From positions 1 through 48,351 of the forward strand of contig JAUSKC010000008.1 of NCBI GenBank assembly GCA_030647125.1: a stretch of 48,351 bases of DNA, read 5' to 3'. A program made the position numbers and the translations under genes. The DNA comes from Nanobdellota archaeon (GTDB lineage: Archaea; Nanobdellota; Nanobdellia; Pacearchaeales; GW2011-AR1). Shown here one piece after another: positions 1 to 48,351 of the stretch (positions within the stretch are counted from its first letter, which is position 1; every line of letters begins with the position of its first letter). A model generated the notes under the pieces. It was not told the origin of the DNA. It saw nothing but the letters and a program-made list of their open reading frames with translations, and made no database searches.

Positions 1-211
1 ATCCTGTTGGAAGAGTATTAGTCGGACAACCAACATAACTTGCTCTTGCAGTGCCTTCTATTTCATTCACAGAATGCCCAAAAGAAGAAGGAAGCGCACC
101 AGCTTTTAAATCCGAAGTGTAAGCATTAACAGCTAATAATCCTAAAACAATAACTAATATTCCAAAGAGAACATAAAAATATTTTTTCTCTAAATTTACA
201 ACCACTTTCAT
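1..211 (-). CDS. Partial secreted/membrane protein (N-terminus only; runs off window start)
   Basis: Open minus-strand frame from ATG at 211: MKVVVNLEKKYFYVLFGILVIVLGLLAVNAYTSDLKAGALPSSFGHSVNEIEG...; N-terminal hydrophobic helix. Confidence 0.65.
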   Translation of the reverse strand, partial: MKVVVNLEKKYFYVLFGILVIVLGLLAVNAYTSDLKAGALPSSFGHSVNEIEGTARASYVGCPTNTLPTG

Positions 212-311
212 AAAATTTATAATTTTTATAAGTATTTAAATTTTGTCAAATATTAAGAAACGTTTATAAAATAAATTGCCGAAGAATAGATAAGATAAAA
301 GAGTGTGAAAA

Positions 312-2951
312 ATGAAAGGAATTTTCCTTATTGTGATAATTGTTTTTTTAATTAGCTTTGCGTCTGCCAGCTTTCAAGTTGGAACGCCCTCAAATGCGTT
401 GGATTCAAGCTACGGGCCTGGCGGATTTTTGAAGGGTTGGATAAACTTAAGTTTTACAAACCAATATGGCGACTCAATCTTTTCAGATAATTCTGGAAAT
501 AAAATAAATTTGATTAATTTGTTAAAATTAAATTCAGACGCTGAATATAACTGTATTCCAGAAGGATGTGAATCCAACTATGTTGGAAGTAATGCGGGAA
601 CGACAAAAACATTCATACTTAAAAGCAAGAATTCAATTTTAAAGGGCTTTGTTTTCAACGGGCAAATCAATTCTGTTGACTCATTGAATATGAGCTTGAC
701 AAGCAACGCGCCAACTTCGTGCTTCAACCAACTTGAAATTGATTTCTTCGAGGACGGAAGTGTTGATTTTGGAAATGACAAAGCAACCGATAGTGTTTGC
801 TCTTTCCTTCAAAGTTATGGATGTTTTGATTTAAGCAAACCAGCGGACGAGTTTTTTATTGACTCACAACCATATTGTCAAAGAGTCACGCTTTCAAAAT
901 CTCCGGGCTTTAGATTCGGAGCGTGGGCTAAAAAAGAAAGTGGAAACATGAACTTGTCAATCTCTTTGTACAGTTCAAGTGGAGAAGACATTGAAAAAAA
1001 TTGTCGTCTCCCTGATGCATCAACTTCTGGGGGAGAATTAACTTGTGATATAAATTTCCTTTTAACAGAACAGGAAGAATTCTATGTCTGCCTAAGCGGA
1101 ATTGGTGATGGGGTGTATAAAACAAGAGGATATTCCGACGCTAACGGGTGCGGATTCCACAGCATACCAAAGATTTCTGAAAAGGCGGCCTTCCAAATTT
1201 ATGCGCAAGGAAAAAGATTCAACACGCCAGGGCAGATTGATATAAGCAACAAATTTGCAGACGGAACGGATATAAATTACCAAATACAAAACTACCTTCA
1301 GCAAAAATACGGAACAGATATTGATTGCCCTTCCGGTGGATGTGTTGTCCCAATAAAAATATCTTCAGAGCAGGATCAATCAATTACACTTGCAAATTTA
1401 TTATCACAATATACAAGCATAGGGCCAACGGCGGACAACAAATTTTATGACGCGCAAAAAACTGCCCCATTAATAACTTCTGGCTTTGAAAAAATATTCT
1501 TGGATGATGCGAATTTCTCGGTTCCTTCTGAATATGGAAATAAAAGTTTAGTCCTAAACTTCAATGGAACGGATATCGTACAAAAAGATATTGCAATTGA
1601 AGTTGTTCCGGTAATTAATTTCTTAAGCCCGTTGACAACTGCCTCTGCAGTCCCGACGACATTTACAGTAAATGTAGACAATGCATCGGCAATCGCTAAT
1701 TATGTATGGGATTTTGGAGAGGGAGCAACATTGACAACAACAAAAAATCTTGCTGAATACACCTACAATAATTCAGGAACTTATGAAATTAAGATTACTA
1801 CAACCGATTCTGAAGGCCGAACGTCTTCAGGAAAATTCAGCGTTGCTGTCGGATCACCAAAAGATTTTATAAATCAAACTCTAGAAACAGATGTGAAAAA
1901 TTTAAATAATATAAAACAGAAATTAAATGGATTGTCTCAATTTTACCGAGAACAAATAGAAGAAGTAATTAACACCCAAGAATTAAACAGCCAAATTGTT
2001 CAGATTCAAAAGGACTATGCAAGCGCCGCGAGCGAAGAGGATTATAAAGAAATTGTAACCGAACTTCTTAAGTTGAGAATTCCAGATTCCATAATTGAAA
2101 GCAAAAAAGCACAAGGAATAACTTATTATCCTTCAGCTGAAACTATAGATATTAGCGCACTTCAACAAATAGGGGGAGGAAGTTATGATATCGGCCAGGA
2201 AGATGATTACATAAACGCTATAATAAACTGGGAAAGTGAAAATATAAAAGTAGAAATAAATTTCACAGAATTTTCGGCCGGTTATGGAGAAGCAACGAGC
2301 CCCATAGTAAGGGCCTTTAACGTCGATATAAATGTAATAAACTCATTAAAATTCAATCCTTTAGTAATCTTAAGAAATTTACAAAATTTAAAATTCCAAG
2401 ATGAATATTTGCAAAGTAAATCTGAGAATTATGTTTATACCGACTTAACTGATGACTCATTAAATTTGGACTTTACAACTACAGAAGATGTTGACTTCGA
2501 AAATTTGCCTTTTTTTATTTCACCAGATTTAAGTAGAATATCAATAGAAACAAATAATGACAATACTCCACCAAAGGAGAACATTAACATATGGTTCTGG
2601 CTTGCACTGGGGGCTTTAATAATTGGCGCAGTCATAGCTTACTTGTTCATGAGCGCGTGGTACAAAAACGACTATGAAAATTATTTGTTTAAAAATAAAA
2701 GAAATCTTTACAATTTACTTTCTTACGTCCATAATTCAAAAAGAAACGGAATGAATGAGGCGCAGATTCATGAACGACTGAAAAAAGCAGGATGGAATTC
2801 GGAACAAATAACTTACGCACTCAATAAGCATTCAGGAAGAAGGAACGAATTGCCTTTTGGAAATTTATTCAGTGGATTTTTCAAGAACAAAAATGAGCCG
2901 CCCAGAGGAGTTAATCCTGGAGTCAATCCTTTTTTAAACAGAAGAAGGTAA
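312..2951 (+). CDS. Large secreted/membrane protein with PKD-like domain, C-terminal TM helix and short helical tail
   Basis: Signal peptide; PKD-like 'YVWDFGEGATLTTTKNLAEYTYNNSGTYEIKITTTDSEGRTSSG'; TM 'IWFWLALGALIIGAVIAYLFM'. Confidence 0.85.
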   Translation: MKGIFLIVIIVFLISFASASFQVGTPSNALDSSYGPGGFLKGWINLSFTNQYGDSIFSDNSGNKINLINLLKLNSDAEYNCIPEGCESNYVGSNAGTTKTFILKSKNSILKGFVFNGQINSVDSLNMSLTSNAPTSCFNQLEIDFFEDGSVDFGNDKATDSVCSFLQSYGCFDLSKPADEFFIDSQPYCQRVTLSKSPGFRFGAWAKKESGNMNLSISLYSSSGEDIEKNCRLPDASTSGGELTCDINFLLTEQEEFYVCLSGIGDGVYKTRGYSDANGCGFHSIPKISEKAAFQIYAQGKRFNTPGQIDISNKFADGTDINYQIQNYLQQKYGTDIDCPSGGCVVPIKISSEQDQSITLANLLSQYTSIGPTADNKFYDAQKTAPLITSGFEKIFLDDANFSVPSEYGNKSLVLNFNGTDIVQKDIAIEVVPVINFLSPLTTASAVPTTFTVNVDNASAIANYVWDFGEGATLTTTKNLAEYTYNNSGTYEIKITTTDSEGRTSSGKFSVAVGSPKDFINQTLETDVKNLNNIKQKLNGLSQFYREQIEEVINTQELNSQIVQIQKDYASAASEEDYKEIVTELLKLRIPDSIIESKKAQGITYYPSAETIDISALQQIGGGSYDIGQEDDYINAIINWESENIKVEINFTEFSAGYGEATSPIVRAFNVDINVINSLKFNPLVILRNLQNLKFQDEYLQSKSENYVYTDLTDDSLNLDFTTTEDVDFENLPFFISPDLSRISIETNNDNTPPKENINIWFWLALGALIIGAVIAYLFMSAWYKNDYENYLFKNKRNLYNLLSYVHNSKRNGMNEAQIHERLKKAGWNSEQITYALNKHSGRRNELPFGNLFSGFFKNKNEPPRGVNPGVNPFLNRRR

Positions 2952-3009
2952 ATGTTGTTTGAAATTAAAGTACAAAAAGTTTAATAAATGTGTATAACAA
3001 AATAAAAAC

Positions 3010-3651
3010 ATGGTAATAAAAGTTGTGAAGAATTTCTTTTCCCGAATTTTCTCAGGAATGTTCCGGGGAAACAGAGAACTGAGGCTTGGATTTTACGGAC
3101 CGCCGAATGCCGGCAAAACAAGTTTGGCAAACAGGGTCTGCAAGGATTTTACAGGAGAAGAAATCGGCACGGTCTCAAAAATTCCACATGAAACAAGAAA
3201 TGTGCAATTCAAAGAAAAAGTTGAAATTGACTATAAAGGCAAAAAACTGATGTTTAAGATGATTGACACCCCTGGAATTGCGACGAAGATTGATTATGAA
3301 GAATTTCTTAAATACAAAGTAAAGAAAAAAGATGCTAAAAAAAGAGCAAAGGAAGCAACTCAAGGAGTTATTGAAGCAATAAAATGGCTTGATGATATGG
3401 ATATGGTAGTCATTGTTCTTGATGCTACTGAAAACCCTTACAATCAAGTTAACATAACAATTATTGGAAATTTAGTTGCACGTAAAATCCCAATTTTAAT
3501 TGTGGCAAACAAGGCGGATTTGGGAAAAGCAGATGTGAAAAAGATTGAGTCAGCATTTCCTGAGTATGATGTGGTTGGAATTTCGGCTAAGACAGGAAAG
3601 AATATGGAAGAATTTTACGAATCAGTTTTTAAGATAAGTAAAAAGATTTAA
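3010..3651 (+). CDS. Era/Ras-like small GTPase, ArvA/OapA-like
   Basis: G1 GPPNAGKTS, G3 DTPG, G4 NKAD; followed by a DUF2073-like ORF. Confidence 0.85.
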   Translation: MVIKVVKNFFSRIFSGMFRGNRELRLGFYGPPNAGKTSLANRVCKDFTGEEIGTVSKIPHETRNVQFKEKVEIDYKGKKLMFKMIDTPGIATKIDYEEFLKYKVKKKDAKKRAKEATQGVIEAIKWLDDMDMVVIVLDATENPYNQVNITIIGNLVARKIPILIVANKADLGKADVKKIESAFPEYDVVGISAKTGKNMEEFYESVFKISKKI

Positions 3652-3697
3652 GTGAAATTTAAAAAGCAAAAAAACTAAATAAGATAACAAGATCAAA

Positions 3698-4111
3698 ATG
3701 AGTCAAAAAAGCAAGGTGAAACATTTAGGGAAATTAAAGGGATTTTCAATTCAATTTCTTCCTTTTTCCGAAATAAAGGACTTGGACAGCGATGAGAGAA
3801 TAAAGAAAATATTGAATATAGTTCTTGGAAATAACATTTTAATTCAGCAAGGAAAATTAAAGGCAGAGGAAGAAGCGCGCCTAATTGGGGATACTATGGC
3901 AATGATTGACCATATAAAGGGATTTCAAGGAGTTGAGCTTGCAGTTATAGACAACGGTGGAAACGACGGGATTTGGGGCAAATTCAAGAAAAATATTGCC
4001 AACACAATCATAGGTGGGAATTTAGGGGCGATAACAATAATAGGGCCTGCAACTATTGTCAAGGAGATTAAACGAAACCCAAAAAAGATAGAACTTCTGT
4101 TGAATAGGTGA
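3698..4111 (+). CDS. DUF2073 family protein, ArvB/OapB-like
   Basis: Sequence character and position directly after the GTPase. Confidence 0.75.
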   Translation: MSQKSKVKHLGKLKGFSIQFLPFSEIKDLDSDERIKKILNIVLGNNILIQQGKLKAEEEARLIGDTMAMIDHIKGFQGVELAVIDNGGNDGIWGKFKKNIANTIIGGNLGAITIIGPATIVKEIKRNPKKIELLLNR

Positions 4112-4537
4112 TTAACCTACAAAAAAAGATTTTATTACTTGAAATATCACATAAATTAAAATAATTGCCACTATAATCTTTATTATATCCAAAAGATTTA
4201 TTTGTGCTCTCTTGCCACCTTTTTTATTTTCTAGTAAACTTATCCTCATCTTCAAATCAGACAATTCTTTTAAGTAATTAAACTTTTCTGTAAAAAGATT
4301 ATACATTTTTGTAAGATTATCATTTAGAATAATAATTGACTTTTCATTATTATTTATTTTATTTATATAAAATAACACAACAGCAAATAATAGAGATATA
4401 CTTAAAAAAGTCGATATTAGTATTCTCTGTTGTGGGACAATTATTGCTAATTCAAATAATATTAAAGATACAATTGAAAAGAAAATTGTCCAAAAATCGA
4501 GTTTCCATTTATTATCCCCTATAGGTTGTAAATCCAT
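4112..4537 (-). CDS. Small membrane protein, unknown function
   Basis: Hydrophobic helices at N- and C-terminus; no recognised domain. Confidence 0.6.
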   Translation of the reverse strand: MDLQPIGDNKWKLDFWTIFFSIVSLILFELAIIVPQQRILISTFLSISLLFAVVLFYINKINNNEKSIIILNDNLTKMYNLFTEKFNYLKELSDLKMRISLLENKKGGKRAQINLLDIIKIIVAIILIYVIFQVIKSFFVG

Positions 4538-4617
4538 TGTAATTTTAATTTTTAAGGATTTTTAATAATTATTGTTATCAAACAAACATTTATTAAATAT
4601 TAAGGGTTGAGTTAATT

Positions 4618-5049
4618 ATGCCTCATCAATGCGTTCATTGTTCTAAGATTATACCTATGGGAAGCTCAGAGCTACTTGAAGGTTGCAAAGGTTGTGGGGG
4701 CCGGTTCTTTTTTTACATAAAAGACGAGCAAATGCAAAGAATTCTTGCTAAAAGAGAAAATGAAGAAATTGAAGATATAATAGGAATACCTAATGAAGAA
4801 AAAAAACAGGTTGAGAAAGACATACGTGAAATCGCTGGAATTGAAGACGAAAATGCGCCGGTAATTCTTGATTTAGAAAGCGTTAAAGTAATAGGACAAG
4901 GAAAATTCGAAATTGACCTTGTAAACTTATTTAGAAAAGACAGACCTTTAATTTATAAAATGGAAGAAGGAAAATACATTATTGATTTATCTACTACATT
5001 AAAAAATTTGGACAAAAATAATGACAGAACTAAAGTTCAGCACAAATAA
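4618..5049 (+). CDS. Zn-ribbon protein, DUF2072 / ArvC-OapC-like
   Basis: N-terminal CxxC...CxxC ribbon 'CVHCSKIIPMGSSELLEGCKGCGGRFFFY'; third member of the ArvABC neighbourhood. Confidence 0.8.
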   Translation: MPHQCVHCSKIIPMGSSELLEGCKGCGGRFFFYIKDEQMQRILAKRENEEIEDIIGIPNEEKKQVEKDIREIAGIEDENAPVILDLESVKVIGQGKFEIDLVNLFRKDRPLIYKMEEGKYIIDLSTTLKNLDKNNDRTKVQHK

Positions 5050-5073
5050 AAATTCAGAAGAATTTTCATAATG
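5021..5073 (+). repeat. Recurrent linker element copy 1 (sORF plus two hairpins)
   Basis: ATGACAGAAC-TAAA-GTTCAGCACAAATAAAAATTC-AGAA-GAATTTTCATAATG; sORF MTELKFSTNKNSEEFS*. Confidence 0.75.
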
Positions 5074-6348
5074 AAAAAAATAAATGAAATATTTGAGGAC
5101 GTAATCGGGAAAAGTAAAATTCCAGAAACTGAAAAGAAATTTATCAAGCAAGAGCTTAAGAATTTTGGGGATAAATTAAACAAAAGCATTATATCAAAAA
5201 AGATAAAGGCAGAGGTTTTTTTTGGAGGAAGCTTTGTGCGCGACACAATGACAAAGCGCGAACAATATGATGCAGATGTTTTTGTAAGATTTGACAAGCA
5301 ATACAAAAAAGAAAATTTAACAGAGATGCTTGAAAAGATCCTAAAACCAAATCCAAATTTAAAACTTGTTCACGGCTCGCGCGATTATTTTAAATTAAAA
5401 GTTTCAGAAAACTTTGAGATTGAAATTATTCCTGTCTTGAAAATAAGAAAACCTGAAGAGGCAGATAATATCACGGACCTTTCATATTTTCATGTCAATT
5501 ACATAAAGAAAAAAATGAGCGAGAAGATAAAGAGGGAAGTGATAATTGCAAAGGTTTTTTGCCAGGCAAATCACGTTTACGGGGCTGAATCATACATTCA
5601 AGGTTTTTCTGGTTACGCACTTGAGTTGCTTATGATCAAATACAAAAGTTTTCTGAATTTCCTGAAGGAAGTTAATAAAATAAAAAATAACGACAAACTA
5701 ATTGTAGATATTGAAAAACACTATAAGAATAAAAATCAAATCATGATGGACTTAAATGAATCAAAACTTGGCTCCCCTATAATTCTTGTTGACCCAACTT
5801 ACAAGCAAAGAAACGCCCTGGCTGCTTTGTCTTTGGAGACATTTAATAAATTTAAAGAAGAAGCACGAAAATTCTTGAAAGTTCCGTCTGTAGAATTCTT
5901 CACGGAAAGAAAAGTTGATATTGAAAAAATAAAAGAAGATGCAAAAAAGAAAAAAGAGGACTTTATTTTAATAGAAATATGGACTGACAAGCAAGAAGGG
6001 GATATTGCAGGAAGCAAACTTCTGAAATTTTACAGACATTTATTAACAGAGATTGAAAGATTTTTTGACATTAAAAATAAAGGATTTAATTATAACGGAA
6101 AACACGCGGCGCGGTTTTTTTATGCGGCGCAGAAAAAGAAGGAAATTGTTGTTAATGGTCCGGCTACAAGCGACAAGAAAAATGTAAAGGAATTTCAAAA
6201 ACACCACAAAGTAACGTACACTAAAAAAGGAAGATTTTATGCGAAAGAAATTGTGGAACTTAATCTAAAAAGATTTATAGATAAATGGAAAAAGAAAAAC
6301 GCAAATAAAGTCAAAGGAATGTATATCACAGAAATTAAGGTTTTGTAA
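5071..6348 (+). CDS. cca: Archaeal CCA tRNA nucleotidyltransferase
   Basis: 'FFGGSFVRDTMTKREQYDADVFVRF' nucleotidyltransferase GS...DxD motif, class I CCA-adding enzyme layout. Confidence 0.9.
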   Translation: MKKINEIFEDVIGKSKIPETEKKFIKQELKNFGDKLNKSIISKKIKAEVFFGGSFVRDTMTKREQYDADVFVRFDKQYKKENLTEMLEKILKPNPNLKLVHGSRDYFKLKVSENFEIEIIPVLKIRKPEEADNITDLSYFHVNYIKKKMSEKIKREVIIAKVFCQANHVYGAESYIQGFSGYALELLMIKYKSFLNFLKEVNKIKNNDKLIVDIEKHYKNKNQIMMDLNESKLGSPIILVDPTYKQRNALAALSLETFNKFKEEARKFLKVPSVEFFTERKVDIEKIKEDAKKKKEDFILIEIWTDKQEGDIAGSKLLKFYRHLLTEIERFFDIKNKGFNYNGKHAARFFYAAQKKKEIVVNGPATSDKKNVKEFQKHHKVTYTKKGRFYAKEIVELNLKRFIDKWKKKNANKVKGMYITEIKVL

Positions 6349-6631
6349 TTGTTGCAGTTGAATTTCCCGGAGTTATACAAAATAAGTTTTGATATCTAGT
6401 CATTATATGGGGCGCAAATATTTCGTATTCTATAACGTGGCCGTTATCTAAACTGGTTAGACGGGGAAAGAGTTTTCCATCTTCTTCAATATATCCTTGA
6501 AACTGCATAACTTTTGTGTCAATAAATTTACCATTATCAAGGGCAATAACAACATCTTTCCCTTTTTTTGTTTCAAGAAAATCAACATAATCAGATATTC
6601 TACGAGCTTGTGATGTTTTTTCTAAAGGCAT
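6335..6631 (-). CDS. Hypothetical protein (start MPLEKTSQ)
   Basis: ORF in tightly packed minus-strand operon. Confidence 0.55.
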   Translation of the reverse strand: MPLEKTSQARRISDYVDFLETKKGKDVVIALDNGKFIDTKVMQFQGYIEEDGKLFPRLTSLDNGHVIEYEIFAPHIMTRYQNLFCITPGNSTATITKP

Positions 6632-6632
6632 T

Positions 6633-6902
6633 TTAATCATACTCCTTTGTTTGATCTTTAATTGCTTGTGCGCGTAAAAGAAAATAAACTGTAACTCCAG
6701 ATATCATATCTGATCGGCTTTGGGTTATTTCTCTTAAAATTTCGTACAAAATAAGATTTTCTTTCTTCATCTTATTTAGATATGTTTGATAATTATCTTC
6801 GTTTGGCCTAGATGACATTCCTTTTCCAGCTTCAATAAGAGTTAGTAATTCAACAATAGGCAAAGGACAATCGTTTGCTTTATCACTTAAATTACGAGCC
6901 AT
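6633..6902 (-). CDS. Hypothetical protein (start MARNLSDK)
   Basis: ORF in operon; start adjusted to internal ATG preceded by AAA. Confidence 0.55.
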   Translation of the reverse strand: MARNLSDKANDCPLPIVELLTLIEAGKGMSSRPNEDNYQTYLNKMKKENLILYEILREITQSRSDMISGVTVYFLLRAQAIKDQTKEYD

Positions 6903-6903
6903 T

Positions 6904-7683
6904 TTACTTTGCTCCGGTAGCCTTATCAAACAAAGAAGCAAAAGCTTGCGAAAAGAATTCTGAATTTAACCAAACAGCTATGTCTTCTTCAGCGTCGACT
7001 TTTGTCACATAAAATAAAATTTCTTTTCGGTCAATTATGAAGAATTTTGCTTCTATAGAAATGTGGAAAAACTTTACTTCGAATTTCTTGCTTAACTCCT
7101 TTACTTCGTTTTCATTTCCTGAAAGAGCAACACGAAGCTTTATGTTGTTGTTTTTCAAAAGATTAAATGTTTGAGTAAATAATTTTGACTTGTTCTTTAA
7201 CTCATCAGCAGAAGTGCAAATTATTACTTCTTTATGCGCGTCCTGAATTATTTCCCTTAATTGATTTGAAATGTTTGATTTTCCTTTTAATGAAGCCGAG
7301 ATGTCCTCTCTTTTTACAGGATCAAGACCGCCATGATAAAGCTGTTCTAATTTTGCAAATTCGTCAGTGTCTTTTATCGTTGACAAACTTAAAATTTTAT
7401 CATCAGCGTCTTTCTTGACGTTGTTCTTCATTTTCTCAAGAATTGTTTTTGGCTTAACACCAAGGTATTTAACCGGCTTACCGATTTTCACTATTGCAAA
7501 TCCGCGCTTTTCCAAACTTTCAAGAACGTCATAAGTTCTTGAACGAGGAACGCCAGACAAATCAGCAACTTCTCCAGCAGATGCAATTCCTTTTGAAAGC
7601 AAAGCTAACCAAACCTTTGTTTCATAAACATTCAAATCAAAGTAATCCTTGATTTTTCCAATTAATTCAGATTTTTGCATCAT
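6904..7683 (-). CDS. TrmB-family transcriptional regulator
   Basis: N-terminal wHTH 'YFDLNVYETKVWLALLSKGIASAGEVADLSGVPRSRTYDVLESLEKRGF' plus PLD-like C-terminal domain. Confidence 0.85.
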   Translation of the reverse strand: MMQKSELIGKIKDYFDLNVYETKVWLALLSKGIASAGEVADLSGVPRSRTYDVLESLEKRGFAIVKIGKPVKYLGVKPKTILEKMKNNVKKDADDKILSLSTIKDTDEFAKLEQLYHGGLDPVKREDISASLKGKSNISNQLREIIQDAHKEVIICTSADELKNKSKLFTQTFNLLKNNNIKLRVALSGNENEVKELSKKFEVKFFHISIEAKFFIIDRKEILFYVTKVDAEEDIAVWLNSEFFSQAFASLFDKATGAK

Positions 7684-7684
7684 T

Positions 7685-7975
7685 TTATCTTTGAGCCCCC
7701 ATTGCATATTCTGGATTATAAAAATCAATCCTAGCTTGCTTTAATTTTGCTTCAGCATGTTCCCATTTTTGTTTTATACCTAAAGGACTTTGTTCTCCAA
7801 AAACTTTGTAAATACTTCTTAAACTTTCAGCCATTTGTTCCAATTCAGAAGTATTAGCTACCCATTCATCTAGAGTTGCTCCTAAAATTCTTTCTTCAAG
7901 CTCTGCTCCAAGTTTAACTAAACCTTTTACATATTCCCAATGAGGGTGATTAAAAATATATGTTCTTTCTTTCAT
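7685..7975 (-). CDS. Hypothetical protein (start MKERTYIF)
   Basis: ORF in operon. Confidence 0.55.
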   Translation of the reverse strand: MKERTYIFNHPHWEYVKGLVKLGAELEERILGATLDEWVANTSELEQMAESLRSIYKVFGEQSPLGIKQKWEHAEAKLKQARIDFYNPEYAMGAQR

Positions 7976-8000
7976 TTTATTGCTGTTTATCATTTTATTA

Positions 8001-8249
8001 TTAATTTTCTCCAAATATTAATTTAGCAGCTAATCCTGCAAAAGCAGGGCTTTTATTAGAAAGATAATCTATTCTCTCAATGAGTTCAAGTTGAACTTCA
8101 TTAAAAGCATTTTGCGGATAAAATTCATTTGATTTTCCAATTAATTTAAGGACTTTTCCTTTACTTTGTCTTAACCTATCTTCAGATAGTGCTAAATACC
8201 CTCTAAGTTTTATTTTATAATAATCTTCTGTTGGTCTTTCGCTTGTCAT
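8001..8249 (-). CDS. Hypothetical protein (start MTSERPTED)
   Basis: ORF in operon. Confidence 0.55.
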   Translation of the reverse strand: MTSERPTEDYYKIKLRGYLALSEDRLRQSKGKVLKLIGKSNEFYPQNAFNEVQLELIERIDYLSNKSPAFAGLAAKLIFGEN

Positions 8250-8250
8250 T

Positions 8251-8589
8251 TTATTCTTTAACTCCTTTGTATCTGTCGATTGCAAGATTTACATTACCAA
8301 TGAATTGAACACTTGTAGATGTAAGTTCATCATTTTCATTTAAGCTTGCAGCCTCATGCATTAATAATTTTTCCCAGCTGTCAATCATTCCATTATGGTT
8401 TTCATCTGCCAATTGTAAAAGTTGATTAAGGCCTTTTGAATAAGATTCTTGGACTTTTGAGACATTTAATCTTGCTTTCTTTTTTATAGATAATAAGTCC
8501 AGATATTTATCAAATTGGTAAGCACCAAACAAAGTCATGCCTGCTAATGCAACAAATGCTAAATTATGTTTAATTTTTCTCGCGTTCAT
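8251..8589 (-). CDS. Membrane-anchored protein with EF-hand-like loop
   Basis: Start MNARKIKHN, TM helix, 'DENHNGMIDSWE' resembles an EF-hand/dockerin calcium loop. Confidence 0.6.
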   Translation of the reverse strand: MNARKIKHNLAFVALAGMTLFGAYQFDKYLDLLSIKKKARLNVSKVQESYSKGLNQLLQLADENHNGMIDSWEKLLMHEAASLNENDELTSTSVQFIGNVNLAIDRYKGVKE

Positions 8590-8793
8590 TTTATTTTCCT
8601 TAATTATTCTCAGAATTACGTGTCCGAGGTTTCTCACGATCACCTCTTGTAGCGGAGAAAAAACACATGGTTAATAGGTTTTTTCACTACTGAAATCACA
8701 TGAAGTTTTGATTTATAAATCTTATGGTTTGTTACTCTTAGCAAGTTGAGACAGAACGGGAAAGTTTAAAAATACTTGATTTTAAAGAGAATT

Positions 8794-9192
8794 ATGGTAA
8801 AAAGACATATAGGATTCCATGTTGGCGAAACAGAAGAACTTAATTTAAAATCTTATACCGGACATTGGGTTTCAATAAAAAACCAACTTGGAGATTGGGA
8901 GGGGCAAGTGGTTAAAATTGAAGATGGTGCAATATATTTATTACCTTATCAAAAATCCAGATGGGATTCTAATGGAATGATGGAAAGAATAATAATTGAA
9001 AAAGGATTACCACTATCATTACCCCTTCACAACTCATCTATTATGCCAAATACAAGAGAAAATACTAGAGGGTATAGTATTTATGTCCAAAAGAAGTTCC
9101 AGAGAGATGAAATCAAAGAAAGAATTGAATTTGAAAGAATTAGAAAAGATTCATTATCAAACGAAAATTATTCCGACGGAGCCGGAATTTAA
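8794..9192 (+). CDS. Hypothetical protein
   Basis: ORF; start MVKRHIGFHVGE preferred over the longer ORF start. Confidence 0.55.
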   Translation: MVKRHIGFHVGETEELNLKSYTGHWVSIKNQLGDWEGQVVKIEDGAIYLLPYQKSRWDSNGMMERIIIEKGLPLSLPLHNSSIMPNTRENTRGYSIYVQKKFQRDEIKERIEFERIRKDSLSNENYSDGAGI

Positions 9193-9230
9193 AACAAAAG
9201 TTTTATTAACTTTGTTAGTCAAATCTTTTT

Positions 9231-9437
9231 ATGACAGAATTTAATATTGTTATTGAGCAAGGAGAAGATGGTTATCTGATTTCTGAAGTATTGGGAATTC
9301 CAGGATGCCATACTCAAGCTAAAACATTTGATGAGTTAATAAAAAGGACAAAAGAAGCAATTGAGTTATGCCTAGAAGCAGATGGTGAAGATTATCCTCA
9401 AAATAAGTTTATCGGCATCCAGAAAATAGAGGTTTAA
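9231..9437 (+). CDS. hicB: HicB-like antitoxin
   Basis: 'FNIVIEQGEDGYLISEVLGIPGCHTQAKTFDELIKRTKEAIELCLE' HicB fold; directly followed by hicA. Confidence 0.85.
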   Translation: MTEFNIVIEQGEDGYLISEVLGIPGCHTQAKTFDELIKRTKEAIELCLEADGEDYPQNKFIGIQKIEV

Positions 9438-9662
9438 ATGAAACTACCTCAAATTACTGCAATTGAATTAATTAAAATTCTTCGTAAAATTGGCTTTGAA
9501 GTAATGAGGCAACAAGGAAGCCATGTGTTTTTAAGGCACAAAGATGGGAGAACAACCGTCGTTCCAAATCATCCTGGAGACAAACTTGATAGAGGATTAT
9601 TAAATAAAATATTAAGGAAAGACATTCAAATTACAAGAGAAGAATTTGAAGAATTAATTTAA
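9438..9662 (+). CDS. hicA: HicA-like mRNA interferase toxin
   Basis: 'GFEVMRQQGSHVFLRHKDGRTTVVPNHPGDKLDRGLLNKILRK' (G-S-H dsRBD-like HicA motif). Confidence 0.88.
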   Translation: MKLPQITAIELIKILRKIGFEVMRQQGSHVFLRHKDGRTTVVPNHPGDKLDRGLLNKILRKDIQITREEFEELI

Positions 9663-10570
9663 ACCAATAATCCCAGCAGCCAACTAATTAACATTCCTGC
9701 AAACATTCCTGCAGTTATGAAAGGCATTGCAGGATAGAATTTCTTTTTTTCAGCGAAGAATAACAAATATGAAAGCCCTATAGCTGCGCCGAGTATAACA
9801 AACAACGCTGGAACAATTCCGAAGGCCCTTAATAAAACTCCAGATGTAATTATAGGGAAAACAACGTCGCCTCCTCCAAGAATTGCAACTTGCGCTTTAA
9901 TTTTTTTCTTTTTCAATTGTTCTGGAGAAAGTTTTCTTATCTGCGCGCGAACTTTGGCAGAAACATAAGGTATAAAAAATCCTGCCATAATACCAATAGT
10001 ATTCACTTGATATTTTGCCATTTTCTGCATTATTCCTGAATGCCAGACAGCCCACATATCATAAATGGAAATAATAATAAGAAGAATAATCATTGACCAA
10101 AGATTAAGCAAAGGAACAAAGACAGCAGCAATAGATGGATAAATTATAAGTTCAGTTAAATTATGAATTATTAAATTTCTTTTCACAACTTTTTCGAGCG
10201 CGAAAGGCAAGGCAAAAACCAGTGCAAGAGTTGAACTTGAAATAAAACCTAAATTAAAAGTAGGAATAAAAATATTAATGAAAATTCCAATTGCCAAAGT
10301 TACGACAACAAAAAACCAAAGTTTCATCACAAAAGCGATGTTATATTTTGTTAATAAAAAAACCAAAACAATTGCAAGCACAAAAGCAAAGATTATAGAT
10401 GGCAAAATAGAATTAACATAATCCGAATTGTCCTGAACCTCAGGATTTTGCATTCCATAAGGAAGTTCCGATGTTGAATAATGATTTATAACAAAAAGCC
10501 CTATAAACTGCGCTATAAAAAACATTCCTAATATTATTGCTGTTATTTTGGCATTTTGATGTTTTGTCAT
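9659..10570 (-). CDS. Presenilin/signal-peptide-peptidase-like intramembrane aspartyl protease
   Basis: Multi-TM; YD in 'IISIYDMWAVWHSG', GxGD in 'ILGGGDVVFPI', PAL-like 'PAMPFITAG'. Confidence 0.85.
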   Translation of the reverse strand: MTKHQNAKITAIILGMFFIAQFIGLFVINHYSTSELPYGMQNPEVQDNSDYVNSILPSIIFAFVLAIVLVFLLTKYNIAFVMKLWFFVVVTLAIGIFINIFIPTFNLGFISSSTLALVFALPFALEKVVKRNLIIHNLTELIIYPSIAAVFVPLLNLWSMIILLIIISIYDMWAVWHSGIMQKMAKYQVNTIGIMAGFFIPYVSAKVRAQIRKLSPEQLKKKKIKAQVAILGGGDVVFPIITSGVLLRAFGIVPALFVILGAAIGLSYLLFFAEKKKFYPAMPFITAGMFAGMLISWLLGLLV

Positions 10571-10588
10571 GTGATTTAAAATTCTAAT

Positions 10589-10816
10589 TTATATTAATCT
10601 CTTAACAAGGTTTTCAGTAGAGTAAAGTATAGCAACTCCAAGGCCTATTGAAATCCAAAAACTTAATTGAGGATTATTTGGTAGAAGGTAAATATCTAAT
10701 AACCCCCATACGCCGCGCCAAAAAGCGATAATTGCGAACGCAACAGTTATTGTCAAGAAAATTCTTCTTAAATTCCGTTTCTCTTTTCTTTTTTCTTCCA
10801 CTTCTTTTTTACTCAT
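10589..10816 (-). CDS. Small membrane protein
   Basis: Two hydrophobic helices, adjacent to the protease gene. Confidence 0.55.
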   Translation of the reverse strand: MSKKEVEEKRKEKRNLRRIFLTITVAFAIIAFWRGVWGLLDIYLLPNNPQLSFWISIGLGVAILYSTENLVKRLI

Positions 10817-10846
10817 TTTCTAAATAAGAAAAAATAGTTTATAAGA

Positions 10847-11143
10847 TTACCGAGTAGGTTCTATTCTATAACAGTCGTAACGTCTATAAAGAGAATCTGG
10901 TCTCACTGGATTTTCATCAAGACAAAGTGTTAATTGATTTGGAATATCATGAAGTTTAAGAATATAATCTCCTCTCCTAATCTTTACCGCACAAGGGTTA
11001 AAAACAAGATTTATAGTCACACCTTCTCTAAAATCTAATAAAGTATCATAAACTACTGAAACCTCTTCGTCACCATCAATAAAGTTCATTACAGTTTTAG
11101 TTTCTAATCTATCATTCCCCATTATATTTGAGCTTAAAGGCAA
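10847..11143 (-). CDS. Hypothetical protein
   Basis: ORF. Confidence 0.5.
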   Translation of the reverse strand: MPLSSNIMGNDRLETKTVMNFIDGDEEVSVVYDTLLDFREGVTINLVFNPCAVKIRRGDYILKLHDIPNQLTLCLDENPVRPDSLYRRYDCYRIEPTR

Positions 11144-11166
11144 TTTATAAATATTTATCTTCAGAA

Positions 11167-13056
11167 TTATCTTAATCGCAAAGTTTCAAGTGGTCTAGGA
11201 ACGTTTGTTTCAACCCTGTTAAGTTTGTATAAAGCCGAGGCCAAATCAAGTGAACGCGAGATTTCTCCGTGATTAATCATAATTCTTTTTGGTTTAGGGC
11301 GCATGTTGTTAAAGAAAGACATTATTTCAGTTCTTCCCGCATGAGCAGACAAACCATCAATCGTCTCAACTTGAAGATTAAACTGAACTTTTTCCTCCTT
11401 ACCATTTACCATCATTACTGTTTCTTTCAAGCCCTCTTGAATTTGCCTTCCCAAAGAACCGGAACCTTGATAACAAACAAAAAGCAAAGTGTTATTTGGA
11501 TTTGAAGCAAACTCTCGCAAATATTCAACAGAAGCCCCGCCGACGAGCATTCCTGAAGTTGCAAGAACCAAGCACGGCCCTCCTTCAACAACTTGTTTTC
11601 TTTCTTGAGAAGAACCAACTCGTGAAAAAGTATCGGAAGTAAAAGGATTTTGATCTTGGAAGACCTTGTTTCTTACAACTGAACTTAAAAAATCAGGGTA
11701 AGCAGTGTGAATTGCATTAATATCCCAAATCATTCCATCAATATAAACAGGTATTTTAGGAAGAGTCCCGCTTTTTATTGCGTCTTCAAGAATTAACATT
11801 GTTTCTTGCGCACGCCCGAGGCCAAGTTCAGGAATTAAGACCTTTCCGCCGCGTTCAATTGTTTGCTTCACGAGTTCAAGCAATCTATTTTCTGACTGAA
11901 TTCTTGGAGGGAGAACATTATCTTTTCCGCCATAAGTTGATTCTGTAAGAACTGATTCAACACGAGGGAAAGAAGATATCGCTGGGTCAAGTAAACGAGT
12001 ACGCGCATATTTGAAGTCGGCAGTGTAAAGGAAATTGTGCAAACCATTTCCAATATTTATATGAACCATTGCACTTCCCAATGCATGTCCGGAATTATAA
12101 AGTGTAATTCTTATATCTGGAGTCACGTCAGTAACTTCATTGAAATTTAAAGTTATAGTGTGCTTTACCATTTCTTTCACATCTGTTGAACTGAATAAAG
12201 GTTGCGCTGCTTGCTTGTAAGCGACGCCAATAAAATCAAGAGAAGTTAGAGCGGCTAAATCCATAGATGGCGGAGTCATGTAAACCGGTCCTTTATATCC
12301 CATTTTATATAAGTAAGGCAGTAATCCAACGTGGTCGAGATGCGCATGACTTAAGATTATTGCATCTAATTTGCCTATGTCAAATTCAGGAACGTTAAAG
12401 TAAGGAAATTTGTCTTCTCCTTGTCCAGCGACGTCTATTCCACAATCCAAAAGAATACTTGAAACTGGTGTTTGTAATAACATGCAGCTTCTTCCCACTT
12501 GTCTTGCTCCTCCAAGGAAAGTCAAACGAACCCACTCTTCAATCTTTTCAGGATTCCAGTCACGATAAATTTTTTCTCCTATAGAATTAAGGAATTTTCT
12601 TCTGTAATTATTATTTGCATAAAGAACTTCTCTGATGTTTTCAGTTATTTGTGATTTTATTGCTGGAGAACGCTGAACTTGAGGCATCCATAATGTCTTT
12701 GTTCGGATTTCCTCGAGAATTGAGCCGCCTTTTCCTATAACAAGCCCGGGTTTTTTTGCTTCAATTACAACAATACTTCGATGATAATCAAAAATTATTT
12801 TTGTTATTTCAGCGTCTTCAGGAACAATTTGTCTGATTTCTTTTTCAACATCTTCTTGAGGAGGTAAGATTTTTTGGTCTGCACGAAGTTCTATTCTTTT
12901 TTTTATATAATTTACAATTTCACGGACTTTGCCTTCGTCGTTTCTGAAAAATGCAGCATCCTCTGTATAAAGAACTATATTTGCGCCTTCAAAATTAATT
13001 TCTTTTATTCTTCCGTTTGGAAGCCGGTCTTTTATTTCTTTTAGAATATCTACCAT
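11167..13056 (-). CDS. fttA: aCPSF1/FttA beta-CASP ribonuclease with N-terminal KH domains
   Basis: KH 'VIGKGGSILEEIRTKT'; MBL 'LSHAHLDHVGLLPYL'; beta-CASP C-terminus 'VETIDGLSAHAGRTEIMSF'. Confidence 0.95.
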   Translation of the reverse strand: MVDILKEIKDRLPNGRIKEINFEGANIVLYTEDAAFFRNDEGKVREIVNYIKKRIELRADQKILPPQEDVEKEIRQIVPEDAEITKIIFDYHRSIVVIEAKKPGLVIGKGGSILEEIRTKTLWMPQVQRSPAIKSQITENIREVLYANNNYRRKFLNSIGEKIYRDWNPEKIEEWVRLTFLGGARQVGRSCMLLQTPVSSILLDCGIDVAGQGEDKFPYFNVPEFDIGKLDAIILSHAHLDHVGLLPYLYKMGYKGPVYMTPPSMDLAALTSLDFIGVAYKQAAQPLFSSTDVKEMVKHTITLNFNEVTDVTPDIRITLYNSGHALGSAMVHINIGNGLHNFLYTADFKYARTRLLDPAISSFPRVESVLTESTYGGKDNVLPPRIQSENRLLELVKQTIERGGKVLIPELGLGRAQETMLILEDAIKSGTLPKIPVYIDGMIWDINAIHTAYPDFLSSVVRNKVFQDQNPFTSDTFSRVGSSQERKQVVEGGPCLVLATSGMLVGGASVEYLREFASNPNNTLLFVCYQGSGSLGRQIQEGLKETVMMVNGKEEKVQFNLQVETIDGLSAHAGRTEIMSFFNNMRPKPKRIMINHGEISRSLDLASALYKLNRVETNVPRPLETLRLR

Positions 13057-13058
13057 GT

Positions 13059-13139
13059 AAAAGACACCCCCTGGTTTCTTTTGAACTTCCTCAAAACAAT
13101 GAAGGGTGATATCTTCTCTTTGCCTCCGACGGATATCAC
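13059..13139 (-). promoter_or_regulatory. Structured leader of fttA (several potential hairpins)
   Basis: GTGATATC...GATATCAC 8-bp stem; AAAAGA...TCTTTT stem; alternative CACCC/GGGTG pairing. Confidence 0.5.
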
Positions 13140-13214
13140 ATAACTACAATTGTTTAATTTAATCTTATTTATCATTTTATATTTAGAATTTATCATTTGT
13201 GAAAATTAATGTAA

Positions 13215-13904
13215 TTATTTCTCGTCCTTATAATCAGGAAGAATTTCCTGACTTATTACTTTGTTTATTCCCTCTTTTGTTATTGTGAAAACGTCAATTC
13301 CGTAGCCGGAGGCAACGTCACGCTGTGTTGAACTTTTTAAGGCCTCTTTAGCCAATTCAATTCCTTCTTTAACACTCATTCCTTTTTTGTATTGTCTTTC
13401 TAAAAGTCCAAGAACATAAGGCATTCCAGAACCGAAATTAGCGTCGTAGTCCTCGACTTTAACAACGCTTCCTGCTGGCTCTAAAGTGTAAAGCTCTGCA
13501 GTTCCGTCATGACTAAGGCCGCCTAACAAAAATCCAACTTGCTGTGGAATCATAGAAGGTTGTCTTATTCCGGAATAATTCATATTTGCAAGCAAACTTG
13601 AGGCCTGTTTCACAGAAGGGCGCGATTTTGATTTCAATTCTTTTAAACGAAGTTCAGCTGCAAGAACCTTTGGAACTCTTTGAGCGTCTGAAACCATTCC
13701 AGTAAATGAGACTAATAAGTAATCATTAATCTTAACTGTTTTCGGATAGTTTTTGCCGACGACAAGATTGCCCATAGTAATCTGACGATCAGAAGCCATT
13801 ACAACTCCGTCTTTGCAAACTATTCCTAAGATTGTCGTTCCGGTTTTCAATATTGAGTTTTTCAATTCTGCATCCATTTTTATAGAATAATTGGTGTTAT
13901 CCAC
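13215..13904 (-). CDS. psmB: Proteasome beta subunit
   Basis: Propeptide then 'GTTILGIVCKDGVVMASDRQITMGN'. Confidence 0.95.
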   Translation of the reverse strand: MDNTNYSIKMDAELKNSILKTGTTILGIVCKDGVVMASDRQITMGNLVVGKNYPKTVKINDYLLVSFTGMVSDAQRVPKVLAAELRLKELKSKSRPSVKQASSLLANMNYSGIRQPSMIPQQVGFLLGGLSHDGTAELYTLEPAGSVVKVEDYDANFGSGMPYVLGLLERQYKKGMSVKEGIELAKEALKSSTQRDVASGYGIDVFTITKEGINKVISQEILPDYKDEK

Positions 13905-13961
13905 CAGATTTATTATAAATTGTTAGAAGTGAGATTATTTAAAGTTTTCGGATTTGATAAT

Positions 13962-16010
13962 TTAAACCTTTATCTCGCTCTTCCCGTTTTCTTTCTTGAG
14001 CTTTATTACGTTTTCTACAAAGCTTTCCATCTTTTGCTCGTGGCTCACAATGATAAGTTGGCCGACGTTCAGTTGATCAAGGACATCACGCATCTTGTCC
14101 AACTGGGTCTCTGAAAATCCGTCAGTTGGTTCATCAAGAATTACCAAATCGCGCGTTTTTATTTTGCTTAATAAAGAATTTATTACTTGATTTAATGAAA
14201 GCCTGTAAGCGAGAGCGATAGCTGTACGCTCTCCTCCTGACAAATAAGAATAATCCAATTCGTAATCATGCTGCTCAATTACTGGGGTGAAATCGTCATC
14301 CAATAAAACATTGAAATTCTCAGGAACAAGAATTGCAAACCACTCCCTGAATAATTTTGAAAATTCGGACTTTAATCTTGCCATAACATTCTTTTCAATT
14401 GTTGAAATTACAGGAATAAACTTTTTAGTCAGCCACGCCTCAAGGCGGACTAACTGCTCAATTTCCAATTTAATCTTTTCAATCTTTTTTATTGAAGCAA
14501 GCAATTCTTCAATCTGCTTTCCAAAAAGGTATATTTCTTTTTTCAATTCAGCGCACTTTATTTCAGTCATCTTTTCTTCACGCACAGCACTTTCCAACGC
14601 GGATTTCTTTGCATTAAATAAATTTTCATACTTTGAAAGTTCAAAAGAAGATGAGCGGAGAGAATTAATATGGTCTTGCAAAAGTTTTATGTCTTTATCT
14701 AAAGAAATATTTTGTTTGTTTATATCAGAGAGGCGCGCTTTTTTCTCATTTAGATTTTGAATTTTTATTTTAATCAGCTCGGCATCTTGAAGATATCTTT
14801 CTTTTTCAAGTATTTTATTTGAATTTTCTGATATTTCCTTATTAATTTGAATCTTGCTAAGTTCCAAATCTTTTACTTTATTTGCATAAGCGAAATTATC
14901 CGAATCCATTTTGTTTAAAACGTTGCTTTTATAGACGGGAGAAACGTCTTGAAGGCAAGTTGGGCAGACCTCAAGATGAGATATCTTCACTTTTACTTTT
15001 CCATTTTCATCTATCTTAAGCCGCAATGAAGCAACTTCAGATGACAAATTTAGGATTTTCTCAGAAAGTTCATCCTTTTTATTTTTCAGTAATTTAATTT
15101 CGTCTTTTGTCAAAGCAATGCGAGCTTCATCAAACTTTAAATAAGCCATTTCAGAAATCTGAAGTTCTATCTGGGAAATTAATCTTTTATTTGAATTAAG
15201 AGTATCATTCTTATTTGATATCATCAAAGTTGTTTTTTCTATTTCTTGGTGAATTTTAAGTCGCTCATCAAGCTTTTTCTTTATTTCATCCAATTCATCT
15301 TGAATTTGTTTTCTATTTTCTGTTTTGGCAAAAAAGTCCTTTTCCAATGATTTAAGATTATATTGCTTATCTTCCAATTCATTTTCTTTTTCAAGAATTT
15401 TTTCTTTGTCTTCTTCAATGCCAATGGTCATTGCTTCTTTAACACGTTTTTCCTCGCGCAATTTAACCCCTACAAAATTTGCATTTTCTATTATTGATTT
15501 ATATTTATCAATTCCAAAAACGTGACGCAAAGTGTTTACTCTTGTTTCTGCATCCTGAATAATTATTTGCTTCATTTCTTCCTGTGGGGTATAAACAGTA
15601 AATTTGTAAAGAAGGTTTTGTTTCTTTGAAAGTTCCAAAGGGTAATCAAGCAATTCCAAAATTCTGCTTTTCAATTCTGTAACTGCAAGTTCTTCTTTAA
15701 CACCATCGATAGTTATTGAACAGTAATCCTGATTCACTGATTTGGTACGTTTTAAAGTTCTCTCAATTAAGACATTTTTACCTTCTATTTCAAACTCAAG
15801 GATAACTCCACCATTGTCAGAGCCGTTTCTTAAAATTGAATTTCCTCTTTGACCGGGCTGAAGGCCAAACAAAGCAAATTCTATTCCTAAAAGAATGGAC
15901 GTCTTTCCAGAACCTATGTCGCCAGAAAGCAAAACAGAACCGTCTGGGAATTCTATTTCTTGGCTTTCATAGCTTCTTATATTTTGCAATTTTATCTTCT
16001 TCAACTTCAT
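13962..16010 (-). CDS. rad50: DNA double-strand break repair ATPase Rad50
   Basis: Walker A 'GDIGSGKTSIL', zinc hook 'CPTC', signature 'LSGGERTAIALAYRL', Walker B 'LVILDEPTDG'. Confidence 0.95.
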   Translation of the reverse strand: MKLKKIKLQNIRSYESQEIEFPDGSVLLSGDIGSGKTSILLGIEFALFGLQPGQRGNSILRNGSDNGGVILEFEIEGKNVLIERTLKRTKSVNQDYCSITIDGVKEELAVTELKSRILELLDYPLELSKKQNLLYKFTVYTPQEEMKQIIIQDAETRVNTLRHVFGIDKYKSIIENANFVGVKLREEKRVKEAMTIGIEEDKEKILEKENELEDKQYNLKSLEKDFFAKTENRKQIQDELDEIKKKLDERLKIHQEIEKTTLMISNKNDTLNSNKRLISQIELQISEMAYLKFDEARIALTKDEIKLLKNKKDELSEKILNLSSEVASLRLKIDENGKVKVKISHLEVCPTCLQDVSPVYKSNVLNKMDSDNFAYANKVKDLELSKIQINKEISENSNKILEKERYLQDAELIKIKIQNLNEKKARLSDINKQNISLDKDIKLLQDHINSLRSSSFELSKYENLFNAKKSALESAVREEKMTEIKCAELKKEIYLFGKQIEELLASIKKIEKIKLEIEQLVRLEAWLTKKFIPVISTIEKNVMARLKSEFSKLFREWFAILVPENFNVLLDDDFTPVIEQHDYELDYSYLSGGERTAIALAYRLSLNQVINSLLSKIKTRDLVILDEPTDGFSETQLDKMRDVLDQLNVGQLIIVSHEQKMESFVENVIKLKKENGKSEIKV

Positions 16011-16011
16011 T

Positions 16012-17178
16012 TTAAAAATTTAAAACTTTTTTAACTTCGTCAATAACACGCACATTGAAATTCTCTGTTCTTTCATCTTCTTGTTTGGAAATTGACAAAG
16101 AGTTCATCAAGTCAGGAATTAATTTGTTGAATTCTGAAGGATTTTGGTCGCAATATTGTTTTATTGTTTCCAATTCTATATCACTTGATTTTTCAAGTTC
16201 AACATTTAGTTCCAATTCTTCAGAATTTAAATCATGAATATTCTTAAGCAAAAAATAAGCGTTTCTTCTCTTAGCAAATTCTTCTATATTATGAAATTTA
16301 ATATCTGAATTTTTTCCGTGCTCCAATTTCCCACTTATTCTTAAAAGAACCACTTTATCAGTTAAATCATTTTTCTCAAGTTCACTTAAAATAATATCTG
16401 TTGCCAAAGACGCGTCTTTAACCTGGACGCTTATTTTTACAATATCTTTAACCTTTGTTGAAAATCGCTTCATGGGCGTTTCTGATTCAGTATCAACAAT
16501 ATAAAATCCGCCGTGCTCCAAGTCCTCAAGCTCCGAGAAACTATTCGGAAATATTGGGCCGGGGTAAACAAAATTTTCGTACTGATAATCAATATGAATA
16601 TGACCTAAAGCGTAATAGTCAGCATGGGGTAATTTATCTGATTCAACGCATTCTATAGGCAAATCGCCTTTTACTTTGTCTAAAGTTGTGTGCAACATAA
16701 ATATTTTCATCATTCCGGGAGCGTCATTAAACTTAACTTTTTTTAATTCAGAAACCTCAAGGCCGGAACGCTTTCCAGGATAACCATACAATGCGATTCC
16801 TTCATGAACAAAGGGGGTTAAAACTATTTTATCTTCTATTTCCCGGTACTCGTAATTTTCTACATTTTTGCAGAAGCCGGAACGTTCAAGAACATCAAGA
16901 AATGTTTTTCCGGAGGCCGAAGAATCATGAGAACCAGCAATTATAAAAACCGGAATACGGGCTTCTTTTATCTTTCTGAACTCTGCAAAAGCGTCCTTAA
17001 GAATTTCAATAGGAGGATAAGCGGAATCAAACAAGTCGCCTGCAATTAAAATGAATTCAGGCCTTTCTTTTATGCACGCTTCGACGGCCTTTTGAAACGC
17101 TTTGAAGTTTAATTCCTGCATCTCCGGCTGTTTCCATCCCCCAAGATGTACATCAGCCAAGTGCGCAAATCTTACCAT
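16012..17178 (-). CDS. mre11: DNA double-strand break repair nuclease Mre11
   Basis: 'FAHLADVHLGG', 'LIAGDLFDS', 'IAGSHDS', 'YALGHIH'; overlaps the rad50 operon. Confidence 0.93.
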   Translation of the reverse strand: MVRFAHLADVHLGGWKQPEMQELNFKAFQKAVEACIKERPEFILIAGDLFDSAYPPIEILKDAFAEFRKIKEARIPVFIIAGSHDSSASGKTFLDVLERSGFCKNVENYEYREIEDKIVLTPFVHEGIALYGYPGKRSGLEVSELKKVKFNDAPGMMKIFMLHTTLDKVKGDLPIECVESDKLPHADYYALGHIHIDYQYENFVYPGPIFPNSFSELEDLEHGGFYIVDTESETPMKRFSTKVKDIVKISVQVKDASLATDIILSELEKNDLTDKVVLLRISGKLEHGKNSDIKFHNIEEFAKRRNAYFLLKNIHDLNSEELELNVELEKSSDIELETIKQYCDQNPSEFNKLIPDLMNSLSISKQEDERTENFNVRVIDEVKKVLNF

Positions 17179-17286
17179 TTTGAAAAAGAAATTAAACTCT
17201 TTTAATTAAATCTTGAGAAATTTGAAAGTATATAAAATTGATTGTGGTGTTTTGAGAATAATTAATCTTATTAATGGTGAAAGAGT

Positions 17287-17607
17287 TTGGTTTTTATGGG
17301 ATTATTTAAAACAAAAGAGGAGCCAGTGATATCAAAAGAAGGATATCAACATCTCTTATATAAAGAAATAAAATTACCTAATGATGAAAGAGAAAAGGCA
17401 TTGGTTCTTTCTAAATATGATAAAAGAACGATTATGATTAAAGACGGACATATTCATCCTGAATTCTTTCAAGGAGGAGTTTTGGATTTTGATATTCAAA
17501 ATTATCAAGTTTACTTCTTAAATTATGATAATACTGATGGAACTCGTAACAGAATAAGATTTCACACTCATGATTTAGATGGATTATTAGTTAAAGTTTA
17601 TTGTTAA
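17287..17607 (+). CDS. Hypothetical protein
   Basis: ORF; likely start at MGLFKTKEEP. Confidence 0.5.
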   Translation: MVFMGLFKTKEEPVISKEGYQHLLYKEIKLPNDEREKALVLSKYDKRTIMIKDGHIHPEFFQGGVLDFDIQNYQVYFLNYDNTDGTRNRIRFHTHDLDGLLVKVYC

Positions 17608-17695
17608 CTCCCAAACATATAATTCTTCAAAGAATAATTTCTTTTTTATTCCTTCTTTCCTTAAGATTTATAAGAAAGAGTTACTTAAGATAAAG

Positions 17696-18640
17696 ATGAA
17701 AAAAGAGGTTAAGAAAGAACTAGAGAATTCTTTCTTGAAGAGGTTTTTTATAATAACTTGTTTTTTTATTCTGGCAACAATATTTTTTATAACTTCAGTG
17801 GTTTTTTTCTCAAAAACTTCATTGTTATATGGATTTATCTTTTTCCTTTTTGGCGTTATGTTTAATATATTTATTTTTATAAAGGGGGGAAAGATTGCTA
17901 TAATCTTTGGTTCTTTTTTCTTAGCCTTATGGATAATTATAATATTAATCTCTGCTATTATCAGCCTAGGTCTAACAAAAGAAATAAGTCCAGAAGAACA
18001 AAAAGCAATGATTGAGGATAAAAAAGGAATAACAGACAATTTATTTAATAGCATTGATGCTGGCAACTACGAAGGTTTTTTAAAAAATTTGGACGATAAA
18101 ATGAAAGAGAGGTATGATAAACTGGCTTTTTTAGATAGGAAAAATGGGATGGGAAAAATTATTTCTTGGGATTGTTCCAAAGCAAAAAGAGCTACAGGGG
18201 GATTTCCAGTAGTTATTTGTGAAGTAGAATCGGAGAACAAAAAAACTTCTTGGGATATCAGATTTGATAATGCGGAAAAAATATGGTTACTATCAATTAG
18301 CGAGATTCTACCGAATGTAACAATAGAAGTTAAAACAAAAAAAGTTGAAAAAAGTATTACAGTAAGCCAAGAGGGAAAATCTGTGCAATTAAATCCTCCT
18401 GAAGAGGGAATTTTCTTGGTGTTTGATATTTCCATTAAAAATAATGAAGAAAAAATACTAAGAGTTCATGATTTCAAATTTATAAGCAAAAATTATAATT
18501 TTGGCCAAATATCAAGCGAATATAAACCAAATTGCAATTTGCTAAGTAAACTTGAGTTTAAACCAGGAGAAACAAAGTCCGGTTGCCTTGTTTTTGTTGG
18601 ATTTGAGGAGTATTCTGAAGGGGAGATTGTTGCTATTTAA
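17696..18640 (+). CDS. Membrane protein with N-terminal TM helices and C-terminal beta-rich (DUF4352-like) region
   Basis: Hydrophobic helices plus 'EEGIFLVFDISIKNNEEKILRVHDFKF...GETKSGCLVFVGF'. Confidence 0.6.
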   Translation: MKKEVKKELENSFLKRFFIITCFFILATIFFITSVVFFSKTSLLYGFIFFLFGVMFNIFIFIKGGKIAIIFGSFFLALWIIIILISAIISLGLTKEISPEEQKAMIEDKKGITDNLFNSIDAGNYEGFLKNLDDKMKERYDKLAFLDRKNGMGKIISWDCSKAKRATGGFPVVICEVESENKKTSWDIRFDNAEKIWLLSISEILPNVTIEVKTKKVEKSITVSQEGKSVQLNPPEEGIFLVFDISIKNNEEKILRVHDFKFISKNYNFGQISSEYKPNCNLLSKLEFKPGETKSGCLVFVGFEEYSEGEIVAI

Positions 18641-18658
18641 TAGATAATTAAACAAATA

Positions 18659-19207
18659 TCATTTATCTTTTAACTCCCAGAGATAAAGTTCCTCAAAGAA
18701 TAATTTCTTTCTTGCAATTATTTTATTCTTCCAATTTCCCCATTTAATGCTCTTTGTTAAGGAGCTCGTAATGAGCAATATCTTTCCGTTTTTGTTTAAA
18801 TGATTTTTTGCTTGTGTGAGGAATTTATTTATTATTTCACTTCCGTTTTTTCCTCCGGTTGTCGCGATCTTTGATTCGTTTGGTTCAGATTTGTTATTTG
18901 GTAGATATGGGGGATTAAATATAATTAAGTCATAACTCTTTTTTATATTTGAGAATAAATTAGATTTAATGCATTGAAATCCTAAAGACTTACAATGTTG
19001 TATGGATTTTTTATTAATATCAGAACCTGTAATATTCTTTATCCCTAACTTTCTTAAAGTTTCAAGTTGTATTCCTGAACCAGATCCAATTTCTAAAACA
19101 GAAATATCTTTTTCTTTTGTTTTTCCTTTTATCTCTTTTATTTCTTTCTTCAAAATTTCTGACAACAAGTAAGAATCTTCCTCGGGATAGTAAATTGAAG
19201 AATGCAT
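18659..19207 (-). CDS. HemK2/Mtq2-like protein methyltransferase
   Basis: 'VLEIGSGSGIQLETL', 'NPPYLPN' catalytic motif. Confidence 0.85.
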   Translation of the reverse strand: MHSSIYYPEEDSYLLSEILKKEIKEIKGKTKEKDISVLEIGSGSGIQLETLRKLGIKNITGSDINKKSIQHCKSLGFQCIKSNLFSNIKKSYDLIIFNPPYLPNNKSEPNESKIATTGGKNGSEIINKFLTQAKNHLNKNGKILLITSSLTKSIKWGNWKNKIIARKKLFFEELYLWELKDK

Positions 19208-19213
19208 TTTGAC

Positions 19214-19744
19214 CTAACCAAATTTCGTGTTTAGGAAATTTACAATTGCACTTTTGTAGATTAAAGAAGTAATTAAGCCGCCAATAATAAAAACAATAGC
19301 AATTATTAAAAGAATTATTAAAATATCTAAACCAGTGGTGACATTTTGTTTTTTGAAATCATAATCAGAGACCTTTTGTATTGGTTTTTCTTGTAATATA
19401 GGTTTTGTTTGAGTTTGTGCTTGTTGAACTTGTGACGGTCTTATTTGCGCCAGTCGATTTTGCAAGTCCTTATTTTCCTTTTGAATATTTTGAGTTGGTT
19501 GTTGAGAAATTACAGTTGACTTAGTTTGCTGAACAACAGTTGTTTTTACATTTACAGCAGGGGAACTTTGCACTACAGAACTTTGATTATATTGCTTTTG
19601 AAATTGCTCTAGCTGAACTGCTTTCGCGGCTTCTTCAATTTCATTTTTTGCATAGCCCGCATTGTAAAAACTATACATCGCACGCTGCATGCTATCTCCG
19701 CGCGCCAGCGCCAACTTTATGCCTTCGAAGATTTCGTTATTCAT
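19214..19744 (-). CDS. Hypothetical Q-rich protein with C-terminal TM helix
   Basis: N-terminal helical domain, Q-rich linker, TM 'ILIILLIIAIVFIIGGLI'. Confidence 0.6.
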   Translation of the reverse strand: MNNEIFEGIKLALARGDSMQRAMYSFYNAGYAKNEIEEAAKAVQLEQFQKQYNQSSVVQSSPAVNVKTTVVQQTKSTVISQQPTQNIQKENKDLQNRLAQIRPSQVQQAQTQTKPILQEKPIQKVSDYDFKKQNVTTGLDILIILLIIAIVFIIGGLITSLIYKSAIVNFLNTKFG

Positions 19745-21111
19745 GTTCTATTTTTATGAGTAAAATCAAATTTTAATACTTTGCCGTTGTGAGTCAAATG
19801 AGAATTTTCTCCAGATTTATATCCTAATTCTGCAGCGAGTTCAATCATAGGAGTTTCTTGTTTTATTGAACCGTGAGCTGGAATTATATGCTTTGGTTTC
19901 AAAATCTCAAGGAGATATCTTAAATCCTCTCGGCCGCCGTGACCTGAAACATGAACGTCCGTTTGAATCTTAACACCTTTCTTCTTTAATTTTTTGTCCA
20001 TTGCCTCACGCGACGCAATATTTGTAGGAGTAGGAATTACCGACGACGAAAAAATTAAATTATCTCCGCTTTTAAAATGAAAAGGAGTTTCATCTTTTAC
20101 AATGCGATCCAAAATTGAACCTGGCTCGGCCTGATGCCCTGTGCAAACAATAAGATATCTTCCTCTTTCACTTTCAATCCTTTTCAAAAAAGAATTTACT
20201 TGTTTTTTGTATTTTATTATTTTTATTTTGTTATAAAACTGGCATTCGCCAACTTCTCTTGCTGCTTGGACGTACTTGGCCAGGCTTCTTCCCAAAAAAA
20301 TTATCTGCCGGTTTGTTTTTCTGCCGAATTCAACAGCGCTTTTTAATCGCGCAATGTGCGACGAGAAAGTTGTTATAAAAAGCGCGGAGTTTTTTGAGCG
20401 CGCCATATCAATTGCTTCTTCCAATAAATGACGCGCAATTCTTTCGCTAGGGGTTTTTCTTTCTACTCCTGAATATAAAGAATCCACGACGAGAACATCA
20501 ATTCCTTTTTTTCCAAGTTCTTTTAATTTTTGATAATTTGGAGGTGTTCCAATTACGGGATAATTGTCAAACTTGAAATCAAGCGCGTAAAAAAAAGTGC
20601 CCTCGTGGGTATGCAAGACGACAAAAACACACTGAATTGTTGAATGTGTCGTGTGAATAAATTCTGCTTTGTATTCGCCGGACTTCCCTTTTATTATATG
20701 AGTTGAGCCGGCCCTTATTGTATGAATTTTATTTTTTACTTTTAGTTCTTCATCTTTCACAATTGATTCAAATATTTTCATTGTGAAAGGCGTTCCCATA
20801 ATTTCAGCGTTGGGGTAACGTGTTGCAATATAAGGTGCTGCACCGACGTGATCGAGATGTGCGTGGCCAATAATTATTGCCCTAACTTTGTCAGTCCAGC
20901 CAAGCTTATCAAGAACTTCATCATTTGGCAAAGCGCCGATTCGCCTCATTTTTTCCAAAGAATTTTTAATTTGCTGCTCCCGTTCTTCTTGTTCAACCAA
21001 TGCAGGTAGATAAATCCCAGCGTCGAAGATTATAACATCTTCACCAATTTTGACTGCAGTCATATTCTTGCCAACTTCTTCAAATCCACCAATCGTGCAA
21101 ACTTCTAACAT
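19741..21111 (-). CDS. rnj: RNase J-like beta-CASP ribonuclease
   Basis: 'IIGHAHLDHVGAAPYI', 'HTTHSTIQC', 'DVHVSGHGGREDL', 'IPAHGS'. Confidence 0.92.
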   Translation of the reverse strand: MLEVCTIGGFEEVGKNMTAVKIGEDVIIFDAGIYLPALVEQEEREQQIKNSLEKMRRIGALPNDEVLDKLGWTDKVRAIIIGHAHLDHVGAAPYIATRYPNAEIMGTPFTMKIFESIVKDEELKVKNKIHTIRAGSTHIIKGKSGEYKAEFIHTTHSTIQCVFVVLHTHEGTFFYALDFKFDNYPVIGTPPNYQKLKELGKKGIDVLVVDSLYSGVERKTPSERIARHLLEEAIDMARSKNSALFITTFSSHIARLKSAVEFGRKTNRQIIFLGRSLAKYVQAAREVGECQFYNKIKIIKYKKQVNSFLKRIESERGRYLIVCTGHQAEPGSILDRIVKDETPFHFKSGDNLIFSSSVIPTPTNIASREAMDKKLKKKGVKIQTDVHVSGHGGREDLRYLLEILKPKHIIPAHGSIKQETPMIELAAELGYKSGENSHLTHNGKVLKFDFTHKNRT

Positions 21112-21167
21112 AATAATTATTTAACTCTTTTAAAAAAGAACAGAAATTAGTTTATATATTTTAGTAA

Positions 21168-22163
21168 TTATTTAGCTACTTGTTTTTTTGAAAGTTGTAT
21201 AAATCTTTTAATTGAATGCAAAATATCTTCATGAATTTTAACTCTGTGTTTCAGAGGAAAATCATTAGTAAGTGTTTCTATTACAATTACTGAAGAAGCA
21301 GATGGGCCACGGACAATCTTTCCATCTAAAAATATTCTGTTAGCTGCAAGTAATTCGTCAATTGAAGAGTCCTTTACTCCTGCGACAATTCCATTAACAA
21401 TCTTTTCTTTGAATCTTGTTTCTGCGTAACCAGTCATAGATAATGGGTGCCCATAGGCCCTCATTATTTCAATAATTTCTCGCGCAATTAAATCCTTTGA
21501 ACCAAACTTTCCTTGTGAATAGATATAAGTTCTAGCCGGATCGCCCTTATAATATTTATAATAAGTATCCTGGCCGATTGTTTTTATATTATCTTCGTGA
21601 AAGTCAAGGACAAATAAAGGGGGATATTCTCTTGTCAAATCAAAAACATATGTTGCAAATATATCCGCTTCAAACGATCTTGGTTTTTTACGCCTTGGTT
21701 TATTATCTGTTAACAATAAATGACCTGAATCGCCAATACTTTTTCCAATTATCCAACTATGTGGGTGAGAAAGATATCTCCAATTTCTAAAATAACCTGT
21801 TGGATTGGCTAAAGGGATTAAGACCACTGGGATTCCTTCCTTTGCAAGTTTCTCAAAAAGATAAATATTCTTTGCAATTGTAATAGGACCTGCAGGCTCT
21901 TCACCATGTATTCCTGAAATTATCCAAACGGCTTTGCCCCTTTTTTTTGTTCTAAAAGAGAAGACCGGAAAAAGCAATTTCTTGCCTTTTTTCTCTGCAA
22001 CGTGAAAATCAATTTCTTCTACAATCCATTTTGGAGAGTCAGCAAGCTTCAGGTAAGACCTATAAAGCTTTTCTATAGGAGTCCTGTTGTCTCTAGAGTA
22101 TGTCTTTCCTTTAAATGCATTTAAATCAAGATTTTCTAAAACCATATTGTCTCCTTTTACCAC
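21168..22163 (-). CDS. M14-family zinc carboxypeptidase / succinylglutamate desuccinylase-like
   Basis: 'IISGIHGEEPAGP' zinc motif; 'FVLDFHED'. Confidence 0.8.
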   Translation of the reverse strand: MVKGDNMVLENLDLNAFKGKTYSRDNRTPIEKLYRSYLKLADSPKWIVEEIDFHVAEKKGKKLLFPVFSFRTKKRGKAVWIISGIHGEEPAGPITIAKNIYLFEKLAKEGIPVVLIPLANPTGYFRNWRYLSHPHSWIIGKSIGDSGHLLLTDNKPRRKKPRSFEADIFATYVFDLTREYPPLFVLDFHEDNIKTIGQDTYYKYYKGDPARTYIYSQGKFGSKDLIAREIIEIMRAYGHPLSMTGYAETRFKEKIVNGIVAGVKDSSIDELLAANRIFLDGKIVRGPSASSVIVIETLTNDFPLKHRVKIHEDILHSIKRFIQLSKKQVAK

Positions 22164-22264
22164 TTACCAATACATCTTTATAAAATTTCTTAAAGGAATT
22201 AAATTCTGTTTTCCTGGTATTTTGAAATAAAAACATATAAAAGTTAGGTTAAATTCGTTAAATT

Positions 22265-22540
22265 ATGAAATCACTTCAGCCATCAATGCGCGAGAACAAA
22301 CGATATCTTTTTATCAAAGGAAAAGACGTTAAAACGAATCTTGAAAAGGCAATTTTAGAATTTTCGGGTGTTTTGGGAATGTCAAAGGTTGGGTTGACTT
22401 GGATTAAATCAGACAAAGAAAACTGCGTAGTTGGAATCAACCGCGAGGCGGTTGACCTTGTGCGGGCTTCAATAGCAGTTTATCCTGAAAAAATGGAAGT
22501 TATAAGAGTGAGTGGAACGATTAAGAAGTTGGGAAAATAA
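22265..22540 (+). CDS. rnp2: RNase P protein component 2 (Pop5)
   Basis: 'KRYLFIKGKDVKTNLEKAILEFSGVLGMSKVGLTWI...VVGINREAVDLVRASIA'. Confidence 0.85.
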   Translation: MKSLQPSMRENKRYLFIKGKDVKTNLEKAILEFSGVLGMSKVGLTWIKSDKENCVVGINREAVDLVRASIAVYPEKMEVIRVSGTIKKLGK

Positions 22541-22594
22541 GAAAAAGAACAATAATGTTATACTTGTTTACACCGAGAATAATAAAGTTGTTCT
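22541..22594 (+). repeat. Direct repeat copy A containing a tRNAVal anticodon-arm-like fragment
   Basis: gaaaaagaacaataatgttatacttgtttacaccga, matching 23072-23104 nearly exactly. Confidence 0.7.
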
Positions 22595-22621
22595 AAAAGA
22601 ATTAAAACAATTCAATTATTA

Positions 22622-23005
22622 TTAAAAGGAAGAAAGAGCTGCCATTAAAAAGACTAACGCCATTAAAATAGTAAAGATAATATTGTAAATAAGATTATGC
22701 CTTAACGGACTTTTTTCTAAGTAGTCTTTTATCCCATGTAGTTCAATTGAAGATAAAATTATTCCGAAGATACTATCAACAAAACCAATTATTGCAAATA
22801 AAGCAATAATATCTAAAGAAATAGACACAAAAAAAGATAAGATAAGAGTAATTCCAATAATTATTTGGGGTATGATAAAAATCTTTGGCCAAATTAATCG
22901 CATCTTTTTGACCTTGAATAATATAAATAAAGAATAAAATAATAATACCAAAGGGAGTAGAGCAAATAGAAAAGTCCAAATTGATATTTCTTTCGTATAT
23001 ATCAT
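22622..23005 (-). CDS. Four-TM hypothetical membrane protein
   Basis: Hydrophobic helices; lies between the two direct repeats. Confidence 0.5.
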   Translation of the reverse strand: MIYTKEISIWTFLFALLPLVLLFYSLFILFKVKKMRLIWPKIFIIPQIIIGITLILSFFVSISLDIIALFAIIGFVDSIFGIILSSIELHGIKDYLEKSPLRHNLIYNIIFTILMALVFLMAALSSF

Positions 23006-23071
23006 CTATTTATACTTAAAAAGATATTTATTAATCTTTCTGTAATATATTATAAAAAACTATTTAATAAA

Positions 23072-23136
23072 AAAAGAACAATCATGTTATACTTGTTTAC
23101 ACCGAATATTCCGAGGTTCAACTCCTCGTGGGCCCA
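23072..23136 (+). pseudogene. tRNAVal(UAC)-like 3' fragment, 5' part missing (or split-tRNA 3' half)
   Basis: ...ACTTG TTTACAC CGAAT att CCGAGG TTCAACT CCTCG TGGGCCC A: anticodon loop, T-arm, 3' acceptor strand; no GGGCCCA 5' strand nearby. Confidence 0.65.
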
Positions 23137-23177
23137 TTCTAGGTTAATTATTTAAATTAAATATTCTTATCTTTTCT

Positions 23178-23399
23178 ATGAAGAATGATGAATGTGTAAC
23201 TTATTTTATAACTAAGAATGGAAGGAAGCAAATTTGGTATAAAGATAAAGAGGGCTGGAAACAGAAAAGTGGTAGAGGCATTATACGAAAAGTAACTGCA
23301 GAACAGTTTTTATCGCATCTTCTTCCTGCTCTTACTTCTGATTATAAAAACAAAGTTTGGGTAGTAGTTGAGAAAAAGAAGAAACCTAAGAAGCAATAA
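23178..23399 (+). CDS. Hypothetical protein
   Basis: ORF. Confidence 0.5.
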   Translation: MKNDECVTYFITKNGRKQIWYKDKEGWKQKSGRGIIRKVTAEQFLSHLLPALTSDYKNKVWVVVEKKKKPKKQ

Positions 23400-23549
23400 A
23401 AATAAGTTTGTAACATAATAGATGCTTTATGATATATTAGTTTACACAAATCCAACCATCACAAAATTTAAATATCCTTTAAATCTCTAAATTCCGGAAG
23501 GGAAATTTAAACAAACAAACGATTATTCGTTTCTTATACACAAAATACG

Positions 23550-24272
23550 ATGGAAATGCCAACAGAAATGCAGCACCAAGCAATGGGCTATGACAGAACT
23601 GCGACAATGTTCTCGCCAGAAGGGACGATATTGCAAGTTGAGTATGCGGAAAAAACAGTTCGACTGGGAAGTTCAAGCATTGGAATTGTATGTTCTGACG
23701 GAGTTTTCGTACTTGCTGACAAAAGAGTAAGAGATAAATTAGTTGTAAAAGAGTCGGCCAGTAAGATCTATGAAATTGATTCTAATATTATTGCTTCGGT
23801 TGCCGGAATTTTGGCAGATGCAAGAGTTCTTATTGAAAGAGCGCAAGTTCTGTCGCAGCAGCATAGAGTAACTTATGATACAGAAATAGAACCGGAATTA
23901 ATAATTAAAGACATAGCGAACGCGATGCAGCAATTTACTCAGTATGGTGGAGCAAGACCTTTCGGGGTTTCGTTTATGGTTGCTGGTTTGCACGGAAAAA
24001 ACCCTGAATTATTTTCAAGCGATATTACAGGAAATTATTTTGGATATCACGCACATGCAATAGGCGAGAATGACGAGAAATTAAGGGAAAGATTAAGAGA
24101 AAAATACAGAAAGGATTTGAAAATAAAAGAAGGAGTGAAAATCGCTACGGAAATCTTCAAAGAGGTTTTGGAAGATAGATTTGATTTGAACAGATTTGAA
24201 TTAGTTGTTCTTAGAAGTGGAAATGATAGACCTGAAAGATATGAAGGGGAAAATATTAAGGACGTGAAATGA
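23550..24272 (+). CDS. psmA: Proteasome alpha subunit
   Basis: 'GYDRTATMFSPEGTILQVEYAEKTVRLGSSSIGI'. Confidence 0.95.
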   Translation: MEMPTEMQHQAMGYDRTATMFSPEGTILQVEYAEKTVRLGSSSIGIVCSDGVFVLADKRVRDKLVVKESASKIYEIDSNIIASVAGILADARVLIERAQVLSQQHRVTYDTEIEPELIIKDIANAMQQFTQYGGARPFGVSFMVAGLHGKNPELFSSDITGNYFGYHAHAIGENDEKLRERLREKYRKDLKIKEGVKIATEIFKEVLEDRFDLNRFELVVLRSGNDRPERYEGENIKDVK

Positions 24273-24321
24273 CAGAACAAAGTTCAGCACAAATAAAAAT
24301 TTTAAGAAAATTTTCATAATG
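24269..24321 (+). repeat. Recurrent linker element copy 2 (sORF plus two hairpins)
   Basis: ATGACAGAAC-AAA-GTTCAGCACAAATAAAAATTTT-AAG-AAAATTTTCATAATG; sORF MTEQSSAQIKILRKFS*. Confidence 0.75.
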
Positions 24322-24657
24322 ATAGACCAAGTTGGATTAGAAAGAATGATTCGGGAAGAGGCTGCAGAATCAAAAGAATTTAGCAAAAGAAAAAATGATA
24401 GAAGATTTTTAGTTAGTGATTCTACTGCAAGAAATGCTTTGAGATATTTTAATTTGTTTACTGATGAAGTAAAAAGCAAAACAGGATTTAGCGTTAATAC
24501 ACTTCCTGAAATGAACAGTAGTTATGAAGGCGGAATGATTTTTTATATAGGCAACAAACAAATTGAGGCATTTATTCAAGTATCACCAGTAAACGGAGCT
24601 AATTATTCATTTAGATTCATGGGAAGAGAATATGAGGGAAAACTAAAATTAAATTAA
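24319..24657 (+). CDS. Hypothetical protein inserted in exosome/proteasome operon
   Basis: ORF starting on the TAATG of the linker element. Confidence 0.6.
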   Translation: MIDQVGLERMIREEAAESKEFSKRKNDRRFLVSDSTARNALRYFNLFTDEVKSKTGFSVNTLPEMNSSYEGGMIFYIGNKQIEAFIQVSPVNGANYSFRFMGREYEGKLKLN

Positions 24658-24658
24658 A

Positions 24659-25336
24659 ATGACACAAACAACCGCGCGAATTACACGAAACGGAAAACAT
24701 TACGAAATTATTGTTAATATGGAAAATGCCTTAAAATTTAGAAAGGGCGCAAATGTAACTGCTAATGAATTTCTAGAGATTGACAAAGTTTTTAACAATG
24801 CAAAAAGTGGAATGGTTGCTTCACATACTGAAGTTGAAAATGCATTCGGGACTTCTGATATTTATCAAGTAGCGGCGGAAATTGTGAAAAAAGGTGAAGT
24901 TCTTACGACGCAAGATTATAGAGATGAAGAAAGAGAAAAAAGAGTGAAACAGGTTGTTGATTTTCTTGCTAAAAATGCCATGGACCCTCAAACAGGAAGG
25001 CCTCACACACCCGAAAGGATTAAAAACGCTTTAGAACAAGCACATGTTAACATAAAAAATATGCCTGTTGAATCACAGATTAAAGATATCGTTGAACAAC
25101 TGGCAAAGATAATGCCGATAAAAATATCGACGAAAAAAGTCAAAATTGTCATTCCTGCAGTTCACACTGGAAAGGCGTACGGCCTAATGTCTGAATACAA
25201 GGAAGAAGAAAACTGGCTCGGAAACGGGGACTTGGAAGTTATTGTCGTCGTGCCTGCCGGATCGATTATCGACTTTTATGACAAATTAAATTCAATGACG
25301 CACGGAAGTGCTTTAACAGAAGAGATTAAAGATTAA
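24659..25336 (+). CDS. Ribosome maturation protein SBDS
   Basis: 'TARITRNGKHYEIIVNMENALKFRKGANV...'; SBDS architecture and operon position. Confidence 0.93.
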   Translation: MTQTTARITRNGKHYEIIVNMENALKFRKGANVTANEFLEIDKVFNNAKSGMVASHTEVENAFGTSDIYQVAAEIVKKGEVLTTQDYRDEEREKRVKQVVDFLAKNAMDPQTGRPHTPERIKNALEQAHVNIKNMPVESQIKDIVEQLAKIMPIKISTKKVKIVIPAVHTGKAYGLMSEYKEEENWLGNGDLEVIVVVPAGSIIDFYDKLNSMTHGSALTEEIKD

Positions 25337-25337
25337 A

Positions 25338-26012
25338 ATGACAGATGAAGAATACGAAAGAAAAATTGTAATACCTGGCGAGATTATTGCTGAAGGAGAT
25401 GATTATTTGCCTGGAGAAGGAACTGAAAAAAAGGAAGGAAAAATTTATTCTTTGCGTTACGGACTTGCAGACGAACAAAATAAACTTGTAAAAATAATTC
25501 CGCTTTCTGGAGTTTATCAGCCGCGAAGAGGAAATGTTGTTATTGGAAAAGTTGAGCTTCTTACTTATAATGGATGGGTTATTGACATTGGGACAGCAGA
25601 AAACGCTTTCTTGTCGTTGATGGAAGTTCCGAGATTTGTAAACAAAGATGCTTTGGAAGAAGTAATGGATATAGGCGATTTAGTTGTTGCAAAGGTTTGG
25701 AACATAAACCGAAGAGGAATTGACTTAAGCATAAAAATAAGAGGTCTCGGAAAGATTGATGAAGGAATTGTAGTAAAAATAAATCCTAACAAAGTTCCTC
25801 GCGTAATAGGAAAAGAAGGAAGCATGATTTCTCTCGTTAAAGATAAAACAAACTGCAATATTACCGTTGGACAAAACGGATTGATTTGGATTAAAGGACA
25901 AAGAATCGAGGACGAATTAAAAGCAAAAGAAGCAATTAATTTCATAACAGAAAAGTCATTTGTCAAAGGTTTGACTGATGAAGTAACTAAATGGTTTGAT
26001 GAGGCGAAATGA
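25338..26012 (+). CDS. rrp4: Exosome RNA-binding protein Rrp4
   Basis: 'VIPGEIIAEG' plus S1 and KH domains; operon position. Confidence 0.93.
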   Translation: MTDEEYERKIVIPGEIIAEGDDYLPGEGTEKKEGKIYSLRYGLADEQNKLVKIIPLSGVYQPRRGNVVIGKVELLTYNGWVIDIGTAENAFLSLMEVPRFVNKDALEEVMDIGDLVVAKVWNINRRGIDLSIKIRGLGKIDEGIVVKINPNKVPRVIGKEGSMISLVKDKTNCNITVGQNGLIWIKGQRIEDELKAKEAINFITEKSFVKGLTDEVTKWFDEAK

Positions 26013-26320
26013 CAGCAATAGCAGATGATAATATTAAGATAGCAAGAAGAATTGCTTCCACTAGATTAAATAGATTAGGTTCTGGATTAGATGAAGCAAC
26101 TTATATAAATAATCTTGTAGAAACAGTTTATGCAGATATTAAAAGATTAAATCCCTTGGACTCATTAAGAATTGCAGGTTTTGAAGATGTTGGGCATATA
26201 AGAAGGTTTGAAATGATATTCTTAGAAAGAATTAATGAAGATAGATTAATTTCAACAGGCAGATATTTAAGACAAGCAGATGAAACTAAATTAACTTACA
26301 CTATAAGGATGGATTTTTAA
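26009..26320 (+). CDS. Hypothetical protein between rrp4 and rrp41
   Basis: ORF, overlaps rrp4 stop (ATGA). Confidence 0.6.
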   Translation: MTAIADDNIKIARRIASTRLNRLGSGLDEATYINNLVETVYADIKRLNPLDSLRIAGFEDVGHIRRFEMIFLERINEDRLISTGRYLRQADETKLTYTIRMDF

Positions 26321-26321
26321 T

Positions 26322-27053
26322 ATGACAGCAAAAAAAACAGAAGATTTTGAAAGACCTGACGGCCGTGGGATTACTGAGATGAGACCAATCACTGCAAAAG
26401 TTGGAGTTGTGCCGAATGCCGACGGAAGCGCTATGTTTTCATTTGGAGATACAGTTGCTATCGCTGCAGTTTACGGACCTAAAAAAATGCATCCACAACA
26501 CTCGCAAAATCCTGAAAAAGGAACTTTGAGATGCAATTATAACATGATTTCTTTTTCAGTTAACGATAGAATAAGGCCTGGACCATCGAGAAGAAGCCAG
26601 GAAATTTCTAAAGTTACTGAATGGGCTTTAGAGCCGGCTGTAATGCTTGATAATTATCCTAACATGGTTATAGACGTGCATATTCAAATTTTGCAAGCGA
26701 ACGCATCGACTCGTTGCGCGGGAATAAACGCCGCAGCAATGGCTTTGGCTCACGCCGGAATTCCTATGAAAGAAATGGTTTCGTCCGTTTCTATAGGTAA
26801 ATTAGACAAGACATTAGTTGTGGACGTGAATAAAAAAGAAGAGGATTGGGAAGAAGGAGAGGGCGCGACAGATATTGCAATGAGTTTTACATCAAACTCG
26901 GATAAAATTACACATATGCAGTTGGACGGACATATAACAACTGAACAACTTGAAGAAGCAATGAAACTTGGCAGAGAAGCAACGAGAAAGATCTATGAAA
27001 TTCAAAAAAGAACTTTGAAAGATATTGAAATTATGGAGGGCGTTGAAGAATAA
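26322..27053 (+). CDS. rrp41: Exosome catalytic subunit Rrp41
   Basis: 'RPDGRGITEMRPITAKVGVVPNADGSAMFSFGDT'; RNase PH fold. Confidence 0.95.
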   Translation: MTAKKTEDFERPDGRGITEMRPITAKVGVVPNADGSAMFSFGDTVAIAAVYGPKKMHPQHSQNPEKGTLRCNYNMISFSVNDRIRPGPSRRSQEISKVTEWALEPAVMLDNYPNMVIDVHIQILQANASTRCAGINAAAMALAHAGIPMKEMVSSVSIGKLDKTLVVDVNKKEEDWEEGEGATDIAMSFTSNSDKITHMQLDGHITTEQLEEAMKLGREATRKIYEIQKRTLKDIEIMEGVEE

Positions 27054-27054
27054 A

Positions 27055-27864
27055 ATGTCAGACATATTTACAACACCGAAGATAAACGCTGAAAGAATAA
27101 AAAGATATTTAGCTGAAGGAAAACGGCTTGATGGTAGAAGCGCAGAACAATTTAGAGATATAGAAATTGAAATTGGGAACGTCTCAAAAAATGCTGAAGG
27201 AAGCGCGCGAGTTAAAATTGGAAAGACAGAAGTTATTGCAGGGATTAAATTAGTTCCGGGTGAACCTTATCCTGATTCTCTTGACAAAGGAAATTTAATG
27301 GTAACTCTTGAAATGCTACCTATGTCCTCTCCAAGAATTGAACTGGGGCCTCCTAAAATTGATTCAATTGAAATGGGAAGAGTCATTGACAGATGTATTC
27401 GTGAAAGCAAATTTATTGAACTTGAAAAATTATGCATAATTGAAGGCGAAAAGGTCTGGACAGTCTTCATTGACATTTACACGATAAATGACGACGGCAA
27501 TATGTTTGACGCTGCAGGAATAGCTGCAATCGCCGCAATAAAAAATGCTAAAATGCCTAAACTTGATGAAGAAAACAAAATTGTTTATGGCGAGTCAACT
27601 GGAAAACCAATGCCAACGACAAAGGACGTTCCGATCTCATTAACTGCTTACAAAATTGGCGATGAAATAATATTTGATCCTTTGAAAGAAGAAGAAGATA
27701 TAACTGAAGCACGTGTTACAATAGGGATGAGAGAAGGAATAATATCTTCTATGCAAAAAGGCGATTCCGCTGGCTTAAGCGTCGATGAAATGAACAAAAT
27801 TTTCAAATTAATGAAAACAAAATCAAAAGAAATAGCTTTAAAAATAGAAAAAGCGGTGAAGTAA
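27055..27864 (+). CDS. rrp42: Exosome subunit Rrp42
   Basis: 'AEGKRLDGRSAEQFRDIEIEIGNVSKNAEGSARVKIGKT'; start MSDIFTTPK preferred over the longer ORF start. Confidence 0.93.
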   Translation: MSDIFTTPKINAERIKRYLAEGKRLDGRSAEQFRDIEIEIGNVSKNAEGSARVKIGKTEVIAGIKLVPGEPYPDSLDKGNLMVTLEMLPMSSPRIELGPPKIDSIEMGRVIDRCIRESKFIELEKLCIIEGEKVWTVFIDIYTINDDGNMFDAAGIAAIAAIKNAKMPKLDEENKIVYGESTGKPMPTTKDVPISLTAYKIGDEIIFDPLKEEEDITEARVTIGMREGIISSMQKGDSAGLSVDEMNKIFKLMKTKSKEIALKIEKAVK

Positions 27865-27872
27865 TTGTTAAA

Positions 27873-28250
27873 ATGGATCCAAAAAGTTTTTCAAAATATG
27901 AGACGGCACGTATTCTTGGAGCTAGGGCTTTACAGATTGCAATGAATGCGCCTTTGCTTATTAAAATTTCAAAAGATGACTTAGAAAAAATAAATTATGA
28001 CGCATTAAAAATTGCGGAAGTTGAATTTGAATCTGGCGCTTTGCCAATTTCAGTAAAGAAGCCATATCCAAAAAAGAAAGAAGAAAAATTAAAGAGAACA
28101 AAAGAACAAAAATTGAAAGATCTCACAAAAGAAGAAGCTGAAGTTAAGGAAGAAGAAGAAATTGCAAAGGAAGGCGAGATTATGGAACTTGCTAATCCGG
28201 ATGACGAAGAAGATTCAAATTCTAGCACCGCAGATAACGAAACGGAATAA
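27873..28250 (+). CDS. rpoK: RNA polymerase subunit K (Rpb6-like) with charged C-terminal extension
   Basis: 'FSKYETARILGARALQIAMNAPLLI' Rpb6 core. Confidence 0.85.
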   Translation: MDPKSFSKYETARILGARALQIAMNAPLLIKISKDDLEKINYDALKIAEVEFESGALPISVKKPYPKKKEEKLKRTKEQKLKDLTKEEAEVKEEEEIAKEGEIMELANPDDEEDSNSSTADNETE

Positions 28251-28375
28251 TTCTAACAATAAGTTTAATTTAAGTTAAACGCTTCTTTGTTGTCATTTTA
28301 TAGTTTTATCATTCGCAAAATTTATATACCCTGTGTCTTTGCAAATTTTGAAGGATTAGACGTTATTACTAAATC

Positions 28376-28424
28376 TCCCTTGGGGAATAAAACCAAGGGA
28401 ATACAGAACTGAAAAGTTCTTTTT
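28376..28424 (+). promoter_or_regulatory. Leader with two hairpins, the second terminator-like
   Basis: TCCCTTGG...CCAAGGGA; AGAACT-GAAA-AGTTCT-TTTT, 12 nt before the ATG. Confidence 0.6.
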
Positions 28425-28436
28425 ACAAAATTCAAG

Positions 28437-29276
28437 ATGAACTTAAAAAAAACTTTGAAAAATGCAATTTATGGAAGCGCACTTCTTGTGTTAAGTGTAG
28501 CTGGACTTTCAATTGGAAAACCAAATTCTTTGGAATCAAGAATTTCTTACAAAGATAATCAACATGAAGTTGTGGATATTGAAAAAATTGCCAAAGAAAA
28601 AGAAGAATTTTCAAAACAATATTGGGAAAATCTTCCGAGAGAAAATGAAGGCCATAAAATAACTGAAGAACAAGGGAAAAAATTAGATGAAATTGCAATA
28701 AAATGGGTTAATGATATACTCCCAATGTCAATAAGAACGGGAATTATAGAAAAAAGCGCGATTTATGGAAAGATAGCAAGTTATTCAGACAATTATGAAA
28801 ATGAAAGAATGCAAGATGTAATGCACTTAGTCACCAGCCAGTATGTTGGTGATGTATTAATAAAAAGATTCAATGAATTCGACGAATTGTTTTTTAAATA
28901 TTCTGCGGAACACCCTAAAAAATTTAATAGAGAAGAGTTTAAGGCATTGTTGGTTGCTATAGCCGAACAGGAATCTAGTTTAGGTTACCCTAATGGGAAA
29001 AAAAGAGCTCCTTCATTAATAATGGGTTATGACAACTGGAAAAGATATGGGGATAAATTCTTGGGAGAGGAAAACCAAATAAGGGCAGCATCAAAAACAT
29101 TAAGAGAAGCGTTTGATGGAGAAAATCCGAACTACAAACTCAATCAAAATGCCAGAAACATGACAAATATTTTAAGTATATATTATCAAGGAAGGATAAA
29201 TAAAGAAGGAATTGACTACGCAAATTCTGTTATTGAAAGATATGCAAAGTGGAAAAAAGAGTTTAGTAAAGAATAA
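28437..29276 (+). CDS. Secreted protein with lysozyme/lytic-transglycosylase-like C-terminal domain
   Basis: Signal peptide; 'LLVAIAEQESSLGYPNG' and 'NILSIYYQGRINKEGIDYANSVIERY' resemble SLT-type E-S and YNxG motifs. Confidence 0.55.
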   Translation: MNLKKTLKNAIYGSALLVLSVAGLSIGKPNSLESRISYKDNQHEVVDIEKIAKEKEEFSKQYWENLPRENEGHKITEEQGKKLDEIAIKWVNDILPMSIRTGIIEKSAIYGKIASYSDNYENERMQDVMHLVTSQYVGDVLIKRFNEFDELFFKYSAEHPKKFNREEFKALLVAIAEQESSLGYPNGKKRAPSLIMGYDNWKRYGDKFLGEENQIRAASKTLREAFDGENPNYKLNQNARNMTNILSIYYQGRINKEGIDYANSVIERYAKWKKEFSKE

Positions 29277-29308
29277 AAACTTAAAAAGAAAGCAAACTTT
29301 AATTTTTT

Positions 29309-30502
29309 ATGGTAGTCATAAAGGGGGCAAAGGCCAAAGCAATAAAGGATTCGCGCGGCGAAAAAACAATTTCTGTGACAATAAAAACTAATGTTGGTGA
29401 TTTTAGCGCTTCATCTCCTAATGGAAAATCAACAGGAAAATATGAAGCAAATCCGTACAAAAAAAGTTTGGAAGAAGATATTAAGACATTGGAAAAATTT
29501 AGTGAATATTTTTCGGCAGAAATTCTTGAAAGGTTTGAGGACTTAAGGAGAGTTGAAGATATTCTAGATCGTCACGTGGGAGCAAACACTTTATTCGCAT
29601 TAGAGGCGGCAGTGTTGAAAGCAATTGCAAAAGAACAAGGAAAAGAGGCCTGGCAAATAATAAATCCAAATGCCAAAACATTTCCAAGATTAGTTGGAAA
29701 TTGTATAGGTGGGGGAAAACATTCAAAAGAAATAAAAGGGAAAAGGCCGGACTTTCAAGAGTTTGAAATAATTCCAGACGCGAATTCAGTTCTTAATAAT
29801 TATGAAATAAACAAAGAAGGAAAGGTTGATGCTGAAATTATTCTTAAAAAAACTGATGAAAATTTTTCAGTAAAGAAAAACGACGAAAATGCTTGGGTGA
29901 CTTCTTTGGATGACAAAAGAGTTTTAGAGGTCTTGAACAATGTTAGAGATAACATGTTAAAATCTAAGAAAATAAACTTTGACATTGGCGTGGACGTGGC
30001 AGCGTCGACATTTTGCAAAAGGAAGAAATATTTGTATAAGAATCCTGTTTTGAAAAGAGATACAGAGGAACATTTTTCTTATATTTCAAACTTGGTAAAA
30101 AATCTCAATGTTTATTATATTGAAGATCCTTTTGATGAAATTGATTTTGAATCTTTTGCCAAACTTCTAAAGAAATTTCCAGAAAAATTAATTGTAGGAG
30201 ACGACCTTACGGTAACAAACCACAAACGTCTTATGGAAGCAATAAAAGCAAAAGCAATAAATGGGATAATTGTTAAGCCGAATCAGAATGGCTCCTTGCT
30301 CGAGGTAAAGGCCGTTTGCAATCTTGCTCGTGAAAATAAAATAAAAATTATCTTTTCTCATCGTTCTGGTGAAACAGATGAAAACATCCTTGCGGATTTG
30401 GCTTTTGCATTTCAGGCCGACTTTTTCAAGTGCGGCATAGACGGACGCGAGAGAGAAGCGAAACTGAAAAGGTTGATTGAGATTTCTAAAGAACTAAAAT
30501 GA
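29309..30502 (+). CDS. eno: Enolase
   Basis: 'IKDSRGEKTISVTI', 'YYIEDPFDEIDFESF', 'VGDDLTVTN', 'KPNQNGSLLE', 'SHRSGETDE'. Confidence 0.93.
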   Translation: MVVIKGAKAKAIKDSRGEKTISVTIKTNVGDFSASSPNGKSTGKYEANPYKKSLEEDIKTLEKFSEYFSAEILERFEDLRRVEDILDRHVGANTLFALEAAVLKAIAKEQGKEAWQIINPNAKTFPRLVGNCIGGGKHSKEIKGKRPDFQEFEIIPDANSVLNNYEINKEGKVDAEIILKKTDENFSVKKNDENAWVTSLDDKRVLEVLNNVRDNMLKSKKINFDIGVDVAASTFCKRKKYLYKNPVLKRDTEEHFSYISNLVKNLNVYYIEDPFDEIDFESFAKLLKKFPEKLIVGDDLTVTNHKRLMEAIKAKAINGIIVKPNQNGSLLEVKAVCNLARENKIKIIFSHRSGETDENILADLAFAFQADFFKCGIDGREREAKLKRLIEISKELK

Positions 30503-31092
30503 AAATCATCCTAACATCCAACGGAATATCATCTGAAAAAGTTGAGGGCGAGTTCGTCAGATTAATTGGAGGCGCGCACGAATTGAAAAAGAAAAAAGTT
30601 CTTGTTGTACGTACTACTAGAAAAAATCCTGATGAATATGGTGAGGAAATCTTAGAAGAATTGAAAAGAGTTGGTTTTAATGAAAAGAACATAAGCTTTG
30701 TTAATCCTTTCAAAGAGGAAGCGAGCAAAGAGTTTGAAAAGTACGACGTCCTTTATTCCGCAGGAGGAAACACTTTTGTTATTTTAAATGAATTAAGAAA
30801 AAAGGGATACGACACATTAATTAAAAAAATGATAAAAGAAGGAAAAGTTTATCTTGGAGTTTCTGCAGGAACAATATTCTTGCAAAAGTCAATTAAAATT
30901 GCAGGAATTGGAAAGACCGCGGATGAAAATTATATTGACTTGGAGGACTTAAACGGATTAGGGGTAATTGATTTTGTTGTATGGCCGCATTACGAAAAAG
31001 AAAACGAGCACGATATTAAGGATTATGAAAAGAAAAATAAAATAAAAGTTATTCGTTTGAAAGATGGTGAGTGCATTGTTGTTGATGATTGA
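30499..31092 (+). CDS. Peptidase E-like (S51) dipeptidase
   Basis: 'YSAGGNTFVIL', 'LGVSAGTIFL' nucleophile motif. Confidence 0.8.
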   Translation: MKIILTSNGISSEKVEGEFVRLIGGAHELKKKKVLVVRTTRKNPDEYGEEILEELKRVGFNEKNISFVNPFKEEASKEFEKYDVLYSAGGNTFVILNELRKKGYDTLIKKMIKEGKVYLGVSAGTIFLQKSIKIAGIGKTADENYIDLEDLNGLGVIDFVVWPHYEKENEHDIKDYEKKNKIKVIRLKDGECIVVDD

Positions 31093-31215
31093 ATAAAAAT
31101 TAATACAAGTATCATACAAAATCTTTAAAAACCTTCTTTCATCTGGATATTTACTTTTCACGTACCGGCTGAAACAACCCCGGAAACACCCGTGAGCTAA
31201 TTATACAAATTTAAA

Positions 31216-32118
31216 ATGGCAGAAAATGAAAAAGTTGAAGAGAATGTTATTCATGAAATAGAAGAAAATGTCAAAGAAGGTATTGAAGACATTGAAGGAG
31301 TTGTTAAAGAAGCTACTAAGAAAAAAACTTCGAAAAAGAAATTAGCGGAAAAAGAAATTTCTAAGGAAACTGAAGAAGCTCCTAAAACACTTGAAGAAAA
31401 AAAGAAAGCACTTTTGGAAAAGGCGGCGAAACTTAAAGAAAAGGCCGCTTCTGAAGGATTGAGTTCTGAAGAATTAAAAGAACAAATCAAAATTAAAAAA
31501 AGAGAAGATATGCTTATTCCTCTGGAAGAATATGTTAAAGCAGGAATTTACATTGGAACGCGAGTTGTTACACCTGACATGAGGCCTTTTGTGTACCGAA
31601 GACGTGCAGATGGGCTTGCAATTTTCAATACTGACTTAATAGACGAGAAATTAAAAGAAGGAATAGCATATTTATCTAAGTTCGCCCCTGAAAATGTGAT
31701 TGTCGTATGTAAAAGACAAGCTGGATGGAAAGCTGTGGAATTATTTTCTGAAGCTACTGGAATAAAAATTTTCACAAAGAAATATCCTGCAGGTATTTTA
31801 ACAAACACAAAACTTGAAGATTTCTTTGAAAATGAATTGACAATTGTCTGTGATGCGTGGCTTGATAAAAATTCTTTGTATGATACTTTAAGAGTTGGAA
31901 AGAAAGTTTTAATGATTTGCGACACAAATAATTTCGCAAAAGGCGCGGACAAAACAATAATTGGAAACAACAAAAGCCCACGAAGTTTGGGGGTTATATT
32001 TTATCTTTTAGCTAGAGGATATTGCAAAGCAAGAGGGATAAAATCAGACATTCCGGACTTAGAATGGTGGACTAGCGAAAAAGAAGAAAGCCAAAAAGGC
32101 GCTAAGATGGGTGTTTAA
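31216..32118 (+). CDS. rpsB: Ribosomal protein uS2 with long charged N-terminal extension
   Basis: 'GIYIGTRVVTPDMRPFVYRRRADGLAIFNTDLIDEKL...NKSPRSLGVIFYLLARGY'. Confidence 0.93.
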   Translation: MAENEKVEENVIHEIEENVKEGIEDIEGVVKEATKKKTSKKKLAEKEISKETEEAPKTLEEKKKALLEKAAKLKEKAASEGLSSEELKEQIKIKKREDMLIPLEEYVKAGIYIGTRVVTPDMRPFVYRRRADGLAIFNTDLIDEKLKEGIAYLSKFAPENVIVVCKRQAGWKAVELFSEATGIKIFTKKYPAGILTNTKLEDFFENELTIVCDAWLDKNSLYDTLRVGKKVLMICDTNNFAKGADKTIIGNNKSPRSLGVIFYLLARGYCKARGIKSDIPDLEWWTSEKEESQKGAKMGV

Positions 32119-32170
32119 ATAAAAATTCTAGAATATAAATATTTAAAAGTAATTTCTTGTAAAGGTTTTA

Positions 32171-32401
32171 ATGGAAGAAAAACAAAAGCCAAAACTTAGC
32201 GATTATCCGCCTGCATTTATTCCTGAGAAGTATACAAGAGAGGACTTTTGGAAAGCGAAAATGCCAGAATTTAAGGATTGGATTTTATATGATTTATCGG
32301 ATAATAAAATAAAAGTTTATTCCGGAAGAAATTTAAGCGCTTTAGAAAAAGATGATATAATCCATGCATTATGGGAAGGAAGAAACTCTCCTAGCAGATA
32401 A
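32171..32401 (+). CDS. Hypothetical protein
   Basis: ORF. Confidence 0.5.
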   Translation: MEEKQKPKLSDYPPAFIPEKYTREDFWKAKMPEFKDWILYDLSDNKIKVYSGRNLSALEKDDIIHALWEGRNSPSR

Positions 32402-32406
32402 AATAA

Positions 32407-32874
32407 TTAATCTTTTCCTTTAAAAAACAACCAACTGTTTTTTCCGCCGAAATTTGTCTTTATTAAAACATATTTTCCTTTGAGTTTTCTTCCGCTAATA
32501 TCAATTATGATTTCTTTGTCAGAGAACTTTTCTGGAATGTATGTCCCTTTATCCCATATTTTAACTGTTCCTGCTCCGTAATTTCCTTCAGGAATAAAAC
32601 CTTTGAAATTCCAATAACTGTAAGGGTGGTCTTCTGTTTCAATAGCAAGACGTTTTGTTTTTCCATCATTAACAGCGTCGGGAATTTTAGGAATCGCCCA
32701 GGATTTTAGAACGCCCTCGTGCTCTAGTCGAAGGTCAAAGTGCAAATTTTTTGCATGATGTTCTTGAATTGAATATTTTAATTTTCCTTTTGAGATTTTT
32801 ATTTTGGGCTTTGGTTCAATTGTTCTCCTAAAATTTCTTTTTTGTTTATATTCTAATAACGCCTCTTTTTTCAT
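32407..32874 (-). CDS. Stand-alone LigD-type 3'-phosphoesterase domain protein
   Basis: 'YSIQEHHAKNLHFDLRLEHEGVLKSWAIPKIP', 'EDHPYSYWNFKGFIPEGNYGAGTVKIWDKG'. Confidence 0.9.
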   Translation of the reverse strand: MKKEALLEYKQKRNFRRTIEPKPKIKISKGKLKYSIQEHHAKNLHFDLRLEHEGVLKSWAIPKIPDAVNDGKTKRLAIETEDHPYSYWNFKGFIPEGNYGAGTVKIWDKGTYIPEKFSDKEIIIDISGRKLKGKYVLIKTNFGGKNSWLFFKGKD

Positions 32875-32924
32875 TTGAATTAGAACACAATCATTTTTAT
32901 AAAGTTTTTATTTTTTATTTTGTA

Positions 32925-33192
32925 ATGCCTTACATTGATAAAAATCAAAGACAGAAATATGATAAGATAATAGATGGACTTGCAAAAGTTGTTTCTGAAG
33001 AAAAAGAAGAACTTCAGGATGGAGATATGAATTATATAATTACAAGATTAGTTAGAAAAAATTTACCCTTTAAAATACAGGCATTTAAACCGCGCCATGG
33101 GAATGCTTGAATGCGTAAAACAAGAATTTTACCGACGAGTTGCCGGACCTTATGAGGATATTAAAATAAAAGAAAATGGGGATGTTGAATAG
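32925..33192 (+). pseudogene. Small conserved-looking protein (DUF6899-like) split by a +1 frameshift
   Basis: Frame 1 'MPYIDKNQRQKYDKIIDGLAKV...[11 protein letters not shown]...FKIQAF'; next frame '..[33 protein letters not shown]'; junction at TTTAAAC (33084-33090). Confidence 0.7.
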
Positions 33193-33195
33193 ATC

Positions 33196-33525
33196 TTAAG
33201 ATTCTTTCTTCTTTGCACTTACAAATTCCCGACCAAGATAAATTATGTTTCTATCTTTATCAATAGTGTATGGTTCGTTAGAAGTTACAAAGGCCGCATC
33301 GCCTTCTTTAAATTGATTATAAATATATTTATCTTTTACAATAAAATCAGATTGTGGACCTTTATAAAAATGAATAGAAGAATTATCTTTTTTTATCACT
33401 TGTGTTAGGTCCGTTCTAAAATGATCATACTTTTCTATCTTATCTTTTCGTAAATTTGAAATTAACACCACTGCTCCAGTTGCTAATGCCGCCGATAATA
33501 AAATTATTTTAGTTAGATTTCTCAT
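33196..33525 (-). CDS. Hypothetical single-TM protein
   Basis: ORF with N-terminal hydrophobic helix. Confidence 0.5.
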   Translation of the reverse strand: MRNLTKIILLSAALATGAVVLISNLRKDKIEKYDHFRTDLTQVIKKDNSSIHFYKGPQSDFIVKDKYIYNQFKEGDAAFVTSNEPYTIDKDRNIIYLGREFVSAKKKES

Positions 33526-33937
33526 AAAATTGTTTTATAAAAAGAATATATAAGATTAATTGCACTGAAATTTATTCTCCCGAAAAGAAATTTTAAATAA
33601 TTTTTAAGGTTAAATTCTCGTCGGAGAAAACAATTTTCCTTTATCAAAAATCCGACGAAAGATTTAAATACTTAATGCGTGATGAAAATCATAACTAAGA
33701 TGAGTGCCTTAATTTATACATACTTAGAGAATGTTAAGGTATGAGGTATGTAGAAGCAGTCATTTAGTTGTATATCTTTAACAATTAATAATAATGATGA
33801 TTTTAGCCGATAGAATTTATTCTTGAGGCGTAGCCAATAGTTAGGAGAATGTGTGAAGTGATTTTCTTTCTTACAAGAAAATTGCGCAATGGATTTTTGT
33901 TTTAATAAAATTTAACGAAAATATGAAATTGTTTTGA

Positions 33938-35367
33938 AATCCAGTTGATCCTGCTGGAGGCTGCGGCTCTCTGGTTTGCGCTAAGACATGCAAGTCTCTC
34001 GCAAGAGGGCAAACTGCTCAGTAACACGTCGGTAACCTGCCCTTAGGTTATGGATAAGCACGGGAAACTGTGTCTAATACATAATAAGAGACTTACCCTG
34101 GAACGATTTGTCTCACAAATTTGCGCCTAAGGATGGGCCGGCGGCGGATTAGGTTGTTGGCGGGGTAATAGCCCACCAAGCCGAAGATCCGTAAGGGCTC
34201 TTAGCGGAGAGGCCCTGAGAGGGAATCTGAGACACTATTCCCAGCCCTACGGGGTGCAGCAGTTAGGAATCATTTGCAATGCGCGAAAGCGTGACAGTTT
34301 GAGCCAGAGTGCTTCTCACTTGAGAAGCTTTTGCCAAATGTAAAAAGTTTGGCGAATAAGGACTGGGTAAGACGAGTGCCAGCCGCCGCGGTAATACTCG
34401 CGGTCCAAGTCGCAGCCATCATTATTGGGTCTAAAACATCCGTAGCTTGCCAGGAAAGTTCCTTGTGAAATCCGGCATCTCAAGTGTCGGGCGTGCAAGG
34501 AGTACTGCCGGGCTAGAGACTGGAAGACGTAAGAAGTACGTTCTAAGTAATGGTAAAATATGTTAATCTAGGACGGACTCACAACAGCGAAGGCATCTTA
34601 CGAGGACAGTTCTGACAGTAAGGGATGAAGGCTAGGGGCGCAAAACGGATTAGATACCCGTGTAGTCCTAGCAGTAAACACTGCACACTAAACATTAGTA
34701 CCTCCTCGAGAGGTATTGGTGCTGAAGGGAAGCCGAAGAGTGTGCTACCTGGGAAGTATAGTCGCAAGGCCGAAACTTAAAGGAATTGGCGGGGAGATAC
34801 TACAATGGGTGACGCGTGCGGTTCAATTAGATTCCACACCGTGAACCTCACCAGGAGCGACAGCAGAATGAAGGTCAGTCTAAAGGGCTTACCTGACACG
34901 CTGAGAGGAGTTGCATGGCCGACGTCAGCCTGTGCCGTGAGGTGACTTGTTAAATCAAGTAACAGGCAAGACCCGCGTGTATATTTACAAGAGCTATATA
35001 CAGATTGCCATGGTAACATGGATGAAAGTGCGGGCTACGTTAGGTGAGTACAGCCCGAATCCCCTGGGCAACACGCGCGCGTCAATGGCAGATACAATTG
35101 GATGCAACTCCGAAAGGAGAAGCTAATCCCTTAAAATCTGTCTCAGTCCAGATCGAGGTTTGCAATTCAGCCTCGTGACGCTGGAATCCATAGTAATCGG
35201 ATTTTATCAGAGTCCGGTGAATACGTCAATGTCTCTTGCACACACTGCCCGTCAAACCAACCGAGTTTAGTTATGGTGAAACCCTTCGGGGGAGAACCTT
35301 GACTAGACAAGGTCGGGTAAGTCGTCACAAGGTATCTGTAGGGGAACCTGCAGATGGATCACCTCCT
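33938..35367 (+). rRNA. 16S ribosomal RNA
   Basis: 5' 'atccagttgatcctgctggaggc', 'GTGCCAGCCGCCGCGGTAA', 'ATTAGATACCCGTGTAGTCC', 3' 'ggatcacctcct'. Confidence 0.97.
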
Positions 35368-35525
35368 ATATAAAAAAATTTTCAAAATTAAATTTATCGT
35401 CGAGAATACAACTTGGGTTGTTTCTACATACCATCTTTGTTAAAAATTTCGTCGAAGATTTTAAAATAAAAATTTAAAAACCACTACGGGCTAAAAATAA
35501 AATCTTGCATTACTGCAATTTTTCA

Positions 35526-35596
35526 GGGCTCGTAGTCCAACGGTAGAACACCTGTCTTGCACACAGGAGTTCCGGGTTCGATTCCCGGCGAGTCCA
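35526..35596 (+). tRNA. tRNA-Ala (UGC)
   Basis: GGGCTCG...CTGTC TTGCACA loop...CCGGG TTCGATT CCCGG CGAGTCC A. Confidence 0.95.
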
Positions 35597-35877
35597 TTTG
35601 CGAAGGACACCTAACGGTTTCCTACCGCACTATCTTCCCTTAAGATAGCAGATTGATTCTGAATGGAAAAATTAAAATATCGACGAGAAAATCACAAAAT
35701 CATATTCAACAAAACGTTGATACCGACGAGCAATCGTCAAATGCAGATGATGCAATTATCTGCCTGGGGACGACCCCCAACTCCGTTTTTCGGAGAAAAA
35801 CGTCGGATGGTTCGATGAACTAATCATTGGATCATGCAGAGAATACAATCTGAAAGGATTGATTATATTCAATGAAA

Positions 35878-35893
35878 CAAGCAGTAGAAGGTA
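35878..35893 (+). other. Pre-23S processing stem, 5' strand
   Basis: caagcagtagaaggta, exact reverse complement of 39617-39632. Confidence 0.8.
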
Positions 35894-37881
35894 AAAATTC
35901 GTAAATTTATTTACGAATTTAATTGGAAATTTGAAATATAATTTCCTTTCCCACATGAAATAAAAAAATATTTTTAAAAAACTAGAAGATCACATCAGAA
36001 TTTATTCTGATATCTACTATTTATGTTGTTAGACGGATAGCTTGGTTTTGGTTTCGAAGAAGGACGTGGCAAGCTGCGATAAGCTTCGGGGAGTTGCATG
36101 CAAACTTTGATCCGGAGATTTCCGAATGTGCCGAGAGGCAAGTCTACGCAGGGAATTGAAACATCTTAGTACCTGCAGGAAGAGAAAACAAAACGTGATT
36201 TCCTTATTAGCAGAGAGCGAAAAGGAAAGAGGGCAAACTGAATCTCCCGTCGAAAGATGGGCAGAGATGTGGTGAAGATAAGTGGCTAAAACATTGAGAA
36301 AAAATAACTGGAAAGTTATGCTATAGAGGGTGATAGCCCCGTATTCGAAAATGTTATGTCGCTCTTCAAAGAGTAGGGCTTCTTGAATTAGAGGTCTGAA
36401 TATGGCAGGATTAACTGCTAACCCTAAATAAAACCAAAGTCCGATAGCGTATTAGTACCGCGAGGGAAAGCTGAAAAGTACCCATAACAGGGTGTGAAAA
36501 GACTTGAAATCTAACAATTACAGTTGGTTACTGCTCTATCTATTTTAGTATAGAAGGGTTGTAACGTACGTTTAGAAAAACGGGCCAGGGAGTTTGTTTA
36601 TATGGCGAGGCTAACCGAAAAGAGTAACCGAAGCGAAAGCAAGTCTGAAAGGGCGTTAGTCATATGAATAAGACCTGAAGCCGGATGATCTATCCATGAG
36701 CAGGATGAAGTCTTCCGAAAGGAGGATGGAGGTCCGAACCAGTGCTATGTGCATGTGCTTGAATGATTTGTGGATAGGGGTGAAAAGCCAATCTAATTCG
36801 GCGATGGCTGGTTCCTGTTGAAATATGCCTACGTATGGTCTCGTTTAGTTTGTTGGCGGTGTAAAGTACGGATAAAGTTTGCAGGGTCTATTGACTACGG
36901 AACTTTTTCCAACTCAGAAACTGTCAACTACTTAAAACGGGAAGCAGGGGAAGTATGTAAGATACTTTTCCAAGACCGGAACAACGGAGAGTAAAGTTAA
37001 GGTCCCAAAATTTATGCTAAGTGTATCAAAAGGAGTCTTGAACCTGAGACAGTAGGGATGTAAGCTTAGAAGCAGCTATCATTTAAAGAAAGCGTAACAG
37101 CTCACCTATTGAGGTTCGGGGCCCTGAAAATGGACGGGGCTAAAGCATAATACCGATACTTTACCGGCACTCATGAGAGTGTTCGAGTAAGCAGGCGTGT
37201 TTTCTGCGCAGAATTTTCTCCGAGAGGAGGAATGGAGCGGAAATCAATGAGAATCCTGGCAATAGTAGGATGTGATTTTCCTGAGAATGGAAAACGCCGT
37301 AAGAGCAAGGTTTCCTTGGCCATATACTTTAGCCAAGGGTTAGTCAGCGCCTTAGTTGTACCTTAACTGAGTATGACGATGGACATCAGGTTAATATTCC
37401 TGAACTAATTTAATCTTACATAATGCGATTCGTTTCCGGATAAACAGATATTCTATGGAATATTTTTATGAAGAAATTTGTCGAGGGTAATCCTAAGACA
37501 CAAATTAATTTGTAAAAGGCGAGCTGTTGATTCCAGGAGCCAGTGAAAAGATCGTATTCTTGATTAAATTGCTGTACCCACAACCGACGCTGGTGCTCTA
37601 GCTGAGAAGGCTAAGGCGTGTAGGGGAAAACCAGGTAAGGGAACTCGGCATATTAGCCCTGTAGCTTAGGCTGAAGGGGTGTCTATCTTTGTGTATTGCA
37701 GAAATGTTGTTTGCATTGGTAGATCACAGTAACAAGGACGGCCCGACTGTTTACCAAAAACGTAGCTGATTGCTAATCTGAAAAGACTTGTATAATCGGT
37801 GAGACCTGCCCAGTGGTGGTGTTTCAAACTCCTTTTCAAGGGAGCTAAGACCCATCAAACGGCGGGGGTAACTATGACCCT

Positions 37882-38652
37882 TGAATTAACGACGGGGGTC
37901 GTTAAATTTGGCTGTATGCGGGAAACTCTCGCTAAGCTTTTAGTACTTATCAATAAACGATAGTAAAAATCTAAAAGATAGAGACAATCCGCAGGAAACT
38001 AAAGATTTAATAATTTTGACCATCTGAGTATGGTCATGAATGACGAGCAATTAATTTACTATCTTACTGGATTTACGGATGGAGAAGGATGTTTTTGCAT
38101 CGCTGTAAAAAATCAAAAGTCCGCAAAAGTAAGATGGGTTCTTGATCCAATTTTTCATGTAACGCAACATGCAAAAAATAAAGATATATTATACCAACTC
38201 CAAAAGATATTGGGTTGTGGTGTAGTTATAAAAAAATACGGACAAGAAGATACAATGCAACTTATTGTGCAAAGTAGAAGAGAACTCGTCGATAAAATAA
38301 TCCCTTTCTTCAAAAAATACAAATTGATAACAAAAAATAAAGATTTTGAAATATTTGCAGAAGTTGTTGAATCATTAGATCAACATAAACATGCAGATAA
38401 AGAAGAGTTCAAAAAATTGTTAGCAAAAGTATTTACAATGAATGGAGAAGGAAAACAAAGAAGATATAAATTAAAAGATATCTTGGAAACTTTAGGATCC
38501 TCAGAGACTATACGCCAAAGCAACAATTTCTAAAAAAATTGTTGGAAGATATAGTCCGACCCTTATGGAGACATAAGGAGATTATTAGAAATAATAATCC
38601 GCCATCAAGAGATGGTTAGTAATTCTTTGAAAAGAATGAAAGTAACAATGTG
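37882..38652 (+). mobile_element. Group I self-splicing intron in 23S rRNA
   Basis: P TGCGGGAAAC (37917), Q AATCCGCAGG (37986), R TCAGAGACTATACG (38501), S AAGATATAGTCC (38546); P1 exon ATGACCCT with IGS GGGGTCGT incl. terminal U.G; intron ends in G. Confidence 0.92.
38030..38533 (+). CDS. LAGLIDADG homing endonuclease (intron-encoded, single motif)
   Basis: 'IYYLTGFTDGEGCFCIAV' LAGLIDADG motif; C-terminal 'LKDILETLGSSETIRQSNNF' overlaps intron R/P8. Confidence 0.93.
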   Translation: MVMNDEQLIYYLTGFTDGEGCFCIAVKNQKSAKVRWVLDPIFHVTQHAKNKDILYQLQKILGCGVVIKKYGQEDTMQLIVQSRRELVDKIIPFFKKYKLITKNKDFEIFAEVVESLDQHKHADKEEFKKLLAKVFTMNGEGKQRRYKLKDILETLGSSETIRQSNNF

Positions 38653-39616
38653 CTTAAGGTAACGTAATACCTTGTCGTCTGAATGGCGACTTGCATGAAT
38701 GGTTTAACGAGGTTGTCACTGTCCCTATCTGGAGCCCTCTGAAAATATTGTCCGGTGCACAGACCGGAGACACCTAGTGGGAAGCGAAGACCTTGTGGAA
38801 CTTTACTGTAACTTGTTGTTGTGAACTTAAGCGGGATGCATAGAATAAGTAGGAGCGTCGATGTCATCATTCTGGTGATGGCGGAGCAAAATTGTAATAC
38901 TACTTATCTTGTTTAAGTTTGCTTACTCTTAAGAGGACAGCAGCAGGCGGGCAGTTTGACTGGGGCGGTGCCCTGTCGAAAAGATATCGATAGGACCCAA
39001 AATCAAGCTCACCTAGCTTGGAAATCTAGGGATGAGTGCGAGGGCAAAAGCTTGATTGACTGTATTTTGAAAAGCAAGAAATGCAGAGACGAAAGTCGGG
39101 CCTAGTGAACCCACGTGCTTTTTTAATAGGAGCCGTGTCTGATAGAAAAGTTACCCCAAGGATAATTGGCTGGTCGCCCCCGATAGTCCACATTGACGGG
39201 GCGGTTTGGTGCTTCGCTGTCGGCTCTTCCTATCCTGGTAGTGCAGCAGCTACCAAGGGTGTCGGAGTTCACGCATTAAAAGGGATCGTTAGCTGGGTTA
39301 AGAACGTCGCGAGACAGTTTGTATGATATCTACTAGGTGTGTTGTTGTCTGAGTGGAACGATCTTCTAGTACGAGAGGAACGGGGGTCGGATGCCTCTAG
39401 CGAGCGGTTGTCAAAAGGCAGGCCGCATAGCCACGCATTAGCGAATAAGATCTGAAAGCATCTAAGATCGAAGTCGTCCGCAAAACGAGACAACTAAGGC
39501 CGTCATAGAAGATGACGTTGATAGAGTTCTTGTGTAAGATTCAAGCTTCGGCGAGAATTTCAGCATAGAACTACTAAAAGCTTTATTTGTAGAAAAAAAG
39601 ATCTTATAGTTTAGGG

Positions 39617-39632
39617 TACCTTCTACTGCTTG
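39617..39632 (+). other. Pre-23S processing stem, 3' strand
   Basis: taccttctactgcttg, exact reverse complement of 35878-35893. Confidence 0.8.
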
Positions 39633-39688
39633 ATGATTTGATATTCTGACATAATTAAATTTAAATATAGAAAGTTAATTGGAAAATT

Positions 39689-39946
39689 ATGGAATACACT
39701 CCAAAAGATATTGCGGAAATTGCTATAGCCCATGGAAATCTCGAAGTTGCTCTCAGAGATTTTAGAAGAAAAATAGATGAAGAAACTCAAAAAAATCTTT
39801 TAACAGCAATCAGAGAATATGAAATTAAAGTTCCTGACGTGATTAGAATACAAACAGCTTTTTTAAGAGAGGATCATGAGGATTTAATATATTTAGCACA
39901 ATTAAAATTAGACCGATTTTATGATTCTTGTTCAGCTCATAAATAA
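39689..39946 (+). CDS. Hypothetical helical protein between 23S and RNase P RNA
   Basis: ORF. Confidence 0.5.
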   Translation: MEYTPKDIAEIAIAHGNLEVALRDFRRKIDEETQKNLLTAIREYEIKVPDVIRIQTAFLREDHEDLIYLAQLKLDRFYDSCSAHK

Positions 39947-39983
39947 TCAATAACTTTAAATATCCTTCAAATTCTTCAATTAT

Positions 39984-40325
39984 GTAAGTTGGGTAGTTGA
40001 CTTCGGGAATTTGTCATTGAATTGACAAGTGTTGAAACATTAAACATCAACGCTAATTCTTGAGGAAGGTCCGCTCACCGTCGAGAAATCGATAAATATG
40101 TTGTCTTTCGAAAGAAAGATTCCTGTGAAGGAAAGCTCCAGAACAGAAACGATACAGAACTTGGGGAGTAATGATTTTATATGAACTGAGAACCAAGAAA
40201 CTGATGAAACGGCTGTCTCAACAGGTGCAAGGTTTCGTACCGCAAAGTTGAATGTCAACACGTTCCGTCTGCGGAAACCAGAGGTTTCTCGGGGAACGAC
40301 AGAAAGTGGCCTATTCCCAACTTAC
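39984..40325 (+). ncRNA. rnpB: RNase P RNA
   Basis: P1 GTAAGTTGGG/CCCAACTTAC; CR-I 'gaggaaggtccgctc'; CR-V 'gacagaaagtggcctattccc'. Confidence 0.93.
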
Positions 40326-40342
40326 AATTTTTTATTATCAAA

Positions 40343-41053
40343 TCATTTTTTATTTCTCTTATAAAATAAATATATAGAAATTAAAATTAATATTTCACCG
40401 ACGATAAATAAAGGCCAGTTATAATCTTGTGGAATGTAATTAGAGATGATATTCTGGAAGTCATTATTTGGGGCCAAAGTCAAGAATTGTGATGTAAAAT
40501 TATTTAAGAAGATTAATTTTCCATAATCAATCAAAAATGTATAAAGGATGACTAAAGAACCGACGACAAAAAGCAAGATTTCTTTTGTTCTGAATTTTAT
40601 ATTCTGATTTTTATCGTAACAATGCAAAATGCACAAAGACAAAATAATTAGTCCTATTGAATAAATTATAGGTGCTAAAACAGGACTATCCCAAGGCCAA
40701 GGAATCAGGAATAACAAATCCCAAGTTAAAAATGAAGATGGCCAATTCAAGATTACTTTGAGCCAAACATAATAAAAAATATCCCATATTGCAAATGCAT
40801 AGAAAAAGTAGGCAGTTCTATCAATAAACTTCTTTCCAGCTAAAATTGCGACGCTGATTAACATTACAATTGTAAAAAATTCCCTTATCCATTCAATCGC
40901 CAAGATATTAGGATCTATAGATGATAAAGGAAAGTTAAATCCTGAAGGATAATAGATTTTTCTGAGATAAACAACAATTACTGATTCCAGAAAAGCCATT
41001 GCTATTGCAAAAATCGTAACGACTAAGATTGTTTTTATTGAACTCTTTTTCAT
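40343..41053 (-). CDS. Multi-TM membrane protein, unknown
   Basis: Seven or so hydrophobic helices. Confidence 0.6.
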   Translation of the reverse strand: MKKSSIKTILVVTIFAIAMAFLESVIVVYLRKIYYPSGFNFPLSSIDPNILAIEWIREFFTIVMLISVAILAGKKFIDRTAYFFYAFAIWDIFYYVWLKVILNWPSSFLTWDLLFLIPWPWDSPVLAPIIYSIGLIILSLCILHCYDKNQNIKFRTKEILLFVVGSLVILYTFLIDYGKLIFLNNFTSQFLTLAPNNDFQNIISNYIPQDYNWPLFIVGEILILISIYLFYKRNKK

Positions 41054-41084
41054 TATAAATAAAATAAAAACAAGTTAATAATCT

Positions 41085-41495
41085 TTACGAAAAAGCGCTT
41101 ATTTGATTTTGAAAAACAAAATTTTGTTTTTCTTCTCTTGAATTTGCTTTGTATACTTTCCCTTTACTAAATGGAAGAGAAAGTTCTTTTGCTAGATCCT
41201 CCAAAACTTTTGCAGAGGTAGTGAAAAAACATATAGACCATCCTCTTTTAGGTGTTTGGGTTGTATTTTCTCTTATTTTTACAACTTGGGATCTGTAAGC
41301 CAATTCTTCTTCTCCAGAATTGTAGTCAAAGAGTTTCATCCCTTCACTTCTTAATTTTGCTAAGGCCTCAAAGATTTTTTCTTTGTCTACGTAAACAAAT
41401 CCTTTGTAAGATCTCAAAGTTTTATATTCTGTAAATGCCAGAATATACTCTGCGTTTGGATTACCACAAACTTCGGTTCCTGGTTTTCTTAGCAT
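41085..41495 (-). CDS. Hypothetical protein
   Basis: ORF. Confidence 0.5.
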   Translation of the reverse strand: MLRKPGTEVCGNPNAEYILAFTEYKTLRSYKGFVYVDKEKIFEALAKLRSEGMKLFDYNSGEEELAYRSQVVKIRENTTQTPKRGWSICFFTTSAKVLEDLAKELSLPFSKGKVYKANSREEKQNFVFQNQISAFS

Positions 41496-41512
41496 GGTTT
41501 TCTATGATTTTA

Positions 41513-41725
41513 TCATTTAAATTTTTTATCATTAAGAGAAACATTTCCAATTTCTTTTAGTTTAGAGATTTGCTCTTCGGTTAAGATATCTGTTCTTGGG
41601 AATAACAAATTAATTTCAATTTCAGGATTTTGCTCCCTGAGTTTTAATACGCTTTTGTAATTTTCTTCAAAGTTTTCTGAATAAACAGAATAATTGAAAG
41701 TGTAGTTGATTCTGTAGATTTCCAT
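41513..41725 (-). CDS. Hypothetical protein
   Basis: ORF. Confidence 0.45.
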   Translation of the reverse strand: MEIYRINYTFNYSVYSENFEENYKSVLKLREQNPEIEINLLFPRTDILTEEQISKLKEIGNVSLNDKKFK

Positions 41726-41737
41726 ATTTGTTTCAGA

Positions 41738-41818
41738 ATATTTACTTATGGGGACATGGAGTTCACTCCGTTCACTCTCGTTCGAAATTTCAGTTTCAAA
41801 CGAGGGAGTCGAACCCTA
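41738..41818 (-). pseudogene. tRNA-Phe 3'-end duplicate interrupted by a hairpin insertion
   Basis: GGGTTCGACTCCC ... [CTCGTTTGAAA/TTTCGAACGAG hairpin] ... TGTCCCCA + shared downstream TAAGTAAA, matching the intact tRNA-Phe 3' end. Confidence 0.6.
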
Positions 41819-41837
41819 TTCAATTTAAATTTACTTA

Positions 41838-41908
41838 TGGGGACACCGGGAGTCGAACCCGGGCACATAGAGCTTCAGTCTAATGCTCTCCCGCTGAGCT
41901 ATGCCCCC
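41838..41908 (-). tRNA. tRNA-Phe (GAA)
   Basis: Minus: GGGGGCA TAGCTCAGCGGGAGAGC ATTAGA CTGAAGC TCTAT GTG CCCGGGTTCGACTCCCGG TGTCCCC A. Confidence 0.95.
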
Positions 41909-42008
41909 TAAACCTATTTAAAATTTAATATTGGATGTTTTTTAAATGTTTCAAATATTAAAAAGTTTTATAAATAAAGAGATTATTGTTTAAATTAAGA
42001 GAGGTTAT

Positions 42009-42287
42009 ATGGAAAAAGATTTTGAGGATAAGGTTGCTTATGTTCTTGGCTTAGTGAGTATAATAGTTTCGCTTTCTTTAATAAGTCCTTTGGGCGGCTT
42101 GGTAAGCGGAATTTTTGGTATGGTTCTGTCAAAAAATTCAAAAACCGACTTAGGAAAAAGAGCGCGAAGATTAAACAAATGGGGGATATTTATAGGTGCA
42201 ATATTATTCGCGGTATTAATCAGCTTAACTGTCTGGGCGACGATAAATGGAGTAAACAATCCTGTTAGCGGATTCCCTCAATACTAA
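42009..42287 (+). CDS. Small two-TM membrane protein
   Basis: ORF with hydrophobic helices. Confidence 0.55.
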   Translation: MEKDFEDKVAYVLGLVSIIVSLSLISPLGGLVSGIFGMVLSKNSKTDLGKRARRLNKWGIFIGAILFAVLISLTVWATINGVNNPVSGFPQY

Positions 42288-42288
42288 A

Positions 42289-42864
42289 ATGAACAAAAAA
42301 GTAAAATTTAATTACCAGAAAAAAGGCGCAATGGAAATGTCCGTCGGGACAATTGTTACAATAGTTCTTTTAGTTAGCGTTTTGGTTTTAGGTTTAATTT
42401 TAATAAAGAATATCTTTAGCAGTGCAACCGGTGCCGTTAAATTGACTGATGCCCAATTAACAAATCAAATTAATCAGTTGTTTTCTGCAGATCAAAAATT
42501 AGTTTTAGCCCCCAGCACAGCGACGATAAAAATGACTAGAGGGGATATTTACCCGATAAAGATTGGAGTTAAAAATAGATTGCAAGGAAATGTTGGTCAA
42601 AATCCCACGTTTGATTATAAAGTTTATGTAGATGATCCTGATGTTAGAAATAATTGTGGAATAGATGCAAATACTGTTCAGTCGTGGATACAAGGCGGCG
42701 ACGGAAAAAATATTCCCATGCCAACAGGAGAAGATATTCATATGGAACCTATAGGATTTAATATTCCATCTACAGCACCATTATGTTCTGTAAAAATAAG
42801 AGTTGAAGTGTTAGTAGATAATGCTAATTACGCATCAAGCGCATTCTTTATGCAAACTATATAA
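42289..42864 (+). CDS. Pilin/archaellin-like or single-pass surface protein
   Basis: 'KKGAMEMSVGTIVTIVLLVSVLVLGLILIKNIF' N-terminal helix after basic GA cleavage-like site. Confidence 0.55.
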   Translation: MNKKVKFNYQKKGAMEMSVGTIVTIVLLVSVLVLGLILIKNIFSSATGAVKLTDAQLTNQINQLFSADQKLVLAPSTATIKMTRGDIYPIKIGVKNRLQGNVGQNPTFDYKVYVDDPDVRNNCGIDANTVQSWIQGGDGKNIPMPTGEDIHMEPIGFNIPSTAPLCSVKIRVEVLVDNANYASSAFFMQTI

Positions 42865-42894
42865 TTTTTTAAATAGCTATTTCCTCGGTAAATT

Positions 42895-44229
42895 ATGGTT
42901 TTAGAATTATACAATACATTAACAAGGAAAAAAGAAGTTTTCAAGCCGATACACAAGGACTATGTTGGAATTTATTCATGCGGGCCGACTGTCTATAACT
43001 ATGCGCATATCGGAAATTTAAGAACTTACATATTTAATGACTTACTAAAAAGAAGCTTGATTTTTCTTGGATATAAAGTTAAACATGTTATGAATATTAC
43101 TGATGTAGATGACAAAACAATAAAAGCCAGCCAGAAAAATCACGAAAAATTAAATGACTTTACAAGAAAGTATGAAAAAATATTTTTTAATGATTTAAAC
43201 GAATTAAATATTATCAAACCGGACTATGTTCTTCGTGCGACGGAGAACGTGCAAGATATGATAAAAATGATACAAAAACTTTTGGATAAAGGCTACGCTT
43301 ACAAGGCCTCCGATGGAATTTATTTTTCAATTTCAAAAGATAAGAATTACGGAAAACTTGCAAACTTAAAAAAAATTAAAGATAACAAAGAAAGAATAAA
43401 AAATGACGAATATGATAAAGAAAATCCACAGGATTTTGCGTTGTGGAAATTCTATGCGAAAGAAGACGGAGATGTTTTCTGGGAAGCACCTTTTGGAAAA
43501 GGCCGACCGGGGTGGCATATAGAATGTTCTGTAATGTCAACTAAAGTACTTGGAGATTCCTTTGACATTCACACCGGAGCAACCGATTTAATTTTTCCAC
43601 ATCACACAAATGAAATTGCGCAAAGCCAAGCAGCTACTGGTAAAAATTTTGTTAATTACTGGATTCATACTGGATTTTTGAACATGAAAGAAGGAAAGAT
43701 GTCAAAGTCCGTTGGGAATATTTTATACTTGGAAAACTTAATAGAAAAAGGATATAATGCTATGGAATACAAATATATGACTTTAAATACACATTACAGA
43801 ATGCCTTTGAATTTTTCTATAGAAAATCTGGATGCTTCTAAGAATGCATACCAAAGGTTAAAGAATATTATTTCTGAAATTAAAAACGATAAAAAAGTTA
43901 ATGATAAATATCTTAAAGAATTTACAGAAGCAATTGAAGATGATTTTGATATGCCGCGTGCCCTTTCAATTTTGTGGAACTTAATCCGTGATGAAAATGC
44001 TAATGGAAAGATTGAAACAATAAAAAAAATGGATGAAGTTTTTGGATTGAAGTTTTTGGAAAAAGAAGAAATTAAAATTCCTTCAGAAGTTAAGAAATTA
44101 GTTGATGAACGCGAGCGCGCCCGAAAAGAAAAGAATTGGAAAAAGTCGGACGAGTTAAGAGATAAAATAAAAAAATTAGGTTTTATCGTCGAGGACAATG
44201 AAAATAGAAGTAAATTGGTGAAGATATAA
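42895..44229 (+). CDS. cysS: Cysteinyl-tRNA synthetase
   Basis: 'YSCGPTVYNYAHIGNLRTYIFNDLL' HIGN motif, 'KEGKMSKSVGNI' KMSKS. Confidence 0.95.
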   Translation: MVLELYNTLTRKKEVFKPIHKDYVGIYSCGPTVYNYAHIGNLRTYIFNDLLKRSLIFLGYKVKHVMNITDVDDKTIKASQKNHEKLNDFTRKYEKIFFNDLNELNIIKPDYVLRATENVQDMIKMIQKLLDKGYAYKASDGIYFSISKDKNYGKLANLKKIKDNKERIKNDEYDKENPQDFALWKFYAKEDGDVFWEAPFGKGRPGWHIECSVMSTKVLGDSFDIHTGATDLIFPHHTNEIAQSQAATGKNFVNYWIHTGFLNMKEGKMSKSVGNILYLENLIEKGYNAMEYKYMTLNTHYRMPLNFSIENLDASKNAYQRLKNIISEIKNDKKVNDKYLKEFTEAIEDDFDMPRALSILWNLIRDENANGKIETIKKMDEVFGLKFLEKEEIKIPSEVKKLVDERERARKEKNWKKSDELRDKIKKLGFIVEDNENRSKLVKI

Positions 44230-44312
44230 AAAAAGATATATAATTGAAAAAATCATCTAAAGATTTCTGTCCAAGCGTTATAATATAAAAACCTTCAACA
44301 TATTAGATATTA

Positions 44313-44921
44313 GTGAAACATTACTACTTTATCCAGGAAAATGAGAGTCATAAACTAAAAAATCTATTAATTACAATTTTTATCTTAACATTAATTATAT
44401 TTATAGGAATTTATTTTTATAGTTTCTTTTATAATCTAATTCATAAAACCCCTTTTGTGTACAATGTAATAATCGCAGTGAAAGGAGATGTAATAAACAC
44501 AACTCCCATTGGTCTTTTTTATCTTCATTTTATCGGAGGCATATTTTTTGTACCTTCTGCAGATGAGTTAATCTTTTATTATGGTTTAATAGAAGGAAAT
44601 CCCCCCATCCTATCTTTTCTTGCAGCTTTAATTGGTTTTTTATTAGCACAAATATTAAATTATTTTATTGGATTAAAAACCAGTTCTTTTATATTAAATA
44701 TTGTATCAAAGAAAAAAGTATACAAGACTAGAAGGTTCGTAAATAAATATGGGGCCTATGGAATCTTTATATTTAACGTTCTTCCTCTTCCTTCTCCTCT
44801 GCTAACTTTTGCTCTTGGACTAGCCAAATATAATTTTAAGAGGTTATTTTTAATAACTATCCTAGCAAAAAGTATAGAATATGGCATTTTAATAGCCATT
44901 TTCCTTCTATTTTCCATATAG
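44313..44921 (+). CDS. DedA/VTT-like membrane protein (GTG start)
   Basis: Multi-TM; 'FVNKYGAYGIFIFNVLPLPSPLLTFALGLAKYNFKRLFLITILAKSIEY'. Confidence 0.65.
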   Translation: MKHYYFIQENESHKLKNLLITIFILTLIIFIGIYFYSFFYNLIHKTPFVYNVIIAVKGDVINTTPIGLFYLHFIGGIFFVPSADELIFYYGLIEGNPPILSFLAALIGFLLAQILNYFIGLKTSSFILNIVSKKKVYKTRRFVNKYGAYGIFIFNVLPLPSPLLTFALGLAKYNFKRLFLITILAKSIEYGILIAIFLLFSI

Positions 44922-44950
44922 TATTTATACTCCTTCTTCTTAATTCTAAT

Positions 44951-45442
44951 ATGTTAAATCCACATCACATAATTCGCAAAGAATTAGAATTAGATAAAAC
45001 AATTAATTTGAAAGAACTAATCGGGAAGAAGATTCTTTCTTTTGGGGGGAAAGTTATAGGGAAAATTTCCCAGATTAGAATAAATCCAACTAATTTAAAT
45101 TTGGAAGGAATACTAATAAAAAGAGATATCTTTGGTAAACCTTTGTATATCGGAAAGAGCTATTTTTCTCATTTATCCCATGATGCAGTAATTCTTAATA
45201 TAGAAATCTCTCTTTTAATCAAAGGGAAGAATGTGATAACTTCTGGAGGAAAGATAATTGGAAAGGTTACTGAAGTTGTAAGAAAAGGATCAACTAATGA
45301 TATTAAGGTTCTTATGGTAAGATCCTTTTTCAGTAGAAGATTCTTGATTCCAGCTTCTGCTATTAAATATATTGGGAAGTCAGTTATATTAAAACCAAAT
45401 TATAATGCAAAGAAAAAATATTTCTGGCAGAAAGTTGAATAA
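44951..45442 (+). CDS. PRC-barrel domain protein
   Basis: 'LIGKKILSFGGKVIGKISQIRINPTNLNLEGILIK' PRC-barrel repeats. Confidence 0.75.
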   Translation: MLNPHHIIRKELELDKTINLKELIGKKILSFGGKVIGKISQIRINPTNLNLEGILIKRDIFGKPLYIGKSYFSHLSHDAVILNIEISLLIKGKNVITSGGKIIGKVTEVVRKGSTNDIKVLMVRSFFSRRFLIPASAIKYIGKSVILKPNYNAKKKYFWQKVE

Positions 45443-45920
45443 TGCAATAACCTCAGAAGATATACTTGGAAAGGATGTTATAGACTTGGAAGGAAATTTA
45501 GTTGGAGTTGTTGAAAAGATTTTTATTGATCCAGCTTCTTTAAGATTTATTGGCATTTCCGTCGATAAAGGGTTTATAAAAAAAGGTCTTTCTATAGGAA
45601 AGAACTACATTCTCAAAATAACAGAACATGCGGTATTTCTTAAAATAAGAATTGCTTATGATATGAAAGGAATGTTTGTTTTTGATAAAGATGGAAAGAA
45701 AATTGGCAAGGTTTCTTCCATAGAATTACACGGCAACAGAAACAAAATAAAATCAATTCACGTGGAGACTGGTCTCTTCTCATCGCTTCTTAAAAAGGGA
45801 TTGATAATTCCTGCAAGATCTATAAAGAGGATAGGGGACAATATTATTCTTAAAAACAGTGAAAAGATATTATTAAGAAATGGGCTATACAATGCGATTC
45901 TTCAGTCCACGAAGATATAA
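45405..45920 (+). CDS. PRC-barrel domain protein (overlaps previous ORF)
   Basis: 'ILGKDVIDLEGNLVGVVEKIFIDPASLRFIGISV'. Confidence 0.75.
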   Translation: MQRKNISGRKLNNAITSEDILGKDVIDLEGNLVGVVEKIFIDPASLRFIGISVDKGFIKKGLSIGKNYILKITEHAVFLKIRIAYDMKGMFVFDKDGKKIGKVSSIELHGNRNKIKSIHVETGLFSSLLKKGLIIPARSIKRIGDNIILKNSEKILLRNGLYNAILQSTKI

Positions 45921-45995
45921 TAAACACGGGATACAAAAATCAGTTAAGAAAACCACTTAAATAAGAATTTTAAACTAACATTTGTTTGTTTTTGT

Positions 45996-47975
45996 ATGAA
46001 AAAGAAAGGTGGTTTTGGCAAGATACTTTTATTCTTTTTAATATTAGGTATAATATTAGTTATAGCACTTTTTGGAACAAAGATATATTTGTTCTTTCAA
46101 ATGATCATAGGAAATGATTTAACTATAAGACTAAGCACGGACAATGAAAATCTATTTATAAATAAAGGGCAAATAGAAAAAGTGGAATTTACGACGTCTG
46201 CAATAATGAATCCTTTTTGTAAATCATACTGCCAATCGAACTTTGTTGATTTGGGCAGTGGACAAGTAATTGAAAATGATAGCTTTGAACTTACTTTAAC
46301 AAGTTCATTAACAAAAAGTTATTCTATTGGTGTTAACAAGTTTGGAAAAGGGCAGGATCTTTATAACTTTCAAATAATATGCCAAAGCAAGAAGAGTTTC
46401 CTGTGCCAAACAACTGAAGATAAAAAGTTTAGAAATATTTTGCTAACAGTTGATTACGATTTAAACGATTCAGATAAAGAATTTGTTAGCAATATGCAAA
46501 ATAATATTTCTTATATAAACCAAAAGATAGACGACAATATTTTATTCATAAATGATACTAATAAGTTTTCAAAAGAGCATAGTAACATAAAAGAATTTAA
46601 TACAGGCAGAAGAATCAACACAGTTTCAAACAATTTATTAAATTTCAACACGACTTTAAATTTATCAAAAGCATTTTTAGATAACAATGAGTATGAGAAA
46701 TTAAATTTAAACGATTTAATAAATAATTTTAATGATATAGATAAAGAGTTTAATGAAATTAATGCTTCTTTTTACAACAATTTAACACGATTTCAAAATA
46801 TAATGTCCAACTTAACTTATATAGAATCCACTCTTAACAATTATACCAAACAAAATGTCTCTTTAAATTCTTCAGACCAAATAAAGTTTATAGAAGAAAA
46901 TTATAATGAACTTGCAACAAGTTTGAATTCAAAAAGCAATTTAAGTATAAGTATTATGCAAAGCAAAGTTAATTCCTTAAATTTAGAACTTGTGAATTTA
47001 GAGAACTTTATTAAAAATGAACCTGGTGAAGGATTTTCAGTTTCTTTAGATCTGATTAAAGTTACTAAACCTGTTTTCCAAACAAGCCAAAATAATCCTA
47101 TAATTTTAAACTTTAATCAAATTCAACCAATATGTTGCCTGAATAATATATGCAAACCATGTTGTAGTGGTTTAACATGCCAATCAAATCAAAGTTTGTA
47201 CCCTATAGTGCTTGTTCACGGACATGATTTTTCAAAAAGCACTACTGCAGAATATGCTCTTGATAGTTTCGGGCAGATACAAGATAAACTTGCAAGTGAT
47301 GGATATGTAAGCGCAGGAGAATTGTTATTGAATACAAATGATCCAAAGACAAACGGAATATTTGGTGAAATGAATTATCCTATAAATATTATAACAAGTT
47401 ATTATTTTGACATATACGAGACTTCTGGCAAAGGAACAATTATTCAAACCAAAACAGATAATTTAGATAGCTATGCCATAAGATTGAGGGATATAGTCAA
47501 TACAGTAAAAGAAAAAACTGGAAAAGATAAAGTGATAATAGTTTCTCATTCAATGGGTGGTTTAGTAACAAGAAGGTATATCCAAGTCTTTGGCTCAAAC
47601 GATGTAGATAAAATAATTCTGATAGGAACTCCAAATAACGGAATAAATGGAACAACACTAAGATATTGTTCTATTATTGGATCTTCCCCAGAATGCAATG
47701 ATATGGATTCAAGCAGCGTGTTCATAAATAAATTAAACAGAGCCAATGAAAGCAGCGTTCCGATATATAATATAATTGGAATTGGTTGCGACACTGATGG
47801 AGAAGATGGAGATGGAATTGTAAAAAGGAGCAGTGCTTATTTAAGTTACACTGAAAATTATTATATAAATGGAACTTGCGATTCCAGTTTCTATTATCTT
47901 CATTCGGATTTGATAAAAGTTGATAAATATCCTGAAGTTTATGACTTAATAAAAGAAATTTTAAAAACAAAATGA
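45996..47975 (+). CDS. Surface-anchored alpha/beta-hydrolase (lipase/PGAP1-like) with long extracytoplasmic coiled-coil
   Basis: N-terminal TM; 'YPIVLVHGHDFSKS' oxyanion region; 'VIIVSHSMGGLVTRRYI' nucleophile elbow; many N-x-S/T sequons. Confidence 0.82.
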   Translation: MKKKGGFGKILLFFLILGIILVIALFGTKIYLFFQMIIGNDLTIRLSTDNENLFINKGQIEKVEFTTSAIMNPFCKSYCQSNFVDLGSGQVIENDSFELTLTSSLTKSYSIGVNKFGKGQDLYNFQIICQSKKSFLCQTTEDKKFRNILLTVDYDLNDSDKEFVSNMQNNISYINQKIDDNILFINDTNKFSKEHSNIKEFNTGRRINTVSNNLLNFNTTLNLSKAFLDNNEYEKLNLNDLINNFNDIDKEFNEINASFYNNLTRFQNIMSNLTYIESTLNNYTKQNVSLNSSDQIKFIEENYNELATSLNSKSNLSISIMQSKVNSLNLELVNLENFIKNEPGEGFSVSLDLIKVTKPVFQTSQNNPIILNFNQIQPICCLNNICKPCCSGLTCQSNQSLYPIVLVHGHDFSKSTTAEYALDSFGQIQDKLASDGYVSAGELLLNTNDPKTNGIFGEMNYPINIITSYYFDIYETSGKGTIIQTKTDNLDSYAIRLRDIVNTVKEKTGKDKVIIVSHSMGGLVTRRYIQVFGSNDVDKIILIGTPNNGINGTTLRYCSIIGSSPECNDMDSSSVFINKLNRANESSVPIYNIIGIGCDTDGEDGDGIVKRSSAYLSYTENYYINGTCDSSFYYLHSDLIKVDKYPEVYDLIKEILKTK

Positions 47976-48072
47976 CAGAAAAAATAAATTTTTTCAGCAC
48001 AAATAAAAATTTGGAGAAAACTGGAGGACGAAAACATTTCAAAAGAAATGTTTTAGAGAAATTTTCATAATG
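47972..48072 (+). repeat. Recurrent linker element copy 3 (extended)
   Basis: ATGACAGAAAAAA-TAAA-TTTTTTCAGCACAAATAAAAATTT...AAACATTTCaaaaGAAATGTTT...AAATTTTCATAATG; sORF MTEKINFFSTNKNLEKTGGRKHFKRNVLEKFS*. Confidence 0.75.
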
Positions 48073-48351
48073 AAACAAAAATACAGAAGATCAGTATTTA
48101 TTGTGACTTACTCAATTCATCATGGTCGTATTAACTATTTGATTTTGAAACGAAAATGGCACTGGCGCGGCTGGGAATTTCCAAAAGGGGGAATTGAGGA
48201 CGGAGAAAAAATGATTAATGCCGTAAAAAGGGAAACATTAGAAGAAACGGGCAAAGCTGCATTGCAAATAAAAAGGTATGAAATTTATGGAAGATACAAA
48301 TACAAAAAAACTCTTCCAGACAGGCCGGGTTTTATAGGACAAAGCTATGTT
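48070..48351 (+). CDS. NUDIX hydrolase (partial, runs off window end)
   Basis: 'GWEFPKGGIEDGEKMINAVKRETLEETGK' = Nudix box Gx5Ex7REUxEExGU. Confidence 0.9.
   Translation, partial: MKQKYRRSVFIVTYSIHHGRINYLILKRKWHWRGWEFPKGGIEDGEKMINAVKRETLEETGKAALQIKRYEIYGRYKYKKTLPDRPGFIGQSYV

Follow-up and report, generated by a model that had tools for sequence, protein, structure and literature searches.

A dispersed, mobile-like repeat at start codons of Pacearchaeota-type archaea, probably tolerated through an in-frame relay ORF

The window, i.e. the entire 48,351-nt stretch of DNA that was analysed, contains three copies of a short repeat on its forward strand, each at the junction of two genes (5021–5073, 24269–24321 and 47972–48072), exactly where the first-pass annotation had placed them. 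Each copy consists of ATGACAGAA, a short hairpin, the identical 16-mer AGCACAAATAAAAATT, a second hairpin and TTTTCATAATG; with zero mismatches, the 16-mer is present only at these three places within the window. The layout of the unit, which is ~50 nt long, can be written as ATG-ACAGAA-(hairpin 1)-AGCACAAATA(A/C)AAA-(hairpin 2)-CATA-ATG. The final ATG serves as start codon for the gene that follows. In all three copies the first ATG opens a small ORF (the relay ORF), which runs in frame to a TAA sharing its last A with that start codon (TAATG).

Copy 1 (5021–5073, identified by both the sequence pattern and the covariance model R1 described below) includes the start codon (5071–5073) of cca, the gene for the CCA-adding enzyme (5071–6348, Pfam tRNA_NucTransf2). 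It is composed of hairpin 1 (5027–5038, GAAC TAAA GTTC), the conserved core AGCACAAATAAAAATT (5039–5054) and hairpin 2 (5049–5066, AAAATTC AGAA GAATTTT), and its relay ORF (5021–5071) encodes MTELKFSTNKNSEEFS. The upstream gene, coding for the origin-associated protein OapC (4618–5049, Pfam), runs into the element and stops inside the core (5047–5049) at CACAAATAA, as had been claimed; its tail is thus encoded by the element. Removing 50 nt in silico gives an OapC that ends with DKNNEKK within the start of cca, similar to the overlap of the two genes in a related genome (G057, ending NPDEKS; L180). An empty site with OapC ending inside the cca start would explain why OapC reads into copy 1. 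Gene finders can mis-annotate such gene tails as well as such tiny ORFs.

Copy 2 (24269–24321, again identified by both pattern and R1) lies between a proteasome subunit gene (23550–24272, Pfam) and a gene for a 112-residue protein without a Pfam match (24319–24657, start codon 24319–24321), which is followed by SBDS. Hairpin 1 (24275–24285, GAAC AAA GTTC), the core (24286–24301) and hairpin 2 (24296–24314) are arranged as in copy 1. The relay ORF (24269–24319) encodes MTEQSSAQIKILRKFS, and its first ATG overlaps the upstream stop at 24272 (ATGA). The surrounding genes (23550–27053) form an exosome/proteasome-type operon with the proteasome subunit, the unnamed gene, SBDS, an Rrp4-like gene, a small ORF and an RNase PH-domain gene in consecutive order. 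Upstream of this row there is a 35-nt direct repeat (22542–22576 and 23071–23105), 97% identical and 529 nt apart.

Copy 3 (47972–48072, likewise identified by both pattern and R1) is located between a gene with an alpha/beta hydrolase domain (45996–47975, Pfam) and a NUDIX gene (48070–48351, Pfam; start codon 48070–48072) that is cut by the window end. The ATGA overlap with the upstream stop, here at 47975, was correctly noted for both copies 2 and 3. Copy 3 carries a 42-nt extra piece. Its hairpin 1 (47978–47995, GAAAAAA..TTTTTTC, from the sequence) and core (47996–48011) are followed by a hairpin 2 (48006–48065) whose arms, 48006–48012 and 48059–48065, are split by the extra piece, as seen from the sequence and from comparison with another copy (L009). 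The extra piece harbors a third hairpin, GGAGGACGAAAACATTTCAAAAGAAATGTTTTAG (48023–48056, stem 48031–48054), so that the previously proposed two-hairpin layout holds for copies 1 and 2 and requires amendment for copy 3. Two further copies of GGAGGACGAAAACATTTCAAAAGAAATGTTTTAG are present in the source genome, each in or beside an element. Despite being 42 nt longer, copy 3 keeps the reading frame; its relay ORF (47972–48070) encodes MTEKINFFSTNKNLEKTGGRKHFKRNVLEKFS.

A search of the source genome (640 kb, 26 contigs) with the pattern TTCAGCACAAATAAAAATT, allowing up to two mismatches, matched 11 true copies and a single false positive in coding sequence, while the reversed control pattern gave no matches. 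Based on pattern and model searches together, the genome contains 11 full copies and a partial one (C18:31227). We then scanned one genome per species for 84,980 prokaryote species with AGCACAAATAAAAATTN{3,33}TTTTCATAATG and obtained 14 stretches, all of them in five metagenome-assembled genomes (MAGs) labelled Pacearchaeota, Nanoarchaeota or Nanoarchaeia. By coordinate matching, the five belong to the family of the window, four of them to one genus. In these MAGs and the source genome (six genomes), the covariance model R1 detected ~75 copies, copy 1 scoring an E-value of 1.7e-17, and revealed a second 3' type (ACAAAAT..ATTTTGCATAATG). The search for further copies suggested by the first-pass annotation was therefore productive. 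Tandem copies of the element share one ATG. Units from other genera whose 5' part differs (MKNKFFKDTKSGDFA and similar) are also in frame, apart from a few matches. No part of the element is spread more widely than its 3' hairpin module. Among 200 genomes of the order, a model of this module alone (R2) matched 22, 21 of which are in the family of the window, and at E ≤ 1e-4 it had no match outside this family among 378 genomes of the class. The genomes examined are incomplete MAGs. Near-exact core matches in 56 related genomes lack the ends of the element and were attributed to chance. The element was not found in four scans of viral contigs, and Rfam gave no match up to E = 1 for eight loci, in agreement with the initial impression that it corresponds to no named RNA family.

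The genes downstream of the element (cca, NUDIX, L31e, S13, S14, S19, a PC4-like protein and others) are mutually unrelated, and comparison of ~21 orthologous sites showed the element in just one or a few genomes per site. The same junctions in relatives are usually empty, with the element alone missing. For example, the S14 junction reads TAAA-ATG[element]ATGGGAGCATCAAATTGG in the source genome versus TAAA-ATGACGGCATCAGATTGG in G002, and the S13 junction reads TTAAA-ATG[element]ATGGTAGAACAAATT versus ATAAA-ATGGTAGAAAATATA in G060. Occupied and empty sites can also be compared within one genus, as for a ParA-like gene and a gene starting MAQAKRKKK (G058 and G056). In a third such case, a gene starting MADSG (G060 and G056), the promoter TTTAAATA lies ~25 nt before the start in both genomes. 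The scattered presence of the element, rather than a tree, suggests gain rather than loss of sites. Two genera have the element at the S13, S14, L10e-like and NUDIX junctions, which could alternatively represent old shared sites with turnover.

This distribution bears on the suggestion of the first-pass annotation that the element is a regulatory module ahead of selected genes. An attenuator-like leader, in which the hairpins and the upstream ORF sense a signal and control a chosen gene set, would account for the conserved core and hairpins, the upstream ORF and the presence of several ribosomal protein genes among the targets. However, the target functions are unrelated, both the peptide and the core frame vary, and the same genes in close relatives, even of the same genus, are mostly without the element. 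It therefore behaves as a spreading insertion and not as a selected regulator, and we consider the regulatory leader quite improbable.

At the S14 junction of four genomes (L202 of G058, L204 of G056, L201 of G059 and also L198 of G022), we observed a different leader ORF, e.g. MKSNQRFSFIRNGEHFK, which is in frame and whose TGA overlaps the ATG of S14. We saw no further copy of it among the loci examined, and it may be either another element family or a single leader. Before a PC4-like gene (L234, G022) a hairpin is flanked by two occurrences of the gene start ATGGAAAAAGACA, spaced ~54 nt from each other; this start duplication is without the ends of the element family. Yet another arrangement is seen in G176 (L273, L264), where tandem hairpin units of 28 nt each (ATAAAAATTCAGGAGAATTTTCATAATG) precede a gene; 28 is not a multiple of three, but a pair of consecutive units produces an in-frame ORF that reaches TAATG. 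Element copies L148 (G059) and L134 (G057) are located just behind a tRNA-like 3' end (GGTTCGAATCCCG...), suggesting that the mRNA start is made by tRNA processing.

The copies found are in sense orientation at gene starts and have an ATG on both sides of the insert. This ATG might belong to the element itself rather than represent a target duplication. Dispersed, precise insertions with a repeated ATG are what a classical non-autonomous transposon (a MITE or an IS200/IS605/REP-like element) moved by a transposase would produce. Yet inspection of the aligned copies revealed no terminal inverted repeats (the left end is ACAGAA, the right end TTTTCATA), and the single orientation at gene starts is unexpected for such a transposon, although selection could explain it. 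Moreover, the Y1 (HUH) transposase (PF01797), the sole transposase family searched, is absent from the six element-bearing genomes, all of them MAGs, whereas control genomes were positive. An IS200/IS605-like origin with ATGA as the target was rejected on the same ground, and also since most downstream genes continue as ATGG or ATGC. Overall, we regard a transposase-driven origin as unlikely, if by no means negligible. A viral vector was discarded in view of the empty viral-contig scans. A reverse transcriptase as the mover was discarded because such a gene is present in only two of the six genomes. In G057 (L133:649-1653, minus strand) its locus resembles a diversity-generating retroelement: the gene lies beside a pair of 85-nt repeats (1682–1766 and 2016–2100), 86% identical, one of which is inside an ORF. 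In some copies from other genera (G176, G177), the initial codons of the host gene are present a second time. As no more than a lead, this hints that recombination or template switching takes place at gene starts.

The reading frame of the element is kept in nearly all copies. A frame-blind search of the regions around the matches yielded 62 copies, of which 57 contain an open ORF that is in frame and ends with TAATG. The in-frame copies cover 24 of 29 distinct length combinations (binomial test versus one third, 6e-8); the copies share ancestry, so that the 57 of 62 do not amount to 57 independent tests and binomial values overstate independence. As a control, the other two frames of the same 57 copies are interrupted by stops in 56 and 34 cases. 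The upstream stop codon is often positioned −4, −1 or +1 nt from the first ATG of the element. Five copies depart from the rule and four of them have an explanation. One has no gene directly behind it. In G056 (C32), the upstream frame, open over 900 nt, crosses the whole element and ends 2 nt short of the ATG. In the S13 case of G057, the ORF passes through a second, partial unit and reaches TAATG at the likely true start, while in another copy of this genome (C6) an internal ATG restores a short relay. Only before the ParA-like gene of G058 is the relay plainly broken, with no rescue and with the upstream stop 20 nt away.

Among the copies, each of the three frames of the conserved core is used, giving unrelated peptides (endings such as FSTNKNSGEFS, SAQIKISEKFS and QHKYKTGDFA). 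Hence it is translatability that is kept, not a peptide, and the earlier description of a conserved small ORF is right as regards the frame and wrong as regards its product. A micropeptide gene copied around the genome would fit the similar length of the open ORF in almost every copy, but it can hardly be reconciled with one core specifying three peptides; this candidate was rejected. Another explanation for identical codons flanking hairpins is ribosome bypassing, i.e. starting at the first ATG and hopping over the hairpins to the second. The mitochondrial translational bypassing elements (byps) and T4 gene 60 likewise have hairpins with the same codon on either side. Bypassing, however, needs no open frame in the gap, whereas here the gap is not skipped sequence but an in-frame ORF that extends exactly to the second ATG in 57 of the 62 copies, which makes this explanation very remote.

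Hairpin 2 is well supported. Its seven pairs are formed in 96.4% of the cells of the alignment, a selected set of related sequences, with two-sided changes in 31 cells and one-sided changes in none; its covariation score was reached by none of 500 shuffles. Thus, both further copies and covariation, whose absence had been named as refuting the module, were found. For such a set the covariation supports a hairpin, and does not by itself prove an RNA function. Hairpin 1 is weaker, as its fourth pair is broken in four of 19 aligned copies. Hairpin 2 has a purine-rich loop, and an SD-like 4-mer is present 6–20 nt before the ATG in 53 of the 62 copies. By eye, ordinary genes of the window mostly have TAAAATG-like junctions or stand behind likely leaderless promoters, and are mostly without the SD-like motif. 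These observations, together with the wide spread of the 3' module alone, would agree with a mobile ribosome-binding site whose loop recruits ribosomes directly, the upstream ORF being secondary. Such a site would nevertheless leave unexplained why the total length stays in frame across three core frames, and in the source genome the motif is present in only six of the 10 copies counted; we therefore find it improbable. An internal promoter, with the core as a TATA box before the ATG, was also rejected: the spacing varies, and promoters elsewhere in the source genome look like TTTAAATA.

Taken together, the repeat family, the junctions matching empty sites, the in-frame ORF and the covarying hairpin 2 lead us to propose that the element is probably a dispersed mobile-like repeat of a Pacearchaeota-type clade that is placed at start codons and tolerated through termination-reinitiation at the relay ORF, rather than a regulator of chosen genes. 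Insertion would occur exactly at a start codon, leaving an ATG on either side, and the first ATG of the element would replace the start codon of the gene. A ribosome terminating next to this ATG, or starting there on a leaderless mRNA, would translate the relay ORF, terminate at its TAA and then reinitiate at the real gene, whose ATG overlaps this stop; the purine-rich loop of hairpin 2 may help in this step. The relay peptide would have no function of its own. Copies would spread as a mobile-like sequence, and mutations breaking the relay would be purged by selection where the gene depends on it. The translation-coupling part of the initial interpretation is strongly supported by the in-frame copies, the spacing of upstream stops and the covariation of hairpin 2, all of them sequence-level evidence. 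Overlapping gene pairs are usually strictly coupled (PMC6728339), and in Haloferax reporters reinitiation dropped to 40–60% at 13/14 nt and to near zero at 22–23 nt (PMC10666635). Therefore, an untranslated 50-nt insert should uncouple or silence a coupled gene, and the frame is presumably kept because the relay ORF carries ribosomes across the insert.

We further suggest, more tentatively and with slightly less than even confidence, that the element represents a new selfish or mobile class that targets start codons, is transparent to translation, stacks in tandem and has spread through one DPANN family without a known transposase, perhaps by recombination or template switching at ATG-containing gene starts. 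If so, every gene start that receives an insertion becomes a relay ORF followed by a new start codon. Repetitive DNA would then be seen to invade gene-dense, tightly coupled operons, those for ribosomal proteins included, without breakage. The element would also amount to a natural experiment on termination-reinitiation in uncultured archaea, with dozens of insertions in which the total length is held in frame and the peptide is not.

Among known systems, the closest kin in concept appear to be the Rickettsia palindromic elements (RPE), small dispersed hairpin repeats that are tolerated in unrelated genes via in-frame translation (PMC10969869; PMC2229807). Both kinds of repeat are inserted into many unrelated genes. 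However, RPEs are 105–150 bp long, have terminal inverted repeats and contribute a conserved peptide fused into the host protein, whereas the element described here is ~50 nt long, resides at the start codon and provides a separate ORF that stops before the gene and encodes no conserved peptide. Archaeal palindromic repeats with coding potential, the subject of a 2005 report as given by its title, seem to be similar. MITEs and the ERIC, BOX, RUP and REP repeats are likewise short, dispersed and without a transposase gene of their own; the element differs from them in its confinement to gene starts, its single orientation, its maintained frame and the lack of visible terminal inverted repeats. 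Termination-reinitiation at overlapping genes shares with it the TAATG stop/start overlap and the short distances at both ends (PMC6728339, PMC10666635). Elsewhere this mechanism couples ordinary neighbours, while in the present case the additional ORF between them comes from a repeat. A search of open-access papers did not retrieve the element. We place it among the small dispersed coding palindromes, with a fair chance that it merits a separate class.

Follow-up and report, generated by a model that had tools for sequence, protein, structure and literature searches.

Translational coupling by termination and reinitiation is described in archaea and bacteria and requires that the stop of one gene and the start of the next overlap or lie a very short gap apart (PMC6728339, PMC10666635). 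Coupled stop-start spacings are -4 and -1 nt, and experiments in Haloferax volcanii and E. coli found that a gap of about 20 nt almost abolishes reinitiation or coupling (PMC10666635). In caliciviruses and influenza B, reinitiation of the TURBS type is aided by structured RNA upstream of an overlapping stop-start, and TURBS pairs with small-subunit rRNA. Termination-reinitiation has also been described in murine norovirus (PMC2793014). Among inserted sequences, the palindromic elements of Rickettsia and MITE-like repeats are about 100-200 bp and occur as in-frame fusions inside proteins or between genes (PMC2229807), and the blocks in Magnusiomyces capitatus mitochondria and in T4 gene 60 are skipped by the ribosome and may contain stops (PMC5009743). 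The element described here has stop-start overlaps at both ends, as coupled pairs do, being entered through ATGA or TAATG and left through TAATG.

The copy under study (copy 2) lies between psmA and a short gene in the window, by which we mean the whole 48,351-nt stretch of DNA that was analyzed. Its features are as follows.

23550 to 24272, + strand: upstream gene, proteasome alpha subunit (psmA; Pfam PF00227, E 9e-48)
24269 to 24321, + strand: element copy 2, ATG to TAATG, 53 nt (read directly; covariance-model match 73.9 bits, E 1.3e-14)
24269 to 24319, + strand: copy 2 short open reading frame (sORF), product MTEQSSAQIKILRKFS, then stop
24275 to 24285, + strand: hairpin 1, GAAC-AAA-GTTC (RNA fold; family-wide covariation)
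24286 to 24300, + strand: conserved 15-nt core, AGCACAAATAAAAAT
24296 to 24314, + strand: hairpin 2, AAAATTTT-AAG-AAAATTTT (RNA fold; covariation)
24319 to 24657, + strand: downstream gene, 112 aa (no Pfam match)

The sequence of copy 2 is ATGACAGAAC-AAA-GTTC-AGCACAAATAAAAAT-TTTAAGAAAATTTTCATAATG. The sORF shares its own ATG with the psmA stop (ATGA) and its own TAA with the next ATG (TAATG), and the 112-aa gene is followed by genes for SBDS, Rrp4 and an RNase PH-type exosome subunit. The first-pass annotation had claimed that copies 1 to 3 have the core in common, that copy 2 reads it in a different frame but nevertheless ends on TAATG, and that its hairpin 1 loop is AAA where that of copy 1 is TAAA; all of this held when checked against the sequence. 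Compared with copy 1, copy 2 is 1 nt shorter in the 5' part and 1 nt longer in the 3' hairpin region, and the totals are equal at 53 nt. The other copies in the window are listed below.

5021 to 5073, + strand: copy 1, product MTELKFSTNKNSEEFS, then stop; precedes a tRNA nucleotidyltransferase gene
47972 to 48072, + strand: copy 3, product MTEKINFFSTNKNLEKTGGRKHFKRNVLEKFS, then stop; precedes a Nudix gene and carries a nested 42-nt palindromic insert with the frame intact
48020 to 48061, + strand: insert nested in copy 3, about 42 nt, boundaries uncertain by a few bases (comparison with copy L009)

Copy 1 has the hairpin 1 loop TAAA, and the ORF upstream of it terminates at the TAA of the core, in the third frame. 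The exact 15-nt core occurs three times in the window, and allowing up to 2 mismatches gave 6 matches compared with 0.88 expected from shuffles, a number reached in 0 of 100 shuffles. The genome to which the window belongs (640 kb in 26 contigs; incomplete, at 88.6%) contains the exact 19-mer TTCAGCACAAATAAAAATT nine times and, with near copies, 11 full elements. These span ATGACA to TTTTCATAATG, the final ATG being the start of the next gene, and every one of the 11 stays open from its ATG to its TAA, with two frames of the core in use (STNKN or SAQIK). Hairpin 1 is missing from one of them (L012), and an extra palindrome is present in two (L003, copy 3 of the window, and L008); the frame is intact.

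Several related sequences were seen in the same genome. The hairpin module GGAGGACGAAAACAT..ATGTTTTAG of the copy 3 insert was found elsewhere by genome search, in tandem in places. Another palindromic repeat, GGAGGACGAAAACA..TGTTTTA, is found as tandem intergenic copies, in one case close to a tRNA gene, and also nested in two element copies (window 48020-48061; own genome C11:44886-44974, C24:45967 and C24:47870-47958; L208, L213, L214), and Rfam gave no match to it. The S3 gene start at the L22-S3 junction (L179, L197) is apparently ATGGAAGAAAAAATAAATTTTTTCATGCATAATAAA and resembles a decayed element fused into the N-terminus. A half element consisting of core and hairpin 2 only (L051, C18:31227-31276) finishes at an STT3 start codon, and a full element (L092, in genome G214) precedes the apparent orthologue of this STT3 gene.

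The element is narrowly distributed. A search of 85,462 species with the exact gapped pattern gave 15 copies in 6 Pacearchaeota or Nanoarchaeota MAGs, and the same pattern gave 0 matches in IMG/VR viral contigs, offering no sign of a viral origin there. A covariance model detected the element in 17 of the 206 genomes searched in the order, counting the one that holds the window, at up to 31 copies per genome; about 100 further copies lie in the 16 other genomes, and all belong to one family of Pacearchaeota-like archaea. A broader covariance model run on 378 genomes of the class confined it to that same family. The relatives that have record names are metagenome assemblies of uncultivated archaea. 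The elements in the window had no Rfam match at gathering thresholds, and 10 loci had none at E up to 1; the sole weak Rfam match overlapping an element (L073) was to an unrelated lncRNA model, far under the cut-off. No description of the element was found in the literature searched, itself a partial sample. sORFs of this kind are likely to be overlooked by gene finders.

The first-pass annotation had proposed that selection acts on length modulo 3 and on an open frame more than on the peptide, and about 100 copies now support this. Of the two properties to be checked across copies, length modulo 3 is held such that 76 of 83 anchored copies close on TAATG, compared with 28.6 expected when 5' and 3' parts were permuted (maximum 47 in 20,000) and 40.4 when they were permuted within genomes (maximum 56 in 20,000). 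Internal stops are absent from all 85 closed distinct copies, compared with 18.9 expected to be stop-free after base shuffling, and the other two frames of these copies are open in just 1 and 30. The peptides, the third item to be compared, are unrelated between frames. Seventeen of the 24 distinct length combinations are closed and seven are not. Broken sORFs, which had been named as a possible refutation, do exist: 12 of 97 distinct full matches are not closed, several of them weak or doubtful, but with strong ones among them, such as L096 before rpoB and L110 before a MinD/ParA-like gene. The 97 full copies were selected in part by having TAATG at the 3' end. Furthermore, the copies are related and fall into genome-specific subfamilies, so the counts are not independent events and the permutation statistics overstate the evidence. 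Despite this kinship, selection on the frame is likely, backed as it is by the within-genome permutation and by the nested inserts.

Two frames had been implied at first, and the family extends to three. In many relatives the core is of a second type, GCACAAATACAAAAT, which lacks the in-frame TAA (AAATAC), and the third frame is used in such copies, an example being L117, with the product MTEQEVQHKYKTGDFA and a stop. Ten closed copies use the third frame with the AAATAC core; with the AAATAA core no closed copy does so, and two broken copies do. Because an AAATAA core would meet TAA in that frame, the third frame is open only where the core has lost it. The three core frames yield STNKN, SAQIK and QHKYK. 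Orthologous junctions can have the core in different frames and all be closed, as at L10e (L104/L125), RpoL (L111/L116) and a Sec61-beta-like gene (L127/L113). Of the 12 copies that carry long nested inserts, every one is closed and open. In genome G211, two elements at separate loci (L130, L163) contain one and the same 45-nt module, both open, and in G212 a 42-nt version of the module lies in two elements read in two different frames (L124, L151), again both open. Frame closure, stop avoidance and the use of three frames are shown by these data. Selection on the core sequence, which had also been claimed, is supported as well, but part of the core identity may reflect common descent, since the unit acts as an insertion with clean empty sites.

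The 42-45 nt module (..GCAGACAGGAAGTCAGCCGTTC..) was observed nested in elements at several loci (L130, L163 and L227 in G211; L124, L151 and L229 in G212; L108 in G210; L109 in G215; L217 and L233 in G213). Similar sequence was found immediately downstream of a tRNA and also, read in frame, close to the N- or C-terminus of two predicted proteins, where it is like a protein-coding palindromic repeat.

The two hairpins covary. Among 84 distinct aligned copies, both hairpins are paired in 94.9% of cells, 8 of 11 pairs vary on both sides, and the covariation score was 0.379, compared with 0.127 for shuffled and at most 0.058 for slid controls. The structural alignment was fitted to its own model and the absolute values are biased toward structure; when right halves were swapped between copies, stem scores dropped for both hairpins. 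This covariation indicates that the structure is kept and not the core alone. The RNA fold of copy 2 taken alone was no better than that of its shuffles (z 0.18). The core GCACAAATA is the best-kept single-stranded part of the element. In most copies the loop and 3' arm of hairpin 2 contain a Shine-Dalgarno-like GGAG, copy 2 being among the few without it. Shine-Dalgarno-like motifs were counted ahead of the second, downstream ATG in 75 of 83 copies and ahead of the sORF ATG in 36 of 118, and the end of the window's 16S rRNA has the expected anti-Shine-Dalgarno sequence ATCACCTCCT. Pairing of the core with 16S or 23S rRNA in the manner of TURBS was rejected, as no match was common to the core variants (window's own rRNA only); the sole pairing was an 8-nt 16S match to TTCAGCAC, missing in two of the four core variants tested.

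A different sequence of similar design was observed before S19 in genome G122 (L184). It has an unrelated sORF (MKNKMVAGFIKTRWRFL, then stop), a hairpin AAAACC..GGTTTT and GGAGG, and it also closes on TATAATG, so the start-codon sORF design may possibly reach beyond this sequence family.

Matches to the element lie at gene starts in the sense direction and are not scattered, with the caveat that the model itself contains the ATG and TAATG ends. An upstream stop overlaps the sORF ATG or lies within 15 nt of it in 58 of 97 full copies, and in 46 of 97 it is at -4, -1 or +1 nt. The remaining copies are promoter-proximal or isolated, several with TTTATAAA-like boxes some 25 nt upstream of the ATG, a spacing that would fit leaderless transcripts, as inferred from sequence alone. 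Target genes include those for ribosomal proteins (S3, S4e, S3Ae, S5, S9, S13, S14, S19, S27ae, L1, L5, L10, L10e, L13, L22 and L31e), RNA polymerase A', B and L, proteasome alpha, an exosome subunit, seryl-tRNA synthetase, SecD/F-type proteins and STT3. Unrelated genes are also among the targets, and the list has had no formal enrichment test. At S3, S19 and S14, the element is present in several genera. Tandem units, in which the TAATG of the first provides the ATG of the next, were observed at L121 (G215:C3:3677-4006), L154 (G211) and L086 (G175).

Comparison of orthologous junctions revealed precise empty sites. At rpoL, the unit is present in genomes G212 and G211 and absent from G210, G213, G214, G215, G184, G025, G091, G118 and G000 (G210-G215 are the same genomes as G186, G168, G188, G183, G187 and G185, judging by their identical coordinates). 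Sites without the unit have promoter and ATG with nothing in between. Since the flanks of G212 and G210 are common on both sides, the rpoL unit is an addition that duplicates the ATG only, although the rpoL alignment (A5) misplaces the gap by a few bases. The L10e, L2-S19 and L22-S3 junctions likewise have filled and empty sites with the same patchiness, and among related genomes the element is present at L2-S19 in 3 of 17, at L10e in 2 of 12 and at RpoL in 2 of 11. Clean empty sites, with the unit placed after the promoter or upstream stop but before the original ATG, are therefore shown in related genomes, as is the sense placement at start codons; gain and loss were not polarised on a tree. 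The clean empty sites, subfamilies and tandem units favor spread by copying, mobility itself being inferred.

The interpretation that we favor, with moderate confidence, is that of a dispersed, structured, insertion-like unit that is kept translatable and relays ribosomes to the gene. A unit of about 50 nt would sit between the start context of a gene and its original ATG, and the new ATG would take the old start position, either beside the upstream stop in operons or about 25 nt past a TATA box in leaderless transcripts. From there a short open frame would traverse hairpin 1, the core and hairpin 2 and close on a TAATG that contains the original start ATG. A ribosome initiating at the first ATG, leaderless or coupled, would cross and melt the hairpins, terminate at TAA and reinitiate at the overlapping ATG, aided by the Shine-Dalgarno-like GGAG of hairpin 2. 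Because ribosomes would read through the unit and reinitiate at TAATG, length modulo 3 and the absence of stops would be selected in whichever of the three frames is used and the peptide would be free. An element that is out of frame should lower expression of the gene that follows, as a broken frame creates a gap of the kind that at about 20 nt interferes with reinitiation (PMC10666635). Translation of the sORF, dependence of the downstream gene on upstream translation, reinitiation, and a role in setting output rather than mere tolerance are all inferred from sequence alone. Read-through with reinitiation at TAATG is nonetheless the least demanding account of three-frame openness, fixed length modulo 3 and a disposable peptide. 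Evidence against the relay includes the strong unclosed copies L096 and L110 and the lack of a clear Shine-Dalgarno motif in copy 2. The relay explains selection on the frame both for a unit with a beneficial regulatory role and for an insertion that is tolerated, and the choice between these is undecided. Recurrence at ribosomal operons and the built-in Shine-Dalgarno motif speak for a function, though any effect on output is inferred. A bolder reading, which we consider less likely than not, is that the unit is mobile, seeks out start codons and comes with a translational relay of its own, its insertion duplicating only the ATG, keeping the spacing to the promoter or upstream stop, and bringing an open frame, a Shine-Dalgarno motif and a stop-start. 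If so, the element would land on essential genes without silencing them and might set their output.

Two other accounts concern what the unit does for its host, and both are considered unlikely. As a regulatory leader, it would be a cis-regulatory RNA whose core is bound by a protein or small molecule, translation of the sORF serving as a switch arm that tunes ribosomal, RNA polymerase and secretion genes jointly. The conserved structure, with GCACAAATA as the best-kept single-stranded part, and the many targets among ribosomal proteins, RNA polymerase subunits and proteasome or Sec components are consistent with a leader; against it are the unrelated genes also targeted, the patchy presence among related genomes (3/17, 2/12 and 2/11 at L2-S19, L10e and RpoL), the lack of a matching Rfam family, the absence of a complementary rRNA site common to the core variants, and the fact that recent copying could account for core identity. 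As a purely selfish palindromic element, it would spread through an unknown transposase or gene conversion, and survivors would keep the host gene translatable without benefit. Clean empty sites with a duplicated ATG, genome-specific subfamilies, tandem units with a common TAATG, and nested modules that are common to loci and also occur elsewhere all fit a selfish origin. Against this account stand the matches that lie at gene starts in the sense direction rather than scattered (the model includes the ATG and TAATG ends), the loci (S3, S19, S14) occupied in several genera, and the Shine-Dalgarno-like motif that the unit brings; the ribosome path it predicts is the same as in the relay, the difference being benefit only.

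Accounts in which the ribosome skips the unit or its peptide is the product fare worse, and we regard both as very unlikely. Programmed bypassing, in which the ribosome would leave the first ATG and land on the matching second one, skipping a structured gap of about 50 nt, is suggested by matched codons about 50 nt apart, hairpins and a Shine-Dalgarno-like motif before the landing codon, all of which resemble T4 gene 60 (PMC5009743). However, a bypassed gap needs no open frame, and that of gene 60 has stops; bypassing was rejected because the 85 length-closed copies are all free of stops where 18.9 would be expected, indicating that the frame is actively kept. A conserved micropeptide would require a functional sORF product of 16-33 residues, and most copies do start with MTE or MKN and finish with FS or FA before the stop. 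Orthologous loci are in different frames, however, and inserts alter the peptide freely; a coding peptide was rejected because the same nucleotides are read in three frames (STNKN, SAQIK, QHKYK).

Since the same nucleotide core stays open in all three frames, the unit lets selection on frame and selection on peptide be told apart in nature. It suggests a way in which very small archaeal genomes put up with, or make use of, insertions right where ribosomal, RNA polymerase and proteasome genes begin, and it would provide a compact natural cassette for testing archaeal termination-reinitiation.

Set against known systems, the element meets the criterion for coupled pairs, a stop and start that overlap or lie within a few nt. 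Coupled pairs are ordinary genes, whereas here what lies between genes, or between promoter and gene, is a structured unit that occurs repeatedly and whose peptide is dispensable. Like the Rickettsia palindromic elements and MITE-like repeats (PMC2229807), it is small, dispersed and hairpin-forming, has open frames and is tolerated by translation; it differs in being about 50 nt long, in lying at start codons with its own start and an overlapping stop-start, and in having three frames open. Filled and empty orthologous sites, as expected of a MITE, are present (RpoL, L10e, L2-S19, L22-S3), and terminal inverted repeats over about 100-200 bp are not, there being two local hairpins and no end-to-end stem. 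The bypassed blocks of M. capitatus mitochondria and T4 gene 60 (PMC5009743) are also short blocks made harmless in translation, but the frame of the element is open, implying that it is read. Unlike TURBS, the element is a repeated genomic unit and has no rRNA match common to its core variants in the window's own rRNA. The element, a start-codon unit with the same core open in three frames, is undescribed in the literature searched.
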